Shown in pieces: positions 1 to 64,000 of a DNA stretch of 64,000 nucleotides. Origin of the DNA: Terriglobales bacterium (lineage in GTDB: Bacteria; Acidobacteriota; Terriglobia; Terriglobales; Acidobacteriaceae); contig DATKKJ010000186.1 in assembly GCA_035543055.1 (NCBI GenBank), forward strand, positions 1-64,000, read 5' to 3'. Below the pieces are notes generated by a model, which did not search any database, was not told the DNA's origin, and was given only the letters and a program-made list of their open reading frames with translations. Made by a program: the position numbers and the translations under genes. Each line of letters opens with the position of its first letter. Position 1 is the first letter of the stretch.

Positions 1-572
1 TCCAGCACCATGGAGCAGACGCCGGCGCGGTCGAGCGCGACCGCGTCCTGCATGAGCTGTTCGACCGCCTTCAGCGACTTGCCCTGCACCTTGTAGCCGC
101 CCATCAGGTGCAGTGACTGCGGGGTGAGGCCGATGTGTCCCATGACCGGGATCTCGGCGTCAATCAGGCGCTCGATCAGGCGCACGCGCCTCTGCCCGCC
201 CTCGATCTTCACCGCCTCCGCCCCCGATTCTTTGACGAAGCGGGCGGCGTTGGTCAGTGCCTCTTTCTGGGTGACCTGGTAGGAGGCGTAGGGCATGTCG
301 GCCACGAGGAAGGCGCGCTTGGTGCCGCGGCGGACAGCGCGTGTGTGGTGCAGCATCTCGTCCATGGTGATGGGCAGGGTGTTGTCGTAGCCGAGCACCA
401 CCATGGCGGCGGAGTCGCCGACCAGGATGATGTCGATGCCGGCCTCGTCCACCAGACGCGCCGTCGGGTAGTCGTAGGCGGTCAGGCAGGTGATGAGCTG
501 ATGCTGGGCTTTCTTTTCGAGAAGAGTGGCGGTGGTGACTTTGTGGCGGAAATCGCCGGAATGGACGCTCAC
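1..572 (-). CDS. panB: 3-methyl-2-oxobutanoate hydroxymethyltransferase (partial, C-terminus beyond window)
   Basis: PanB transfers a hydroxymethyl group from methylene-tetrahydrofolate to 2-oxoisovalerate, the first committed step of pantothenate (coenzyme A) synthesis in the cytoplasm. About 190 of the usual 260-290 residues are visible. The TIM-barrel opening TAYDYPTARLVDEAG (about residues 31-45), the metal-binding Asp in VGDS (about 53), Asp in ADMPY (about 92) and KIEGG (about 122-126) are all present. The start is GTG at 572, five bases after GGAGG; no better start is seen. The 3' end leaves the window at base 1. A deoxynucleoside kinase gene lies upstream on the same strand, an association seen with pan genes in other phyla, here split by an NTF2-like gene. 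Confidence 0.95.
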   Translation of the reverse strand, partial: MSVHSGDFRHKVTTATLLEKKAQHQLITCLTAYDYPTARLVDEAGIDIILVGDSAAMVVLGYDNTLPITMDEMLHHTRAVRRGTKRAFLVADMPYASYQVTQKEALTNAARFVKESGAEAVKIEGGQRRVRLIERLIDAEIPVMGHIGLTPQSLHLMGGYKVQGKSLKAVEQLMQDAVALDRAGVCSMVL

Positions 573-614
573 GGTTCCTCCAGTGCCCCTCCGGCTCGGC
601 CGGATAGAGCCTGT

Positions 615-634
615 CAGTCGCTAGGATGCGACTG
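615..634. other. Hairpin in panB leader containing CTAGCGACT word
   Basis: CAGTCGC and GCGACTG form a perfect 7-bp stem around TAGGAT, about 45 bases upstream of the panB start. Its minus-strand reading holds CTAGCGACT, the same word found in the heptamer arrays behind hsp20 (10.48 kb) and inside the helicase gene (22.68 kb). AGTCGC occurs once more at about 646. It may be a leader structure or a remnant of that repeat family. Confidence 0.4.
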
Positions 635-688
635 GAGACATTTTAGTCGCAGCATTTGCTGGGGAAAAGGAAAAACTCGGCCCTGTGA

Positions 689-1153
689 TTACTGCCTAAT
701 CCGTAACGAGTAGTGGTTAGCAACCAACCGCCAGCGCCCTTGCTGCTTTACCCATACCCTGGTAAACCGAGTGTCTCGGGGAACAGTCTTACCTTTGTCT
801 TGCCCAACCATTGTGGAGAGGCCAGTCTCCACCGCCGTGTTTTCGTAGACGCGTACCCGGACCTCGTCGGTAGTGATCGACTGAAACTTCAAGTCACCCG
901 ACGTAAAATCCGAAATCACCTGTGGCTTGGTTCTCACTGTGCCGCTTGGTCCTACGCCGATAAAATCATCCGCGTAGATGCGATCAAGGGCCACCGCATC
1001 AGCGCCGATCTGCGCTTGAATGCGTTCGTGATCCACTCGTCTTATCGCCTGCTCGACGCTGCTTCTTTGATCTCTGCTTGCGCCCTGCTTTTGTCCTAGG
1101 GCGATCGAGGTGGCAGTGAGGGCCAGGGCGGCTATAACGAGCGTTCGTCTCAT
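689..1153 (-). CDS. Secreted NTF2-like / DUF4440 family protein
   Basis: The protein has 154 residues. A signal peptide (MRRTLVIAALALTATSIALG, residues 1-20) is followed by one SnoaL/DUF4440-type cone fold: the helix with VEQAIRRVDHERIQAQI, then YADDFIGVGPSGTVRTK and the closing strands RFTRVWVKQQGRWRLVANH. Family members are small ligand-binding or enzyme-like domains of mostly unknown substrate, so none is proposed. The start has GGAGGG five bases upstream of the ATG. It sits between the deoxynucleoside kinase and panB genes, all on the minus strand, and may simply have been inserted there. The TAA stop is embedded in CAGTAATCA, a word also present in the repeat behind the kinase gene. Confidence 0.8.
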   Translation of the reverse strand: MRRTLVIAALALTATSIALGQKQGASRDQRSSVEQAIRRVDHERIQAQIGADAVALDRIYADDFIGVGPSGTVRTKPQVISDFTSGDLKFQSITTDEVRVRVYENTAVETGLSTMVGQDKGKTVPRDTRFTRVWVKQQGRWRLVANHYSLRIRQ

Positions 1154-1204
1154 AAGAACCCTCCATTACCAAGTAACGCAAAGCATGCTACTGACCTTTC
1201 ATTC

Positions 1205-1231
1205 CTGGCTCCTGATTACTGGCTCCCGATC
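1205..1231. repeat. 14-base word repeat abutting kinase stop codon
   Basis: On the plus strand CTGGCTCCTGATTA (1205-1218) is followed at once by CTGGCTCCCGAT (1219-1230). The array runs into the minus-strand TAG (1231-1233) of the deoxynucleoside kinase gene. It is one of many word arrays in this window that begin at a stop codon. Confidence 0.6.
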
Positions 1232-1893
1232 TAGGCGCTGGCGGCGTCGGCGCCCAGGGGCAGGAAGTACTGGGTGCCCTTGATGGGCTCGGTCAGGCGG
1301 CGGAGGAGCTCCTGCAGGTCCTCGTGGCGTTCCACGAAGTCGATGTCGGAGGTATTCACCACCAGCAGGTCGGAGCCGGTGTAGTGGAAGAAGAAGTGTT
1401 CGTAGGCCTTGACCACCTCTTCCAGGTAGTCGTCGCTGATGTTCATCTCGCTGGGGACGCTCTTCTTCTTGAGGCGCTTCTTCAGCACCTCGGGCGTGGC
1501 CTGGAGGTAGATGACCAGGTCGGGCGTGGGCAGCAGGGAGCGGAAGTACTTGTAGTAGCGGTCGTAAAGGTCGAGTTCGACGTCGCTGAGGTTGATGTTG
1601 GCGAAGATCTTGTCCTTTTCGAAGATGTAGTCGGCGACCACCGTCTTGTGGTTGTGGGGGCCGACCTCCAGTATCTTCAGCTGCTCGAAGCGCTCGACCA
1701 GGAAGGCGAATTGGGCCTGGAAGGCGGCGCCGGGGTCGCCATCGTAGAAGGCGCGGAGAAAGGGATTGTGCACCGGCTCGGCGACGCGCTGGGCGTGAAG
1801 GCGTTCGGCGATGATCTGCGCCAGCGTGCTCTTGCCGACGCGTATCGGGCCTTCGACTGCGATGTACCGGGGCAGCTCGAAAAGATTGGCCAT
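1231..1893 (-). CDS. Deoxynucleoside kinase (dGK/dAK family)
   Basis: This cytoplasmic kinase of 220 residues phosphorylates deoxynucleosides for nucleotide salvage. The P-loop GPIRVGKST is at residues 15-23; EPVHNPFLRAFY follows in the substrate-binding region, then VADYIFEKDKIFA and the LID-like stretch LKKRLKKKSVPSEM. The length matches the bacterial dNK/thymidine-kinase-2-like family. The precise base preference (dG, dA or dC) cannot be read from the sequence. The start ATG at 1893 opens directly into the N-terminal strand FELPRYIAVEG, though its ribosome binding site is weak. Genes of this family are often neighbours of folK or panB, and panB lies downstream here. Confidence 0.88.
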   Translation of the reverse strand: MANLFELPRYIAVEGPIRVGKSTLAQIIAERLHAQRVAEPVHNPFLRAFYDGDPGAAFQAQFAFLVERFEQLKILEVGPHNHKTVVADYIFEKDKIFANINLSDVELDLYDRYYKYFRSLLPTPDLVIYLQATPEVLKKRLKKKSVPSEMNISDDYLEEVVKAYEHFFFHYTGSDLLVVNTSDIDFVERHEDLQELLRRLTEPIKGTQYFLPLGADAASA

Positions 1894-1966
1894 GGTCCGG
1901 AACGGTTAAGCGGAGCATATCTCGCAAAAGGCGCGAGGGCAATTGTGGATTTCCAGTGCTTAGGAG

Positions 1967-2665
1967 TTACTCGGCAGCCCGCATCATCTCGGGAATGGTG
2001 ACAAAGCGGTAGCCGTCGGCCTGGTAGCGGCGGAGCAGGCGGGTGGTGGCTTCGACGGTGGGGGCGCGGTCCGCGCCCATCTTCAGGTGGGAGCCGTCGT
2101 GCAGCAGGATGATGTCGCCGCCGCGGATGCCGCGGACGGCATGGCGCTCGATGGGATCGGCGGAGCGGGCGTTCCAGTCGAAGCAGGTGACGGTCCACAT
2201 CACCGGGGTCATGCCGCGAGCGCGGACGGCGGCGAAGGTGCCGGGGCGGCGTCCGCCGAAGGGAGGGCGGAAGAGGCCATCGTGGGGGCCGGCGGCGTCG
2301 GCGATGGCCTTGTCGGTGTCGTCCAGCTCGCGGCCCAGGCGCGCGGCCGAGGCGAAGGTCAGCAGGGGATGATTGTAGGTGTGGTTGCCGATGGCGTGAC
2401 CCTCCTGGCGGATGCGTCGGACGATATCGGGGCGCTGGACGACGTAGCGTCCGATGAGGAAGAAGGTCGCCTTGGCACCGTGCTGGGCGAGGATATCGAG
2501 CAGGGCGGGGGTGTGCGCCTCGTTGGGGCCGTCGTCGTAGGTGAGGGCGAGGAGCTTGGAGCCGGACACGCCGAGGAAGCTGCGGCCGTAGAGCTGCGAC
2601 CTTGGGCCCATGGTGGCATAGCCCGCATAGGCGACGGCGGCGGCTCCGGCGATGAGTCCGAACAT
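1967..2665 (-). CDS. Membrane-anchored polysaccharide deacetylase (NodB domain)
   Basis: The protein has 232 residues. An N-terminal hydrophobic segment (about residues 3-18) probably anchors a periplasmic catalytic domain. All NodB motifs are present: LTYDDGPNEA with the base and metal Asp pair at 44-45, GNHTYNH with the two metal His at 95 and 99, RPPFGGR at 133-139, MWTVTCFDWN, and IILLHDG near the C-terminus. Such enzymes remove N-acetyl groups from peptidoglycan or other N-acetylhexosamine polymers; the substrate is not evident. There is no clear Shine-Dalgarno before ATG 2665. A strong terminator of the upstream amidohydrolase pair lies just 5' of it, so it must have its own promoter. 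Confidence 0.88.
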   Translation of the reverse strand: MFGLIAGAAAVAYAGYATMGPRSQLYGRSFLGVSGSKLLALTYDDGPNEAHTPALLDILAQHGAKATFFLIGRYVVQRPDIVRRIRQEGHAIGNHTYNHPLLTFASAARLGRELDDTDKAIADAAGPHDGLFRPPFGGRRPGTFAAVRARGMTPVMWTVTCFDWNARSADPIERHAVRGIRGGDIILLHDGSHLKMGADRAPTVEATTRLLRRYQADGYRFVTIPEMMRAAE

Positions 2666-2689
2666 TTGGCCATCATTGTAGCCGCTGGG

Positions 2690-2717
2690 AAAAAAAGGCG
2701 CGGCTGAAGCCGCGCCC
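2690..2717 (-). terminator. Rho-independent terminator after the amidohydrolase pair
   Basis: On the minus strand the stem GGCGCGGC / GCCGCGCC with loop TTCA is followed immediately by seven T. It lies about 25 bases after the stop of the downstream amidohydrolase gene and upstream of the deacetylase gene. Confidence 0.9.
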
Positions 2718-2741
2718 GTGAGAGCAAGTTGCGCAGGCCGC

Positions 2742-4094
2742 TCACTTCATGTACTGGTCGCGCAGGCGGGTCTGGCGGGTCTCCATGGAGACGGCCCGGC
2801 CCTGGATGTAGACCTGCTTGACGTCGGTCTTGGGATCGAGCGGGTCGCCGGTGGCCACCACGACGTTGGCGGTCTTGCCCACGTCGAGGGAGCCGAGCTG
2901 GTCGCCGAGGCCCCAGATCTCGGCCGCGTTGAGCGTGATGGCCTTTAACGCTTCGTCGTAGGGCAATCCGAAGGCGACGGCGTAGCCGGCGGCATAGGGC
3001 AGGTTACGGGACTGGTGGGCGTCATAGGAGGCGAAGGCCAGCTTTACCCCGCGTTTCTGCAGCTCGGCGGGCATGCGGTAGACCGAGTCGTAGCGCTCGC
3101 CTTCTTTAGGGCGGGCATAAATGGGGCCGATGATGACCGGCAGCTTGCTGGCGGCGATCATGTCGAGCAGCTTGTTGGCGTGCTCGACATGGTTGAGGAT
3201 GACGCGCAGGTTGAATTCCTTGGCCAGCTCGAGCGCGGTCTCGATGTCGCCGGGCTCCTCGGCGGCAAGAACGATGGGCTTCTTGCCGTCGAGGTACGGA
3301 ACCAGCGCTTCCAGCTTGAGGTCACGCTTGGGCGGGGTCGGGGGACCCTTCTTCTCGTCTTTCTTGTCGTCCTTATTCTTCTCCTCCTTCTGCGGCTCGG
3401 CCTTCTTCTTCTCGTAATCGGCCCACTTCTGCTGGTAGTCGCGGGCGTCGATGAAGGCCTGGCGAAGTTGGGCAGCCACGCCCATGCGGGTGAAGGGGAA
3501 CTTGGCCTTCTCCCAGGAGTCGTTGCGGCGCTGCTCGCCGGTGAAGTTCAGAGGCAGGGCGATGTCGCGCACCAGCAGCATGTCCTTCGCCGACTGGCCC
3601 TCGAGCTGGATAAATGACGACTGGCCGGGAAGGGTGTCGGTCTCGCCGGCGGCGACGATGGCGTTGGTGATGCCGTTCACCCGGGTGACGGGGATCAACT
3701 GCGATTCCGCGTGGAAGGCCTCCCAGACATGGAGGTGGGGAAAGATCTCGTCGCTGGGCTCGATGTAGTCGTTGGTCATCTGCTCGGCGGAGATCTCGGT
3801 CAGGCCGAGGCGGCTCTCGGAGTCAATCAGGCCGGGATAGACGGTCATGCCGCGCACATCCACGATCTGCGCACCTTTGGGCACGGCCACCGAGCCGGCA
3901 GCGCCGACCGCGGTGATCTTGCCGTTCTCCATGACGACCGCGCCGTTCTCGATCACGCCGTGGGAGACGGTGAGGATCCTGCCGCCACGAAGGACGATGG
4001 CGCCGGGCGCCGCGGCGGGTTTAGCGGACTTCTGGCCGGCCGCCGAGCCGGTTGCCACCATGAGCGCAAGAGCGAGTCCGAGTGCGCGCTTCAT
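2742..4094 (-). CDS. Secreted amidohydrolase-like protein with degenerate metal site
   Basis: The protein has 450 residues and a signal peptide (1-20). It has the imidazolonepropionase-like layout: an N-terminal beta sandwich (IVLRGGRILTVSHGVIENG), a TIM barrel, and the C-terminal return LGSLDVGKTANVVVATGDP. The usual DxHxH metal motif is replaced by DSESR (residues 91-95), and the matching second site reads AAEEPGD instead of a His-containing strand; only LNHVEHA and SYDAH keep candidate ligands. A Lys/Glu/Asp-rich insertion (near 230-260) precedes PPKRDLKLEAL, a string shared with the adjacent paralogue. It overlaps that gene by four bases (ATGA), so the two are translated together. It is probably a non-metal or altered partner subunit rather than an ordinary hydrolase. 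Confidence 0.85.
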   Translation of the reverse strand: MKRALGLALALMVATGSAAGQKSAKPAAAPGAIVLRGGRILTVSHGVIENGAVVMENGKITAVGAAGSVAVPKGAQIVDVRGMTVYPGLIDSESRLGLTEISAEQMTNDYIEPSDEIFPHLHVWEAFHAESQLIPVTRVNGITNAIVAAGETDTLPGQSSFIQLEGQSAKDMLLVRDIALPLNFTGEQRRNDSWEKAKFPFTRMGVAAQLRQAFIDARDYQQKWADYEKKKAEPQKEEKNKDDKKDEKKGPPTPPKRDLKLEALVPYLDGKKPIVLAAEEPGDIETALELAKEFNLRVILNHVEHANKLLDMIAASKLPVIIGPIYARPKEGERYDSVYRMPAELQKRGVKLAFASYDAHQSRNLPYAAGYAVAFGLPYDEALKAITLNAAEIWGLGDQLGSLDVGKTANVVVATGDPLDPKTDVKQVYIQGRAVSMETRQTRLRDQYMK

Positions 4095-5392
4095 TGGCCC
4101 TCCTTGTAGTACGGCGTGCCCAGGCCGGGCAGGCTGCGGTCGAAGAAGACGTCGCCGTCGATCAGCACCATGTCCACCAGGGCGTAGATGGAAAGCGGGT
4201 GGGCGTTCCAGATGGTGATGTCGGCGTCCTTGCCCACGTCGAGCGAGCCGACACGGTCCTGCACGCCCACGTTCCAGGCGGCGTTGAGGGTGACCATCTT
4301 CAGGGCCTCGTCTTCAGTGGCGCCGCCGTAGCGGATGGTCTTGGCGGCTTCCTGGTTGAGGCGGCGGGCGAAGTCGTCGGAGTCGCTCTTGATGGCGACG
4401 TTGACCCCGTGGCGCATGGCGATGACGGCGTTCCAGGGGATGGCGTCCCAGGCCTCTTCCTTGTAGCCCCACCAATCGGCGAAGGTGGAGATGCCGATGC
4501 CGGCGGCGGCGATCTGGTCGGCGACCTTGTACGCCTCCAGCGCATGCTCGAAGCTGCGCAGGGTGTAGCCGAACTCCTTGGCCATGGCGATCTCGGTGAG
4601 GAACTCGTCGGCGCGGTAACAATGATTGTGGACGAACATCTTGCCGCGCATCAGGTCGGCGAGAGCTTCCAGCTTCAGGTCGCGCTTGGGGGGCTTGGCG
4701 TCCTTGTCTCCGCCTTTGACCTTGGCGTCGTACTGCTCCCACTCGCGCATGTAGTCCTGGGCCTCAGCCAGCGCCTGGCGCTGGACAGCGAAGTTGCCCA
4801 TGCGGGTGGAGGGGAGCTGCTGGCGGCTGCCGTAGACCCGCTTCGGGTTCTCGCCGCTGGCGAACTTGATGGATCGCGGGGCGCTGGGGAAGAGCAACTG
4901 GTCGCGTCCGAGGCCGTACTTGTGCTTGATGACGATGCTCTGGCCGCCGACCATGTTGGCGGAGCCGTGCAGCAGCAGCGAAGTGGTGACGCCCCCGGCC
5001 AGGGTGTAATAGATGTTGCGGTCGGTGTAGTCGAAGGCGTCGAGCATCATCATGTGCGGGGTGACGGGGCTGGTGGCCTCGTTGATGTCGTCGCGCAGAG
5101 CGATGTGGGAGTGGGCGTCGATAATGCCGGGCATGACAAACTTGCCGGTGGCATCGATGACCTTCGCCGACGGCGGTGCGGTGACATTGGCGCCGACCGC
5201 GGCGATCTTGCCGTCCTTGATGTACACGGAACCGTTCTTGATGGTGCCGTGAGTGACGGTGAGGATGGTGCCGTTCCTGATCAGCACCTCGTTGTGCCCG
5301 ACGGACGGAGCCTGGGACTGGGCGGACGCCATGCCGCCGGCGAGCAGCGCCGTCACTGCGAGACATGCCCAGGCGCGTATGACTTGACGCAT
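4091..5392 (-). CDS. Secreted amidohydrolase family protein (metal site intact)
   Basis: The protein has 433 residues from ATG 5392, which sits five bases after AAGGAGG; an upstream in-frame extension lacks a signal peptide and was rejected. The signal peptide (1-24) is followed by the beta sandwich, IIDAHSHI with the metal-binding HSH at 94-96, MFVHNHCYRADE, SFEHALE, and SDSDDFARR, a full set of amidohydrolase ligands. The C-terminus VGSLDVGKDADITIW is typical of the imidazolonepropionase-related group, which includes secreted dipeptidases and lactamases; the substrate is unknown. It overlaps the paralogous downstream gene by four bases, suggesting a two-subunit enzyme. The terminator at 2690 closes the operon. 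Confidence 0.9.
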   Translation of the reverse strand: MRQVIRAWACLAVTALLAGGMASAQSQAPSVGHNEVLIRNGTILTVTHGTIKNGSVYIKDGKIAAVGANVTAPPSAKVIDATGKFVMPGIIDAHSHIALRDDINEATSPVTPHMMMLDAFDYTDRNIYYTLAGGVTTSLLLHGSANMVGGQSIVIKHKYGLGRDQLLFPSAPRSIKFASGENPKRVYGSRQQLPSTRMGNFAVQRQALAEAQDYMREWEQYDAKVKGGDKDAKPPKRDLKLEALADLMRGKMFVHNHCYRADEFLTEIAMAKEFGYTLRSFEHALEAYKVADQIAAAGIGISTFADWWGYKEEAWDAIPWNAVIAMRHGVNVAIKSDSDDFARRLNQEAAKTIRYGGATEDEALKMVTLNAAWNVGVQDRVGSLDVGKDADITIWNAHPLSIYALVDMVLIDGDVFFDRSLPGLGTPYYKEGQ

Positions 5393-5444
5393 CGTTCCTC
5401 CTTGGAAAAAAGAAGGGAGATTGTAAAGGGTCGCGGGACGACGG

Positions 5445-5489
5445 GACAGCCGGAAATATAGGCCGGCGAAGCAAGGAAAGCCGGCTGTC
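5445..5489. promoter_or_regulatory. 9-bp inverted repeat in divergent intergenic region
   Basis: GACAGCCGG (5445-5453) and CCGGCTGTC (5481-5489) are exact inverted copies 27 bases apart, between the divergent amidohydrolase and dtd genes. The space between holds an A/T-rich patch (AAATATAGG). It could be an operator or a cruciform; no clear -35/-10 pair was found for either gene. Confidence 0.35.
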
Positions 5490-5534
5490 ACACGTGTCCG
5501 TGTAAACTGACGTCCGACCCAAGAAAAAGTCACT

Positions 5535-5984
5535 ATGCGAGCCGTGGTGCAGCGCGTCAGCCGGTGCAAGGTGAGCGTCGGCGGAGAAGCCGTGGGCGAG
5601 ATCGGCAGGGGCCTGCTGGTGCTGTTGGGAGTCGGGCAGGGCGACAGCGAGGCCGCCGCCGACTACCTCGCCGACAAGACCGCCGGGCTGCGCATCTTCG
5701 AGGACGCGGAAGGGAAGATGAACCTGGACGTCGCACAAGCCGGCGGAGCAGTGCTGGTGGTCTCGCAGTTCACGCTGCACGGCGACGTGCGGCGGGGGAA
5801 GCGTCCGTCGTTCGACCGCGCGGCGCGGCCGGAAGAAGCGCGCCGGCTGTACGAATACTTCGTCGGTAGGATCCGGGCAGCCGGGTTGCGCTGCGAGGCC
5901 GGCAGATTCCAGGAGATGATGGACGTCGAACTGGTGAACGCGGGGCCGGTGACCATCCTGCTGGATTCGGAGAAAACGTTCTGA
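5535..5984 (+). CDS. dtd: D-aminoacyl-tRNA deacylase
   Basis: The protein has 149 residues, the usual Dtd length. It hydrolyses D-amino acids (and glycine mischarged on tRNA-Ala) from tRNA in the cytoplasm. The start [15 protein letters not shown], the SQFTLHGD motif with the conserved Ser/Gln/Thr (residues 77-80) and NAGPVT with the cis Gly-Pro loop (135-140) are the hallmark chiral-proofreading elements. Its last base is shared with the next gene's start (TGATG), so a small membrane protein is probably translated from the same transcript. Confidence 0.96.
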
Positions 5985-6259
5985 TGCTCGAGCCCCAGGA
6001 CGTTCTCGATCCGCAGCAATCGTGGTGGGGATGGCTGGTCGCGGGCGGAGCGATCGCCGCCGTGGTCCTGGCGCTCTGGCTGATCAACCGGCTCCTGCCA
6101 GAGAAGATGCGCAAGGGCTACACGGCGGGCGCGGGGAACGCGCTGATGCGGGCGGAGACGTTCTTCCGGCCCTCGCGCGAGCATGTGATCGAGGCAAAGC
6201 AGCAGGAGCGGAAGGAAGAAGACGACGAAGGCGGGCGGGAGAAAACAGGGAAGGTATAG
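5984..6259 (+). CDS. Small single-pass membrane protein
   Basis: The protein has 91 residues. A short acidic/polar N-terminus ([17 protein letters not shown]) is followed by one transmembrane segment (about 18-36, LVAGGAIAAVVLALWLINRL) and a basic, then Lys/Glu-rich cytoplasmic tail ending in KQQERKEEDDEGGREKTGKV. No family is recognised. The gene starts on the last base of dtd (overlap TGATG), and the reading frame ends just before a dispersed repeat that also forms the end of folP on the other strand. Confidence 0.75.
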   Translation: MLEPQDVLDPQQSWWGWLVAGGAIAAVVLALWLINRLLPEKMRKGYTAGAGNALMRAETFFRPSREHVIEAKQQERKEEDDEGGREKTGKV

Positions 6260-6263
6260 GGGT

Positions 6264-6338
6264 TCTTCGACTGGCGCCGCGATGCGCCCAAACTTGGGGC
6301 GCAAAAGAAACATCGCGGCGCTTCGCTCAGGATGACAA
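6264..6338. repeat. Dispersed hairpin repeat (CTTCGACTG...CTTCGCTCAGGATGACA) overlapping folP stop
   Basis: Between two convergent genes, CTTCGACTG and CTTCGCTCAGGATGACA flank an exact 11-bp inverted repeat, GCGCCGCGATG (6274-6284) and CATCGCGGCGC (6311-6321). A second stem, TGCGCCC/GGGCGCA, is nested inside. The minus-strand reading TGTCATCCTGAGCG gives folP its last codons and its TGA. The core 13-mer CTTCGCTCAGGAT recurs, inverted, at 58738-58750 behind gyrB. A looser relative is at 10405-10435. Confidence 0.7.
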
Positions 6339-7235
6339 TCGGGCAGCAGCCAGGACGGCGTCTGCGATCTTTGCTGCTTCCACCGCCGGCTTGACGTCGT
6401 GCACGCGGACGATGTGCGCGCCCTTCAAGATGCAGGCCACGGTCGAGGCCAGAGAACCATGGAGACGCGCATCCGGCGGGGCGTCGTGGCCGTTGCGCGC
6501 CAGGGTGCGGCCGATGAAGGACTTGCGCGAAGTCCCGGCGAGCAGCGGAAAGCCGAGGCGGTGAAGCTGCTCGAAATGAGCGAGCAGCGGGTAGTTCTCC
6601 TCGAAACTCTTGCCGAAGCCGAAACCGGGGTCGAGGACGATGCGATCGCGGGCGACACCGGCGTCCATCGCAGCCTGGCTCCATTGCCGCAATTCCCGAG
6701 CGACTAAACCGACGGCATCGGTGAGGGGCGGCAGCGCGCGCCATTCCTGCGGCCGCCCGCGCATGTGCATGAGGATGACGCCGCATGCGAGTTCGGCGAC
6801 CGCGGCGGGCATCTGCGGGTCCCAACGGAGAGCGCTGATGTCGTTGACGATCTCGGCGCCGGCGGCGACCGCGCGGCGCGCCACCTCGGCCTTGTAAGTA
6901 TCGATCGAGAGCAGGGCGTCGGGGCGCCGGCTGTGGATGCCCTCGAGCACCGGCATGACGCGGCGCAGCTCTTCTTCGACGGGGACGCCGGTGTATTGCT
7001 CGGCGGCGGTCTCGATGGCCCTCGAGCCCGGGCGGGTGGACTCGCCGCCGAGGTCGAGGATGTCGGCGCCGTCGTCGAGCATCGAAAGCGCGTGCTCGAC
7101 CGCCGGTCCGCACTCGAAGAAGCGCGCTCCGTCGGAGAACGAATCGGGCGTCACGTTCAGAACGCCCATCACCAGAGTACGGTGGCCCAACTGCAGCGAG
7201 CGGGTGCGCAGCTTCCAGGTGAACGAGGGACGCAT
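6327..7235 (-). CDS. folP: Dihydropteroate synthase
   Basis: The protein has 302 residues from ATG 7235. FolP condenses p-aminobenzoate with 6-hydroxymethyl-dihydropterin pyrophosphate in folate synthesis and is the sulfonamide target. Visible motifs are VMGVLNVTPDSFSDG (about 22-36), DLGGESTRPGS (61-71), SIDTYKAEVA, VNDIS, ILMHMRGRP, DPGFGFGKS and AGTSRKSFIGR. An open frame continues upstream of 7235 on low-complexity sequence antisense to fmdB and was not used. The last four codons and the TGA stop lie inside a dispersed repeat, so the native C-terminus may have been altered; it still ends soon after the last barrel helix. Confidence 0.95.
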   Translation of the reverse strand: MRPSFTWKLRTRSLQLGHRTLVMGVLNVTPDSFSDGARFFECGPAVEHALSMLDDGADILDLGGESTRPGSRAIETAAEQYTGVPVEEELRRVMPVLEGIHSRRPDALLSIDTYKAEVARRAVAAGAEIVNDISALRWDPQMPAAVAELACGVILMHMRGRPQEWRALPPLTDAVGLVARELRQWSQAAMDAGVARDRIVLDPGFGFGKSFEENYPLLAHFEQLHRLGFPLLAGTSRKSFIGRTLARNGHDAPPDARLHGSLASTVACILKGAHIVRVHDVKPAVEAAKIADAVLAAARLSS

Positions 7236-7310
7236 CGCGGACAAGGTATCAGATAGAATCTGTCCTTTCCCACCCAAGCCAGAGTCGGGCTTTCTGTGGG
7301 TACCCAGGCG

Positions 7311-7604
7311 ATGCCCCTCTACGAATTCCAGTGTCCGAAGTGCGGGTACCGATTCGAGCGGATCCAGAAGTTCTCCGATCCCGATCCGAAGAGGTGTCCG
7401 GAGTGCGGCGCAAGGAAGGTCGAGCGCCTGCTGCACGCCCCGGCGGTGCAGTTCAAGGGTTCCGGCTGGTACGCGACTGACTACGCGCGCCGGGGTCCCG
7501 CTGCCCACGGCGAGAGCAAGAGCGAGGCCAAAGCGGAGGAAAAGACCGAGGCCAAGCCCAAGCCCGAATCCAAGCCGGAACACAAAAAGGACAAGAAGAG
7601 ATAG
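7311..7604 (+). CDS. FmdB-family zinc ribbon protein
   Basis: The protein has 97 residues from ATG 7311. An earlier GTG at 7296 is possible, but family members begin MPLYEFQC. The N-terminal zinc ribbon has CPKC and CPEC (residues about 8-11 and 28-31), the regulatory FmdB/SSF domain of unknown partner. The ribbon is followed by VQFKGSGWYATDYARRG, the usual second conserved stretch, and a Lys/Glu/Pro repetitive tail. It is divergent from folP across a 75-base gap and convergent with clpB, with a hairpin between. Confidence 0.88.
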   Translation: MPLYEFQCPKCGYRFERIQKFSDPDPKRCPECGARKVERLLHAPAVQFKGSGWYATDYARRGPAAHGESKSEAKAEEKTEAKPKPESKPEHKKDKKR

Positions 7605-7627
7605 GCCCAAGGGGCCGGCCGTGGCAC

Positions 7628-7649
7628 GCCCCCGCCCAAAGGCGGGGGC
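7628..7649. terminator. Hairpin terminator between convergent fmdB-like gene and clpB
   Basis: GCCCCCGCC and GGCGGGGGC form a perfect 9-bp stem with the four-base loop CAAA. There is no T run on either side, so it may be a weak bidirectional terminator or a dispersed GC-rich hairpin. Confidence 0.55.
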
Positions 7650-7656
7650 TCCACAG

Positions 7657-10362
<2,706 letters not shown>

Positions 10363-10404
10363 GTTGTTATCCCTCTTCTCTAACTCTGATGCGCGGCACG
10401 CGTG

Positions 10405-10435
10405 ATCCTTCGGGCCTGAAGGCCCTCAGGACGAC
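10405..10435. repeat. Degenerate copy of the CTTCG/CTCAGGA repeat upstream of clpB
   Basis: ATCCTTCGGGCCTGAAGG (10405-10422) followed by CCCTCAGGACGACG resembles the repeat at 6264-6338. Two alternative short hairpins exist: CCTTC/GAAGG (10407-10422) and CCTGA/TCAGG (10415-10430). It lies in the clpB 5' region, where alternative pairing could matter, but it may only be repeat debris. Confidence 0.4.
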
Positions 10436-10448
10436 GCCGAAGAAATAT

Positions 10449-10473
10449 GGGGCGGCCTAGCCGCCCCCTTTTT
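10449..10473. terminator. Terminator between hsp20 and clpB
   Basis: GGGGCGGC and GCCGCCCC form an 8-bp stem with a CTA loop. On the plus strand CTTTTT follows; on the minus strand the stem is followed by ATATTTCTT. It can end the hsp20 transcript and may work in both directions. Confidence 0.6.
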
Positions 10474-10478
10474 CTCAT

Positions 10479-10498
10479 CGCTAGCGACTAGCGACCAG
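10479..10498. repeat. Heptamer array (CGACTAG/CGACCAG) next to the hsp20 stop codon
   Basis: Words CGCTAG, CGACTAG and CGACCAG follow one another and end two bases from the minus-strand TGA of hsp20 (10500-10502). The 16-mer CTAGCGACTAGCGACC (10481-10496) occurs again, exact, at 22676-22691 within the helicase gene. Confidence 0.75.
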
Positions 10499-10499
10499 C

Positions 10500-11000
10500 T
10501 CAGGCCGCCTTGCCGGCGCCCTTTTCCGTGCTTTTCCCTTCGATCTGCTTGCCGGAGCCGATGTTCACCTTGATCTGCTTGGGCTTGGCTTCGGCGCGCT
10601 TGGCCAGGCGGATCTTGAGGAGGCCGTTCTCGAATTCGGCGTTGCACTGCTCCGGATCCACCGTGTTGGGAAGGGTGAAGCTGCGGGAGAAGGAGCCGTA
10701 GCGGCGCTCGATGCGGTGGAAATTCTCTTCCTTCTCTTCCTTCTCGAACTTGCGCTCGCCCCGGACCGTGAGGGTGTTGTCCTCCAGGCGGATGTCGATG
10801 TCCTTCTGCTCCACACCCGGCACCTCGAGCTTCAGGGTGATGGCATGCTCGTCCTCGTACACGTCCACCGGAGGAACGAAGCTGCCGGTCGTCATCAGCT
10901 CATCTTCGCGGCCAGGGGCGAAATCCTGGAACAACCGGTTCATGCGGTCCTGCAGAGTGCTCAGTTCGCGGAAGGGGTCCCAACGAGTCAAAAGCGTCAT
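10500..11000 (-). CDS. Small heat-shock protein, Hsp20/alpha-crystallin family
   Basis: The protein has 166 residues. Hsp20 proteins form oligomers that hold unfolding proteins for ClpB/DnaK. The N-terminal arm (WDPFRELSTLQDRMNRLFQDF) is followed by the alpha-crystallin domain (about 42-140: VPPVDVYEDEHAITLKLEVPGV, YGSFSRSFTLP, AEFENGLLKIRLAK) and a C-terminal tail; the usual IxI motif is represented by IKVNI. GGAGGT stands eight bases before the ATG. A promoter with consensus -35 lies 57 bases upstream. clpB follows on the same strand, a natural functional pair. Confidence 0.95.
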   Translation of the reverse strand: MTLLTRWDPFRELSTLQDRMNRLFQDFAPGREDELMTTGSFVPPVDVYEDEHAITLKLEVPGVEQKDIDIRLEDNTLTVRGERKFEKEEKEENFHRIERRYGSFSRSFTLPNTVDPEQCNAEFENGLLKIRLAKRAEAKPKQIKVNIGSGKQIEGKSTEKGAGKAA

Positions 11001-11056
11001 GGTTCGTTACCTCCAACTGATCTCGGTTGATTTGATGCTGCCATAAGCATGATGGA

Positions 11057-11085
11057 ATCATAAAATCTTAGTGCATTATTGTCAA
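11057..11085 (-). promoter_or_regulatory. Near-consensus sigma70 promoter of hsp20
   Basis: On the minus strand TTGACA (11080-11085) and TATGAT (11057-11062) are separated by exactly 17 bases. Transcription would start near 11050, giving a 50-base leader before the hsp20 ATG. TTGACAATAA occurs twice (the second copy about 24 bases further upstream). CTTGACA-N6-CACTAAG overlaps the -35 element and loosely resembles an HspR (HAIR) inverted repeat. This patch is much richer in A/T than its surroundings. Confidence 0.85.
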
Positions 11086-11144
11086 GACATAGAAGTAGCT
11101 TTATTGTCAATTAGTTATAGCCACTCTAAGTCTGGAGCCAGGGA

Positions 11145-12338
11145 CTACTGAGCTGAGAGGATAACGCACTTCAGGTAGGAGGTCTCGGGGATGCCCAAGA
11201 CCACGGGATGATCCTGGGCCTGGCCTCTCTTCTCCAGGATTCGGACCGTACGGCGGGCGTCGAGAGCGGCCTCGGTGAGCATGGCGAGAAAGTCGGCCTC
11301 GCTGACGTGGTAGGAGCAGGAGCAGGTCACCAGGGTACCGCCGGGGCGCAGCATCTTGAAAGCGCGCAGGTTCAGCTCCTTGTATCCACGCAGGGCGGTG
11401 TCGAGAGCGCGCTTGCTCTTGGCGAAGGCGGGCGGGTCGAGCACGATGGTGTCGTACTGTGTGCCGGCGTCGGAATAGTCGCGCAGCAGGTCGAAGGCGT
11501 TGGCCTCCATCCACTCGATCTCGCGGCCGTTCAGCGCGGCGTTCTGCTCCGCTTGCTCCAGCGCAGGGCGGGAACTGTCCACGCCGGTAACGCTGTCGCA
11601 GCGAGAGGCCAGGTGCAAGGCGAAGCCACCCTGGTAACAGAAGACATCGAGCGCCTCGCCGTGGGCGTAACGGGCGGCGGCGGCATAGTTCTCGCGCTGA
11701 TCGAGGAACGAGCCGGTCTTCTGTCCGGCCAGGGCGTCGAAATGGAAGCGCACCCCGTTCATGGTGACGACGGTGCGCGACCGGTCCCCGCGCAGGATGC
11801 GGGTTTCGGCCGCGGGCAACTGCTCCAGCTCGCGAATGCGCGGCTCCACCCGCTCGACGATGGCGGCCGGCTGCAGCTCATCCGCGAGCTGCGCCATCAG
11901 CTCCTCTTTGCGCTGGTCCATAGCCTGGGTGAGCGCCTGGAAGGAGACAATGTCGTTGCAGCGGTCCACGATCAGCCCGGGCAGTCCGTCGGCTTCGCTG
12001 AAGACCAGGCGGCAGGCATCGCTGTCGTGTACGACCTGCTTGCGATATTCCAGGGCAGTGCGGAGCCGGTCGCGTAGCAACAGGGGGAGCTCGGCCGGCG
12101 GCAGCGGTTTGGGCGACACCATGCGCAAGGCGATCTGCGACGCGGAACTGTAGAGGGCGGAGCCCAGGACCTTGCCGCGCGCGTCCGCAACACTGACCAG
12201 CGTGCCCGGCGGGATGGCGTCGGTCGCGGTCACATCGGAGCGGTAGACCCACACGTGTCCGGCGCGCAGGCGGGCCACGCCTTTGGCAGTGATCTTAATC
12301 GTGTGACTTTCAGTCGAGATTGGCGCGTGCTTCGTCAT
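11145..12338 (-). CDS. Class I rRNA methyltransferase, RlmI/RlmK-like (23S rRNA m5C)
   Basis: The protein has 397 residues from ATG 12338; a TTG two codons earlier is possible. The N-terminal PUA domain (about 10-85, VARLRAGHVWVYRSDV) is followed by the EEHEE-like linker domain and a Rossmann methyltransferase: FLDQRENY, LDVFCYQGGFALHLA (SAM-binding), TIVLDPPAFAKSK (motif IV), and TCSCSYHVSEADF with the catalytic Cys pair seen in m5C methyltransferases. E. coli RlmI methylates C1962 of 23S rRNA; the same role is likely but not certain. Fifteen bases separate its start from the stop of the CT398-like gene upstream. Confidence 0.88.
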   Translation of the reverse strand: MTKHAPISTESHTIKITAKGVARLRAGHVWVYRSDVTATDAIPPGTLVSVADARGKVLGSALYSSASQIALRMVSPKPLPPAELPLLLRDRLRTALEYRKQVVHDSDACRLVFSEADGLPGLIVDRCNDIVSFQALTQAMDQRKEELMAQLADELQPAAIVERVEPRIRELEQLPAAETRILRGDRSRTVVTMNGVRFHFDALAGQKTGSFLDQRENYAAAARYAHGEALDVFCYQGGFALHLASRCDSVTGVDSSRPALEQAEQNAALNGREIEWMEANAFDLLRDYSDAGTQYDTIVLDPPAFAKSKRALDTALRGYKELNLRAFKMLRPGGTLVTCSCSYHVSEADFLAMLTEAALDARRTVRILEKRGQAQDHPVVLGIPETSYLKCVILSAQ

Positions 12339-12359
12339 CCGCAAGTTTGCGGGACGGCC

Positions 12360-13430
12360 CTACTGACCGGGAGTCTGGATGGGCTCTTCAGTGGCTTGGA
12401 CTTGGCGCCTGAGTTCAGCAAGAACATCCGCCGGCAGTTGATCGTGGCAGGTTTCTTCCAAATTAGGCTGCTGCTCCACGTAGACCTGCAGACCGTGGTG
12501 TATCTCGTCTTGAAACACGTCCCCAAAATCCGCCTCTTGGCGGCGATCAATGTGCAAGAAGCGACCATCATCAGCATCGAAGTAACGGCGGCTACAGCTG
12601 CCCAAATGATTAACGTAGGCGACGAAGACGCTTCCATAACCGCTGTCGGCGAGGTAGTACCAAGCCTTCTCTACTCGATGCCCTCGTTTGCCGATCCGCC
12701 GCGTTGACGTGGTCTCCTCCTCGGGCTTCGAGGTGTCGTAGTACAGGATGCGCTGGCAGCTGTCGCAGGCCATGATCTCGCTGTTGGTGCGGACCTCGTT
12801 GTAGGTCTGGGGCCGCAGCATGACCTGGCAGGCGCTGCACTTGTGATCGCGGGCCTCGGCGAGCGCGTTCTTGCGCACGCCGGCGACCCGGTCGTAGTAG
12901 GCGAGATGGGCGGGGGCGATGGCGGCGCGCAGGCGGTCCTGCTGCCCGGTCCAAGCGGCCAGTTCGGCTTCGTCCTTGGCGGTGACGGCGCGCGCTTCCA
13001 CCTTTTCTTTCTCGATCTCCGCGGCCTCGGCCTTCAGCTCCGCCTCCGCCGCCTTGAGCTTCTTTTCCAGCTCCTCGTTGCCGACCATGCCCTCCAGGAT
13101 GCGGTCCTCGCAGGCGCGGATCTCGCTCTCGGCGAACTGGATCTCCTGCAGCAGGGCCTTGTACTGCTCGTTGGTCTTCACGCCCAGGGACTGGTCGCGG
13201 TACCTGGAGATCTTCTGCTGCTCGTCCTGGATCTTCTGTTCCTGCTTCCTGCGGTCGGTCAGGTTTGCGCTGATGGCGCTCTTGGTTCTCTCCACCTGCG
13301 ACTTGGTATCGGCGAGCTGGGCCTCGATGGCGGCCATGCGCTTGGGCAGGGCGGCGACTTCGGCGGTCAGACGCGCGATCTCGCGCTCCACGCGCTGCAA
13401 TTCGATGAGTTTTTCGAGGTCAGGATTCAT
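12360..13430 (-). CDS. Coiled-coil C4 zinc-ribbon protein (CT398-like) with unusual C-terminal extension
   Basis: The protein has 356 residues from ATG 13430 (MNPDLEKLIELQRVEREIA); the open frame upstream was rejected because the family starts here. A long antiparallel coiled coil (about 1-180) leads to the C4 ribbon CSACQVML...CDSCQRILYY (about 200-235). Chlamydial CT398 and its relatives normally end shortly after this ribbon, at about 240-260 residues. Here another 110 residues follow (RRIGKRGHRVEKAWYYLADSG onward to the Gln/Pro-rich end), rich in aromatic and acidic residues and without a recognised domain. Family function is uncertain; CT398 binds sigma-54 and flagellar components in Chlamydia. 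Confidence 0.82.
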   Translation of the reverse strand: MNPDLEKLIELQRVEREIARLTAEVAALPKRMAAIEAQLADTKSQVERTKSAISANLTDRRKQEQKIQDEQQKISRYRDQSLGVKTNEQYKALLQEIQFAESEIRACEDRILEGMVGNEELEKKLKAAEAELKAEAAEIEKEKVEARAVTAKDEAELAAWTGQQDRLRAAIAPAHLAYYDRVAGVRKNALAEARDHKCSACQVMLRPQTYNEVRTNSEIMACDSCQRILYYDTSKPEEETTSTRRIGKRGHRVEKAWYYLADSGYGSVFVAYVNHLGSCSRRYFDADDGRFLHIDRRQEADFGDVFQDEIHHGLQVYVEQQPNLEETCHDQLPADVLAELRRQVQATEEPIQTPGQ

Positions 13431-13519
13431 CAGGGGAGCCTGTGGAAATTCTATCACGCGTGCCCGCACGAGCACTTTGCTGCGGCTGCGCCGGGGAGAA
13501 TCCGGTGTATGATGCGGCC

Positions 13520-13620
13520 AACGAGGGGGGCCGCGGGAATCTTGGGAAACAAAGCCCGGGCTCCGCTCATCCAACCATCATGGGAAACCCGTGTGGCGAG
13601 CGGGTTTTGGGAAGAGGAGA
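13520..13620 (+). other. Possible structured leader upstream of the small protein at 13647
   Basis: The 216-base gap between divergent genes contains TATGAT (13508-13513) and then about 130 bases before the start codon. AAACCCG (585-591 of the 13 kb block) and CGGGTTT (601-607) pair with a nine-base loop. Strings such as ACAAAGCC, AACCAT and GCGGGTT appear in the order they have in c-di-GMP-I riboswitches, but the key GCAAA elements do not match. Only a leader with hairpin potential is supported. Confidence 0.2.
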
Positions 13621-13646
13621 GCGGCCCAGGGCCGCAACGGACGAAC

Positions 13647-13922
13647 ATGGAGATCCCGGAACGCTCGCAGGAACCGCAACCACAACTCTCCGCAGATCAG
13701 GTCGAGGAACTCCGCAAGATCCGCCGGCTGCAGATGATGATGAACATGGTGCTGTCGGTGCTCAGCCAGGACGAGGACCTGACCATCGAGGAGGCGTCGG
13801 AGCTGGTGGCCAGCACCAAGCGGGCGGCGCTGGCTATGTTCCCGGACAAGGAGTTCGCCTTCGACATCCTCTACAAGCCGCGGCTGGAGCGGGTGATGCG
13901 AGAGCGCTTCCGCATCCAGTGA
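13647..13922 (+). CDS. Small conserved-looking protein of unknown function
   Basis: The protein has 91 residues from ATG 13647 (MEIPERSQEPQPQLSADQV). It is predicted soluble and mostly helical: a charged helix (QVEELRKIRRLQMMMNMVLSVL), an acidic turn (SQDEDLTIEEASELVASTKRAAL) and a C-terminal FPDKEFAFDILYKPRLERVMRERF. No domain is recognised. The frame continues open upstream, but the first ATG that leaves a compact protein was chosen. It is divergent from the CT398-like gene and convergent, by three bases, with the DUF3108 gene. Confidence 0.7.
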   Translation: MEIPERSQEPQPQLSADQVEELRKIRRLQMMMNMVLSVLSQDEDLTIEEASELVASTKRAALAMFPDKEFAFDILYKPRLERVMRERFRIQ

Positions 13923-13925
13923 GAC

Positions 13926-14720
13926 CTACCTGGCCGGCGGATTCTCCGGGGCGCGCTCGATGCGGTTCAGGCGGAGGGTGAGCGTCCCCCAGAACATGCG
14001 GGCGCGCATCTGCACCGGGATGCGGGCAGCGTCGTCGGAGTACCAGAGCCACACCTTGCCGGGCTTCCTCTGCGCGCTGGCCGGCGATGCCAGCAGCTGG
14101 ACCCGCACCGCGCGGAAGGTGCCGGCGGGAACCTTCACCGGCTCGCGGGCTTCGGCCGCCGCCTCCACCGTCTGCGTCTTGCCACCGTCGTTCAGCGGAA
14201 AGGTGTAGACGCTGCCGGTCTGGAGAGGCAGGGAGCCCAGGTAATAGATCCCGCTGAGCACATCGGTGACGCAGGGAGGGATGTCATTCTCGACGTGCTT
14301 GCTCTCGTTCGACTTCAGGTTCTTCTCGTCAAGGACAGCTTTGCTGCGGGCGTAGTCGAATCGGATGTCGGTTTCGCGCTTGCGGAAGCCTTCTTCCGTG
14401 TACTTGAGGATGTGCGAGGAGCAGAAGCTCTTGGCGTCGAAGGCGGATTCGAAGCGGTCGCGGACGGTGTAGAGCAGGGAAACGAATCCGGTGGAGACGG
14501 CGGTGCCCGACACCTGTTTTTCACCCTTGGGACCAGTCTGCAGGCGCAGGGTCGCGAGCCCGGCAGTCCAGAGCCTCCATTCGGCTTCGTAGTGGTAGGT
14601 CTCGGAGTCCGGCCAGTGGTGGCCGGGCTCCGGGGCGCGGACACTGGCCGCACTGATGGTGGCGGGCGCGGTCTGCGCGACCGGATACACCCGTGATCCC
14701 AGCATGGCCAGCAGTGCCAA
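13926..14720 (-). CDS. DUF3108 domain protein, exported
   Basis: The protein has 264 residues if it starts at TTG 14720. A CTG at 14759, four bases after GAGGGA, would add LAIIAKAARWICA and give a better signal peptide (positive residues before a hydrophobic core), so the true start may be that CTG. The mature part carries the DUF3108 pattern: WPDSETYHYEAEWRLWTAGLATL, KYTEEGFRKRETDIRFDY, PCVTDVLSGIYYLGSLPLQ, and a closing beta section with VWLWYSDDAARIPVQMRARMFWGTLTLRL. The family is periplasmic or outer-membrane associated with unknown function. It directly follows, and may be coupled to, the ICMT-like gene. Confidence 0.85.
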   Translation of the reverse strand: MALLAMLGSRVYPVAQTAPATISAASVRAPEPGHHWPDSETYHYEAEWRLWTAGLATLRLQTGPKGEKQVSGTAVSTGFVSLLYTVRDRFESAFDAKSFCSSHILKYTEEGFRKRETDIRFDYARSKAVLDEKNLKSNESKHVENDIPPCVTDVLSGIYYLGSLPLQTGSVYTFPLNDGGKTQTVEAAAEAREPVKVPAGTFRAVRVQLLASPASAQRKPGKVWLWYSDDAARIPVQMRARMFWGTLTLRLNRIERAPENPPAR

Positions 14721-14766
14721 TGCGCAGATCCAGCGCGCAGCTTTTGCGATGATGGCCAGAGTCCCT

Positions 14767-15303
14767 CTACAAGAACCTCAGTTTGATGACGAGCGCCGCC
14801 AGCATGGCAACGGCCCCGAGCAAGGCATTGTACTCGCGGTGCTTCAGGTATCGTTCCCGGGAGAAGGCGCCGGGAACGCCGGCCGGAGTCACCCTGGGCA
14901 GCAGGCGCGGGACGCGCGCAGCGTATTCGTCAAAGCCGCCCAGGTGGGCCCGCAACCAGGCTTCTTCCCAGCGGATGACCGGGATGTAGACCGCTAAGAA
15001 CAGTGCCAGCATGCCGGCCGCGATCCAGGGACTGCGAGCTGCGAGCGCAAATCCGGCGCCGACGAGGATCGATCCCAGGTAGAGCGGATTGCGGGTGTAA
15101 GCGTAGGGGCCGGATTGGGTGATCTCCTCCGCCTTGCTGACGTGTCCCGAGGCCCAGGCGCGCAAGGCCAGCCCCACGGCCGCCACCGCGGCGCCGGCGA
15201 TGATCGAGGCCGCCGTGGGACGAGCCAGCCACAGGTACAGCACGGCGAAAACGAAGCCCACCGGGACGCGGATGCGCCGCGCCCATGTCCCCCAGTCACT
15301 CAT
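14767..15303 (-). CDS. Isoprenylcysteine methyltransferase-like (ICMT/PEMT) membrane protein
   Basis: The protein has 178 residues and about four transmembrane segments. The family signature GPYAYTRNPLYLGSILVGAGF (after HVSKAEEI) and the RWEEAWLRAHLGGFDEYAARVPRLLPR block are those of integral membrane SAM-dependent methyltransferases of the ICMT/phospholipid methyltransferase superfamily. The substrate in bacteria is generally a lipid or unknown. It overlaps the glycosyltransferase-like gene upstream by eight bases, and the downstream DUF3108 gene begins within a few bases of its stop, so the three probably share a message. Confidence 0.85.
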   Translation of the reverse strand: MSDWGTWARRIRVPVGFVFAVLYLWLARPTAASIIAGAAVAAVGLALRAWASGHVSKAEEITQSGPYAYTRNPLYLGSILVGAGFALAARSPWIAAGMLALFLAVYIPVIRWEEAWLRAHLGGFDEYAARVPRLLPRVTPAGVPGAFSRERYLKHREYNALLGAVAMLAALVIKLRFL

Positions 15304-16051
15304 GCGGCGACTCCAGGCCGAGATACGGCGCCAGCCACGGGGTCGGGCGCGTGTATCGCAGGCCGAGCGAGCGGCAGGCTCCGCGCAGCGCCTCCTCAGG
15401 CTTCGGAAACCCGTGGTGGACGAGGATACGCACGTTGGCCGGCTTGCGCGGCGTGCGCACGAGCGAGACGGGAAAGACGTACATGCAGTGCCGCTTGAAG
15501 CTGCGGCACCACTCCTCCGGCCACCATGTCAGGTTCTGCACCGCGGACGAGAGATACTCCTGCTCGTTGCGAAAGCGGGCCAGCACGTCGGCGGTCTGGG
15601 CGTGGAAGCGGGGCAGCACTTCCTGGTGGCGGCCTGCCTCGAAGCGGAACACCGAAGAATTGCCGACCTTGCGCCCGCCGCGCAGCCAGTCGCGGATAAT
15701 GCAGAACTCACCCGGATGATCGAAGAAGCAGTCGATCGCATCCATGATGACAATGTCGAGATCGAGGAACAGGGTCGTGCCCTGAAGGCCGGTCTGCTTC
15801 TGATCGAGGATGCCGAGCTTGTTCCACCCGCGCTCCGGACCCGGCGGGAAGCTGACCCGAGGCAGCGGGCGAGCTTCCACCGGCGGCGCGACACCGGCGG
15901 GGTCGTCGGTGAAGCAGAGGAAGCGATAAGGGCGGAAAAGATGGCGCTGCACCATCTGGTACAGCCGATTCACGGAGGCGGCACCGTACTTCGTGCCCCA
16001 CTTCATGCAAACGATGTTCACCGTCTGCGCAGGTTGCGAAGGCTTGTGCAC
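15296..16051 (-). CDS. Glycosyltransferase-like protein (GT-A fold, DxD-type)
   Basis: The protein has 251 residues from GTG 16051. VNIVCMKWGTKYGAASVNRLYQMVQRHL resembles the start of GT8-like and related nucleotide-sugar transferases. TLFLDLDIVIMDAIDCFF holds the DLD metal-binding motif (about 93-97), and EFCIIRDWL, NSSVFRFEAG and EQEYLSSAV fit the acceptor side. No signal peptide is present, so it probably acts at the inner face of the membrane on a sugar acceptor. It is upstream of an ICMT-like gene and downstream of the lipid A genes lpxK and waaA on the same strand, which suggests a role in LPS or glycolipid assembly. Confidence 0.7.
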   Translation of the reverse strand: MHKPSQPAQTVNIVCMKWGTKYGAASVNRLYQMVQRHLFRPYRFLCFTDDPAGVAPPVEARPLPRVSFPPGPERGWNKLGILDQKQTGLQGTTLFLDLDIVIMDAIDCFFDHPGEFCIIRDWLRGGRKVGNSSVFRFEAGRHQEVLPRFHAQTADVLARFRNEQEYLSSAVQNLTWWPEEWCRSFKRHCMYVFPVSLVRTPRKPANVRILVHHGFPKPEEALRGACRSLGLRYTRPTPWLAPYLGLESPHE

Positions 16052-16102
16052 GGAAAGATGAACGATTGTCTCATGCAGGAGCGGCCGGGGCGAACCTGCA
16101 GC

Positions 16103-17044
16103 TCACACCGGCCGTCCGCGGCGCCGGGCGATGGCGTCGAGCATGGCGTCGATCGCCGCCTGCGCGTCCACCAGTTCCATCTTCACCGGGACAACGGCCA
16201 GAGGCTTCAGCGAAGAGAAATAGCCGCCCAGGTTCACGGCATCTTTTTCCGTGGTGACGAAGCCGCCGGCGTCGCACTTCTGGGCCAGGTGCAGCAGTTC
16301 GTGGACGTCGTCCTTGGTGTAGCGGTGATGATCGCGGAAGACGGCCTCCCCCGCGGGCTCGATGCCCGCCTTGGTCAGCTGCAGGAAGAAGTTCTTGGGG
16401 CGGGCGATGGCGCAGAACGCCACCGGGCGGGGCGGGACATTCGTGGCCAGGATGCCGCGCCTCGCGCGCCAGAAAGCTCTGGCCGCGGGGAATGCGTGCG
16501 GTTCGGCGCCGCTCATGAGCACGACGGCGTCGGCGCGGCGCAGCGCGGTCAGTGCCTCGCGCAGGCGTCCGCGGGGCAGCAGGCGGTCGCGTGCCTCCTC
16601 GGGAGTCACCAGCACGACATCGAAGTCGCGGGCGAGTTGCCGGTGTTGAAAGCCGTCGTCGAGGAGGTGAAGCCGGGTCTCAAACAGCTTTTCCGCAGCG
16701 GCGCCGGCCTGGTAACGGTCTTCGCCGACCACCACCGGAACCTTGAGCTTGCGCGCGATGAGTAAAGGCTCGTCGCCGAACTCTTCCGGCAATCCCGCGG
16801 GGTCCACGACGCGCACGCCTGTGCTCTTGCGACCGTAACCGCGGGAGAGCACGTCGAAGGAGATGCCGCGCGCCTGCAGGAGTTCGCCCAGTGCGATCAC
16901 GAACGGTGTCTTGCCCGAACCACCGGTCGAGATGTTGCCCACGCTGACCACGGGCCTGGCGAGGCGGCGCGCGGCCAGCAAGTCGCGGTCGTAGAGCTGA
17001 TTGCGGAACGCGGTCACGAAGCTGTAAACGGAGGAAAGCATCAT
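16103..17044 (-). CDS. lpxK: Tetraacyldisaccharide 4'-kinase
   Basis: The protein has 313 residues. LpxK phosphorylates the 4' position of the lipid A disaccharide at the inner membrane. The N-terminal membrane-associated stretch (SVYSFVTAFRNQLYDRDLLAARRL) precedes VSVGNISTGGSGKTPFVIAL with the Walker A loop, LSRGYGRKS, GDEPLLIA, VGEDRYQAG, and LLDDGFQHRQL, all characteristic. It overlaps waaA by four bases (ATGA), the order waaA-lpxK being a recurring arrangement, so Kdo transfer and lipid A phosphorylation are co-expressed. Confidence 0.96.
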   Translation of the reverse strand: MMLSSVYSFVTAFRNQLYDRDLLAARRLARPVVSVGNISTGGSGKTPFVIALGELLQARGISFDVLSRGYGRKSTGVRVVDPAGLPEEFGDEPLLIARKLKVPVVVGEDRYQAGAAAEKLFETRLHLLDDGFQHRQLARDFDVVLVTPEEARDRLLPRGRLREALTALRRADAVVLMSGAEPHAFPAARAFWRARRGILATNVPPRPVAFCAIARPKNFFLQLTKAGIEPAGEAVFRDHHRYTKDDVHELLHLAQKCDAGGFVTTEKDAVNLGGYFSSLKPLAVVPVKMELVDAQAAIDAMLDAIARRRGRPV

Positions 17045-18336
17045 CCGGCGCGGCTCTCCACGGCCGGTAGAAGCGTCTCCAGCGCTTCCAGGGTGCGGGC
17101 GGTGGCGCCGGACTGCGAGCGAAAGACATCGGCCGCGCGCTGTCCCAGCTCGCGGCGGACGACGGAATCATCGAGCAAGCGCAGGAGTTCGGCGCTCAAC
17201 CACTCCGGCGCGGCCACGCTGACCGCGCCGGCGCGGCTGAAGATGTTCACGATGTCGCGGAAATTCTCGGTGTGCGGTCCGGTCACGATGGGCACGCCGT
17301 GCTGCGCCGGCTCGAGAATGTTGTGCCCGCCGCGGGGGACCAGGCTTCCTCCGACGAAAGCCACGGACGCCAGCGTATAGACGGCGGCCAGTTCGCCGAT
17401 GGTATCCAGCAGGATGACCGCCCCGGCGCAGGATTCCTGGCCGGTCATGCGGGAGCGCCTGATGAAACTCGAGCTGCTGCCCAACAGCAGGCCGGCGACC
17501 GATTCGAAGCGCTCCGGGTGCCGCGGCGCCAGGACCAGCGCCGTCCGCGGGTGCGACTTGAGCAAAGGGCGGAAGGCATCGAGCAGTAACGGCTCCTCCC
17601 CTTCCACGGTGCTGCCGGCGACGATGACCTGGTCCACGCCGGAACGGGCAAAAGCAGCGCCCAGCATCTCGACCACGGGCTTGGCCGCCGGGGCGGCGAT
17701 ATCGAACTTCAGGTTGCCGGCGACGCGCACGCGCTCCGCCGGCGCGCCGATCTCGACCAGCCGTTGGGCGTCCAGCCCGCTCTGCGCCAGGAAGACTGCG
17801 ACGCGGCGCAGCACATGCCTCCAAACGAATCGCAACCACCGATACCGCGGAAAAGAGCGATCCGAGATGCGCGCATTCACCACCGCGACGCGCGCGCCTT
17901 GGGAATGGGCGGCGTGCAGGAAATTCGGCCAGAACTCGGTCTCCGCCAGCACCACCATCGCCGGACGCAACGCCCGCATGTAACTGCGGACACTGAACCC
18001 GAGGTCAAGCGGGAAAAAGAAGACGTTCTCCTCGCCGAATCGTTCGCGAGCCAGCTTCTGGCCGGTGGCGGTGGTGGTGGAGACGAAGAGCCGCCGCCCG
18101 GGATGGCGCGCGGCCAACCCCTCGACCAGCTTGCCGATCGCCAGCACCTCGCCGACCGAGACCGCATGCACCCAGATGCATCCCTCCGGCGACCGGCGCA
18201 GGATGCGCGGCGGCACGCTGCCCAGGCGCTCGGCCAGTCCGGAGCGGTACTTGCCGGCGGCGAGCATCTTCCACAGCCAGTAGGGAAGGGTCACCAGCAG
18301 CGCCAGCAACAGCGCCGCGCTGTAGAGGAAGTGCAT
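17041..18336 (-). CDS. waaA: 3-deoxy-D-manno-octulosonic acid (Kdo) transferase
   Basis: The protein has 431 residues from ATG 18336 (MHFLYSAALLLALLVTLPYW, a membrane anchor at residues 3-22); an upstream in-frame extension lacks family similarity. WaaA adds Kdo to lipid IV-A. Motifs include IWVHAVSVGEVLA, VSTTTATGQKLA, LAETEFWPNFLH, VVNARISDRSFPRYRW, AGNLKFD, GSTVEGEE, APRHPERF, and FVGGSLVPRGGHNILEPAQHGVPIVTGP. It is first in the waaA-lpxK pair. The 79-base gap to the divergent gene at 18416 holds the promoters for both. Confidence 0.96.
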   Translation of the reverse strand: MHFLYSAALLLALLVTLPYWLWKMLAAGKYRSGLAERLGSVPPRILRRSPEGCIWVHAVSVGEVLAIGKLVEGLAARHPGRRLFVSTTTATGQKLARERFGEENVFFFPLDLGFSVRSYMRALRPAMVVLAETEFWPNFLHAAHSQGARVAVVNARISDRSFPRYRWLRFVWRHVLRRVAVFLAQSGLDAQRLVEIGAPAERVRVAGNLKFDIAAPAAKPVVEMLGAAFARSGVDQVIVAGSTVEGEEPLLLDAFRPLLKSHPRTALVLAPRHPERFESVAGLLLGSSSSFIRRSRMTGQESCAGAVILLDTIGELAAVYTLASVAFVGGSLVPRGGHNILEPAQHGVPIVTGPHTENFRDIVNIFSRAGAVSVAAPEWLSAELLRLLDDSVVRRELGQRAADVFRSQSGATARTLEALETLLPAVESRAG

Positions 18337-18415
18337 CCGCTGGATTCTACGGCATGACAGCACGGGGGCAGCCGCTGGGTGGCGAAAACCGCCCTCCCGC
18401 GTCCATAATCGGTAC

Positions 18416-19072
18416 ATGCGCCGCGCGCTGATCCTCTCCGTCCTGGCGGGGTTGTCGCTTTCCGCCGCGCTGCTGATCGCCGACGATAAGGTCTTCGTCG
18501 CCCCCAAGGCCTACCACGCCAACACCTATCCCGCCCGCGACGAGCATCCCCTGGAGCACGTCAGCATCGCGGCGGATCCGTACGACCTGCCGGACAAGAC
18601 GGCGGGCGTCTTCCGCGTGCCGTACAAGCAGGCGGGCTTCGTGCCCATCCGGCTGATCGTCTCCAACGACGGCGACTCGACGCTGGTGCTGAGCGACATG
18701 AAGGCCGAGTTGATCACTGTGCGGAAGGTCAAGATCCGGCCGGCGGTGCCCGACGACATCTATCGCAGGATCGCGAAGCAGGGGAAGCGTCCCGACGAGC
18801 CGCGTACCGTCCCGCTGCCCATCCCCCGCAAGGCGAAGCCCAGCGTGAGCAAAGAAGCGCAGGACGAAGTCGAGGCTTCCGGGTTCCTGGCCCGGGCCGT
18901 GGAGCCGCACAGCACCCAGGCGGGCTTCCTGTACTTCGACGTGGAGGGAATCTCCAATCCGTTGGCGGGCGCGTACCTCTATGTCACCGGGTTGCGCGAC
19001 GCCGGGGGGCAGGAACTGATGTACTTCGAGATCCCGCTGGAAAAGTACCTGAGCTATCGCCCCGGGCATTAA
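18416..19072 (+). CDS. Exported protein of unknown function
   Basis: The protein has 218 residues with a signal peptide (MRRALILSVLAGLSLSAALLIA). The mature part looks like an immunoglobulin-type beta sandwich: FVPIRLIVSNDGDSTLVLSDMKAEL is the kind of strand pair seen in CARDB/DUF4352-like extracellular domains, and LMYFEIPLEKYL closes it. A basic proline-rich linker (RRIAKQGKRPDEPRTVPLPIPRKAKP) divides the sequence. No family is recognised with confidence. CATAAT ends seven bases before the ATG, so a leaderless transcript is possible. Divergent from waaA. Confidence 0.7.
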   Translation: MRRALILSVLAGLSLSAALLIADDKVFVAPKAYHANTYPARDEHPLEHVSIAADPYDLPDKTAGVFRVPYKQAGFVPIRLIVSNDGDSTLVLSDMKAELITVRKVKIRPAVPDDIYRRIAKQGKRPDEPRTVPLPIPRKAKPSVSKEAQDEVEASGFLARAVEPHSTQAGFLYFDVEGISNPLAGAYLYVTGLRDAGGQELMYFEIPLEKYLSYRPGH

Positions 19073-19115
19073 GCGTTTGCCCGGCACTTCTTTCGTCCGG
19101 CGCTGTACTTCCGCG

Positions 19116-19125
19116 CATCTAGATG
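19116..19125. promoter_or_regulatory. 10-bp palindrome upstream of the DUF5666-like lipoprotein gene
   Basis: CATCTAGATG is a perfect palindrome flanked by GCG and TGC, about 115 bases before the lipoprotein start. GGCCGT/ACGGCC (19191-19213) forms a second short stem closer to the gene. Either could be an operator. The rest of the 169-base gap shows no other signal. Confidence 0.25.
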
Positions 19126-19241
19126 TGCACTGTTGGAAGATTGCGCGCCCAAGTGCCACCGCATAAGCTTGATTTCAGGCACCAGCAGGAGGCCGTTTCT
19201 GGCCACCACGGCCCCCTGATCCGCGGAAGGAGTGCGATCAG

Positions 19242-20621
19242 TTGATGATCAGAAGATGGTTTCTCGCCCTGGCCTGGACCGGCCTTTTTCTTTCGCTCAG
19301 CGCGTGTGGCGTTGGCGGCGGCTCACCCATCGACAAGGGGACGGGGTCCGCGCCTCTGAACGTGAATATCGGCGATGCTTCCGCGGACCGCATCGTCTCG
19401 TTCGACCTGACCATCAATTCCGTGACCTTGACCGGCAGCGGCGTCAGCGCCACCCTGCTGTCGACGCCGACCAAGGTGGAATTCAGTCACCTTTCGGGCA
19501 CGGTCGCGCCGCTCTCGCTGGCATCGGCCTCGAACGCGACCTTTAACAACCTGACCATCACCCTGGCCGACCCGCACGTGACCATCATCAACGACCTCGG
19601 CGTTCCGGTGGCGGCCAATGCCAGCCTGACCCAAGCCAGCGTGTCGGTGCCCATCAGCGCCACCTTCAACAACACGGCTTCGACGCTGAACATCGACCTG
19701 AATCTCGCGCAGTCGACCACCTTGAATCTGGGAGTCAATCCGCCCACCGCCAGCATCGCCCCGATCCTCACCGCTGCCGTGGTGACGAACGCCGCCTCCA
19801 GCCAGACGCCGGAGACGGGCGGGTTCCAGGAGGTGACCGGCGCCATCAGCGGTATTGCCGGCAGTTCGTTCACCATCAGCGTGAAACAGGCCGGGGAGAC
19901 ACTGACCTTCGCCACCGACAGCAACACGACCTTCAGCGGGGTGAGCGGCGTTCCCGCCTTGCAGACCGGTAACGTCGTACAGGTGAACGGCGCCACCATG
20001 AACGATGGCACCTTGCTGGCGACCCGCGTGAGCCTTCAGGTCGGAGGCCCCGCCGGGCTGGAGGTGGAAGGGCTGGTCGCCAGCGTGACCGGCAGTCCGG
20101 CGACGAGCGTCGATGCAGTCGTGCACGATGTGGCGACCAGCAGCGCATCGCAGCCCGCTATCGCTGACATCGTGACCACCGACATCAGCACCGTACCCGC
20201 CAACAAGTTCCTGGTGAACAGCGCGGCCGACCTGACCGGAGTGGCCGTCGCCTTCGACGCCAGCCACGTGGCCGTGGGACAAAGCCTGGAACTCGATGCC
20301 GCCACCGCTGCGGCCAACAACATCGTCGCCGACCAGGTGCAGTTGAGGGACGGAACGTGGACCGGCACCATCACTGGCGCCATCATTCCCGTGGGAAACG
20401 CGACGAAGTTCACGCTCACGCTCCCCTCCGATTCCGCCCTGGTCAAGCTGACGGCGCCAACCCTGAACCCGGTGACGACCATCACCGTCTTCAAGCAGCC
20501 CTCCACCACGATGCTGAACGGGGTCACGATCACGCCCAACCTGGCGGTGCGGGTGCGGGGCCCGCTCTTCTTCGACGGCGCCAACTACACCCTGGTCGCG
20601 GTACGCATGACCACACCGTGA
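19242..20621 (+). CDS. DUF5666-like surface lipoprotein
   Basis: The protein has 459 residues. The lipoprotein signal peptide ends at LSAC, followed by a Gly/Ser linker. The N-terminal half (INVNIGDASADRIVSFDLTINSVTL pattern) resembles DUF4382 domains, and the C-terminal half repeats short beta modules typical of DUF5666: GFQEVTGAISGIAGSSFTI, LEVEGLVASV, WTGTITGAIIPVG. Composition is rich in Thr, Ser, Ala and Val and nearly free of Lys. It is probably exposed on the outer membrane. The start is TTG 19242 or ATG 19245, 9-12 bases after AAGGAG. No enzymatic role is indicated. Confidence 0.8.
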   Translation: MMIRRWFLALAWTGLFLSLSACGVGGGSPIDKGTGSAPLNVNIGDASADRIVSFDLTINSVTLTGSGVSATLLSTPTKVEFSHLSGTVAPLSLASASNATFNNLTITLADPHVTIINDLGVPVAANASLTQASVSVPISATFNNTASTLNIDLNLAQSTTLNLGVNPPTASIAPILTAAVVTNAASSQTPETGGFQEVTGAISGIAGSSFTISVKQAGETLTFATDSNTTFSGVSGVPALQTGNVVQVNGATMNDGTLLATRVSLQVGGPAGLEVEGLVASVTGSPATSVDAVVHDVATSSASQPAIADIVTTDISTVPANKFLVNSAADLTGVAVAFDASHVAVGQSLELDAATAAANNIVADQVQLRDGTWTGTITGAIIPVGNATKFTLTLPSDSALVKLTAPTLNPVTTITVFKQPSTTMLNGVTITPNLAVRVRGPLFFDGANYTLVAVRMTTP

Positions 20622-20660
20622 CCTCCTGAGCCGCAGGGTGCGATATGCGATACTGAATCC

Positions 20661-21065
20661 ATGCCCATGCCCGCGCTGCCTCCGGCCGAGCCCAAGTCCG
20701 TGGTTGTGAACCTGACGGCCGGCACGGGCATAGAGATCGAGTGGAAGGACGGCCACCGCAGCAGCTACACCTTCCAGTACCTGCGCGACGCCTGCCCCTG
20801 CGCCATGTGCAACGAGGAGCGCGACAAGACGGGGCGCGAGCCCGGGGAGGCGGCAAAACCCGCTGCCGGCGCGCTTCCCATGTTCAAGGCGGCGGCGAAG
20901 CCGGTCCACGTGGAGCGCATGGGCAAGTACGCGATCCGTTTCACCTGGAACGACAAACACGAGCACGGGATCTATTCCTGGGACTACTTCCGCCACATCT
21001 GTCCCTGCGCGGAATGCCGCGCCCTGCGCGCCGCCAGCCAGGAACCGACCACGAAGGTGCAGTAG
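20661..21065 (+). CDS. DUF971 domain protein
   Basis: The protein has 134 residues. It has the DUF971 fold (the N-terminal domain of gamma-butyrobetaine hydroxylases): IEIEWKDGHRSSYTFQYLRDACPCAMCNEER, then GKYAIRFTWNDKHEHGIYSWDYFRHICPCAECR. The two C-P-C-x-x-C clusters could bind a metal; free-standing DUF971 proteins have been linked to Fe-S cluster handling, but function is open. A 35-residue Ala/Pro/Lys insertion separates the halves. The helicase gene begins six bases after its stop. Confidence 0.88.
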   Translation: MPMPALPPAEPKSVVVNLTAGTGIEIEWKDGHRSSYTFQYLRDACPCAMCNEERDKTGREPGEAAKPAAGALPMFKAAAKPVHVERMGKYAIRFTWNDKHEHGIYSWDYFRHICPCAECRALRAASQEPTTKVQ

Positions 21066-21070
21066 GCGCA

Positions 21071-23620
21071 GTGCAGCATCTCCTGGACCAACTCAATCCG
21101 CAGCAGCGCAAGGCGGTGGAAACCGTCGCGGGCCCGCTGCTGATCCTGGCCGGCGCCGGCAGTGGCAAGACCCGGGTCATCACCTACCGCATCGCACACC
21201 TGATCGAGAACCTCGGCGTCTCGCCGGATTCCATCCTGGCGGTCACCTTCACCAACAAGGCGGCGGCGGAGATGGCGGAACGGGTGGAGAAGCTGACCAG
21301 CGGATCGCTGCTCCGCCAGCCCTGGATCTCGACCTTCCATTCCTTCTGCGTGCGGGTGCTGCGGCGCGACATCGAGGCGCTGAACGAGTTCCGCAAAGAT
21401 TTCGCCATCTACGACGAGACCGACCAGCAGCAGGTGGTGAAGGCGGCCATGCGGCGGCTGGGCCTCGACGACAAGCAGACCAAGCCGCAGGCGGTGCTGG
21501 GGCGCATCTCCTGGGCCAAGAACCACATGCTCGACCCGCAGCAGGTCTTCCACAGCGCCAACGATCCGATCAGCGAGCGGGTGGCGCACGTCTTCGAGAT
21601 CTATCGGCAGGAATTGCGCAAGGCCAACGCGCTCGACTTCGACGACCTGCTGTTAGAGGCTGTCCGCCTGCTGAAAGAGGCGGCCGAGGTCCGCGAGCGC
21701 TACAACCGCCGCTTCGAGTACATCCTGATCGACGAATACCAGGACACCAACCGCCCGCAGTACGAGCTCATGCGCCTGCTGGCCGGCGCGCACCACAACG
21801 TCTGCGTGGTGGGCGACGAGGACCAGTCGATCTACTCCTGGCGCGGAGCCGACATCCGCAATATCCTGGAGTTCGAGAAGGACTTTCCGGACGCGAAGAT
21901 CATCCGCCTGGAGCAGAACTACCGCTCCACCCAGACCATCCTGAGCGCGGCCTCGGCGGTGGTGGCCCACAACGTCCAACGCAAGGGGAAGACCCTGTGG
22001 ACGTCGCGCGAAGGCGGCGGCAAAGTCGGTTTCTACGAAGCCCCCGACGGCGAGAACGAGGCCTTGTTCGTCGCCGACCACATCTCCAAGTACGTGGCCC
22101 GTGCCCATCAGGAAGGCGTGGAGCAGCCGCGCGCTGCCGTACTGTACCGCACTAACTTCCAGTCACGGCTGGTGGAAGAGGCCATGCGCCGCTACGGGGT
22201 GAAGTACCACGTGGTGGGCGGCTTCTCCTTCTACGAACGCACCGAGATCAAGGACCTGATCTCGTACCTCAAGTTGATCCAGAACCTGGACGACTCCATC
22301 GCGCTGCTGCGGGTGGTCAACACGCCGGTGCGCGGCATCGGCAAGACCACGGTCGAGACGCTGGAGCGGATCGCGCTCGAGACCGGGATGTCGCTATGGG
22401 GAGCGATCGGGGAGGCAATCCAGCGGCACCTGCTGCCGGCGCGTGCCCTGGCAGCGTTGAAGGGCTTCCGGCAGGTCATCGAGGACGGGCGGGCGATGCT
22501 GGCGGGGACATTCGTGGAGAAACTGGCGGGTGAGCTGCAGGAGTCGTCAGTCGTCAGTCGCCAGTCGTCAGCCGAAGAGTCTATCTCGGAAGACGAGAGC
22601 GCGGCGGACTTCTTCAGTAAGCTTGCGGCCGACGACCGACGACCGTCGACCGACGACCAAGCGAGCGACCAGCGACTAGCGACTAGCGACCCAGTGGTCG
22701 GTTTCCGCTCCCCCGGCGGCCCCGCCACCTTGCCCGAGGTCCTGAAGTTCCTGATCGACCGCACCGGTTACATCAAGCAGCTTGAAGAAGAGGCGACGCC
22801 GGATTCCTTCGCCCGCATCGACAACCTGCGCGAACTGGTGAACGCCGCCATGGATGCGCGCGACCGCGGCGAAACCCTTTCCGATTTCCTCGACCACGCC
22901 GCCTTGGTCAGCGAAGCCGACGACTACGACGAGAAAGCGCAGATCACGCTCATGACCCTGCACGCTGCCAAGGGACTGGAGTTCCCGCTGGTGTGCCTGA
23001 TCGGCCTGGAGGAGGGCCTGTTTCCGCATTCGCGGACGCTGATGGACCCGCCGCAGCTCGAGGAAGAGCGCCGCTTGTGCTACGTCGGGATGACCCGCGC
23101 CATGGACACGCTGCTGATCACCCGCGCCCGCTTCCGCCGGCGCTACGGCACCGACTTGCCGGATGCGACCGTGCCCTCGCGCTTCCTGGAGGAGGTCCCG
23201 CCGCAGTTGCTCGAGGACCTCACCGAGCCCCGCGGGCGAGGAACCGCGCGGGATGTTGTCGCCCGCGACTACGACCACGCGCACGATCGTTACGACGAGG
23301 ACTTCGACCAGCGGCCCCGCTACGGCAACGGGCGCAAGCCGAAGACCTCGTACGGCGGCGCCACCTACAATTCCATCGACAACATCGCCGAGTTCTTCGC
23401 CTCGCGGGGCAAGAAGTTCACGCGTTCCAAGATCGAGGTGCCCACTTCGACCGGCAAAACCGGATTCCGCCCGGGCATGAAGGTGCGTCACCCGAAGTAC
23501 GGCGAGGGGACGGTGTACAAGCGCGAAGGCGAGGGTGACGACGCGAAGATTACTGTACAATTCCCACGTTTTGGCCTGAAAAAGCTGGTGGAACGGTTTG
23601 CGCAGCTGGAACGCGCGTGA
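21071..23620 (+). CDS. UvrD/PcrA-type DNA helicase with repeat-derived insertion
   Basis: The protein has 849 residues from GTG 21071 (QHLLDQLNPQQRKAVETVAGP). This superfamily 1A 3'-5' helicase acts in excision repair and replication restart. Motifs: Q-motif LNPQQ, Walker A GAGSGKT (28-34), TFTNKAA, DEYQDTN, VGDEDQSIYSWRGAD, EQNYRS, TLHAAKGLEF and YVGMTRA; a C-terminal Tudor-like domain (FRPGMKVRHPKYGEGTV) of PcrA type ends the protein. Between QELL-like helix 'KLAGELQ' and 'LPEVLKFLIDRTGY', residues about 491-541 are encoded by heptamer repeats and form a hydrophilic Ser/Asp/Arg loop not found in the family. The frame stays open, so the enzyme is probably functional. Confidence 0.94.
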   Translation: MQHLLDQLNPQQRKAVETVAGPLLILAGAGSGKTRVITYRIAHLIENLGVSPDSILAVTFTNKAAAEMAERVEKLTSGSLLRQPWISTFHSFCVRVLRRDIEALNEFRKDFAIYDETDQQQVVKAAMRRLGLDDKQTKPQAVLGRISWAKNHMLDPQQVFHSANDPISERVAHVFEIYRQELRKANALDFDDLLLEAVRLLKEAAEVRERYNRRFEYILIDEYQDTNRPQYELMRLLAGAHHNVCVVGDEDQSIYSWRGADIRNILEFEKDFPDAKIIRLEQNYRSTQTILSAASAVVAHNVQRKGKTLWTSREGGGKVGFYEAPDGENEALFVADHISKYVARAHQEGVEQPRAAVLYRTNFQSRLVEEAMRRYGVKYHVVGGFSFYERTEIKDLISYLKLIQNLDDSIALLRVVNTPVRGIGKTTVETLERIALETGMSLWGAIGEAIQRHLLPARALAALKGFRQVIEDGRAMLAGTFVEKLAGELQESSVVSRQSSAEESISEDESAADFFSKLAADDRRPSTDDQASDQRLATSDPVVGFRSPGGPATLPEVLKFLIDRTGYIKQLEEEATPDSFARIDNLRELVNAAMDARDRGETLSDFLDHAALVSEADDYDEKAQITLMTLHAAKGLEFPLVCLIGLEEGLFPHSRTLMDPPQLEEERRLCYVGMTRAMDTLLITRARFRRRYGTDLPDATVPSRFLEEVPPQLLEDLTEPRGRGTARDVVARDYDHAHDRYDEDFDQRPRYGNGRKPKTSYGGATYNSIDNIAEFFASRGKKFTRSKIEVPTSTGKTGFRPGMKVRHPKYGEGTVYKREGEGDDAKITVQFPRFGLKKLVERFAQLERA
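22542..22692. repeat. Two heptamer arrays inserted in frame in the helicase gene
   Basis: Block 1 (22542-22571) reads AGTCGTC, AGTCGTC, AGTCGCC, AGTCGTC, AG in exact seven-base steps. Block 2 (22630-22692) reads CGACGAC twice, CGTCGAC, CGACGAC, then after one extra base CGACCAG, CGACTAG, CGACTAG, CGACCC. The blocks are partly inverted relative to each other and are separated by 58 bases of ordinary coding sequence. The end of block 2 contains the 16-mer shared with the hsp20 flank at 10481-10496. Confidence 0.9.
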
Positions 23621-23635
23621 CCGGGGAGGGTTCCG

Positions 23636-24076
23636 ATGAAAAAGCTCTGGGCAGTCGCGACATTCATCGCGCTGGTCGCTATCGCCACCGGCCTGGCGCA
23701 GTACCGCTGGCCGAACATGACCACGGTGCAGAGAGTGTGGGTGGACAAGCTGGGCAACAACGATGACGCCGAACGCTTCCGCTTCCAGCTCGCCATTGAG
23801 CTGGGGCATAACGGCTTCACTGCCTGGGACCAGGCCGACGGCGCCGACGCCATCATCAAGGGCACCTTCTCCTACAAGAACTTCAGCGACAAGTCGGGAG
23901 CCGCCGCCAACCTCCGCATCATGAGCCCCGAGAACAAGGAGATCTGGGGCCTGAGCGTCAACGACCCGAAGACCGACCGCAAGGGCGATTCTTCCCTGTG
24001 GGTGGCGCAGGAGGTCGCGAAAAAGATGAGAGAGCAGAAGGCCAACGAGATCAAGTGGTTCAAAGGAAAGAAATAG
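23636..24076 (+). CDS. Exported protein of unknown function
   Basis: The protein has 146 residues with a signal peptide (MKKLWAVATFIALVAIATGLAQ). The mature domain begins near TVQRVWVDKLGNNDDAERFRFQLAIELGHNGFTAWDQADGADAIIKGTF, a pattern like small periplasmic or outer-membrane proteins that bury a repeated alpha/beta unit, similar in feel to CsgG/LptE-type domains. No firm family. The ATG has GGGGAGGG five bases upstream. It lies 15 bases after the helicase gene, but the two need not be functionally linked. A heptamer array begins at its stop codon. Confidence 0.72.
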   Translation: MKKLWAVATFIALVAIATGLAQYRWPNMTTVQRVWVDKLGNNDDAERFRFQLAIELGHNGFTAWDQADGADAIIKGTFSYKNFSDKSGAAANLRIMSPENKEIWGLSVNDPKTDRKGDSSLWVAQEVAKKMREQKANEIKWFKGKK

Positions 24077-24103
24077 TTTCGAGTTTCTCGTTTCTAGTTT
24101 CCA
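24076..24103. repeat. Four GTTTCNN heptamers starting on the stop codon
   Basis: GTTTCGA, GTTTCTC, GTTTCTA and GTTTCCA follow in exact seven-base steps. The first G is the last base of the TAG stop of the exported-protein gene. TAG itself is the junction that would arise if another GTTTCTA preceded it. Confidence 0.8.
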
Positions 24104-24122
24104 GAAAAGGCTGAGGATAAGA

Positions 24123-24278
24123 ATGGCAAATACCAAGAACCTGAGCAGGGAAGAACGTAAGAAGGCGAAGCGCGCGGCGCGCAAGAAGCAGGCGCCGAAA
24201 AAGCCGCGTGAATACGCCCGCGGATCGAAGAAGAGAAAGGTCAAGAAGATGGCTCGCGGCCAGTCGAAGCGGACCTAG
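24123..24278 (+). CDS. Small highly basic protein (51 residues)
   Basis: ATG 24123 opens a 51-residue frame, MANTKNLSREERKKAKRAAR to the end GQSKRT, with AGGAT eight bases upstream. About half of the residues are Lys or Arg, and there are almost no hydrophobic residues besides Ala, so it should be disordered and bind nucleic acid or ribosomes. No family is recognised; it resembles histone-like tails or small ribosome-associated basic proteins in composition only. It lies between a heptamer array and the permease gene. Coding potential is supported by the ribosome binding site and by Gly/Ala/Lys codon use like that of the neighbours. Confidence 0.6.
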   Translation: MANTKNLSREERKKAKRAARKKQAPKKPREYARGSKKRKVKKMARGQSKRT

Positions 24279-24337
24279 AGCACGAGACACGGGAGCTGGG
24301 CGCGGGACGCCCATCTCCCGAATACCAGGAGCGCCGT

Positions 24338-25870
24338 CTGGCTAGCCAACTACTCGCCACCAAATCCATCGACAAGCTGATCGCCGAGTCGGAGGAGCCG
24401 GAGCACCGGCTGAAAAAGACGCTGGGCCCGTGGAGCCTCACCGCGCTCGGCATCGGCGCGGTCATCGGCTCCGGCATCTTCACCGTGATCGGCACCGCGA
24501 TCGCCGGCCAGAAGTTCGAAGTCTCCTCGATCCTCAACGCTCCCCTGCTGGACTACCTGGTCCACCATTCAGCGACCTTCGGCAGGCCGGGAGCCGGTCC
24601 GGGGATTGCGCTGTCCTTCGTGCTGGTTGCGGTGGCATGTGCGTTCACAGCTCTGTGTTACGCGGAGCTGGCGTCGATGATCCCCATCGCCGGCAGCGCC
24701 TATACCTACACCTACGCCACCATGGGCGAACTGATCGCCTGGATCATCGGCTGGGACCTGATCCTGGAATATGCCGTCAGCAACATGGCCGTGAGCGTCG
24801 GCTTCGCCGCCCACCTGGTCGATCTGTTCGATTGGTTCAGCATCCATCCGCCCCTGCGATGGATCTCCCCGGCTTACTTGCCCAGCGGGCTCTCCGATTT
24901 CGCCGGGAACGAGCTGTACAAACCGGGCTGGCATTTCGGTTTCAACATTCCGGCGTTCCTGGTGGTCATGATCCTGACCGTGCTGCTGGTGCGCGGTATC
25001 CGTGAATCGGCGGAGGCGAACAATGCCATGGTGATGCTGAAGATCGCCGCCATCATGGCCTTTGTCATCGCCGGTTCCTATTACGTCAAGCCGGCGAACT
25101 GGCACCCATTCCTGCCCAACGGCTGGGCCGGCGTGCTCACCGGCGGCTCGATCATATTCTTCACCTATATCGGCTTCGATTCGGTCTCGACGGCAGCGGA
25201 GGAGGCCAAGAACCCGCAACGCGACTTGCCCATCGGCATCATCGCGACTCTCATCATCTGTACGCTGCTCTATATCGCGGTCGTGGTGATCCTGACCGGC
25301 ATGGTGCGATGGGAGACATTGATCGACGATGCTGCCCCGGTCGTGAACACCATGCGCAAGCTGAAGATGCATGGCGTGCGGCTGGCGGTCTTGCTGGGCG
25401 CGATGATGGGCATGATCTCCTCGCTGCTGGTCTTCCAGCTGGGCCAGGCGCGGGTTTGGTTTGCCATGTCGCGCGACGGCCTGCTGCCGAAGATGTTCGG
25501 CTATGTCCATCCCCGGTTTCGCACTCCCAGCATCGCCACCTGGGTGGCGGGATTTCTGGTCGGCATTCCTGCCGGCATGTTCGATATCGGCACGTTCGCC
25601 GATCTTTCCAACATCGGCACCCTGTTCGCGTTCGCGCTGGTGGCGGGCGGGGTGCTGATCCTGCGTTACCGCGATCCCCACCGTCCGCGCTCCTTCCGCG
25701 CGCCCGGTGGGCCGGTGGCACCGGTGATGACGATCCTCACCTGTCTGCTTCTGATGGCCGGGCTTCCAATCATGAATTGGATCCGGTTCCTTACCTGGCT
25801 GATCATCGGGTTGGTCGTGTATTCGCTCTATGGCCGCCGGCACAGCGAGTTCGCCGGCAGGCAGGGGTAG
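24338..25870 (+). CDS. APC-superfamily amino acid permease, probable CTG start
   Basis: The protein has 510 residues and about 12 transmembrane segments. The N-terminus LASQLLATKSIDKLIAESEE-PEHRLKKTLGP followed by LTALGIGAVIGSGIFTVIG (TM1 unwound region) is that of cationic-amino-acid type APC permeases. IPIAGSAYTYTYATMGELIAWIIGWDLILEY, FFTYIGFDSVSTAAEEAKNPQRDLPIGI and RDGLLPKMF are also diagnostic. The first ATG/GTG/TTG lies inside TM1 (GTG 24485), so translation must start earlier. CTG 24338 follows AGGAG by six bases and is the only plausible start. It heads a run with adenosine deaminase, amidohydrolase and racemase genes spaced by 2 to -4 bases. Confidence 0.93.
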   Translation: MASQLLATKSIDKLIAESEEPEHRLKKTLGPWSLTALGIGAVIGSGIFTVIGTAIAGQKFEVSSILNAPLLDYLVHHSATFGRPGAGPGIALSFVLVAVACAFTALCYAELASMIPIAGSAYTYTYATMGELIAWIIGWDLILEYAVSNMAVSVGFAAHLVDLFDWFSIHPPLRWISPAYLPSGLSDFAGNELYKPGWHFGFNIPAFLVVMILTVLLVRGIRESAEANNAMVMLKIAAIMAFVIAGSYYVKPANWHPFLPNGWAGVLTGGSIIFFTYIGFDSVSTAAEEAKNPQRDLPIGIIATLIICTLLYIAVVVILTGMVRWETLIDDAAPVVNTMRKLKMHGVRLAVLLGAMMGMISSLLVFQLGQARVWFAMSRDGLLPKMFGYVHPRFRTPSIATWVAGFLVGIPAGMFDIGTFADLSNIGTLFAFALVAGGVLILRYRDPHRPRSFRAPGGPVAPVMTILTCLLLMAGLPIMNWIRFLTWLIIGLVVYSLYGRRHSEFAGRQG

Positions 25871-25872
25871 CG

Positions 25873-26907
25873 ATGGCCCCGGCGCAGCCAAGTCCTTTCA
25901 TCCTGGCGCTGCCCAAGGCGGAATTGCACGTTCACCTCGAAGGTTCGGTCGAGCCCGAGACGCTGGTCGAACTGAGCCGCCGCCACGACCATCCGGAATT
26001 CACCCTGCACGATGCCGAACGTCTCTACCGCTACCAGGATTTCGGCGCTTTCCTGGCGGCCTTCAAGACGGTGAGTGAACTGGTGGTGGACCCGGAAGAC
26101 TACGAGCTCATCACCTACCGCCTGATGGAGCGGCTGCACGCCGAGAACGTGGTGCACGCCGAGGTGTATGTATCGGTCGGGGTCGCGCTCTGGTACAAGC
26201 GGGACTTCGCGCCCATCTTCGAGGCGCTGGAGCGCGGGCGCCGCCGCGGCGAGCGCGATTTCGGCGTCTCCGTACTCTGGCTCTTCGATGCGGTCCGGCA
26301 GTTCGGGCCCGACCGCGCCCGCCGGGTGGTGGACCAGGCGGCCCGCTACCGCGAGCGCAACGTGGTGGGCATCGGCCTGGGTGGCGACGAGCGCCGCGCG
26401 GGGCCGGAATTGTTCCGCGACGTGTATGCCTATGCCGCCGACCACGGCCTCCATCTCACCTGCCACGCCGGCGAGACCGCGGGGCCGGAATCCATCTGGG
26501 GAGCGCTCAACCTCAAGGCCGAGCGCCTGGGCCACGCCCTTACCGCCGAACGCGACCGCGAACTCATGGCCGCCCTCGTCGAGCGCCAGGTCCCGCTGGA
26601 GATTTGCATCAGCAGCAATCTCCGCACCGCATCCTGCTCGCGCATCGAGGACCACCCGGTTAAGCGCTATTTCGATCTCGGCGCCATGGTCACTCTCAAC
26701 AGCGACGACCCGGCGATGTTCGGCACTTCGCTCGGCCGTGAATACCAGATCGCGCAGGAGGCCTTCGGCTTCACCGATGAGCAGCTGCGCGAAGTCGCCC
26801 GCAACTCCTTCGAGGCGAGTTTCCTCGCGCCGGAGAAGAAGCTGAGCTATCTGGACCGCCTCGACGCCCTGCCGCCGTTCGCCGAGCGGCCGGTGCGGCA
26901 CTCATGA
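25873..26907 (+). CDS. add: Adenosine deaminase family protein
   Basis: The protein has 344 residues from ATG 25873. It hydrolyses adenosine (or adenine/aminodeoxyfutalosine in related subgroups) to the oxo product using one zinc. PKAELHVHLEGSVEPETL gives the first His pair (19, 21); LTCHAGETAGPESIW holds the third His and catalytic Glu; RLGHAL and LNSDDPAMFG give the remaining His and Asp. The length and these motifs match the bacterial family. It starts three bases after the permease stop, and its own stop overlaps the next ATG (ATGA), so all are one operon. The subgroup cannot be settled by eye. Confidence 0.92.
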   Translation: MAPAQPSPFILALPKAELHVHLEGSVEPETLVELSRRHDHPEFTLHDAERLYRYQDFGAFLAAFKTVSELVVDPEDYELITYRLMERLHAENVVHAEVYVSVGVALWYKRDFAPIFEALERGRRRGERDFGVSVLWLFDAVRQFGPDRARRVVDQAARYRERNVVGIGLGGDERRAGPELFRDVYAYAADHGLHLTCHAGETAGPESIWGALNLKAERLGHALTAERDRELMAALVERQVPLEICISSNLRTASCSRIEDHPVKRYFDLGAMVTLNSDDPAMFGTSLGREYQIAQEAFGFTDEQLREVARNSFEASFLAPEKKLSYLDRLDALPPFAERPVRHS

Positions 26908-28358
26908 GGATCCTCCGCCAGTTGCTGGCCTGCCTGCTGCTGTGTACCTGCGCGCTGGCAGCCGAGCCGAACAGCCGCGCCCTGGCCATCACCAACGTCA
27001 ACATCGTGGACGTCACCGACGGCAGCGTGGAGCGCAACGTCACCATCTACATCCGCGGGAGCCACATCCAGTGGGTGGCCAAGGTCGCTATGCTGGAGCA
27101 CGGCGAGCACCTGCAGGTGGTCAACGGTGTCGATCGCTACGTGATCCCCGGCCTGTGGAACATGCACATGCACCTCGTCCAGGACGTGCCCGCGGACTAC
27201 ACCGAGAAGGTGCTGATGCCGTTGATGATCGCCAACGGCGTGACCGGCGCTCGCGATATGGGCGGGAATCTCACCCGGCTGAAGGCGCTGCGGGAGCGCA
27301 TCGCTTCCGGCGAGCTGCTGGGTCCGCGCATCGTGTTGGCCGGTCCTATGCTCGATGGTCCGCAGCCTGCCTATTCCGATTCCCTCGCCATTTCCACTAC
27401 CGAGGATGCGCGCACCGCGGTGCGCCTGCTCAAAGAACAAGGGGTGGACTTCATCAAGGTCCAAAGCCTTCTGCCGCGCGCTGCCTATTTCGCGGTGGCC
27501 GACGAGGCCAAGAAGCAGGCGCTCAATTTCGTCGGTCATGTGCCGGACGCGGTCACCGCGGCCGAAGCTTCGCAGGCCGGGCAGCGGAGCATGGAGCACA
27601 TGCTGAACATCCTGCGCGGCTGCTCCACCGAGGAGCGGCCGATCATGGCGGCGGCCGCAGAATTCGCGGCCCGCGCGGGGACGGTCACGCCGGCCCAGGC
27701 CAGCGCCTTCGGCCAGGCCCAGCGGGAACGCATCCTCAGGACCTACAGTCCGGCGCGCGCCGACGACCTCTTCCAGCGCCTTCTCTCCAATCGCAACTGG
27801 CAGACGCCCACCCTGGTGCAGCTCCGTTTCTTCGAGTACGCCGACGTCGGTGAGTGGGACCGCGATGCCCGCATGAGGTTCGTCCCCGCTTTCCTGCGCG
27901 ACAGATGGAAGCAGCAGCGGGAGGACTTCCTGAAAGAACGCTCGCCGGCCAATCTCGCCGGCTGGAAGGCGTTCTTCCGCAAGACCCGCCAGCAGCTCGC
28001 GCCCATGCGCCGGGATTATGTCCACTTCCTGACCGGCACTGACAGCGGCCCCTACGCCTTTCCCGGCTCCGCGCTGCACGACGAGCTGGAGCTGCTGGTG
28101 GAGAACGGCCTGTCCCCGCTTTCAGCCCTGCGCGGCGCCACCATCGAAGCCGCCATCGTGATGGGCCGCCAGCGCGACACCGGCGCCATCGCGCAGGGTA
28201 GATTCGCCGACATCGTCTTCCTGGACGGCAATCCGCTGGAAGACATCCGCAACGTGCGCAAGGTCTCCGCCGTGGTGTACAACGGCCATTTTTACGACCG
28301 CCGGGACCTTGCGAAGATAACGGAGGCGGCGGCCCAGGCTGCCGGGGCGATGAAGTGA
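26904..28358 (+). CDS. Secreted amidohydrolase family protein
   Basis: The protein has 484 residues. A signal peptide (MRILRQLLACLLLCTCALA) is followed by the beta sandwich (ALAITNVNIVDVTDGSVERNVTIYIRG) and a TIM barrel: VIPGLWNMHMHL with the HMH metal pair, GVDFIKVQ with a Lys that may be carboxylated, NFVGHVPD, SMEHML, and LTGTDSG with the catalytic Asp. The closing GAIAQGRFADIVFLDGNPLEDI is typical of imidazolonepropionase-related proteins. Relatives include prolidase-like and cyclic imide hydrolases, so the substrate is unknown. It sits between adenosine deaminase and racemase genes, overlapping both, which suggests scavenging of peptides or amino acid derivatives. Confidence 0.9.
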   Translation: MRILRQLLACLLLCTCALAAEPNSRALAITNVNIVDVTDGSVERNVTIYIRGSHIQWVAKVAMLEHGEHLQVVNGVDRYVIPGLWNMHMHLVQDVPADYTEKVLMPLMIANGVTGARDMGGNLTRLKALRERIASGELLGPRIVLAGPMLDGPQPAYSDSLAISTTEDARTAVRLLKEQGVDFIKVQSLLPRAAYFAVADEAKKQALNFVGHVPDAVTAAEASQAGQRSMEHMLNILRGCSTEERPIMAAAAEFAARAGTVTPAQASAFGQAQRERILRTYSPARADDLFQRLLSNRNWQTPTLVQLRFFEYADVGEWDRDARMRFVPAFLRDRWKQQREDFLKERSPANLAGWKAFFRKTRQQLAPMRRDYVHFLTGTDSGPYAFPGSALHDELELLVENGLSPLSALRGATIEAAIVMGRQRDTGAIAQGRFADIVFLDGNPLEDIRNVRKVSAVVYNGHFYDRRDLAKITEAAAQAAGAMK

Positions 28359-29086
28359 TGGTCCGACCGGCCATGACGCAACACATCGGCATCGTCGCAT
28401 GCAGCGCCGAGGGGGCCGCGCTCTGCTACCGCACCATCTGCGAGGAAGCCCAGCAGGAACTCGGCCGCCACTATCACCCAGAAGTTTCCGTGCATACCCA
28501 TTGCCTCGGGGAGTACATGCGCTTCGCCGAGGTTGACGACTGGGACGGCGTCGCCGGCTTGATGCTCTCGTCGGCGCACAAGTTACACAAGGCGGGCGCC
28601 GACTTCCTGATCTGTCCCGATAACACCATCCACCAGGCGATGCGCCTGGTCACTCCCAAGTCGCCGCTGCCCTGGCTGCACATCGCCGAAGAGGTGGCCA
28701 ACGAGGCCCGGCGGCGGGGATACAAGCGCGTCGGCTTGACCGGGACCAAGTACCTGGTGCGGAGCGGCGTCTATCCCGAGAGGCTGGAAGCCGCCGGCAT
28801 CGGCTATGTCCGTCCCAACGCCGCGGAGCGCGAGAAGATCAACGACATCATCTTCGATGAGCTGGTGCACGCCATCTTCACCACCAAGTCGCTCGAGTAC
28901 TTTCAGCAGGTGATCGAGCGCATGAAGCACGAGGATTGCGATGCGGTGGTGCTGGGCTGCACCGAGATCCCCCTGCTGGTCAACGACGCTAACTCGCCCC
29001 TGCCCACCCTCGACTCCACCCGCCTGCTGGCCCGCGCCGCCCTCCGACGAGCTATCGTCCCCAGGATGGCCGCCAGCCCCAGGTAG
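28358..29086 (+). CDS. Aspartate/glutamate racemase family protein with altered first catalytic residue
   Basis: The protein has 242 residues from ATG 28358, which overlaps the TGA of the previous gene; GTG 28355 and ATG 28373 are alternatives. The two-lobe fold of PLP-independent amino acid racemases is clear: IGIVACSAEGAALCYRTI, a first active-site loop reading LICPDNTIHQ, and a second one VVLGCTEIPLLV. In classical Asp/Glu racemases the first loop is PCNT(A/M)H with a catalytic Cys. Here the position is Asp (or the Cys is shifted two places, CPDNT), while the second Cys is kept. Enzymes with only one Cys are known and often have narrower or different specificity. Last gene of the permease operon. 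Confidence 0.88.
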   Translation: MVRPAMTQHIGIVACSAEGAALCYRTICEEAQQELGRHYHPEVSVHTHCLGEYMRFAEVDDWDGVAGLMLSSAHKLHKAGADFLICPDNTIHQAMRLVTPKSPLPWLHIAEEVANEARRRGYKRVGLTGTKYLVRSGVYPERLEAAGIGYVRPNAAEREKINDIIFDELVHAIFTTKSLEYFQQVIERMKHEDCDAVVLGCTEIPLLVNDANSPLPTLDSTRLLARAALRRAIVPRMAASPR

Positions 29087-29137
29087 TCTCGGACACGAAA
29101 AACGTTCGTTTTCGGCGAATCCTTTTCCCAAACCTGC

Positions 29138-29158
29138 AGCTCCTCCCTTGTAGGAGCT
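29138..29158 (+). promoter_or_regulatory. Hairpin that would sequester the rhodanese-gene ribosome binding site
   Basis: AGCTCCT (29138-29144) pairs exactly with AGGAGCT (29152-29158), loop CCCTTGT. The right arm contains AGGAG, the Shine-Dalgarno of the gene starting at 29166. Upstream, CGAAAAACG/CGTTTTCG forms another near-perfect hairpin. Opening of the stem would be needed for translation. Confidence 0.45.
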
Positions 29159-29165
29159 CTGAAGA

Positions 29166-29711
29166 ATGGCCACTGTCTCTGACTTACAAAAGCTATGTGC
29201 CGGCGGGTCACGCCCCCAGATCGTGGATGTGCGCTCCGCGCCGGAATTTTGCGCCGGACACATCCCCGGCGCGGTCAACATCCCGCTCGACCAGCTCGAG
29301 TCGCGGCTCGGCGACCTTGCTGCCGACGCGCTGCTCGTCCTTGTCTGCCAGCGCGGGACCCGCGCGGCAATGGCCGCCACCTTGCTGAACGGCTGTCGCC
29401 GCTCGACCGTGCTCGAGGGCGGCACCAGCGCCTGGTCTGACGCCGGGCTGCCCCTGGTGCGCAGCGTCAAGATGCGCTGGGCGCTGGAGCGCCAGGTCCG
29501 CCTCATTGCCGGCCTGCTGGTGCTTACGGGCGCTGTCTTGGCGCTGCTGGTGGACCCGCGCTGCCTGCTGCTCTCCGGCATCGTCGGGTTGGGACTCACG
29601 TTCGCCGGCCTCACCGATATCTGCCTGATGGCATCTGTGCTCACTCGTATGCCCTGGAATCGCGCATCCGTGAGCGGGCGACCGAAGGTGGTGGCCTCAT
29701 GCTCGATGTAG
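29166..29711 (+). CDS. Rhodanese domain fused to DUF2892 membrane segment (YgaP-like)
   Basis: The protein has 181 residues. A rhodanese domain (1-105: IVDVRSAPEFCAGHIPGAVNIPL and the active-site loop CQRGTRAAM) is followed by two transmembrane helices of the DUF2892 type (LIAGLLVLTGAVLALLV and LSGIVGLGLTFAGLTDICLMASVL). YgaP-like proteins transfer sulfane sulfur at the inner membrane. The C-terminus (RASVSGRPKVVASCSM) overlaps the sigma factor start by 13 bases. Its Shine-Dalgarno lies in a hairpin (see 29138). Confidence 0.9.
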   Translation: MATVSDLQKLCAGGSRPQIVDVRSAPEFCAGHIPGAVNIPLDQLESRLGDLAADALLVLVCQRGTRAAMAATLLNGCRRSTVLEGGTSAWSDAGLPLVRSVKMRWALERQVRLIAGLLVLTGAVLALLVDPRCLLLSGIVGLGLTFAGLTDICLMASVLTRMPWNRASVSGRPKVVASCSM

Positions 29712-30298
29712 CGGAAGTCACAGCATCCGCTTGCGGCGGGTGTCACAATGTCCTGGTGAATTTCGAGGCGCTTACCAACCAGCACAAGGACGCCGTGTAC
29801 CGGCATATGATCCGCGTCTGCGGGAACCGCGAGGATGCGGAGGATGTGCTCATCGAGGCCCTGCTCAAGGCCTACCGTCACCTGGACCAATTGCGGGCGT
29901 CGGCGGCGTTCCGTTCGTGGCTGACGCAGATCGCTCGCCGTGTCTGCTGGCAACTGAAACAAAGCGAATCTCTGCAACCACTGCTCCAGCTCTCCGGCAT
30001 GGAAGACGAAGGCCGTCAGATCGCTTCCACCGCGCCGCCGCCGGAAGCTCAGGTAGCCATGCGCGAGATGAAGCGTCTGCTCGACCAGGCGATCGCAAAT
30101 CTGCCGGCCAAAGAATCCGAGGTGTACCGGCTGCGCGAGATCGAAGAAATGCCGGGCGACCAGGTGGCGCGGCGCCTGCAGATCTCCACCGCGGCCATGA
30201 AGTCGCGCCTGCATCGCGCCCGAAAGCTCCTGCGCGAGCATTTGGATTCGGCTCTCAGTGGCGCGAGTCCCAAGAAGTTGGAATCGGTAAAGCAGTGA
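29699..30298 (+). CDS. ECF-type RNA polymerase sigma factor
   Basis: The protein has 199 residues. Region 2 (HKDAVYRHMIRVCGNREDAEDVLIEALLKAYRHLDQL and FRSWLTQIARRVCWQ) recognises the -10 element; region 4 (AIANLPAKESEVYRLREIEEMPGDQVARRLQISTAAMKSRLHRARKLLREHL) is the -35-binding helix-turn-helix. The start ATG 29699 overlaps the rhodanese gene; GTG 29756 (VNFEALTNQHK) is a good alternative and would drop an N-terminal CGGCH cluster. No anti-sigma gene follows; the next gene is OsmC, which suggests a response to oxidative or thiol stress. Confidence 0.9.
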   Translation: MLDVAEVTASACGGCHNVLVNFEALTNQHKDAVYRHMIRVCGNREDAEDVLIEALLKAYRHLDQLRASAAFRSWLTQIARRVCWQLKQSESLQPLLQLSGMEDEGRQIASTAPPPEAQVAMREMKRLLDQAIANLPAKESEVYRLREIEEMPGDQVARRLQISTAAMKSRLHRARKLLREHLDSALSGASPKKLESVKQ

Positions 30299-30335
30299 CT
30301 AGTCGTGATCATTCATTCTGAAGTTGGAGGCCATC

Positions 30336-30743
30336 ATGGAAGTCTTGATCGAACATCTTGGTGCGGTGCAGTTTGAGATCCGCGCCCGGCAGCACAAGAT
30401 CGCGAGTGACCAGCCGCGGGAGAACGGCGGCTTCGACGAGGGCATGACCCCGCCCGAGTTGTTCCTCGCAGCCCTGGGCTCGTGCGCCGGTTTCTACGCG
30501 GCACAGTATCTGAAGAAGCGCAATCTGGCCGCCGAAGGTACCCGCGTGCGGGTCACCGCGGACAAGCTGCCTGGCCCGGCTCGACTCGACAACTTTCGTA
30601 TAGAGGTCGAAGTGCCGCTGGAGATCGATGAAGTCAACCGCAAGGGCGTGGAGGACGCGGTCCACCACTGCCTGATTCACAACACGCTGCTCCAGCCGCC
30701 TTCCATCACGATCGATGTGCATGCGCCTGCCCTGGCGCGCTAG
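30336..30743 (+). CDS. OsmC family peroxide-reducing protein
   Basis: The protein has 135 residues from ATG 30336, five bases after GGAGG; the longer TTG-initiated frame includes that site and was rejected. OsmC/Ohr proteins reduce organic hydroperoxides with two Cys. Both are present: LFLAALGSCAGFYA (Cys 50) and AVHHCLIHNTL (Cys 112). The charged residues of the active site (Arg and Glu in the first part) are less clear, so it is nearer the general OsmC/YhfA branch than Ohr. It follows the ECF sigma factor at 37 bases and may be its target. Confidence 0.9.
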   Translation: MEVLIEHLGAVQFEIRARQHKIASDQPRENGGFDEGMTPPELFLAALGSCAGFYAAQYLKKRNLAAEGTRVRVTADKLPGPARLDNFRIEVEVPLEIDEVNRKGVEDAVHHCLIHNTLLQPPSITIDVHAPALAR

Positions 30744-30749
30744 CGGGCG

Positions 30750-31769
30750 CTAGTCGCCGATCTGCACCAGGCCGCCCTGAGGCTGGGAGGCGGGGCGGCT
30801 CTGCGGGCCGCGCCAAGAATCCAGATACGACACCTGGTGCACGCACGATACCGTGCAGTGCGGCGCGCACGACTTTTCGGTCAGGTATTCGCGCCGGATG
30901 TCTTCGACCGTGTACTGTGCGAGCGGCTTGGCCGGGTAGCCGCGCTGCTGCGAGCAGTAATGCACCAGGCCGTTCTCGCAGATGTAGAGGTAGCGGGCGC
31001 CGGAGCGGCAGCGCCAGTTGTTCGGCCGCCCGTGCGCGATGTTGTCCTGGAAGTAGTTGATGCGGGCGTAGCTGGCCTTCTCCATGGCGCGCATCTGGCT
31101 GTAGACCGTGCGCTCTTCCTCGCCCAGGGGCAGCAACTGGCCGTCGCCGTTGTGGATGATGCCGACGGTGGAGGTAAAGCCCAGCTCCAGCGCCCGGCGT
31201 CCGATGGTCAGGGCGTCCTGCGGATTACGGATGCCGCCACCCACCACCGAATTGATGTTCACGTGGAACTCGGCATGTTCCGCCAGCAGTTGCAGCTTCT
31301 TGTCGAGTACCTTCAGGCTCTTCTTGGAGATGTCGTCGGGCTGCACATTGTCGATGGAGATCTGCAGGTGCTCCAGCCCGGCGCGATTCAGCCGCTCGAT
31401 GCGCTCGCGGGTGAGCAGGTAGCCGTTGGTGATGAGCCCGGCAATCATGCCGCGCCGGCGGACATGGCCGATGATGGCGTCGAGGTCGGGATGCAGCAGG
31501 GGCTCACCGCCGGAGATGGTGATGATGGTCGTCCCCAGCGCCGCCAGCCGATCCAGCCGCTCGTGGACAGTCTCCAGCGGGACGGGCTTGGAGAAGTCGT
31601 CGTACTCGTTGCAGTAGGCGCAGGCGAGATTGCACCGGCGCACGGGGATGACGTGGGCCAGCACTGGGTGGTCGGTGGACCACAGCGCCTTAGCGATCAT
31701 TTTCAGTTCGCGCCCCCGGGTGCGGATAGCCCGGGCTTTGCGGCGCAGAAGCACCCCTGCCGTCGGCAT
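30750..31769 (-). CDS. Radical SAM protein with additional C-terminal Cys clusters
   Basis: The protein has 339 residues. [15 protein letters not shown] (Cys 46, 50, 53) binds the SAM-coordinated 4Fe-4S cluster; [12 protein letters not shown] is the GGE motif; [12 protein letters not shown] lies on the barrel. The C-terminal part has [15 protein letters not shown] and CAPHCTVSC, suggesting one or two auxiliary clusters in a SPASM-like region. The substrate is unknown. It has no peptide-precursor gene next to it that I can see. Start ATG 31769; ATG 31700 (MIAKALWS) would fit as well. TGTAATCAATCA lies 12 bases upstream on this strand. Confidence 0.88.
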
Positions 31770-31863
31770 GTCTAAGTGATTGATTACACTCCCCCTCTGG
31801 CCGATTCAGGAACCTGGCCGTAGGGAACGGCGATATTCCGGGTCCGAACTGCTCCCTGCGGCC

Positions 31864-32625
31864 CTAAAAGGCTGCGGCCATCGCCCCCGTAAGCAGCTTC
31901 CAGCCCAGGTAGAGCGCGGCGATGGTCACGATGGCAGTGGGCCGCTTGACCTTGCTGACCGTCGCCACCCCGATCCCCATCAGTACGATGCTCCAGATCA
32001 CAATGGCGTCCACGCCGGAAAGCAGCGCGTAAAGAAACTTGTTGGTGGTCGCTGGATCCAGGTAATAGGCGATGTTGGTGCCCGAGGGATTGGCGACGTT
32101 GTACTTGTCGGGTTCCAGCCCGGGCGCCACCAGCAGGACGATGGCCAGCACCGTCCCGATCAGGTGCACCAGGCTGGAGTAGCTCACGATCGCCAGCATG
32201 GTCGGGAACTTGAGTTGCGCTCCCATCCCCGCATTGAACACTCCCAGCAGGATCCCGGCGGTGATGGCGTATACGATCAGCAGCGTGATGGGGGAGGCAT
32301 AGGACACTACCCGCACGATCACGGCCGAGCGCGCCAGTGCCTGCTGCCGCTGGTCGGCCGGCAGTTTGTCGAACTGCTCCGCCCGGCTCGATATGGCGAT
32401 CTGGTTGGCGCTGATCTGCTCGAAGCCCACGCGCTGCCCGAGCAGGACTACGAAGATCAGGCTGGCCGCCGACACCACCAGCCACGGCGACCACCAGCGC
32501 GAGGCGCGCGGCAGGTCCCCGAAGGTCGCGGAAGGGTCGCTGATCACGTTCACCAGGCGCTTGATCTCCGGCAGTGGAGGATTCTGCTCGGACGGGACGA
32601 CAGGCATGCTTCCGGGAGTGCTCAT
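31864..32625 (-). CDS. Yip1-domain membrane protein
   Basis: The protein has 253 residues from ATG 32625 (MSTPGSMPVVPSEQNPPLPEIKRLVNVISDPSATF). That cytoplasmic N-terminus with a conserved FxDPxxxF-like stretch is typical of bacterial Yip1 (PF04893) proteins. Five transmembrane segments follow (about 50-68, 108-130, 140-165, 195-218 and 228-248). Function in bacteria is unknown. A region rich in CGACTNN words separates it from the ABC ATPase gene upstream, and TGCTATACG (32658-32666, minus) could be an extended -10. Confidence 0.85.
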   Translation of the reverse strand: MSTPGSMPVVPSEQNPPLPEIKRLVNVISDPSATFGDLPRASRWWSPWLVVSAASLIFVVLLGQRVGFEQISANQIAISSRAEQFDKLPADQRQQALARSAVIVRVVSYASPITLLIVYAITAGILLGVFNAGMGAQLKFPTMLAIVSYSSLVHLIGTVLAIVLLVAPGLEPDKYNVANPSGTNIAYYLDPATTNKFLYALLSGVDAIVIWSIVLMGIGVATVSKVKRPTAIVTIAALYLGWKLLTGAMAAAF

Positions 32626-32676
32626 GTGTGCCTTTGCTATGGATTTCGCGCCGCATACGTATAGCACACCGGCGAT

Positions 32677-32722
32677 GAGTCGGCCAGTCGGCGGCCGCCA
32701 GTCGAGCCCGCAGTCAAGTCGC
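32677..32722. repeat. CGACTNN word array overlapping the ABC ATPase stop codon
   Basis: On the minus strand GCGACTTGACTG, CGACTGG, CGACTGG and CGACTCA lie within 46 bases (32677-32722). The TGA stop (32714-32716) is part of CGACTTGACTG. The words match the heptamer families at 10.48 and 22.68 kb, but spacing is looser (17, 14 and 8 bases). Confidence 0.6.
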
Positions 32723-33511
32723 GACTTCGACCTCGGGCACGGAGTCCAGCAAGGTTCTCGTATAGGAGTGCTGGGGCAGAGCGGTGATCTGCTCAGCCGC
32801 ACCGACCTCCACGATCTTTCCCTGGCTCATCACCGCGATGCGGTCTGAGATGTAGCGCACCAGCGGCATGGAGTGGGAGATGAAGAGGTAGGTGAGCCCG
32901 AACTCCTTCTGCAGACGCTTCATCAGATTGACGATCTGGGCTCCCACGCTGACGTCGAGTGCCGAGACCGGCTCATCGGCCACGATGAACCGGGGCCGCA
33001 CCGCCAGCGCCCGGGCGATGCCGATGCGCTGCCGCTGCCCCCCGGAGAATTCATGCGGGTAGCGGCCCAGCGCCGATCCGTCCAGCCCGACCGCCCGCAG
33101 CAGTTCGCCGGCGCGGCTGCGCCGCAGCGAATGCGACAGACCTTGGTGGATCAGGATCGGTTCGGTGACGATGCTCTCGACGTTCATCCGGGGGTCGAGC
33201 GAGCCGAACGGGTCCTGGAAGATGATCTGCATCTGACGGCGGAGCGCCCGCAACTCGTCGGCCGACGCTGCGGTGACGTTCCGGCCGTCGAAGACGACCG
33301 AGCCCGAGGTCGCCTTGATCAGGCGCAAGATCAGCCGCCCCAGCGTGCTCTTGCCGCAACCGGACTCCCCCACGAGGCCGAGCGTCTCTCCGGCTTTGAT
33401 GTCGAGCGAGACGTCGTCCACCGCGCGCACCCCGGGCCTGCCGTGGCCGCCGAACATGGTCTCGCCCGCGGGGTAGACCTTCACGAGGTTGCGCACTTCG
33501 ACCAGGTGCAT
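32714..33511 (-). CDS. Oligopeptide/dipeptide ABC transporter ATP-binding protein, without partner genes
   Basis: The protein has 265 residues. [34 protein letters not shown] carries the Walker A loop, [16 protein letters not shown] the Q-loop region characteristic of OppF/Dpp[16 protein letters not shown] the ABC signature and [14 protein letters not shown] the Walker B. These mark the oligopeptide/nickel importer class. No permease, binding protein or second ATPase lies within the window, so the subunits must be elsewhere. It ends in VAT with the last codons formed by repeat words. The kinase gene stops ten bases before its start. Confidence 0.92.
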
Positions 33512-33520
33512 GTCGGGTCG

Positions 33521-35329
<1,809 letters not shown>

Positions 35330-35518
35330 GGCGGAAGCTGTTCCGGAGTGGCCGAATCTTATCGCGGAAAACAACCCGGCAGGGGGCAAAAAGTCGTCGC
35401 CGGGTTACCTAGGATGGGCCACAGAAGAAGAAACACCGCCTGCACGGATCCAGGGTGGAATAGACGAGAAGCCTTTTCTGTTGCCCGCGTGGGAGTGAGT
35501 ACTTCTTGTTCGTGCTGC

Positions 35519-35527
35519 TGTTACAAT
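35519..35527 (+). promoter_or_regulatory. Extended -10 promoter candidate for rpe
   Basis: TGTTACAAT matches TGnTAnnAT. A start near 35534 would leave a leader of about 23 bases before the TTG at 35557. No good -35 lies 17 bases upstream. Confidence 0.4.
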
Positions 35528-35556
35528 ATGCGCATTCCCTTTGCGAGACGCTCCTA

Positions 35557-36231
35557 TTGATTGAGCTAGCGCCTTCGATCCTTTCGGCCGATTTTGCCCG
35601 CCTGGCGGAGGAAGCCCGCGCCGCCCTGCAGGGGGGCGCTACCTTGTTGCACGTCGATGTAATGGACGGTCATTTCGTGCCCAACATCACCATCGGGCCC
35701 CCGGTGGTGGCTGCCCTGCGCAAGGTGGTGGAGGCGCCGCTGGACGTCCACCTGATGATTGAGAACCCCGACCAGTACATCCCGGCGTTCCTGGAAGCGG
35801 GTGCGGATTGGATCTCGGTGCACCAGGAAACCTGTCGCCACCTGCACCGCACCCTGGAATCGATCCGCGGGCGCGGGGCCCGCGCTGGAGTGGTAGTGAA
35901 CCCGGCTACCCCGGTCGAGACCCTGGAGGAAGTCCTGGAGATGGTGGACTTTGTCCTGGTGATGTCGGTGAACCCCGGTTTTGGAGGACAGAAGTTCATT
36001 CCCGGCTCGCTGGAGAAGATTCGCAAGCTGGTCAGCATGCGCAACGCCCGCGGGGCCGGTTTCCGCATCGAGGTGGATGGCGGCATCGGGCTGGATACGA
36101 TCGGCGACGCGGTACGCGCCGGAGCCGAGATCCTGGTGGCCGGCAACGCCGTTTTCGGCAAGGGGGATGCCGCCGAGAATGTCCGGCGGCTGCTGAAAGC
36201 GGCTGCCGAGGCCACTCTCCAGCGGGTCTAG
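35557..36231 (+). CDS. rpe: Ribulose-phosphate 3-epimerase
   Basis: The protein has 224 residues from TTG 35557 (IELAPSILSADFARL), the point at which Rpe homologues begin; an earlier TTG at 35506 would add a non-conserved stretch. Rpe interconverts ribulose-5-P and xylulose-5-P in the pentose phosphate pathway. LLHVDVMDGHFVPNITIGPPVV holds the metal His and catalytic Asp, LDVHLMIENPDQYI, LVMSVNPGFGGQKFI and IEVDGGIGLDTIG are all standard. A BamD-like gene follows 21 bases later. Confidence 0.94.
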   Translation: MIELAPSILSADFARLAEEARAALQGGATLLHVDVMDGHFVPNITIGPPVVAALRKVVEAPLDVHLMIENPDQYIPAFLEAGADWISVHQETCRHLHRTLESIRGRGARAGVVVNPATPVETLEEVLEMVDFVLVMSVNPGFGGQKFIPGSLEKIRKLVSMRNARGAGFRIEVDGGIGLDTIGDAVRAGAEILVAGNAVFGKGDAAENVRRLLKAAAEATLQRV

Positions 36232-36252
36232 AGACATTGAGGTAGGTAGGTC

Positions 36253-37638
36253 ATGCAGAAACGTCTTCTTCTCACCGTCCCCGTGCTCCTGTTGGCCATC
36301 GTTTTGGTTGGGTGTCACAAGGGCAAAGTCCAGAACCCGATCGCCAACGTCGATTCCAAGCAGCCCGACAAGGTGCTGTTCGACCGCGCCATGCAGGCCC
36401 TGGCCCAGCACAAGCACGACGTGGCCCGCATGACCCTGCAAACGATGATCAACACCTACCCCGATTCGGAATACGTCGCCCGGGCCAAGCTGGCCATCGG
36501 CGATAGCTGGTACGACGAAGGCGGCGCCGCCGGCTTTGCCCAGGCCGAGATCGAATACAAGGACTTCATCACCTTCTTCCCCAACATGCCAGAGGCGGCC
36601 GAGGCCCAACTCAAGGTCGCCAACATCCATTACCGGCAGATGGAGAAGGCGGACCGCGACTTCACCCACGCCAAGCGCGCGGAAGAGGAGTACAAGCAGC
36701 TCCTGCTGCAGTTTCCCGACAGCAAGCTCGTGCCCGAAGCCAAGCAGCGTCTTATGGAAGTGCAGGAAGTGCTGGCCGAGCGTGAGTTTCGCATCGGCCG
36801 CTTTTACTACCTGCGGCCCAACTACTCCGCAGCCATCGCCCGCTTGAAATCCCTGAGTGATGCCTACCCGCTCTATAGCGGGGCCGAAGAAGCGTTGTAC
36901 ATCCTGGGGCAGATCTACGAACAGGAGGCCAACGCCGCGCGCAGCAATCTGAAGGCGCCCGAGGCGGCGAAAGGCGCCGTGATCCAGGATTTCGAGAAGA
37001 AAGCCCAGGATGCGTACTCCCGCATCATCACCCGTTATCCGGTGACGCCCCGCGCGCAGGACGCCAGGAAACGCCTGGAAGCCCTCCACCTGACGGTGCC
37101 CACGCCCACGGAGGCCGCCATCGCGCAGAACAAGGCGGAGGAAGAAAGCCGGCAGCAACTGGGGCGCTTCGGACGGCTGATGATGAACCTCCATCGCCAG
37201 CCCGATGTCTCGCAGGCCGCCAAGGTGGGCGAGCCCACTCTGGTGGAGCCCAAGCAGACCGGCGCTCCCGAAGTCAATCGCGACATCACCGCTCTCTTCT
37301 CGGGCAGTCACGGGAACGCCTCGTCGCACGACCTTTCGGTGAGCACCGATTCGACGGCCACCCCCGGCCCCAATCAGCCTGCGCCTCGCTCCGATGCCGG
37401 CAATGTCGCGGAGCCTCCGCTTCCAGCCCCGCCGCAATTGAACCAGGCTGCGCCTGCGCCAAGCCAGGTCAATGATGCAGCCAGCGGCAAGGACTCCGCG
37501 ACTACGGGCGCGAGCGATTCGGCCGCCGCCGACAGCTCCAAGTCCGACAGCTCCAAGGATTCGAAAGAAAGCGGCAAGACCGAGTCCTCAAGCAAGAAGA
37601 AGGGCAAGAAAGGCCTGCGCAAGCTCATCCCGTTCTGA
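36253..37638 (+). CDS. BamD-like outer-membrane lipoprotein with long C-terminal tail
   Basis: The protein has 461 residues. A lipoprotein signal peptide ends at LVGC (Cys 21). TPR repeats fill about 38-290, beginning VLFDRAMQALAQHKHDVARMTLQTMINTYPDSEYVARAKLAIGDSWYDEG, the pattern of BamD/YfiO, which bridges BamA and the other Bam proteins in outer-membrane protein assembly. The usual protein ends near 250-280 residues. Here about 170 more follow, Pro/Ala/Ser-rich and finally Lys-rich (SSSKKKGKKGLRKLIPF). That tail may reach peptidoglycan or the inner membrane. bamD itself is likely but not proven. Confidence 0.85.
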   Translation: MQKRLLLTVPVLLLAIVLVGCHKGKVQNPIANVDSKQPDKVLFDRAMQALAQHKHDVARMTLQTMINTYPDSEYVARAKLAIGDSWYDEGGAAGFAQAEIEYKDFITFFPNMPEAAEAQLKVANIHYRQMEKADRDFTHAKRAEEEYKQLLLQFPDSKLVPEAKQRLMEVQEVLAEREFRIGRFYYLRPNYSAAIARLKSLSDAYPLYSGAEEALYILGQIYEQEANAARSNLKAPEAAKGAVIQDFEKKAQDAYSRIITRYPVTPRAQDARKRLEALHLTVPTPTEAAIAQNKAEEESRQQLGRFGRLMMNLHRQPDVSQAAKVGEPTLVEPKQTGAPEVNRDITALFSGSHGNASSHDLSVSTDSTATPGPNQPAPRSDAGNVAEPPLPAPPQLNQAAPAPSQVNDAASGKDSATTGASDSAAADSSKSDSSKDSKESGKTESSSKKKGKKGLRKLIPF

Positions 37639-37644
37639 ATGCCG

Positions 37645-37669
37645 GCGGGCGGAAACCGGCTCCGCCCGC
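37645..37669 (+). terminator. Terminator-like hairpin after the BamD-like gene
   Basis: GCGGGCGGA (37645-37653) and TCCGCCCGC (37661-37669) form a perfect 9-bp stem with a 7-base loop, seven bases after the stop codon. No T run follows, so it may slow or end transcription only with Rho. Confidence 0.5.
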
Positions 37670-37777
37670 GCAGTTCCATGGCGGGTTTAGGCGCTCTCCA
37701 GGCCGGAGTTTTGATTGACTTTGCCCATCCATTAACAGTAAGTTTTCTCCGCACCGCCCCCCGGTCAAGGAATCCCC

Positions 37778-39367
37778 GTGGCTCTAAAGGTCCTACTCGC
37801 CGATGACAGCATGACTGCCCAGAACATGGGCAAGAAGATCCTCACCGAAGCTGGATACGAGGTTGTTGCGGTCAGCAATGGCGCCCAGGCGGTGAAGAAG
37901 ATCGCCGAGCACAAACCCGACCTCGCCGTGCTCGATGTGTTCATGCCCGGCTATACCGGCGTCGAGGTCTGTGAGCGTGTCAAGAAGGCGCAAGAGACCG
38001 CCCACATGCCGGTGCTGCTGACGGTCGGCAAGATGGAGCCATTCAAACCCGAAGAGGGCACCCGCGCCGGCGCCGATGGCCTGGTGGTCAAGCCCTTCGA
38101 AGCTTCCGACCTGCTCGCCGCCCTCAAGAAGCTCGAGGAAAAGCTGGCCGCCGCGGCCGTACCTGCTGCCCAAGACACTACGGTCAAACTCCCGGTGGAA
38201 GAGTTCCAGGACGCCTCGTACGAGGAGTGGAAGGTGTCTTCACCAGAGACTGAGGCGGAAGCTCCCGAGGCCGCAGCCATCGCGGTCCCGCACGAAATGG
38301 CAGCCGCGCCCGCTTTCGGCATGGAGTCCTTCGAGGAAGCGGCGCCCGTCCCGGCCTCGATGGCCGAGACCCAGCCCATCTCGGCTCCTTCGACCGCGCG
38401 CACCACCGAACCGGTCGTTCCTCCGGATCTGCGCCCCACCGCGCCCATCACTCCACCCCCCGAAGTCTTTGCCGAACCTGCGGCCCGCACTACGGCCGAG
38501 ATGCCAGCCCCGCTGCAAGCCGCCGCTGGCGCTGCCGCCGCTCCTGCGTTGGCGGAGGAGCCGCCTCCGGCTGCGCCGGCTGCCGAGCACGCGGTCGAGT
38601 TCACCTCGCATCGCGTGGAGCACGAGGTCGACCACGCGCCCGCACCCGGCTTCGAGCCCACGGTCCGCCAGGAACAGATTAGCGCTCCATTGGGGCGTGA
38701 TCCCGGACTGGTGACCGACGCCGAAGAGCTCTCCAAGTTCGCGACCAAGTTCGGGGTCGAAGGGGCCGAGCCCATCCCGGTCGGCGTCGCCGCCGACATG
38801 CCCGGCCTCTATGCCGATAGCCAGGCGCCTGTCGCCGAGGCTCCGGCGGCCGCCGAGCCTTCCGCCGACGCTGACTTCGAGGCCCGGGTGGCTGCCGCCA
38901 TGGCCGGTTACGAGGAGGCGCCAACCACCACCATCGAGGCTCCGGCGCCAGCCCCTGAGCCGCCGCCGGCCGTCGCGCCGGAACTGCCCGCTGAGGAGCG
39001 TCCCGGAGTGGGCATGGAAACTGCCTCCTTCCTCGCCCAGATGCAGAGGGCGGTCGAGAGTCTTCCGGTCGACACCACTCCCCATGCGGAAGCTGCGGCC
39101 GAGGCGGTGCCGGTATCGCCACCGGCGCCGGCGCCCGAGCCGGTCGCCGAGAACGTGCCCGACCACGCTCTGGCCGCCGCCATGGCGGCCGCCGTCGGGG
39201 CCTCGGTGGAGCCGCAGGTGGTGGCGGCGGTCACACCCGCACCGGAAGCTACCCAGAAGATCGACCCCACACTGATCGCCGACATCGTGCACCGGGTGGT
39301 CGAGCGTATGAAGCCGGATCTGGCCGCCGAGATCGCCAGGGAGCTCGAGGACAGGCTGCGGAGATAG
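37778..39367 (+). CDS. Receiver-domain protein with long Ala/Pro/Glu linker and short C-terminal helix
   Basis: The protein has 529 residues from GTG 37778. The receiver domain (3-125) is complete: Asp 9 and 10, phospho-acceptor Asp 53 in LAVLDVFMPGYTG, Thr 82 and Lys 105 in VVKPFEAS. Residues 130-490 are a low-complexity linker rich in Ala, Pro, Glu and Val, with HVEHEVDHAP-type charged patches. The last 30 residues (IADIVHRVVERMKPDLAAEIARELEDRL) form an amphipathic helix like that ending several myxobacterial and acidobacterial single-receiver proteins. There is no DNA-binding or enzymatic output, so it probably signals by protein contact. No histidine kinase lies nearby. Confidence 0.9.
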   Translation: MALKVLLADDSMTAQNMGKKILTEAGYEVVAVSNGAQAVKKIAEHKPDLAVLDVFMPGYTGVEVCERVKKAQETAHMPVLLTVGKMEPFKPEEGTRAGADGLVVKPFEASDLLAALKKLEEKLAAAAVPAAQDTTVKLPVEEFQDASYEEWKVSSPETEAEAPEAAAIAVPHEMAAAPAFGMESFEEAAPVPASMAETQPISAPSTARTTEPVVPPDLRPTAPITPPPEVFAEPAARTTAEMPAPLQAAAGAAAAPALAEEPPPAAPAAEHAVEFTSHRVEHEVDHAPAPGFEPTVRQEQISAPLGRDPGLVTDAEELSKFATKFGVEGAEPIPVGVAADMPGLYADSQAPVAEAPAAAEPSADADFEARVAAAMAGYEEAPTTTIEAPAPAPEPPPAVAPELPAEERPGVGMETASFLAQMQRAVESLPVDTTPHAEAAAEAVPVSPPAPAPEPVAENVPDHALAAAMAAAVGASVEPQVVAAVTPAPEATQKIDPTLIADIVHRVVERMKPDLAAEIARELEDRLRR

Positions 39368-39391
39368 CGATTCCCATCAATTTCGGCCATC

Positions 39392-39418
39392 AGGGGCGCG
39401 CATGCGCGCCCCTTGTGA
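39392..39418 (+). terminator. Rho-independent terminator after the receiver gene
   Basis: AGGGGCGCGC and GCGCGCCCCT form a perfect inverted repeat with an AT centre, followed by TGTGATTTT on the plus strand. It separates the receiver gene from valS. Confidence 0.7.
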
Positions 39419-39458
39419 TTTTGGCTCGTAGCTCACCTCTCATGCTTCGAGGCTGGTT

Positions 39459-39467
39459 TGGTAATAT
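39459..39467 (+). promoter_or_regulatory. Extended -10 promoter candidate for valS
   Basis: TGGTAATAT fits TGnTAnnAT, 35 bases before the valS ATG. Predicted start is near 39474. No T-box stem or tRNA-binding loop is visible in the 134-base gap. Confidence 0.45.
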
Positions 39468-39501
39468 CGAAGATTGTCCTAAACCAGCAGGAATCCTCTG
39501 A

Positions 39502-42222
39502 ATGCCCCACGACTTGCCCAAAGCGTACGATCCCGGAGCCATCGAGGCCCGCTGGGCGGAGTTCTGGGTCCGGGAGAAGCTCTTCCACGCCTCGACCGAG
39601 GATGTGATCTCCGGCCGTGACGAGCGGGTCTTCACCCTGCTGCTCCCGCCCCCCAACGTGACCGGCTTCCTGCACATGGGTCACATGCTGGAGCACACGG
39701 AGAGCGACATCACCGTGCGCTGGCACCGCATGCGCGGCTGCAAGGCGATGTGGCTGCCGGGGACCGACCACGCCGGCATCGCCACCCAGATGCTGGTCGA
39801 ACGGCAGCTCGCCAGCGAGGGAGTGAAGCGCCGCGACCTGGGGCGCGACCAGTTCATCGAGCGCGTCTGGCAGTGGCGGGAACACTACGGCGGCGCCATT
39901 CTCGGCCAGATGAAGCGCCTCGGCACCTCGGTGGACTGGGGCCGCGAGTACTTCACCATGGACGAGCGTCTGACCCGCGCCGTCCGCGAGGCCTTTGTCC
40001 GCCTCTATGAGCAGGGGCTGATCTATCGCGGCAAGTACATCGTCAACTGGTGCCCGCGCTGCATGACCGCGATCAGCGACCTCGAGGTGGTGCACGAGGA
40101 GACGCAGGGCAAGCTCTACGAGATCCGCTATCCGGTCGAGGGCACGAACGAGTTCATCGTGGTTGCCACCACGCGGCCGGAGACCATGCTCGGCGACACC
40201 GCGGTCGCGGTGAACGCCAAGGATACGCGCTACACCCACCTGCACGGCAAGACCGTGCGCCTGCCGCTGATGGACCGGCAGATCCCCATCATCACCGACG
40301 AGTTGGCCAAGCCCGAGTTCGGCACCGGCGCGGTGAAGGTCACGCCGGCGCACGACCCCAACGACTTCGAAGCCGGCCTGCGCCACAACCTGCCGCAGAT
40401 CACGGTCATGGACGAGACCGCGCACATGAACGAGAACGCCGGCCGCTATGCCGGGCTGGACCGCATGGAAGCGCGCAAACGCATCGTCCACGACCTTCAG
40501 GAACAGGGCCTGCTGGCCGGCACCAAGGATTACGTCGTGCCGCTGGGCAAGTGCGACCGCTGCAAGACGGTGGTCGAGCCGCGGCTGTCGGAGCAGTGGT
40601 TCGTGAAGATCCAGCCGCTGGCGGACAAAGCCATCGAAGTGGTCGAGGGCGACCCGCCCCAGATCCGCTTCGTCCCCGAGAACTACAAGACCGTGTACCT
40701 GAACTGGATGCACAACATCCACGACTGGTGCATCTCGCGACAGCTGTGGTGGGGACACCGCATCCCGGCGTGGCATTGCCAGGACTGCCGCGAGGTAGTA
40801 GTTGCGCGCGACACGCCCGGCAAATGCGGCAAGTGCGGCGGCTCGCGCCTGGAGCAGGACCCGGACGTCCTCGACACCTGGTTCTCCTCCGGCCTTCTGC
40901 CTATGTCGGCGCTCGGCTGGCCGGACAAGACGCCGGACCTCGACGCCTTCTATCCCAATTCGCTGCTCATCACCGGCTTCGACATCCTGTTCTTCTGGGT
41001 GGCGCGTATGATCATGCTCAACTGCCAGTTCATGCAAGGCCACCTCCAGGGCAGCGTGCCCTTCCGCGACGTGTACATCCATGCCCTGGTGCGCGACGCC
41101 GACCGCCAGAAGATGTCGAAGACCAAGGGCAACGTCATGGACCCGATCGAGGTCATCGAGAAGTACGGCACCGACGCCGTGCGCTTCACCCTGGCGTCCA
41201 TGGCATCCCCCGGAACCGACATCGCCTTCGCCCCGGAGCGCACCGAAGGTTACCGCGCCTTCGCCAACAAGATCTGGAACGCCGCCCGCTTCATCTTCTT
41301 GAACGTGGACCGCGCCGAGCAGGCCGGAGTGTGGTCCCTGCGCCAGTTCCAGGCCGCCGGCAAGACGCCGCCGCCTGCCCCCGCGCTGGAAGACCGCTGG
41401 ATCTTCTCCCGCTTCCACCGCACCGTGCAGGAGGTCAACGACGCGCTGCTCACCTACCGCTTCCACGAGGCGGCGCACGAGGTGTACGACTTCTTCTGGG
41501 CAGAGTTCTGCGACTGGTACATCGAGATGGTCAAGCTGCGGCTGTCGAGCGCCGACCGCGAGGTCGCCGGCGCCGCCTTCGCCAGCCTGATGACCATCTT
41601 CGAAGGCGCCCTGCGGCTGCTCGCGCCCTTCATGCCCTTCATCACCGAGGAGCTATGGCACGCGGTGTACGACGGCAAGCCACCGCTGCGCTCCATCGCT
41701 CTCGCCGCCTACCCCGAGTCCGACACTGCCCGCCTGGACGACGCCGCCGAGACCGAGATGGCCATCCTGCAGGACCTGATCGTCAGCGTGCGCAACATCC
41801 GCGCCGAGCTCAAGATCGAGAACAGGCTGCGCGTGCCCATCAAGGTCTTCGGCGACGTTCAGGTGCGCGCGCTCATCCAGGCCAACCGGGAGGCCATCGA
41901 GAAACTGGCCAACGTGGAGGGCATCGATTTCATCTCCACCCACCTGGCCAAGGAAGCCGGCGCTCGCTCCACCGCCCGGTTCGATGTCTCGGTGGTGTAT
42001 GAGCAGAAGATCGACATTGCCGCCGAGCGCGAGCGCCTGCAGAAAGAATCGGCCAGGATCGAAGCCGAGATGGGACGCCTGCAGAAGCAGTTGGCCAACG
42101 AGCAGTTCCTGGCCAAGGCCCCCAGCCACGTGGTGGACGGGATGCGCAAACGCCAGGAGGAGCTGGAAGTCCTGGCGACCAAGCTTCGCGACGCCTTAAA
42201 GGTGCTGAGCTACTCGAAGTAG
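39502..42222 (+). CDS. valS: Valine--tRNA ligase
   Basis: The protein has 906 residues. It charges tRNA-Val and edits mischarged Thr. The class I signature PPNVTGFLHMGHML (HMGH at 58-61), the editing domain (TRPETMLGDTAVAVN, GTGAVKVTPAHDPNDFE), a Cys-rich zinc segment (CDRCKTVVEPRLSEQW and CQDCREVVVARDTPGKCGKCGG), KMSKTKGN in the catalytic loop, the anticodon-binding helical domain and a C-terminal coiled coil (AERERLQKESARIEAEMGRLQKQLANEQF) are all present. Length is normal. A repeat with GGGTACTG words lies between it and nadC. Confidence 0.97.
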   Translation: MPHDLPKAYDPGAIEARWAEFWVREKLFHASTEDVISGRDERVFTLLLPPPNVTGFLHMGHMLEHTESDITVRWHRMRGCKAMWLPGTDHAGIATQMLVERQLASEGVKRRDLGRDQFIERVWQWREHYGGAILGQMKRLGTSVDWGREYFTMDERLTRAVREAFVRLYEQGLIYRGKYIVNWCPRCMTAISDLEVVHEETQGKLYEIRYPVEGTNEFIVVATTRPETMLGDTAVAVNAKDTRYTHLHGKTVRLPLMDRQIPIITDELAKPEFGTGAVKVTPAHDPNDFEAGLRHNLPQITVMDETAHMNENAGRYAGLDRMEARKRIVHDLQEQGLLAGTKDYVVPLGKCDRCKTVVEPRLSEQWFVKIQPLADKAIEVVEGDPPQIRFVPENYKTVYLNWMHNIHDWCISRQLWWGHRIPAWHCQDCREVVVARDTPGKCGKCGGSRLEQDPDVLDTWFSSGLLPMSALGWPDKTPDLDAFYPNSLLITGFDILFFWVARMIMLNCQFMQGHLQGSVPFRDVYIHALVRDADRQKMSKTKGNVMDPIEVIEKYGTDAVRFTLASMASPGTDIAFAPERTEGYRAFANKIWNAARFIFLNVDRAEQAGVWSLRQFQAAGKTPPPAPALEDRWIFSRFHRTVQEVNDALLTYRFHEAAHEVYDFFWAEFCDWYIEMVKLRLSSADREVAGAAFASLMTIFEGALRLLAPFMPFITEELWHAVYDGKPPLRSIALAAYPESDTARLDDAAETEMAILQDLIVSVRNIRAELKIENRLRVPIKVFGDVQVRALIQANREAIEKLANVEGIDFISTHLAKEAGARSTARFDVSVVYEQKIDIAAERERLQKESARIEAEMGRLQKQLANEQFLAKAPSHVVDGMRKRQEELEVLATKLRDALKVLSYSK

Positions 42223-42246
42223 CTTGTTTGATAGAGTGTTTCCGCT

Positions 42247-42275
42247 GGGTACTGAGTCCCGGGTAGTGGGTACTG
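42247..42275. repeat. GGGTACTG word repeat between valS and nadC
   Basis: GGGTACTGAGTCCC, GGGTAGT and GGGTACTG follow directly. Reversed, it reads like the AGTACTCAGTACTCGG arrays at 48295 and 50843. Confidence 0.55.
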
Positions 42276-42279
42276 CTTC

Positions 42280-43158
42280 ATGGACTGGAATTCACGCCGC
42301 ATCACGGCCATTCTCGAGAATGCCTTGCGCGAGGACAGCGCCACGCGCGATGCCACCACTTATGCCTGCATCGATCCCTACCAGGCGGCGACCGCCACCG
42401 TGATCGCCAAGCAGGAGTGTGTGCTGGCGGGCCTGGGCGTGGTGGCGCGCATCTTCGATGTGTTCGCCGCCCTTGACGGCACCGTGAATTCCTATGCCGA
42501 CGTCACCAGCCATCCCGAGATCTTCGACGGCGTGCGCCTGCACAAGGGACAGAGCATCGCCGTCGTCCGCCACAGCGCGCGCGTCATCCTCTCCTGCGAG
42601 CGGGTCCTGCTCAACGTGCTGCAGCGGCTGAGCGGCATCGCCACCCTCACCCGCCGCTTCGTGGACACGATCGCCGGCACCCGCGCCCGCATCCTCGACA
42701 CCCGCAAGACGGTTCCCGGATTGCGTCTTCTCGACAAATACGCCGTGACCTGCGGCGGCGGCTTCAATCACCGGCTCGACCTCTCCGACGGCGTGCTCAT
42801 CAAGAACAATCACATCGCCCTGGCCGGCGGGATCGTCCCCGCGCTGGAGCGTGCCACCCGCAACCGCCGCGGCGAGCAGCCCATCGAGATCGAGGTCCGC
42901 AATCTGGATGAACTGGAGATGGCCCTGCAGCACGGCGCCGAGGCCATCCTGCTCGACAACATGACCCCCGAGACGGTCCGCGCCGCCGTCGAGCGGGTGC
43001 AGCGTCATTCCCGCCGCGTCCCCCTGGAAGCTTCCGGCGGCATCACCCTGGAGAATGTCCGCGCCTTCGCCGAGACCGGCGTCGATTACATCTCGGTGGG
43101 CGCGCTCACCCATTCCTCCCCCGCCGTGGATATGAGCCTCCGTGTGCTGCCCGCCTAA
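42280..43158 (+). CDS. nadC: Nicotinate-nucleotide pyrophosphorylase (carboxylating)
   Basis: The protein has 292 residues. NadC makes nicotinate mononucleotide from quinolinate and PRPP in de novo NAD synthesis. Motifs: REDSATRDATT near the N-terminus, LNVLQRLSGIATLTRRFVD, RILDTRKTVPGLRLLDKYAV, GGGFNHRLDLSDGVLIKNNHIAL, IEIEVRNLDELEMAL, ILLDNM, and LEASGGITLENVRAFAETGVDYISVGALTHS. It lies in a cofactor cluster with birA and coaX on the same strand; nadD is 8 kb away on the other strand. Confidence 0.96.
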   Translation: MDWNSRRITAILENALREDSATRDATTYACIDPYQAATATVIAKQECVLAGLGVVARIFDVFAALDGTVNSYADVTSHPEIFDGVRLHKGQSIAVVRHSARVILSCERVLLNVLQRLSGIATLTRRFVDTIAGTRARILDTRKTVPGLRLLDKYAVTCGGGFNHRLDLSDGVLIKNNHIALAGGIVPALERATRNRRGEQPIEIEVRNLDELEMALQHGAEAILLDNMTPETVRAAVERVQRHSRRVPLEASGGITLENVRAFAETGVDYISVGALTHSSPAVDMSLRVLPA

Positions 43159-43180
43159 GGCCGAACACCAGGCAGAACGA

Positions 43181-43236
43181 AGAAGTCAGATTGCAGAAGG
43201 TCTTACTTCTGCGATCTTCGATCTGACTTCTGCGAT
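43181..43236. repeat. Nested inverted and direct repeats between nadC and birA
   Basis: AGAAGTCAGAT (43181-43191) is exactly inverted at 43221-43231, GCAGAAG (43193-43199) is inverted at 43206-43212, and ACTTCTGCGAT occurs twice (43205-43215 and 43226-43236). The two stems can fold as one long hairpin. It starts about 20 bases after the nadC stop and shares the TTCTGCG word with the array behind birA. Confidence 0.7.
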
Positions 43237-43393
43237 TCCTTGATTTGCGGCGAATGAGTTTTGTTTTCTACCCGCCCTCGCGGATAATTCCTCCATCGCC
43301 AAGCACAACCCATCCCGCCCACCATCTCCGGCGCCGGACACGCGCACCGACGGCCACGTCGGCCGCATCGTCCGCCTGCTCGCCGACCACGCG

Positions 43394-44344
43394 ATGGTGG
43401 TGGTCAGCGGCACCAAGCTGGCCGCCGAGCTGGGCATCAGCCGCTCCGCGGTGTGGCGGTTCGTACAGCAACTGCGCGGGCTGGGCGTGCAGATCGCCGG
43501 CCATCCCGCCACCGGCTACCGCCTGGAAGCGGTCCCGGACCTGCTGCTCCCCGAGTTCATCGCGCCTGCCTTGAGGGGCACGATATTCACCGGATCCATC
43601 CACCACTATTTCCGGCTGGGCTCCACCAACAAGGCGGCCATGGACGCCGCCGCCGCCGGCGAACCCCAGGGCAGCGTCTTTCTCGCCGAGGAGCAGACCG
43701 CCGGACGCGGCCGTAGCGGACACGACTGGTACTCCGAGAAATCCTCCGGGATCTACGTGTCCATCCTGCTGCGCCCCGACGTCCCTCCGAGCGACGTCCT
43801 GGTGCTCTCCCTGGCCGCCGGGCTGGCGGTGCAGAACGCGGTCGAGCAGGTCACCGGCGTCTGCCCCGACTTGCGCTGGCCCAACGACCTGCTGCTGGGG
43901 AGCAAGAAATTCTGCGGCATGCTCACCGAGATGACCGCCGAGCCCACCCGCGTCCGCTATGTGGTCCTGGGCATCGGGCTCAACGCCAACCAAGAGAGCT
44001 TTCCCGCCGCGCTGACGGAAGCCGCAACTTCTTTGCGGATGCAAACTGGCCGCGACTGGTCGCGCGTCGAACTCACCGTGGCCCTGCTGCGCGCGCTGGA
44101 CCACGAGTTCCGCATGCTGCTGCCGCAGCGCCCGGGCATGGGCACGGCACCCGCCGAGGCCGCGATGACCATCATCCGCCGCTTCGAGGAGCGCTCCTCC
44201 TATGCCCGTGGCAAGCGCGTCCACGTGGAAGAGGCCGGCGGCTTCGACGGCGTCACCACCGGTCTCGACGACCGCGGCTTCCTCCTGGTGAAGGCGCGCG
44301 ACGGCCTGCGCACCGTGCTCTCCGGCGGCGTGCGCGAGCTTTGA
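43394..44344 (+). CDS. birA: Biotin--[acetyl-CoA-carboxylase] ligase
   Basis: At least 316 residues are present from ATG 43394. BirA activates biotin and joins it to the AccB lysine. Motifs are GRGRSGHDWYSEKSSGIYVSILLRP (biotin loop), RWPNDLLLGSKKFCGMLTEM, VVLGIGLNANQ and a C-terminal SH3-like domain. The N-terminal winged helix starts upstream of this ATG: RIVRLLADHA in the same frame fits the first helix, but no ATG, GTG or TTG exists there. CTG 43376 or a rarer codon may be used, or the helix may be shortened. Its HTH (KLAAELGISRSAVWRFVQQL) suggests it also represses transcription. accD is 3 kb away. Confidence 0.92.
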   Translation: MVVVSGTKLAAELGISRSAVWRFVQQLRGLGVQIAGHPATGYRLEAVPDLLLPEFIAPALRGTIFTGSIHHYFRLGSTNKAAMDAAAAGEPQGSVFLAEEQTAGRGRSGHDWYSEKSSGIYVSILLRPDVPPSDVLVLSLAAGLAVQNAVEQVTGVCPDLRWPNDLLLGSKKFCGMLTEMTAEPTRVRYVVLGIGLNANQESFPAALTEAATSLRMQTGRDWSRVELTVALLRALDHEFRMLLPQRPGMGTAPAEAAMTIIRRFEERSSYARGKRVHVEEAGGFDGVTTGLDDRGFLLVKARDGLRTVLSGGVREL

Positions 44345-44374
44345 TTCTGCGGCCTTCTGCGTTAGTCTGCGGGC
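44345..44374. repeat. Ten-base word array starting at the birA stop codon
   Basis: TTCTGCGGCC, TTCTGCGTTA and GTCTGCGGGC follow in exact ten-base steps, beginning on the base after the birA TGA and ending 11 bases before the coaX ATG. Confidence 0.7.
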
Positions 44375-44384
44375 TGCAAATCTT

Positions 44385-45227
44385 ATGCTTTTTGTCCTCG
44401 ATGTCGGCAACACGAATACGGTGGCGGGCGTCTTCCGCTCCGACGGCAACGGCGGATACCGCCAGCTAGTCGCGCACTGGCGCCTGGGCACCAACCGCAC
44501 CCAGACCGTGGACGAGTACGGTGTCCTGCTGCGCAACCTGTTCGCCATGGCCGAGCTCGAGCCCTCGGCCATCGACGGCATCATCGTTTCCTCGGTGGTG
44601 CCGCCGCTCGACAGCACTTTGCGCGAGGTCTGCCAGAGCTACTTCGGCTGCAAGCCGCTGTTCGTCGAGCCCGGGGTGAAGACCGGCATGCCCATCCAGT
44701 ACGACAACCCGCAGGAGGTCGGAGCCGACCGCATCGTGAACGGGGTTGCCGCCTTCGAGAAATACGGCGGCCCCTGCATCGTCGTCGATTTCGGGACCGC
44801 GACCACCTTCGATTGCGTCTCCGCCAAGGGTGAATACATGGGCGGAGTGATCTGCCCCGGCATCGGCATCTCGGCCGAAGCCCTGTTCTCGCGCACCGCG
44901 CGCCTGCCGCGGGTGGACATCCGGCGGCCGCAGCGCATCATCGGCAGCAACACCGTCGGCAGCCTGCAGTCCGGCCTGTTCTACGGATACCTGGCGCTGG
45001 TGGATGGCCTGCTCGAGCGCCTGCTCGGGGAGATGGGCGCGAACACCAAGGTCGTGGCCACCGGCGGCCTCGCCGCCCTCATCGGCAACGAATCGAAATA
45101 CATCTCCGCCGTGGACGACCTGCTCACCCTCGACGGCCTGCGCATCATCTGGGAGCGCAACGCGAGGAAGAAGACCGCAGAGCCTGCGGAGCCCACCGAG
45201 GCTAAGAAGAAAAAAGCCCGCAGCTGA
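44385..45227 (+). CDS. coaX: Type III pantothenate kinase
   Basis: The protein has 280 residues. CoaX phosphorylates pantothenate, the first step from vitamin B5 to CoA, and it links to panB at the start of the window. Motifs: MLFVLDVGNTNTVAGVF (phosphate loop), GADRIVNGVAAFEKYGGPCIVVDFGTATTFD, YMGGVICPGIGISAEALF, and TVGSLQSGLFYGY. The ASKHA-family fold is complete. The C-terminal tail (NARKKTAEPAEPTEAKKKKARS) is basic and extra. It follows birA at 40 bases across a word repeat. Confidence 0.95.
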   Translation: MLFVLDVGNTNTVAGVFRSDGNGGYRQLVAHWRLGTNRTQTVDEYGVLLRNLFAMAELEPSAIDGIIVSSVVPPLDSTLREVCQSYFGCKPLFVEPGVKTGMPIQYDNPQEVGADRIVNGVAAFEKYGGPCIVVDFGTATTFDCVSAKGEYMGGVICPGIGISAEALFSRTARLPRVDIRRPQRIIGSNTVGSLQSGLFYGYLALVDGLLERLLGEMGANTKVVATGGLAALIGNESKYISAVDDLLTLDGLRIIWERNARKKTAEPAEPTEAKKKKARS

Positions 45228-45228
45228 C

Positions 45229-45268
45229 CCTTGGTGCCCTTCGTGCAGCCTTTGTGTCCTTTGTAGTG
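45229..45268. repeat. CCTTNGTG word array after coaX
   Basis: CCTTGGTG (45229), CCTTCGTG (45238), CCTTTGTG (45249) and CCTTTGTA (45258) lie at 9-11-base spacing, starting two bases after the coaX TGA. The remaining bases to 45302 are pyrimidine-rich. Confidence 0.65.
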
Positions 45269-45302
45269 AGCTTTCCTTCTACTTTGCGTAGACTCTTTCT
45301 GC

Positions 45303-45980
45303 GTGGAGAATTATTTCAACTACTTCACCGAGATCGAGGAGCACTTCCAGTGCCGTCGTGGCGGCGCGCTGCTGCTCTCGACCCTCGACTGGGCCCTGAT
45401 CGAGACCTGGAAGGACGCGGGCCTGCCGCTGGAAGCGGTGCTGCGCGGTATCGACGCCACCTTCGACCGCTACGACGCCAAGCCCTCCAAGTCCCGCAAG
45501 ATCAATTCTCTGGCCTACTGCTCCCAGGAGGTGCTGGCCGCGGCGGAAGACATGAAGGAGGCCGCGGTCGGCAGCGCGCGCTCCGAGAACCCCTCCGGCT
45601 TTGACGCCGCCACCATTGCCGCCTACCTCATGGACAACGCGACTCGCCTGGAAGGAGTGAAGGGCCTCGGTCCGGCCGCGGCCGAAGCCGCGCGCACTTT
45701 GCGCGACCTGGCCGGAGGGCTCGCTGCATCACAATCTTCACCTCGTCTCGAAGACTTGGAGCGCCACCTCACGGTCATGGAAGAAAAGCTCTTTGCCGTC
45801 CTCCTGGCCAACACACCCGACCGGGAGCTGGTGGCAGTGCGCGCCGAGGCCGATCGCGAGATCGCGCCCTATCGCCGCAACATGATCGCCGCCCAGCTCG
45901 AGCAGCTGCACAAGCAGTTCGTGCATAAGCGCCTGCTGGAGAAGCATCAGGCGCCGCGGCTGAGTTTGTTTTACATGTGA
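45303..45980 (+). CDS. Helical protein of unknown function
   Basis: The protein has 225 residues from GTG 45303. The opening ENYFNYFTEIEEHFQCRRGGALLLSTLDWALIETWKDAGLPLEAVLRGIDATFDRYDAK is reminiscent of DnaD-like or other winged-helix domains in which a short helix bundle precedes a recognition helix, but no family is firm. The middle and C-terminus are helical and acidic/basic (LEDLERHLTVMEEKLFAVLL, AQLEQLHKQFVHKRLLEKHQ). No signal peptide or transmembrane region is present. It lies between coaX and the rRNA methyltransferase gene on the same strand. Confidence 0.72.
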   Translation: MENYFNYFTEIEEHFQCRRGGALLLSTLDWALIETWKDAGLPLEAVLRGIDATFDRYDAKPSKSRKINSLAYCSQEVLAAAEDMKEAAVGSARSENPSGFDAATIAAYLMDNATRLEGVKGLGPAAAEAARTLRDLAGGLAASQSSPRLEDLERHLTVMEEKLFAVLLANTPDRELVAVRAEADREIAPYRRNMIAAQLEQLHKQFVHKRLLEKHQAPRLSLFYM

Positions 45981-45995
45981 AACGGGCCCACGTGG

Positions 45996-46016
45996 GGACG
46001 GGCGTCTCGCCCGTCC
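45996..46016. repeat. GC-rich hairpin repeat between two plus-strand genes
   Basis: GGACGGGCG and CGCCCGTCC form a perfect 9-bp stem with a TCT loop, 16 bases after the upstream stop codon. There is no T run. It may stall transcription or be a dispersed element. Confidence 0.55.
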
Positions 46017-46041
46017 GGGGCGCGCGTAGCGATCCGATCGA

Positions 46042-47382
46042 ATGGAACTCACCATCGACAAACTCGTGTACGGCGGCGACGCTCTGGCCCGCCTTCCCGC
46101 CGACGAGCTCGGTAAAGGCAAGGCCGTCTTCCTGCCTTTCGCCCTGCCGGGCGAGAGGGTGAACGCGCACCTCGTCGAGCAACGTCCTGGATTTGCGCGT
46201 GCTGGGCTCGACTCCGTGATCGAAGCCTCACCTCACCGCGTCGAGCCGCGCTGCCCCTACTTCTTCCGCTGCGGCGGATGCCACTACCAGCACGCCGCGT
46301 ATGAAGAACAGCTTCGCCTGAAGTCCAACATCCTGCGCGAAACCCTGCGTCGCACCGCGAAGCTCGATTGGACCGGAGAGATCCGCGTCCATTCCGCTGA
46401 GCCCTGGGGGTACCGCAATCGGACGCGGATGCGGCTGCGCGCGGCGCCCGAGTTTACCCTCGGCTACTACCGCCTGGGGACTCACGAGCTGCTGGCCGCG
46501 GAGCAGTGCCCCATCAGCTCTCCGCTCATCAACCGGGCGCTGCAGGCGGTATGGGAAATCGGACGCGGAGACCAGCTCGCGCCCGAGCTGACCGAGGTCG
46601 AGTTCTTCGCCAACGCAGCCGACGACCGCCTGCTGATCGCGTTCTTTTCCCTTGCTGCCCAGCGGCCCCCGGAAGGCACGGCAGAGGCGCTCACTGCCGC
46701 GATCCAAGCGAAGCTTCCCGAGGCCGCCGGCGTGCTGCTGTTCGAGCAGCGCCGTGCCGACCGCTCCCAGGCCCAGGGACGCTCGCCGCTGGATGACCTC
46801 GACGGCGCCGTCGAGGGCCGGCCCTACGCGAGTGCCGGCGAGAAGGCGCTCACCTACGAGGCGGCGGGCACGAAGTACCGCGTCGGTGGCGGTTCGTTCT
46901 TCCAGACCAACCGCTTTCTGGCCGACAAGCTGGTCGAGCTGGTCGCCTCCGGACGCTCCGGCGGCAAGGCGCTCGACCTCTATGCGGGAGTAGGCCTGTT
47001 CGCCGCTGCCCTGGCCAGGACCTTTGACAAGGTTACCGCCGTCGAGTCGGCTCCCGCTTCGTCTTCCGACTTGCAGCGCAATGTGCCCGGCAACGTCTCC
47101 GCCGTCCAGGACCGCACTGAGCTCTTCCTGAAGAGCTCTCCGGGGATGAAGGCTGACCTGGTGGTGGTCGATCCGCCACGGGCCGGGCTGGGAGAGACGA
47201 CCGCGCGAACTCTGGCTGCCCTGCGCGCTCCGCGGATCACCTACGTCTCGTGCAATCCCGCGACCTTGGCGCGCGACCTCACGGTACTGGTCGGGGCCGG
47301 CTGGCGAGTGGACGAGGTCAACCTGATCGATCTCTTCCCTCAGACCTACCACATCGAAAGTGTGGTGCAGCTGGTGCGCTGA
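46042..47382 (+). CDS. 23S rRNA (uracil-5-)-methyltransferase, RumA/RlmD family
   Basis: The protein has 446 residues. A TRAM domain (1-60: MELTIDKLVYGGDALARLP) is followed by an Fe-S segment CPYFFRCGGCHYQH (Cys at about 72, 78 and 81), then the Rossmann methyltransferase with FFQTNRFLADKLVE, ALDLYAGVGLFAAALA, VVVDPPRAGL and YVSCNPATLARDL, where the Cys is the nucleophile. E. coli homologues methylate U1939 (RlmD) or U747 (RlmC); the target base is uncertain. The EQRRADRSQAQ region contains a small insertion. It converges on accD with a strong hairpin between. Confidence 0.92.
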   Translation: MELTIDKLVYGGDALARLPADELGKGKAVFLPFALPGERVNAHLVEQRPGFARAGLDSVIEASPHRVEPRCPYFFRCGGCHYQHAAYEEQLRLKSNILRETLRRTAKLDWTGEIRVHSAEPWGYRNRTRMRLRAAPEFTLGYYRLGTHELLAAEQCPISSPLINRALQAVWEIGRGDQLAPELTEVEFFANAADDRLLIAFFSLAAQRPPEGTAEALTAAIQAKLPEAAGVLLFEQRRADRSQAQGRSPLDDLDGAVEGRPYASAGEKALTYEAAGTKYRVGGGSFFQTNRFLADKLVELVASGRSGGKALDLYAGVGLFAAALARTFDKVTAVESAPASSSDLQRNVPGNVSAVQDRTELFLKSSPGMKADLVVVDPPRAGLGETTARTLAALRAPRITYVSCNPATLARDLTVLVGAGWRVDEVNLIDLFPQTYHIESVVQLVR

Positions 47383-47401
47383 GTCTGCAGTAGAGACCCG
47401 T

Positions 47402-47429
47402 GTCAGCGCGTCTCCGGAGACGCCCTGAC
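47402..47429. terminator. Bidirectional hairpin between the uracil methyltransferase gene and accD
   Basis: GTCAG-C-GCGTCTCC is exactly followed by its inverse GGAGACGC-C-CTGAC, with only one C-C mismatch: a 28-base inverted repeat. CGTCTTTAG follows on the plus side. Both converging transcripts could end here. Confidence 0.65.
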
Positions 47430-47447
47430 CGGCGTCTTTAGCGGCAC

Positions 47448-48290
47448 TTAGTTGCACATGAAGCTGAGGGAGCGGGCGATGAAGGGCTTCAAGTCCTTGC
47501 GCGAAACCACGGCGTCGAGCATGCCGTGTTCCAGCAGGAACTCGCTGCGCTGGAACTCCGGCGGGAGCTTCTGGCGGATGGTCTGCTCGATGACGCGCGG
47601 GCCGGCGAAGCCGATGAGCGCTCCGGGCTCGGCGATATTCAGGTCGCCCAGCATGGCGTAGCTGGCGGTCACGCCGCCGGTGGTGGGATCGGTGAGGACT
47701 GAGATGTACGGGACGCGGGCGTCGTCCAGCCGCGCCAGGGCCGCCGAGATCTTCGCCATCTGCATCAGGCTGACGACTCCTTCCATCATGCGCGCCCCGC
47801 CCGAGGCGGAGACGATGATAAGCGGCTGCCGCTGCTCGGTGGCGCGCTCAATGGCCCGGGTGATGGCTTCGCCGACCACGCTTCCCATGCTGCCGCCGAT
47901 GAATCCGTACTCCATGGCGCTGACGATCACCGGCCGGCCGTCGAGCTTGCCGCGGGCGTTGATGATCGCATCCTTCAGGCCGGTGTCGGCCTGGGCGCGG
48001 CGCAGGCGCTCCGAGTAGGGACGCACGTCCACGAATTTCAGCGGATCGGTGGAACTGATGTCGGTGTCGTCCACCTGGTACTGGCCGTCATCCAGCAGCA
48101 TGGCCAGGCGTGTGCGGGCATCGATGCGGAAATGCCGGCCGCAATTGGGGCAGACGTTGAAGTGCGCGTCCAGGTCTTTCTTCCAGATGATCTTGCGGCA
48201 CTTATCGCACTTGACCCACAGGCCCTCGGTGCGGACACGCTTCTCCTCCCCGGGTTGAATGTCGGAAGATTCGCGCTTGAACCAGGCCAT
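47448..48290 (-). CDS. accD: Acetyl-CoA carboxylase carboxyltransferase subunit beta
   Basis: The protein has 280 residues. AccD with AccA transfers CO2 from biotin to acetyl-CoA to begin fatty acid synthesis. An N-terminal zinc ribbon (CDKCRKIIWKKDLDAHFNVCPNCGRHF, about 28-54), the crotonase-type core with SAMEYGFIGGSMGSVVGEAI, SASGGARMMEGVVSLMQMAK, SVLTDPTTGGVTASYA and IGFAGPRVIEQTI are all present. The ATG is preceded by an AGTACTC repeat. birA, which biotinylates the partner subunit, is 3 kb away. Confidence 0.96.
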   Translation of the reverse strand: MAWFKRESSDIQPGEEKRVRTEGLWVKCDKCRKIIWKKDLDAHFNVCPNCGRHFRIDARTRLAMLLDDGQYQVDDTDISSTDPLKFVDVRPYSERLRRAQADTGLKDAIINARGKLDGRPVIVSAMEYGFIGGSMGSVVGEAITRAIERATEQRQPLIIVSASGGARMMEGVVSLMQMAKISAALARLDDARVPYISVLTDPTTGGVTASYAMLGDLNIAEPGALIGFAGPRVIEQTIRQKLPPEFQRSEFLLEHGMLDAVVSRKDLKPFIARSLSFMCN

Positions 48291-48294
48291 AGAA

Positions 48295-48310
48295 AGTACT
48301 CAGTACTCGG
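48295..48310. repeat. AGTACTC repeat before accD
   Basis: AGTACTCAGTACTCGG is a direct repeat with an eight-base period, five bases upstream of the accD start codon (minus strand). TACAAT (48348-48353 minus) may be a -10 for accD but lacks a good -35. Related strings are at 50843 and 42247. Confidence 0.5.
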
Positions 48311-48373
48311 TTGAATGCGGCCGGAAACGAAACTCGTATTGTACCGCGCCGGCTGAGACTTTGGCGCTGACGC

Positions 48374-48910
48374 TCAGTACTCGATGCCGCGCTGCGCCAT
48401 CACCCCTTTTTCGTAGGCATGCTTCACCTGCTTCATCTCGGTGACTGTGTCGGCGATCTCGACGATGCTGGGATGCGCGTTGCGTCCGGTCAGGATGACG
48501 TGCACCGCCTCCGGCTTCTGCTTCAAGGTCTCCGCGACCTTGGCCGGGTCGAGCATCTTGTAGCCGATTGCGTAATTGATCTCGTCGAGGATGACCAGGT
48601 CCCACTGCCCGGAGAGGATGGCGGCGCGCGCTTCGTTCCACGCCTCCTCCACCATCTTGATGTCCTCGGGATCGGTCTCGGCGCCGCCGACTTTCACGAA
48701 GCCACGGCCCATCTGCTTCATCACGAAGTTGTCGCCGAAGGCCTTCACCGCGTCGAGCTCGCCGTAGTGCCACGAGCCCTTGAGGAACTGCAGCATCAGC
48801 ACCTTCATGCCGCTGCCCACCGCGCGCAGCGCTGTGCCCATGGCGGCGGTCGTCTTGCCCTTGCCAGGTCCGGTGTTCACGATGATGAGACCGCGACGGA
48901 TATCAGCCAC
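48374..48910 (-). CDS. cobO: Cob(I)yrinic acid a,c-diamide adenosyltransferase
   Basis: The protein has 178 residues. CobO/BtuR transfers the adenosyl group of ATP to reduced corrinoid to form adenosylcobalamin. GPGKGKTTAAMGTALRAVG (P-loop, about 14-32), LQFLKGSWHYGEL, DLVILDEINYAIGY and VILTGRNAHPSIVEIADTVTEMKQVKHAYEKG are the family motifs. No other B12 gene lies in the window, so it may serve salvage of imported cobalamin. It is three bases downstream of rlmH on the minus strand. Confidence 0.95.
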   Translation of the reverse strand: MADIRRGLIIVNTGPGKGKTTAAMGTALRAVGSGMKVLMLQFLKGSWHYGELDAVKAFGDNFVMKQMGRGFVKVGGAETDPEDIKMVEEAWNEARAAILSGQWDLVILDEINYAIGYKMLDPAKVAETLKQKPEAVHVILTGRNAHPSIVEIADTVTEMKQVKHAYEKGVMAQRGIEY

Positions 48911-48913
48911 GCT

Positions 48914-49357
48914 CTAGTGCCCCGTGTGATAGGGATGGCCCTTCAGGATTGTAAATCCACGGTAGAGCTGCTCCAGCAAAACGATCCGGGCCAGTTCGTG
49001 GGCCAGGGTCATCTTGCCGAAGGACAGCACCAGGTCGGCGGAACCCCGCGAGGCGTCGCTGAATCCATCAGCCGGCCCGACGGCGAAGATCAGGGTCTGG
49101 GTGCCGCGGTCCTGCTGGTCGCGCAGCAGCTCGGCGAATTCCTCCGAGGTGAACTGCCGTCCCTGCTGGTCGAGCATGACGAAGGTCGGGCGAGTCCGGC
49201 CGCCGGCCTTCTCCACCGCCTTCAGCAGCGCCGTCTCGTCGGCGTACTCCTGCGACTCGACCCCGCCATAGCGCGACAGCCGGTTCAGGTATTCGGTTGT
49301 GAGCGATTGGATGGCAGGCTCTTTGGTCTTGCCCACCCACACCACGCGTAATCTCAC
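48914..49357 (-). CDS. rlmH: 23S rRNA (pseudouridine-1915-N3)-methyltransferase
   Basis: The protein has 147 residues, the usual RlmH length. It methylates pseudouridine 1915 in 23S rRNA helix 69 on the assembled 70S ribosome. MRLRVVWVGKTKEPAIQSLTTEYLNRLSRYG, LDQQGRQFTSEEFAELL, FAVGPADGFSD and ILLEQLYRGFTILKGHPYHTGH (SPOUT knot with the final YHTGH) are all standard. It stands with cobO downstream and, upstream, the sigma-54 activator, rsfS, nadD and obgE, an old ribosome-maturation neighbourhood in many bacteria. Confidence 0.96.
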   Translation of the reverse strand: MRLRVVWVGKTKEPAIQSLTTEYLNRLSRYGGVESQEYADETALLKAVEKAGGRTRPTFVMLDQQGRQFTSEEFAELLRDQQDRGTQTLIFAVGPADGFSDASRGSADLVLSFGKMTLAHELARIVLLEQLYRGFTILKGHPYHTGH

Positions 49358-49398
49358 GATGACGATTAAACCACAAGGGACTTCCCCGCCACTGACAA

Positions 49399-49442
49399 AC
49401 GCGGATCAGGCCGGATCACTGAAGATCCCCGAGGATCCGCGT
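49399..49442. repeat. Nested inverted repeat with ATCCGCGT/GATC words
   Basis: ACGCGGATC (49399-49407) is inverted exactly at 49434-49442. Inside it, GGATC and GATCC form a second stem. Outside it, TTCCCCGCC and GGCGGAGGGGA can pair. It lies directly after the sigma-54 activator gene and may serve as its terminator. Confidence 0.55.
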
Positions 49443-49460
49443 GCATCGGCGGAGGGGAGA

Positions 49461-50417
49461 TTAATCCAGCCCGTAGCGCTTGCGCTTTTCCAACAGCGTC
49501 TTGCGGCTGATGCCCAGGATCTGGGCGGCCTTGGTCTTCTTGCCGCGGGTGTAGTCGAGGATCTCGGCGATGTACGCGCGTTCCAGGTCTTCCAGGCTCA
49601 TCTTGCTGGCGGGGGCAGCGCCGGCCTTGACTACGTGCCCCGGCAAGTCCTCGACCCCGACCTCGGCGACCGCCGAGTAGATGACCGCCCGTTCCAGCAG
49701 GTTGCGCAGTTCGCGCACGTTGCCGGGGAACTGGTAGCTCTCGAGCGCCGACAGTGCCGCGGGCGCAAAGCTCATCTCCGGGCGGCGATGGACCTCGCAC
49801 AACTGTGCCAGCAGGTGCCGGGCCAGCGGACGGATGTCGGCGGGCCGTTCGCGCAGCGGCGGGATGACCAAGGGAATCACGTTCAAGCGGTAATACAGGT
49901 CTTCGCGGAAGGTGCGGCGAGCGACGGCGCGCTCCAGGTCCACGTTGGTGAGGGCGATCAGACGGGCGTCCACGCTCAGGTTGCGCGTGCCGCCCAGGCG
50001 CTGGAATTGCTTCTCCTCGATGACCCGCAGCAGCTTGGCCTGCACCGGCATGGAGAGCGCGCCGACCTCATCCAGCACGATGGTGCCGCGTCCCGCCAGT
50101 TCCAGCCGGCCACGCTTCATCTGGGTCGCGCCGGTGAACGCCCCGCGCTCGTAGCCGAAGAGCTCGCTCTCCACCAGCTCGTGGGGCAGGCTGGCGCAAT
50201 CGATGTGGACCAGGGGCTCGTCGGCGTTCGGCCCGAGATAGTGGATCGGGGAAGCGAGCAGGTCCTTGCCGGTCCCGCTTTCGCCGCGGATGAGGACGGT
50301 CGAAGCCGAAGCCGCGACCTTGCGGGCTTTTTCCAGCAGTTCGAGCGATCCGGGGTCGGCGGCCACCCAGGCCGACAGGATGCCGTTGCGAGAGGCGCTC
50401 TGCTCGGCCCACGCCAT
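49461..50417 (-). CDS. Sigma-54-dependent transcriptional activator (no receiver domain)
   Basis: The protein has 318 residues from ATG 50417, which leaves a 5-base gap to rsfS; a longer frame from 50519 would overlap rsfS by 97 bases and was rejected. The AAA+ core carries GESGTGKD (45-52), ELFGYERGAFTGATQMKRG with the sigma-54 contact GAFTGA (92-97), TIVLDEV (Walker B), FREDLYYRLNVIPLVIPPLRER and a Fis-type HTH at the C-terminus (about 287-318). It lacks a sensory domain, apart from a 40-residue stub, so its control must come from a partner. The position between rlmH and rsfS is unusual. Confidence 0.92.
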   Translation of the reverse strand: MAWAEQSASRNGILSAWVAADPGSLELLEKARKVAASASTVLIRGESGTGKDLLASPIHYLGPNADEPLVHIDCASLPHELVESELFGYERGAFTGATQMKRGRLELAGRGTIVLDEVGALSMPVQAKLLRVIEEKQFQRLGGTRNLSVDARLIALTNVDLERAVARRTFREDLYYRLNVIPLVIPPLRERPADIRPLARHLLAQLCEVHRRPEMSFAPAALSALESYQFPGNVRELRNLLERAVIYSAVAEVGVEDLPGHVVKAGAAPASKMSLEDLERAYIAEILDYTRGKKTKAAQILGISRKTLLEKRKRYGLD

Positions 50418-50422
50418 GTCTT

Positions 50423-50839
50423 CTACCGGGCCCGCGTACGGCGCCGCGGGGACGCTCTTCGAGGGGCTCTCTCTTTCTCCGTCAATTGCGAGGGGTGCAA
50501 TGGGGTCGCAGACTTCCACAGCCGCTCCAGGTCATAGTAGTTCCGTGCCTTCTCGGAAAAGATGTGGACCACAAAGTCCACGTAGTCGAGCAGGACCCAA
50601 TCGGCCTGGCGGTATCCCTCGATGTGCGTCGGGTGCAGGCCGGCCTTCGAGAGCCTCTGTTCCACCTCATCCGAGATGGCTTGGATCTGGCGCGGGTTGC
50701 TGCCGCTGCAAATGACAAAGTAGTCGGTGAAGCCGGAGGAGGCTTCGTCCAGTTCGAGGACGGAGACGTCGCTGGCCTTCTTGGACTCGGCGGCGGCGAT
50801 GGCGGCGGAGACTTGCTGCTTCAGGTCGGATTTCTTCAA
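50423..50839 (-). CDS. rsfS: Ribosomal silencing factor
   Basis: The protein has 138 residues. RsfS binds ribosomal protein L14 (uL14) and blocks subunit joining in slow growth. Visible are VLELDEASSGFTDYFVICSGSNPRQIQAISDEVEQRLSKAG, HIEGYRQADWVLLDYVDFVVHIFSEKARNYYDLERLW, all conserved. The last 15 residues are unusually basic (RAPRRASPRRRTRAR). nadD is upstream, the usual nadD-rsfS order, separated by a short AGTACTC-type repeat. Confidence 0.95.
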   Translation of the reverse strand: MKKSDLKQQVSAAIAAAESKKASDVSVLELDEASSGFTDYFVICSGSNPRQIQAISDEVEQRLSKAGLHPTHIEGYRQADWVLLDYVDFVVHIFSEKARNYYDLERLWKSATPLHPSQLTEKERAPRRASPRRRTRAR

Positions 50840-50842
50840 GGA

Positions 50843-50870
50843 AGTATTCAGTACTCGGTACTCAGTATAC
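50843..50870. repeat. AGTACTC repeat between nadD and rsfS
   Basis: AGTATTC, AGTACTC, GGTACTC, AGTATAC follow in exact seven-base steps just upstream of rsfS (minus strand). It is related to the array before accD. Confidence 0.65.
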
Positions 50871-50891
50871 GAAAACCCGATGGAAGCCGCT

Positions 50892-51620
50892 CTACAGGGC
50901 CCGAAATTTTCGCCGTGCTTGCTGGCCTTCAGATGAGGGGCGGTAAAGATGCGTTTTGCGGATGTATTCGGCGACGGCGGGATCGACCAACCTGCCGAGG
51001 GAAGCCCCGCGGCGGGCGGCGGCGCGGACCTGGCTGGCGGAGATGCGCACGTTCACGTCGTCCAGCAGGTGGACCGCCGTCGCGCCCAACGGCAGAGTGG
51101 TGGCGGCGTTCCTGAATGTCCGGATGGTCTTCAGGTCGGGGCGAAGGCTCTGGGGCAGGGCCTTGCCGATGTCGCCCAGCGAAAACTCCGGACGGCTGGC
51201 GACGATGAAGTCCACCTCGCGCAGCAGTGCCTCCGACTCGTGCCATTTGGCAATATCCATGAAGGCATCGATGCCGATGAGGAAGAAAAGCTTGTCGTTC
51301 TTGCCCAGATGCCGCTTCAGGGCGCGGACGGTGTCGATGGAATAGCTGAAACCGGGGCCGCAGCTGAAGGCTGGCGCGCCCGGTTCCGGCGGCGCTTCGA
51401 GCGAGGACGGGACGAAAGACCTCTTCCGCTGCAACGCCAGCGTGAGCATCGCGAAGCGGTGATGGTAGGGCGCGAGCGGGCGTCCTTGACGATGCGGCGG
51501 CACGCTGGAAGGAACGAAGAGCACCTGCTCGAGCCGGAACTTGCGCGCCGCGGCCCGCGCCACCGCCAGGTGTCCGCGATGTACCGGATCGAAGGTGCCG
51601 CCCAAAAGCCCGATGTTCAT
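50892..51620 (-). CDS. nadD: Nicotinate-nucleotide adenylyltransferase
   Basis: The protein has 242 residues, a little longer than usual. NadD joins AMP to nicotinate mononucleotide. GGTFDPVHRGHLA (7-19) with the HxGH nucleotidyl-transfer signature, VPSSVPPHR, SYSIDTVRAL, LIGIDAFMDIAKWHE, and ISASQVRAAARRG (ISSTxVR-like) are present. The final 15 residues (SEGQQARRKFRAL) are extra and basic. It lies between rsfS and obgE, with NAD synthesis continuing from nadC at 42.3 kb. Confidence 0.95.
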   Translation of the reverse strand: MNIGLLGGTFDPVHRGHLAVARAAARKFRLEQVLFVPSSVPPHRQGRPLAPYHHRFAMLTLALQRKRSFVPSSLEAPPEPGAPAFSCGPGFSYSIDTVRALKRHLGKNDKLFFLIGIDAFMDIAKWHESEALLREVDFIVASRPEFSLGDIGKALPQSLRPDLKTIRTFRNAATTLPLGATAVHLLDDVNVRISASQVRAAARRGASLGRLVDPAVAEYIRKTHLYRPSSEGQQARRKFRAL

Positions 51621-51645
51621 AGCAAATTCATTCTAACCACTGAGG

Positions 51646-51694
51646 CACAGAGACACAGAGGAATCAATCTCTCCTCCTTCTCTGTGTCTCTGTG
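51646..51694. repeat. 15-bp perfect inverted repeat (CACAGAGACACAGAG) between obgE and nadD
   Basis: CACAGAGACACAGAG (51646-51660) pairs exactly with CTCTGTGTCTCTGTG (51680-51694) across a 19-base pyrimidine-rich loop. It begins eight bases after the obgE stop. Each arm is itself made of CACAGAG-like words with an eight-base step. Confidence 0.85.
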
Positions 51695-51702
51695 GTGAAG
51701 AA

Positions 51703-52905
<1,203 letters not shown>

Positions 52906-53649
52906 TTAGCGGGGCAGCTTGAAATCGACGCCGCGGTCCTCGTTGATCTTGGCGGTCGCCACCAGGTCGAGTTCCGCAAGCTTGACCTTGAAGGGGCCGG
53001 TGCCGTCGAGGTTGAACAGGATCTGGCCGACGATGGCGTAGTTATGGATGTCCAGCTGGTGGCCGTCGGCGAAGACCAGAGTGGTCGTCTCTTGTTCCCC
53101 GACTCCGATGACCGTTGACTTCGGCGTCGCCTCGGCAGCGGGCCCACGGTATTCCTCCTCGTAACGCGCTTCATCGCGAGCATAAGGACGGCTCGCCGGA
53201 CGGCGCTCGAAGATAGTGGGCGCAGGCGGAGCCGGCTCCTCGGCCGTCGGCGCTGGCTGCAGATAGTCATAGCCCGACATGTAGTCGGTGGAATAAGCCG
53301 GGTAAGCGGGATAGTAGTACGGCGCGTAGGCGTAGCCGCCGTATCCGTAGAGACTCCGGCGATGGTGGCCCCCCTTGACCCCGCTATGAACGGGCGGATA
53401 GGTGGTCGGATAGCAGGCCAGGCCGCCGGCAATGCAGGAGAAGGTCGTGGGTGGCGTCGAGGGAGGCACGCCGAATGGATATCCACGTCCGTCCTGCCAG
53501 CCGTTCGGTCCGAGCGAGGTCACGCTGGCAGGCACCCCGGGCGTGAACCCCTTCGATGTCTGGGAAGTGACGGAAGCGGGCACACCATGGACCTGGGCCA
53601 TGGCAGCGGCCGCGAACAGGACCAGAGCAGCAATCCCAGCCCGTTTCAT
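52906..53649 (-). CDS. Exported protein with GVPASVTS repeats
   Basis: The protein has 247 residues. A signal peptide (MKRAGIAALVLFAAAAMAQ) is followed by two copies of GVPASVTS (about 23-30 and 39-46) and a degenerate third (GVPPSTPP), a Gly/Tyr/Pro-rich central segment (YGYGGYAYAPYYYPAYPAYS) and a C-terminal domain: STVIGVGEQETTTLVFADGHQLDIHNYAIVGQILFNLD. That last part is similar in style to small periplasmic domains found alone in acidobacterial exported proteins. No family name is available. The gene overlaps the membrane protein gene upstream by four bases. Confidence 0.75.
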   Translation of the reverse strand: MKRAGIAALVLFAAAAMAQVHGVPASVTSQTSKGFTPGVPASVTSLGPNGWQDGRGYPFGVPPSTPPTTFSCIAGGLACYPTTYPPVHSGVKGGHHRRSLYGYGGYAYAPYYYPAYPAYSTDYMSGYDYLQPAPTAEEPAPPAPTIFERRPASRPYARDEARYEEEYRGPAAEATPKSTVIGVGEQETTTLVFADGHQLDIHNYAIVGQILFNLDGTGPFKVKLAELDLVATAKINEDRGVDFKLPR

Positions 53650-54818
53650 AAGAGCACTCCTGTTCCTATCCTAATCCTTCTAACCCCCGGCGGAGGGGGA
53701 AGTTCTTGTCGCCTCCCCCATGGATGCTGCGCTACCGCCAAAAGTTCCAGGGTGGCCAGGCTGGCGGCCAGCACCACGAAGACGAGGACGGCAGGACGCC
53801 GCCAAGACGTTTCCGCCAGGTCGGCAAAGATCCCACCCACGAAGACGAACAGCAGGGGCAGCGACCAAGCGGGGAAGGGCCCCAAGTAGGCATCTCCGGA
53901 CGATGGAAGCCCGAGCACCAGGGTGAGCGCAGTGGCCAGCAAGGGAGCGGTGTTGCCGAAGTAGCGGGAGCGGCGCGACGCGAGGTACACACCGGCCGAC
54001 GCAGCGGCAATTGTCATCAGGGTCCACGACGCCGCGGCCACACTGGTATGTACCACGAAGTGAGGCGCGGACCAGCCGGCGAAGGGCGAGAAGTCGGTTT
54101 CCGCGAACCAGCGCGGGCCGGCGATGACCACCAGGATGGCGATCGCCACCGCCAAGCCGGACGCCATCAAGCCCAGCGCCGCTCCCCGCCGGTGCGGCAC
54201 CAGGTAGAACATCATCGCCAGCGCCACCAGGACCATGAAGCTGAGTTCCGGCGCCGCCCCCGCCATCAGGGCGATCGCGGTCCCTAGCATGGCGACGCGC
54301 CGCCAGCGCTGCCGGATCTCGCCCCACATGCTGCTGCGCGCCGGCGCGTAGAGCGTATGCGATACGGCGATGGAGACGAAGATCACCCCGAACATGCCCA
54401 GGGCCGCCACCGGAATGGGGTTCATGCTGACGGAGACGAACGGCATCGGCGAGAAGCAGTACAGCAGCAGCGCCGCGATGCCTCCGGGGTTGCCGTAGAG
54501 ACGCCGCGCCACGTACCAGATCGAGGCGCCGAGCAGCAGCCCGATGGCGATGAAGGGCAGCTTCGCCAGCTGGCTCGCAATGTCGCCCAAGCCCACCATC
54601 CGGCCGAAGGTGATGGCGACACCGGCAAGGATCCCCACGATCGGGGCGCCGGGGGTCTTCGGATGAACGAAGAATCCCGGCTGCAGCAGGCCCACGCTCT
54701 CGGTGGTTGCCGACAGCACGGCACACTGCGCCAGGAAGCACAAGAGCAGGAAGGCCGCCACGAATTGCGGCGGCCCCATAGGAAGCCCGAGCAGATGAAA
54801 GTAAGGCTCGCTGCGCAT
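53646..54818 (-). CDS. Polytopic membrane protein, possible GT-C-type glycosyltransferase
   Basis: The protein has 390 residues and about 10 transmembrane helices. An extracytoplasmic loop with LLQPGFFVHPKTPGAPIVG and repeats of the type IASQLAKLPFIAIGLLLGASIWYVARRLYG look like ArnT/dolichyl-phosphate-mannose transferases (GT39/83 type), but the first-loop catalytic DE/ED pair is not obvious. The function is therefore open. Its start (ATG 54818) lies about 20 bases from an octamer array. Its stop overlaps the next gene (ATGA). Confidence 0.7.
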   Translation of the reverse strand: MRSEPYFHLLGLPMGPPQFVAAFLLLCFLAQCAVLSATTESVGLLQPGFFVHPKTPGAPIVGILAGVAITFGRMVGLGDIASQLAKLPFIAIGLLLGASIWYVARRLYGNPGGIAALLLYCFSPMPFVSVSMNPIPVAALGMFGVIFVSIAVSHTLYAPARSSMWGEIRQRWRRVAMLGTAIALMAGAAPELSFMVLVALAMMFYLVPHRRGAALGLMASGLAVAIAILVVIAGPRWFAETDFSPFAGWSAPHFVVHTSVAAASWTLMTIAAASAGVYLASRRSRYFGNTAPLLATALTLVLGLPSSGDAYLGPFPAWSLPLLFVFVGGIFADLAETSWRRPAVLVFVVLAASLATLELLAVAQHPWGRRQELPPPPGVRRIRIGTGVLL

Positions 54819-54846
54819 GAAGGGTCGTTTGTAACACAGCGAATTT

Positions 54847-54922
54847 GGTAATTGGGTAATTTGGTAATCGGGTAATTGGGCCTTGGCTGTTTCGATTACC
54901 CAATTACCCGATCGCGATTACC
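54847..54922. repeat. Octamer array with 14-bp perfect stem overlapping the DUF4139 stop codon
   Basis: GGTAATTG, GGTAATTT, GGTAATCG, GGTAATTG follow in exact eight-base steps (54847-54878), then after an 18-base loop come the inverse copies CGATTACC, CAATTACC, CGATCG, CGATTACC. ATCGGGTAATTGGG (54867-54880) is inverted exactly at 54899-54912. The TAA stop of the DUF4139 gene (54918-54920) is within GGTAATCG. Confidence 0.9.
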
Positions 54923-56465
54923 AGCTGTAGTGGACCGTATAGCGCACCGTGACTTCGCCGTCGGGCTTGACGGTGACCGGGAACTCGATGCGGTTGGAGT
55001 CGATCTTGCGATAGCCGTGGGTCTTGCTGGTGATCTCCCAGTTGGACCAGCGGTAGAGGTGCTCGACCACCCGCACTTCCACCGACTCTTTCTTGTGGTT
55101 GCGCACCTTGATCTCGAATGACTCGTCGCAGAACTGACGGTTCACGTCCACCTTGTAGTCCGTCCGCTTGCGCTCGCCCACCAGGTCGAAAGAGTTACCG
55201 GTGTAGAGGCGGATGGTCTCGTCTTTGGGGGTGTGGTCGATGTAGTTCTCGCCGGTGAACTGCAGCCGCCCCTGCTCATCACGGCGGTAGAAGCGCATGC
55301 GGCCGCGGGGCAGGGCGATGCCCATGTGGTTCTCAGCGGTGTTCTTGAACTCCTGCATCACCCAGATCTTGGGATTGGACTGCGTGCCGTAGCTGGGGTC
55401 GTTGCGGATGTTCTCGAAGGACCAGCCGCTGTAGCGGTTCCAGTCGATGGCGGCGCCGTCATAGACGAACAACTTCTTCGACTGGACGCCGCCGGCGCGC
55501 ACGAACTCCACCTGCTTGGTCTCGTGGTCGCGCAGCGTGACCGGACGCACCAGGCTGTAGAGGTGATACTCGTCGAAGGCGCGCTCGGTGACCGGCGGGG
55601 CCATGGCGTCGGCGGCCTTGGCCGCGACCTCCTGGGCCATGCGGCCGGCCAGCACGCCGCCCGGCATGATCTTGTTGACGTCGCCAGCCATCAGCCGGAC
55701 GCGTGCGTGGTCGAACTGCTTGCCGCTCTGGTTGTCGATGGTGATCCAGCCGATGACGTCGAGCACTTCACCGGTCTCGGGCGCGACCACGTTGTAATCG
55801 GCCTCCCAGCGCATGCCGCCGGAGACGTAGGACAGCTCGGCGTCGAGGTGGCCGGGCTTATCGGTGGCCAGCAGCCAGTGCAGCGTGGGCTTCAGCACGG
55901 TGTCGTTGCCCAGAGCGGGGAACAGCGGCTGGCCGGGCAGGCCGAATTGCAGGTGGCCGTCGATCTCGATGATCGGCGTGCTGCCCTGCGCGTACGGTTG
56001 CTGGTATCCGTAACCATACTGCGGCTGGATGTAGCGCGGCGTGTACCCGCTGCGGATGATCTTGCCTTTAATAACCTGGGTCTTCTCGCCATCGCGCTTG
56101 ATCAGGAAGTCGATGGTCTTGCCCTCATACATGGAGAGCAGCAGCTCCTGCGAGACCGGATCGTTGCGGAAATTCTGCTCCAGGACCTGGAGATTGCGGC
56201 GGCCGAGCGGGTCGCGCAGCATCACCGAGTCGGGCTCAAGAAACCCGGTCGTCTCGGTGAAGCGCACGGTGTTCACGCCCGCGGTCAGGTCCAGCGACAG
56301 CGCCTGGCGCACCACGGCAAAATTCTGGTTGTAGATGGTGATGGCCGGATCGCTCCAGGCATCGTCCTCGGCGGGGCGCGGCGTGGCAGCGCAGATCATC
56401 ATTCCGGCGGTCAGCAGGGCCAGGGTCACCAGGGCGGCGGCGGTCACGGTCAGTTTGCGTTTCAT
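54918..56465 (-). CDS. Exported DUF4139 domain protein
   Basis: The protein has 515 residues from ATG 56465, preceded at three bases by GGGAGA. Signal peptide about 1-27. The mucoidy inhibitor-like DUF4139 fold is visible: an N-terminal beta domain (ITIYNQNFAVVRQALSLDLTAGVNTVRFTETTGFLEPDSV), LSYVSGGMRWEADYNVVAPETGEVLDVIGWITIDNQSGKQFDHARVRLMAGDVN, and a C-terminal beta domain (VRNHKKESVEVRVVEHLYRWSNWEI... VTVRYTVHYSW). Function is unknown; related proteins are periplasmic or secreted. The ribosome binding site is buried in a hairpin, and the last codons and stop are shared with the octamer array. Confidence 0.9.
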   Translation of the reverse strand: MKRKLTVTAAALVTLALLTAGMMICAATPRPAEDDAWSDPAITIYNQNFAVVRQALSLDLTAGVNTVRFTETTGFLEPDSVMLRDPLGRRNLQVLEQNFRNDPVSQELLLSMYEGKTIDFLIKRDGEKTQVIKGKIIRSGYTPRYIQPQYGYGYQQPYAQGSTPIIEIDGHLQFGLPGQPLFPALGNDTVLKPTLHWLLATDKPGHLDAELSYVSGGMRWEADYNVVAPETGEVLDVIGWITIDNQSGKQFDHARVRLMAGDVNKIMPGGVLAGRMAQEVAAKAADAMAPPVTERAFDEYHLYSLVRPVTLRDHETKQVEFVRAGGVQSKKLFVYDGAAIDWNRYSGWSFENIRNDPSYGTQSNPKIWVMQEFKNTAENHMGIALPRGRMRFYRRDEQGRLQFTGENYIDHTPKDETIRLYTGNSFDLVGERKRTDYKVDVNRQFCDESFEIKVRNHKKESVEVRVVEHLYRWSNWEITSKTHGYRKIDSNRIEFPVTVKPDGEVTVRYTVHYSW

Positions 56466-56467
56466 GT

Positions 56468-56506
56468 TCTCCCTCTCCGGAGCTTGGTTTCGCTCTCGGA
56501 GGGAGA
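56468..56506 (-). promoter_or_regulatory. Hairpin sequestering the DUF4139 ribosome binding site
   Basis: TCTCCCTCCG (56506-56497 on minus) pairs with CGGAGAGGGAGA (56479-56468) with a two-base bulge, and GAGC/GCTC extends the stem towards the loop. GGGAGA, the Shine-Dalgarno of the gene starting at 56465, is inside the arm. It could be a thermometer or a protein-controlled switch. Confidence 0.45.
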
Positions 56507-56570
56507 ACGGCGGAGCGGGAACAACTTGCACGGCATCCGCGCGTGACCTTGGTAACCATCCCTTCCGGGG

Positions 56571-56588
56571 CCGCACGTCACCGTGCGG
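56571..56588. promoter_or_regulatory. CCGCACG/CGTGCGG inverted repeat in a divergent gap
   Basis: CCGCACG and CGTGCGG with the four-base loop TCAC lie about 110 bases before both divergent genes (DUF4139 and the TPR protein). It may be an operator. No firm -35/-10 was seen in the 232-base gap. Confidence 0.3.
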
Positions 56589-56697
56589 TGTGATGACGCA
56601 TTGCGGTATGTCGCTGACAGCGAAACAATTAGGCGATGACCACGGTTTGAGTGCGGGTGTATTGATTGGTCACCGGCGCCCTGGGAGACTCGCCGCC

Positions 56698-57906
56698 ATG
56701 AAGGCGATCCGGCAACGCGCGGTTTCGGTCCTCCTCCTGGCCCTGCTGATCTCCACAGCGGCAGGAGCCGCCCGGAAGCATGCTCCGGCGCACCAGGCTC
56801 CTCCCGAAGATCCGGTCGCTGTGGCTATCGACCACCTGCGGAACCTGGAATACGACCCGGCGGAGAACCTGCTCCTGGAGTTCCAGCAAAAGCATCCGGA
56901 CGACCTGCGGGCCTGGAACCTGCTGGGGACCGTCATCCTCTACCGCGAGATGTTCCAGCGCGGCCTGCTGGAGTCGCACCTCTACGGCAAGAAGGGCGAG
57001 GTCTTTCAGCCGACCACCACGCCCGTCAGCGAGGAGTTCGAACGAAAGCTGTTCGAGGTGCTGGACAAGGCGCACGCCTTGGCCGACACCCGGCTGCAGA
57101 AGGACCCCAATGACCGCGACGCGCTCTACTGGGGAGGCGTCAGCCACGGCACACGCGCCACCTATCTCTTCGCCGTGAAGCGCTCGTACACGGCGGCGCT
57201 GGGCCAGGCCAAGGCCGCCAACAAGCAGCACAAGGCGCTGCTCAAGCTCGATCCTGCCTACGTGGATGCCAACCTGATCGTCGGGGTGCAGGACTACGTA
57301 GTCGGGTCGCTGCCCTGGCCGGTCAAGGTCCTGGCGGCGCTGGTGGGGGCGCATGGCAACCGCGAGCAGGGACTGCGGGAGATCGAGCTGGTGGCACAGA
57401 AAGGTAACTACGCCCGCGACGACGCCCGCACCGTGCTGGCTGTCCTCTATCAGCGGGAGGAGCGTTGGGGCGATGCCCGCCGCGTCCTGGAAGAGCTGGC
57501 GCAACGCTTCCCGCGCGGCTTCCTCTCGGCCAACGAGCTGGCGGCGGTGTGCTCGCGGCTCGACGACTGGCGCTGCGTGGCCGCGACGTACGATGAGCTG
57601 CTGGCGAAGTATCACGCCGGTCCACCCAACCCGTCCTGGAAGCGCTTCTGGGTGGCCAAGGCGCTGTACCTCTCCGGGCAGGCGCACGTGAAGCTGGGGG
57701 AGGACGAGCCGGCACTGGCGCGCTACGGCGAGGCCGCCCAGCTCTCCGGCGATGAGGCTTACATCCGGCGCGCCCAGCTGGCGGATGCCGAACTGCTGCA
57801 ACGCCTGGGACGCAGCGAGGAGGCACGGCAGCATTACCAGCAACTGGCTTCCGCATTCCCCGACAGCGAAGAAGGAAAGGCAGCCCGCAAAGCGCTACGG
57901 CAGTGA
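56698..57906 (+). CDS. Exported TPR-repeat protein
   Basis: The protein has 402 residues from ATG 56698 (MKAIRQRAVSVLLLALLISTAAGAARK), which provides a signal peptide; the open frame upstream does not. TPR or TPR-like helices run through most of the mature part: HLRNLEYDPAENLLLEFQQKHPDDLRAWNLLGTVILYREMF, YVDANLIVGVQDYVVGSLPWPVKVLAALVGAHGNREQGLREIELVA, VLAVLYQREERWGDARRVLEELAQRFP and ALARYGEAAQLSG. The partner is unknown; the central section resembles the DUF3808/IML2-type repeat region in layout. It is tail to tail with the methyltransferase gene, with no spacer (57906/57907). Confidence 0.85.
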   Translation: MKAIRQRAVSVLLLALLISTAAGAARKHAPAHQAPPEDPVAVAIDHLRNLEYDPAENLLLEFQQKHPDDLRAWNLLGTVILYREMFQRGLLESHLYGKKGEVFQPTTTPVSEEFERKLFEVLDKAHALADTRLQKDPNDRDALYWGGVSHGTRATYLFAVKRSYTAALGQAKAANKQHKALLKLDPAYVDANLIVGVQDYVVGSLPWPVKVLAALVGAHGNREQGLREIELVAQKGNYARDDARTVLAVLYQREERWGDARRVLEELAQRFPRGFLSANELAAVCSRLDDWRCVAATYDELLAKYHAGPPNPSWKRFWVAKALYLSGQAHVKLGEDEPALARYGEAAQLSGDEAYIRRAQLADAELLQRLGRSEEARQHYQQLASAFPDSEEGKAARKALRQ

Positions 57907-58689
57907 CTACGTTTGTGGTTTGGCTGCGATGAGCCACATGTTGTCGCTGGTGGGGATGTGGTCCAGCGGCCCGAAGCGCAGGATGTCGAAGCCCGAGTCC
58001 TTCAGCAGGCGCACCAGCAGCGCCGGGGTGAAGTAGTTCACGTGATCGGGGTAGCGGAAGCCGCACCAGCGTGCGCCTCGCACCGCGCGGTTCCAGCTGG
58101 CGTAGTTCGGCACCTTGGCGATGAGCGAAGCGCCCGGGCGCATGGCGCGCCGCGCTGCCTCCAGCACTGGCCGGGGCGCAGGCTCATGCTCCAGGTAACT
58201 GCTCATCACTACCCCGTCGAAGAAGTCCTGCTCCCACTGCGCCAGCGCTGACAGCGCATCGCCATGGACGACCCGGCCTCCGCGGGTGGAGAACTTCTCC
58301 TGCGCGCGCCGCGCGGCCTCGTCCGAGATCTCGATCCCGAAGGGGACGAACCCTGCCGGCAAGCGCTCGAGCGCCCAGCCGCTGCTGCAGCCGACATCGA
58401 GCACGCGCCCCGAGCGCACGTAGCGGCGGATGAATGCAGTCAGCTTGTCGGTCTGGAAGATGGCTTTGAGCCCGCGGCTGAGGGAGCTGGCCAGCCCTTT
58501 GCGGCGCTCGCGCTCCTGTGCCCACGTCTTTTCCCAGGCGAATTCCTGCTTGAGCTGCTCCGCCCCCGGAGGATTCACCAGGTACAGCAGGCCGCACCCC
58601 GCACAACACTTGAGCTCCCACGGCGCCTGTGAGCAGGGATGTGCCGGCTGGTCGCGGTTGTCGCGGGCGCAGATGGGGCAGGTGCGCAT
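57907..58689 (-). CDS. Class I SAM-dependent methyltransferase with N-terminal Cys motif
   Basis: The protein has 260 residues. An N-terminal zinc-ribbon-like part (CPICARD... ELKCCAGCGLLYL, Cys 4, 7 and about 28-32) precedes a Rossmann methyltransferase (VLDVGCSSGWALERL, FGIEISDEAARRAQEKF, VVHGDAL, FDGVVMSSYLEHEPAP, ARRAMRPGASLIAKVPNYASWN). The layout is that of sugar or lipid methyltransferases near LPS or O-antigen genes. The substrate is unknown. The RYPDHVNYFTPALLVRLLKDSGF block is common in Methyltransf_23-type proteins. Confidence 0.85.
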   Translation of the reverse strand: MRTCPICARDNRDQPAHPCSQAPWELKCCAGCGLLYLVNPPGAEQLKQEFAWEKTWAQERERRKGLASSLSRGLKAIFQTDKLTAFIRRYVRSGRVLDVGCSSGWALERLPAGFVPFGIEISDEAARRAQEKFSTRGGRVVHGDALSALAQWEQDFFDGVVMSSYLEHEPAPRPVLEAARRAMRPGASLIAKVPNYASWNRAVRGARWCGFRYPDHVNYFTPALLVRLLKDSGFDILRFGPLDHIPTSDNMWLIAAKPQT

Positions 58690-58710
58690 GTTGAGCCGTT
58701 GTTGCAGGCG

Positions 58711-58752
58711 TGAGCGAAGCGGGAGCCCGCAGGCGAAATCCTGAGCGAAGCG
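58711..58752. repeat. TGAGCGAAGCG direct repeat (family of 6264-6338) behind gyrB
   Basis: TGAGCGAAGCG occurs at 58711-58721 and 58742-58752 (31 bases apart), with GCGGG/CCCGC between. ATCCTGAGCGAAG (58738-58750) is the exact inverse of CTTCGCTCAGGAT at 6321-6333. Confidence 0.75.
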
Positions 58753-58765
58753 AAGGAACCCTAAC

Positions 58766-61405
<2,640 letters not shown>

Positions 61406-61455
61406 TCAGACCGGTTCGAAGAATTCCCTCAAGAAGACAAAAATCGAGCGCTGCA

Positions 61456-61473
61456 GGGGTGAAATCTCACCCC
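61456..61473 (-). promoter_or_regulatory. Hairpin in the gyrB leader
   Basis: GGGGTGA and TCACCCC form a 7-bp stem with the four-base loop AATC, about 70 bases upstream of the gyrB start. It may affect leader folding or supercoiling-linked control. Confidence 0.35.
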
Positions 61474-61534
61474 GCCCCAACAAACGTCAAACTGTTGAAA
61501 GTAAAGTCACTTAGGAGGCGCCCGAGCACTATTG

Positions 61535-61543
61535 ATTCTACCA
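61535..61543 (-). promoter_or_regulatory. Extended -10 promoter candidate for gyrB
   Basis: On the minus strand TGGTAGAAT fits TGnTAnnAT; the -35 position has no match. Start would be near 61528, with a leader of about 140 bases carrying the hairpin at 61456. The rest of the 311-base gap, from 61544 to 61698, shows no gene and no clear promoter for the plus-strand cyclase gene. Confidence 0.4.
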
Positions 61544-61698
61544 CAACAGCGGCTCCCGAGGCCGGGCAAATGGCGGCTGGAAGCGACGTGTTTTCAGGGG
61601 CTTGCAGAGGTGCAAAAAGATATGTCGTACCTCACCCCGATCGGTTGCGCAGCCCAAGTTCTGAAACCTTCCAGCTTCGCGCGGAATCCTGAGAGCCT

Positions 61699-62340
61699 AT
61701 GCTCGTAGATCTCAGCCACATCATCGAACCCGGGATGCCGTCGTATCCCGGGCTGCCCGAGCCCAAGTTCCGCGTCGTGCGCGCGCACGGCGACGAGACT
61801 GGCTATGCACCCGGCACTAGCTTCCAGATCGCCGGTTACGATCTTGGAGGCAACACCGCCACGTATGTGGACTCGCCCTTCCACCGCCATCCGTCCGGCG
61901 CTGACCTGGCCGGCGTGCCTCTGGAGAGGTTGGCGCATCTGCCCGGCGTGCTCATCGGCGCGGCCGAGGAAGGGCCCATCGAGGCATCCGCGTTCCGCAG
62001 TTTCGATCTGCGCGGGCGGGCGGTGCTGCTCTACACCGGCTGGTCGCGCCGCTGGGGCGGAGATTACTTCCGCTCCGGGCCGTATCTCACCGGCGAGGCC
62101 TGCGACGCGCTGGTGAAGGCGGGCGCGGTGCTGGTGGGCATCGACTGCGCCAACATCGACAACATGAAAGATCCGGCGCGCCCGGCGCACACCCGCTTGC
62201 TGGGAGCCGGCATCCCCATCGTCGAGCACCTGACCAACCTGAACGCGCTGGCGGGGCAGGGCTTCCGCTTCTCCGCCGTGCCGCCCGCCATCCGCGGCGG
62301 CACCTCGTTCCCGGTGCGCGCCTTCGCGGTCTGCGATTGA
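61699..62340 (+). CDS. Cyclase/kynurenine formamidase-like family protein with altered metal motif
   Basis: The protein has 213 residues. VDLSHIIEPGMPSYPGLPEP opens the alpha/beta fold. The usual HxGTHxDAPxH motif reads GGNTATYVDSPFHRHPSG here, so the first two His are Asn and Tyr, while Asp and the later His are kept. LLYTGWSRRWGGDYF, VGIDCANIDN, LGAGIPIVEHLTNLNAL follow as in the family. A branch with this NTxTYxDxPFH pattern probably exists, so it may be an active sister group rather than a dead enzyme. The next gene (cupin) begins eight bases after its stop. Confidence 0.88.
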   Translation: MLVDLSHIIEPGMPSYPGLPEPKFRVVRAHGDETGYAPGTSFQIAGYDLGGNTATYVDSPFHRHPSGADLAGVPLERLAHLPGVLIGAAEEGPIEASAFRSFDLRGRAVLLYTGWSRRWGGDYFRSGPYLTGEACDALVKAGAVLVGIDCANIDNMKDPARPAHTRLLGAGIPIVEHLTNLNALAGQGFRFSAVPPAIRGGTSFPVRAFAVCD

Positions 62341-62348
62341 GGTGAGTG

Positions 62349-62708
62349 ATGGATGTCGTCAACCTGAAGGAAAAGCTGTCGCGGTTCTCCCAGCACTGGT
62401 CGCCGAAGATCGTCGGCGAGGTCAACGACTGCTACATCAAGCTGGTGAAGTTCCAGGGGCCGTTCGTGTGGCACCACCACGACCACGAAGACGAACTGTT
62501 CTTCGTGGTGAAGGGCAGCTTCCGCATGCGCCTGCAGGACGGCGACCGCACCATCCGCGAGGGCGAGTTCCTCATTGTCCCCCGCGGGGTGGAGCACATG
62601 CCGGTGGCCGACCAGGAGTGCCACGTCATGCTCATCGAGCCGCGCACCACGCTGAACACCGGTAATCTGAGGAACGAGCGCACGCTGGAAGAGCTGGAGC
62701 GGATCTAG
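62349..62708 (+). CDS. Cupin-domain protein
   Basis: The protein has 119 residues from ATG 62349, with GAGG upstream; GTG 62346 is the alternative. A single cupin: FVWHHHDHEDELFFVVKGSFRMRLQDGDRTIREGEFLIVPRGVEHMPVA, with three His and a Glu as metal ligands in motif 1 and one His in motif 2. It resembles mannose-6-phosphate isomerase-like small cupins. No substrate is known. Pairing with the cyclase gene suggests a small catabolic pair. Confidence 0.9.
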   Translation: MDVVNLKEKLSRFSQHWSPKIVGEVNDCYIKLVKFQGPFVWHHHDHEDELFFVVKGSFRMRLQDGDRTIREGEFLIVPRGVEHMPVADQECHVMLIEPRTTLNTGNLRNERTLEELERI

Positions 62709-62709
62709 T

Positions 62710-64000
62710 TCATTTCTGTGCCCGTAGCTGTTGCAGGGCGGCCTCGCCTCCGCGGTTCCGCGGATTGAGCTGCACTGACTTCTCGTAATTGGCGATGGCC
62801 AGCGCCTTCTGCCCCGCCTTCCTGTAAGCCTCGCCCAGACTGTCATAGACGTTCCAGGACTCCGTATAAGCCTCGACGTTGATCTTGAACACCTCGATGG
62901 CGCCCTCGGTGTCCCCCGCGTTCAGCAGTTCGTATCCCAGGTTGTTGAACTCGTTCTCGAAACTGGCGTACTTGTTGGTGGGGTCGGTGCGGAAAGCCTG
63001 GAAGGCTCTCCGGAGGCCGCCGTAATCCTTGCGCTGCGCGGCGGAACGCGCGGTCTCGACCAGCGACGGCCGTTCCTGCCAGTGCAGCACCGCTTCCATC
63101 ACCGGGTCGCGCCCGGCGGCAAAATCGCTGACCGTGGGCTCTATGGCGACGTCGGGCGCCTGCCAGGGACGCTTGTCGCGCTCGTCCAGGTCCTGCCACC
63201 ACAACGTCGAGAGATAGACCTGGAGCTTGCTGTTGGGCAGCGTGAGCGGAGCCGGGTCGCCGAAGCTGTTGGGCGAGGCGCCTGTCGGCTCCCCCACCCA
63301 CTCCGCCTCGCTGTACTTGTGCAGGATGTTGGTCAGGTTCTGGGCGGCGGAGAACGTTCGCGGCCCTATCAGGACGAAGAACTTGCCGCGCTGGTTCAGC
63401 GGCGAGCGCAGGATGGCCTTGATGGGTTCGGTGTTCAGGTAGTTGTTTCCGCCGCCATTCAGCCTCAAGTCGAGCACCAGGCGATCGACTGGCGTGGTGT
63501 CCGCAAAGGCAAACACCCGGCGGAAGAACTGGGCCACCGGCTCTTCCCTCTTGTGCTGGATGGTGTTCCACTGGACGTACAGCGTGCGCGAATCCGGCAA
63601 GTACTCGAACCAGTAGTTGTCATCGGGATGGCGCAGGTACAGCGGCAGTGGCACCTGCACCCAGCTCGCATCGGGGATCCAACCGTGGCGGTTCTCCGGC
63701 GGCTGGGGGACCGAGGTCACGGCCTGCTCGATCTTCTTCCCGCCCTTCTCGACAGCGATCTTGATCTGCTCGGTGCTGGAGATGAGGCCAAGTCCGTGCA
63801 GGATCGCCGGCGTCGACAGTAGCAGTGGCGTGCGCGAGCGGATGGTCATCTCGTTGTCACGGGGAGCCAGTTCAGCCACCGCGTGGAAGATCTCGCCGGC
63901 GCTCCGGCCGTCCATGCTGAGCAGCTTCCCGCCGACGAGTCCGGAATATTTCGGCTCGGCGGCGCGCACCACGATCCCGTCCTGCAGGATCTCGAAGCGC
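62710..64000 (-). CDS. S41-like peptidase with C-terminal TPR (partial, N-terminus beyond window)
   Basis: The 430 visible residues run off the window at base 64000 without a start; GTG 63972 is internal. The protease part contains VGGKLLSMDG (PDZ-like), DRLVLDLRLNGGGNNYLNTEPIKAIL and GPRTFSAAQNLTNIL, where the Ser in TFSAAQ is in the place of the S41 nucleophile (usually SAAE), followed by GEPTGASPNSFGDPAPLTLPNSKLQVYLSTLWWQDL. A C-terminal TPR-type region (about 330-420: AFQAFRTDPTNKYASFENEFNNLGYELLNAGDTEGAIEVFKIN, LAIANYEKSVQLNPRN) ends it. Its stop is one base from the cupin gene's stop. Confidence 0.88.
   Translation of the reverse strand, partial: RFEILQDGIVVRAAEPKYSGLVGGKLLSMDGRSAGEIFHAVAELAPRDNEMTIRSRTPLLLSTPAILHGLGLISSTEQIKIAVEKGGKKIEQAVTSVPQPPENRHGWIPDASWVQVPLPLYLRHPDDNYWFEYLPDSRTLYVQWNTIQHKREEPVAQFFRRVFAFADTTPVDRLVLDLRLNGGGNNYLNTEPIKAILRSPLNQRGKFFVLIGPRTFSAAQNLTNILHKYSEAEWVGEPTGASPNSFGDPAPLTLPNSKLQVYLSTLWWQDLDERDKRPWQAPDVAIEPTVSDFAAGRDPVMEAVLHWQERPSLVETARSAAQRKDYGGLRRAFQAFRTDPTNKYASFENEFNNLGYELLNAGDTEGAIEVFKINVEAYTESWNVYDSLGEAYRKAGQKALAIANYEKSVQLNPRNRGGEAALQQLRAQK

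Follow-up and report, generated by a model that had tools for sequence, protein, structure and literature searches.

A secreted-looking amidohydrolase and its metal-site-less paralogue form a conserved gene pair and a candidate hetero-oligomer

Why would a bacterium keep, directly beside the gene of an intact amidohydrolase, a second gene of the same kind whose metal site is gone? The question is raised by two genes in the window, by which we mean the whole stretch of 64,000 nucleotides analyzed here, from a Terriglobales bacterium. We refer to the intact gene as B and to its neighbor as C (Table 1). The two proteins are paralogues: they share 32% identity over 429 columns (BLASTP, E 9e-59), both contain PKRDLKLEAL, and the same solved structure, 3ooq, is the top match for B (E 5.8e-74) and for C (E 3.7e-44). 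B scores above the Pfam cut-offs for PF07969 (60.2 bits, cut-off 29.7) and PF01979 (54.8 bits, cut-off 25), and C also exceeds the cut-offs for both families. The N-termini of B (MRQVIRAWACLAVTALLAGGMASAQ) and C (MKRALGLALALMVATGSAAGQ) were each judged by eye to be Sec signal peptides. A sequence-only reading of this DNA had proposed that the two genes are paralogues whose frames overlap by ATGA. The BLASTP match, the common motif and the shared best structure bear out the kinship, and the coordinates of the two minus-strand frames confirm the overlap.

Table 1. Features of the B-C gene pair and positions in the window
Feature	Position	Strand	Basis
Gene B, secreted-looking amidohydrolase, 433 aa	4091..5392	-	ORF; intact, all six metal ligands
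Gene C, pseudo-amidohydrolase, 450 aa	2742..4094	-	ORF; predicted fold kept, metal site lost
ATGA overlap, C start codon over B stop TGA	4091..4094	-	ORF coordinates
B DAHSH, HxH metal ligands H94 and H96	5105..5119	-	Ligand alignment
B K176 in IKFASGENPK, candidate carboxylated lysine	4865..4867	-	Lys conservation in B rows
B H257, beta-5 ligand	4622..4624	-	Ligand alignment
B H283, beta-6 ligand	4544..4546	-	Ligand alignment
B D337, beta-8 ligand	4382..4384	-	Ligand alignment
C DSESR, replaces B DAHSH	3810..3824	-	Alignment; E93 for H94, R95 for H96
C AAEEPGD, replaces B HNHCYRADE	3246..3266	-	Alignment; E279 for H257
C NHVEH; H302 is the sole retained ligand position (B H283), H305 a family-specific conserved His	3180..3194	-	
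C ASYDAH; Y357 replaces B D337, H360 kept in the family	3015..3032	-	

Judging from its sequence, B is probably a secreted amidohydrolase with a binuclear metal site. Its ligand set in the window is complete (H94, H96, K176, H257, H283 and D337). We take K176 to have the carboxylated-lysine role familiar from the superfamily, and the stretch IKFASGEN resembles the Lys-ligand strand of the Xaa-Pro dipeptidase / imidazolonepropionase-like amidohydrolases. The C protein of the window has lost five of the six ligands: no Lys stands at the place of K176, and of the five His and Asp ligands only H302 is kept. At the beta-5 position, AAEEPGD aligns with the second His of the B motif HNH, a residue that is invariant in B (218 of 218 rows). 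The alignment thus agrees with the earlier proposals that B keeps HSH and its other ligands and that DSESR and AAEEPGD occupy ligand places in C. Conservation of the DSESR form among relatives did not hold up. Of 54 family C proteins, 44 have Glu in place of the first His, and the motif ends in varying residues; at the beta-8 position, Y357 occurs in 34 of the 50 core family C proteins.

The same pattern extends over the full alignments. We mapped the ligand positions through the aligned sequence rows and scored the five His and Asp ligands. All five are present in each of the 217 complete B rows (218 rows, of which one, L198, is truncated). No C row keeps more than three: 119 of the 209 rows keep none, 61 keep one, 26 keep two and 3 keep three. 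Lys is found at the K176 place in 218 of 218 B rows and in 0 of 209 C rows. The C proteins with three of the five ligands still present are those of loci L054, L058 and L062 (for instance, GLIESHTHLG in L054). By their sequences these are intermediates of ligand loss, so in this lineage at least the site disappeared in steps.

With five of six metal ligands lost, C could be a decaying duplicate of B. The family survey argues against this. We searched 150 genomes from the window's family with a match threshold of E <= 1e-20 for both proteins. B and C were found in the same 57 genomes, 93 genomes had neither, and none had B alone, so that C was never lost without B. Because the same genomes carry both genes or neither, the pair has been gained and lost together; because it is missing in 93 of 150 genomes, it is dispensable. 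The pair is patchily lost as a unit, as in G265, a genome of the window's own genus that is 100% complete and lacks both genes. Loci were fetched from 54 of the 57 carriers; in the other three (G282, G295 and G305) the B and C matches lie on fragments or are split over contigs. C adjoins B in all 54 fetched loci, and in 52 of them the C start lies between -30 and +60 bases from the B stop. The nearest C start is at a 4-base overlap (-4) in 19 of the 54 loci and at a 1-base overlap (-1) in 23. A C that was absent or degraded where B persists is what the sequence-only reading had associated with decay. The idea of a pair survived this comparison, and the gene order was found to be conserved across related genomes.

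Selection and predicted structure point the same way. Over 154 close and non-independent pairs, dN/dS has a median of 0.085 in B and of 0.126 in C (C maximum 0.388); C is under purifying selection, with a constraint somewhat weaker than that on B. The fold of C is retained by prediction. An AlphaFold model built with 81 sequences reached a pLDDT of 91.6 and a pTM of 0.89, and it superposes on 3ooq with Z 50.5 and rmsd 1.9 over 378 residues (VIA-align), the next entry having Z 26. With a cut-off of E <= 0.001, every one of the 81 aligned C sequences hits both PF01979 and PF07969. Decay is also difficult to reconcile with a gene that persists in at least nine phyla while its ligand set is incomplete in 209 of 209 rows, and we consider it barely credible as an explanation of C. 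One part of the C model has low confidence, namely a Lys/Glu-rich, low-complexity insert that follows a long helix (residues about 226-255, window 3330-3420); B is much shorter at that place.

Beyond the family, a phylum sample of 199 genomes contained 94 B places at E <= 1.1e-98, and all 93 outside the window were fetched. From a scan of named-species genomes, the best 80 of 592 confirmed relatives were added as loci. Four duplicates were removed, which left 219 B loci that represent at least nine phyla. The named-species loci (best 80 of 592) belong to Acidobacteriota, Gemmatimonadota, Bacteroidota (with Ignavibacteria and Balneola), Planctomycetota and Armatimonadota, and further to Myxococcota, Pseudomonadota (Idiomarina, Steroidobacteraceae), Zixiibacteriota and Krumholzibacteriia. 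C lies beside B in 211 of the 219 loci. Five of the eight B loci without an adjacent C stop at a contig edge, 0-392 bases past B. For the remaining three (L226, L233 and L277), C turned up on another contig when the whole genome was searched; these proteins share 41-48% identity with an Ignavibacteria C, have the C HMM as their best-scoring model and keep none or one of the five His and Asp ligands. C is therefore adjacent or elsewhere in the genome for 214 of 219 B loci, the other five being at contig edges. This sample, drawn by B, tests whether B needs C; the occurrence of C without B was covered in the window's family only.

A third paralogue, which we call A, stands before B (or after C) in 134 of the 219 loci, and its metal site is degraded as well. 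Among 130 A rows, 99 keep none of the five His and Asp ligands, 23 keep one, 8 keep two and none keeps more, and Lys occurs at the K176 place in 4 of 130. The median dN/dS of A is 0.165 (59 pairs). All of the 23 A sequences compared with PF01979 hit it at E <= 0.001. A is nearly missing from the window's family, where it was found at one locus (L189). A profile built from 23 A proteins gave strong matches in the window's genome to C (E 6e-89) and B (E 1e-51) only; the next match (E 1.6e-13) covers a fragment, and A was therefore called absent from this genome. When 23 genomes without A beside B were searched with the A profile, a clear A was found only in G025, on another contig. Two departures from the A-B-C layout were seen. 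Locus L047 of genome G006 (about 1939-9567) has six such domains in tandem, of the classes B-B-B-C-B=C (= marks a fusion), as if the module had been amplified. In a permuted lineage (L213, L219, L220 and four phylum-sample loci), a B=C fusion is followed by A.

The genes are also naturally fused. Among the 219 loci we found single-frame fusions of A=B (38 loci), B=C (25 loci) and A=B=C (3 loci: L066, L237 and L239); the loci surveyed in the window's family had none. Some direct B=C fusions have linkers of only 15-17 residues. Fusion on both sides of the live domain would classically point to a unit that is physical or tightly coupled; fused domains can also act independently. A model of the B=C protein that occurs naturally in L054 (866 aa; 51 sequences) had a pLDDT of 90 and a pTM of 0.90. 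In a model of two equal barrels, such a pTM implies that the relative placement of the domains is predicted with confidence; the predictor may be reproducing a homodimer geometry that it learnt from superfamily members. Among the 50 best matches listed for the fusion, no solved chain spans both domains (best TMq 0.43). A hetero-oligomer is the best inference from the natural B=C and A=B fusions together with this model, and we think it likely that B and C together form a hetero-oligomeric amidohydrolase in which C is the obligate, non-catalytic subunit. The sequence-only reading had already suggested a hetero-oligomer; its further idea that the second subunit binds substrate or the surface gained no support here. 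In L281, L282 and L283 (two Fimbriimonadales/Armatimonadetes genomes and one Ignavibacteria genome), C is present and unlinked from an A=B fusion.

C has conserved residues of its own, which fall into two sets. E112, R138, P329 and R363 are at least 94% conserved over all C rows, across phyla, and three of them (E112, R138 and R363) show no variation among the 50 core family rows. Residues of this kind could belong to an interface or contribute to the B site. The second set is common in the 50 core family rows (E93 in 44, H302 in 43, H305 in 39 and H360 in 42; all four together in 29) and is not kept by the C proteins of other phyla; it would suit a family-specific ligand pocket. The latter residues, newly conserved in the family and located at the ends of barrel strands, are what one would expect if C were a separate secreted binding protein for the substrate of B, its product or a cell-wall component, co-expressed with B without needing to touch it. 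The three genomes in which C lies apart from B would also agree with a free binding protein. However, the direct B=C fusions with their short linkers and the confident fusion model both favor contact, and the four residues are specific to the family. We regard such a binding protein as unlikely.

The same residues bear on the idea that C has remained an enzyme by acquiring a different active site, for example a metal site made of E93, H302, H305 and H360. Their frequency in family C proteins and the conservation of E112, R138 and R363 across phyla would be consistent with catalysis. Nevertheless, little more than half of the core family proteins carry all four residues, and outside the family the His and Asp ligand positions drift freely. 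A catalytic C therefore seems to us distinctly improbable, more so than a binding protein, and a non-catalytic subunit of B is the reading that we retain.

We also considered co-variation between B and C as evidence of contact. The summed mutual information of the top 50 pairs was 12.9, compared with 10.7 +/- 0.5 for partner-swapped alignments (n=20), which also break recent ancestry. Reciprocity was 0.549 for the top 50 and 0.534 for the top 200 pairs, inside the spread of five swaps or slightly beyond its upper end. Because the swaps break recent ancestry and reciprocity was not clearly above the controls, this line of evidence was dropped. In a tree of 88 rows, B forms one clade, A forms one clade and C is a grade between them (two changes needed); the tree has no outgroup, so one inactivation and several are not separable in it. 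The surroundings of the genes were similarly uninformative. We clustered 948 flanking ORFs of the 219 loci and found no conserved extra operon partner: no neighbor occurs in more than 23 loci. The largest cluster (23 loci) has 21 members in the window's family, the largest cluster without family members comprises 13 loci on mixed sides and strands, and some clusters are shadow frames. With no commonly kept neighbor, the flanks give no hint of a pathway or substrate.

The Thermotoga maritima protein 3ooq is the closest solved relative of B and C, both by sequence and by fold. Like B, it has the HxH, Lys, His, His and Asp ligands; unlike the B-C pair, it is one gene product with a complete-looking metal site, and it does not have the B segment DWWGYKxE. 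We found no paper naming 3OOQ in the open-licence PMC literature. Xaa-Pro dipeptidase / imidazolonepropionase-like amidohydrolases (3feq, 3mtw, 2qs8 and 2g3f) have the superfamily fold in common with C (Z about 25-26) and are far more distant from it than 3ooq. To our knowledge, no dead paralogue partner has been described for these enzymes.

Active enzymes that need a dead paralogue are known elsewhere. As described in PMC5201418, the S-adenosylmethionine decarboxylase (AdoMetDC) of Trypanosoma requires its inactive paralogue, the prozyme, as heteromer partner. Deoxyhypusine synthase and its dead paralogue are reported to be the same type of pair (compare PMC6221367 and PMC3663545 on pairs of the prozyme type). 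The trypanosome pairs are eukaryotic, differ from B-C in fold and reaction and have one dead partner; activation was measured there, whereas B-C is known from sequence and models. Within the amidohydrolase superfamily, an inactive dihydroorotase occurs in the Pseudomonas aspartate transcarbamoylase and a pseudo-DHOase in fungal CAD-like proteins; each is a dead superfamily protein kept as a structural subunit or linker (PMC4581275), a role similar to the one proposed for C. The live partner there is a transcarbamoylase, whereas the constant neighbor of C is B, its own live paralogue. In the B-C system, the live partner is the paralogue itself, and there are often two dead partners. In the open-licence PMC literature, our search met with no account of amidohydrolases of the B-C kind, whether tandem, paired or dead.

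These observations suggest the following scheme. Duplication of one enzyme would have given rise to C, which would have lost the metal site and kept the TIM-barrel fold. C would then take the place of the second protomer in a pseudo-homodimer with B, and C (together with A where present) may stabilize, position or activate B, by analogy with prozymes. Translational coupling, or fusion in other lineages, would hold B and C in equal amounts. The predicted role of B would be to hydrolyze an amide or peptide outside the cytoplasm by means of its binuclear metal site. More tentatively, and with somewhat less confidence than doubt, we suggest that A-B-C could be a single conserved extracytoplasmic complex of one live and two dead subunits, present in at least nine phyla and reduced to B-C in the window's lineage, in which residues of the dead barrels would complete or gate the live site. 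If so, two thirds of the genes of such loci, labeled amidohydrolase by Pfam, would be non-enzymes.

Pfam-level annotation labels the dead subunits as enzymes, as the PF01979 matches of all 81 C rows and all 23 A rows illustrate. The series A-B-C, A=B-C, A-B=C and A=B=C is a natural experiment in which the route from dead paralogue to subunit could be followed. For the family itself, our reading would replace the vague label of a widespread "amidohydrolase family protein" by a heteromeric enzyme that can be tested. One prediction is that B may lack activity or stability when it is expressed alone, which would be a plausible reason why its reaction is uncharacterized.
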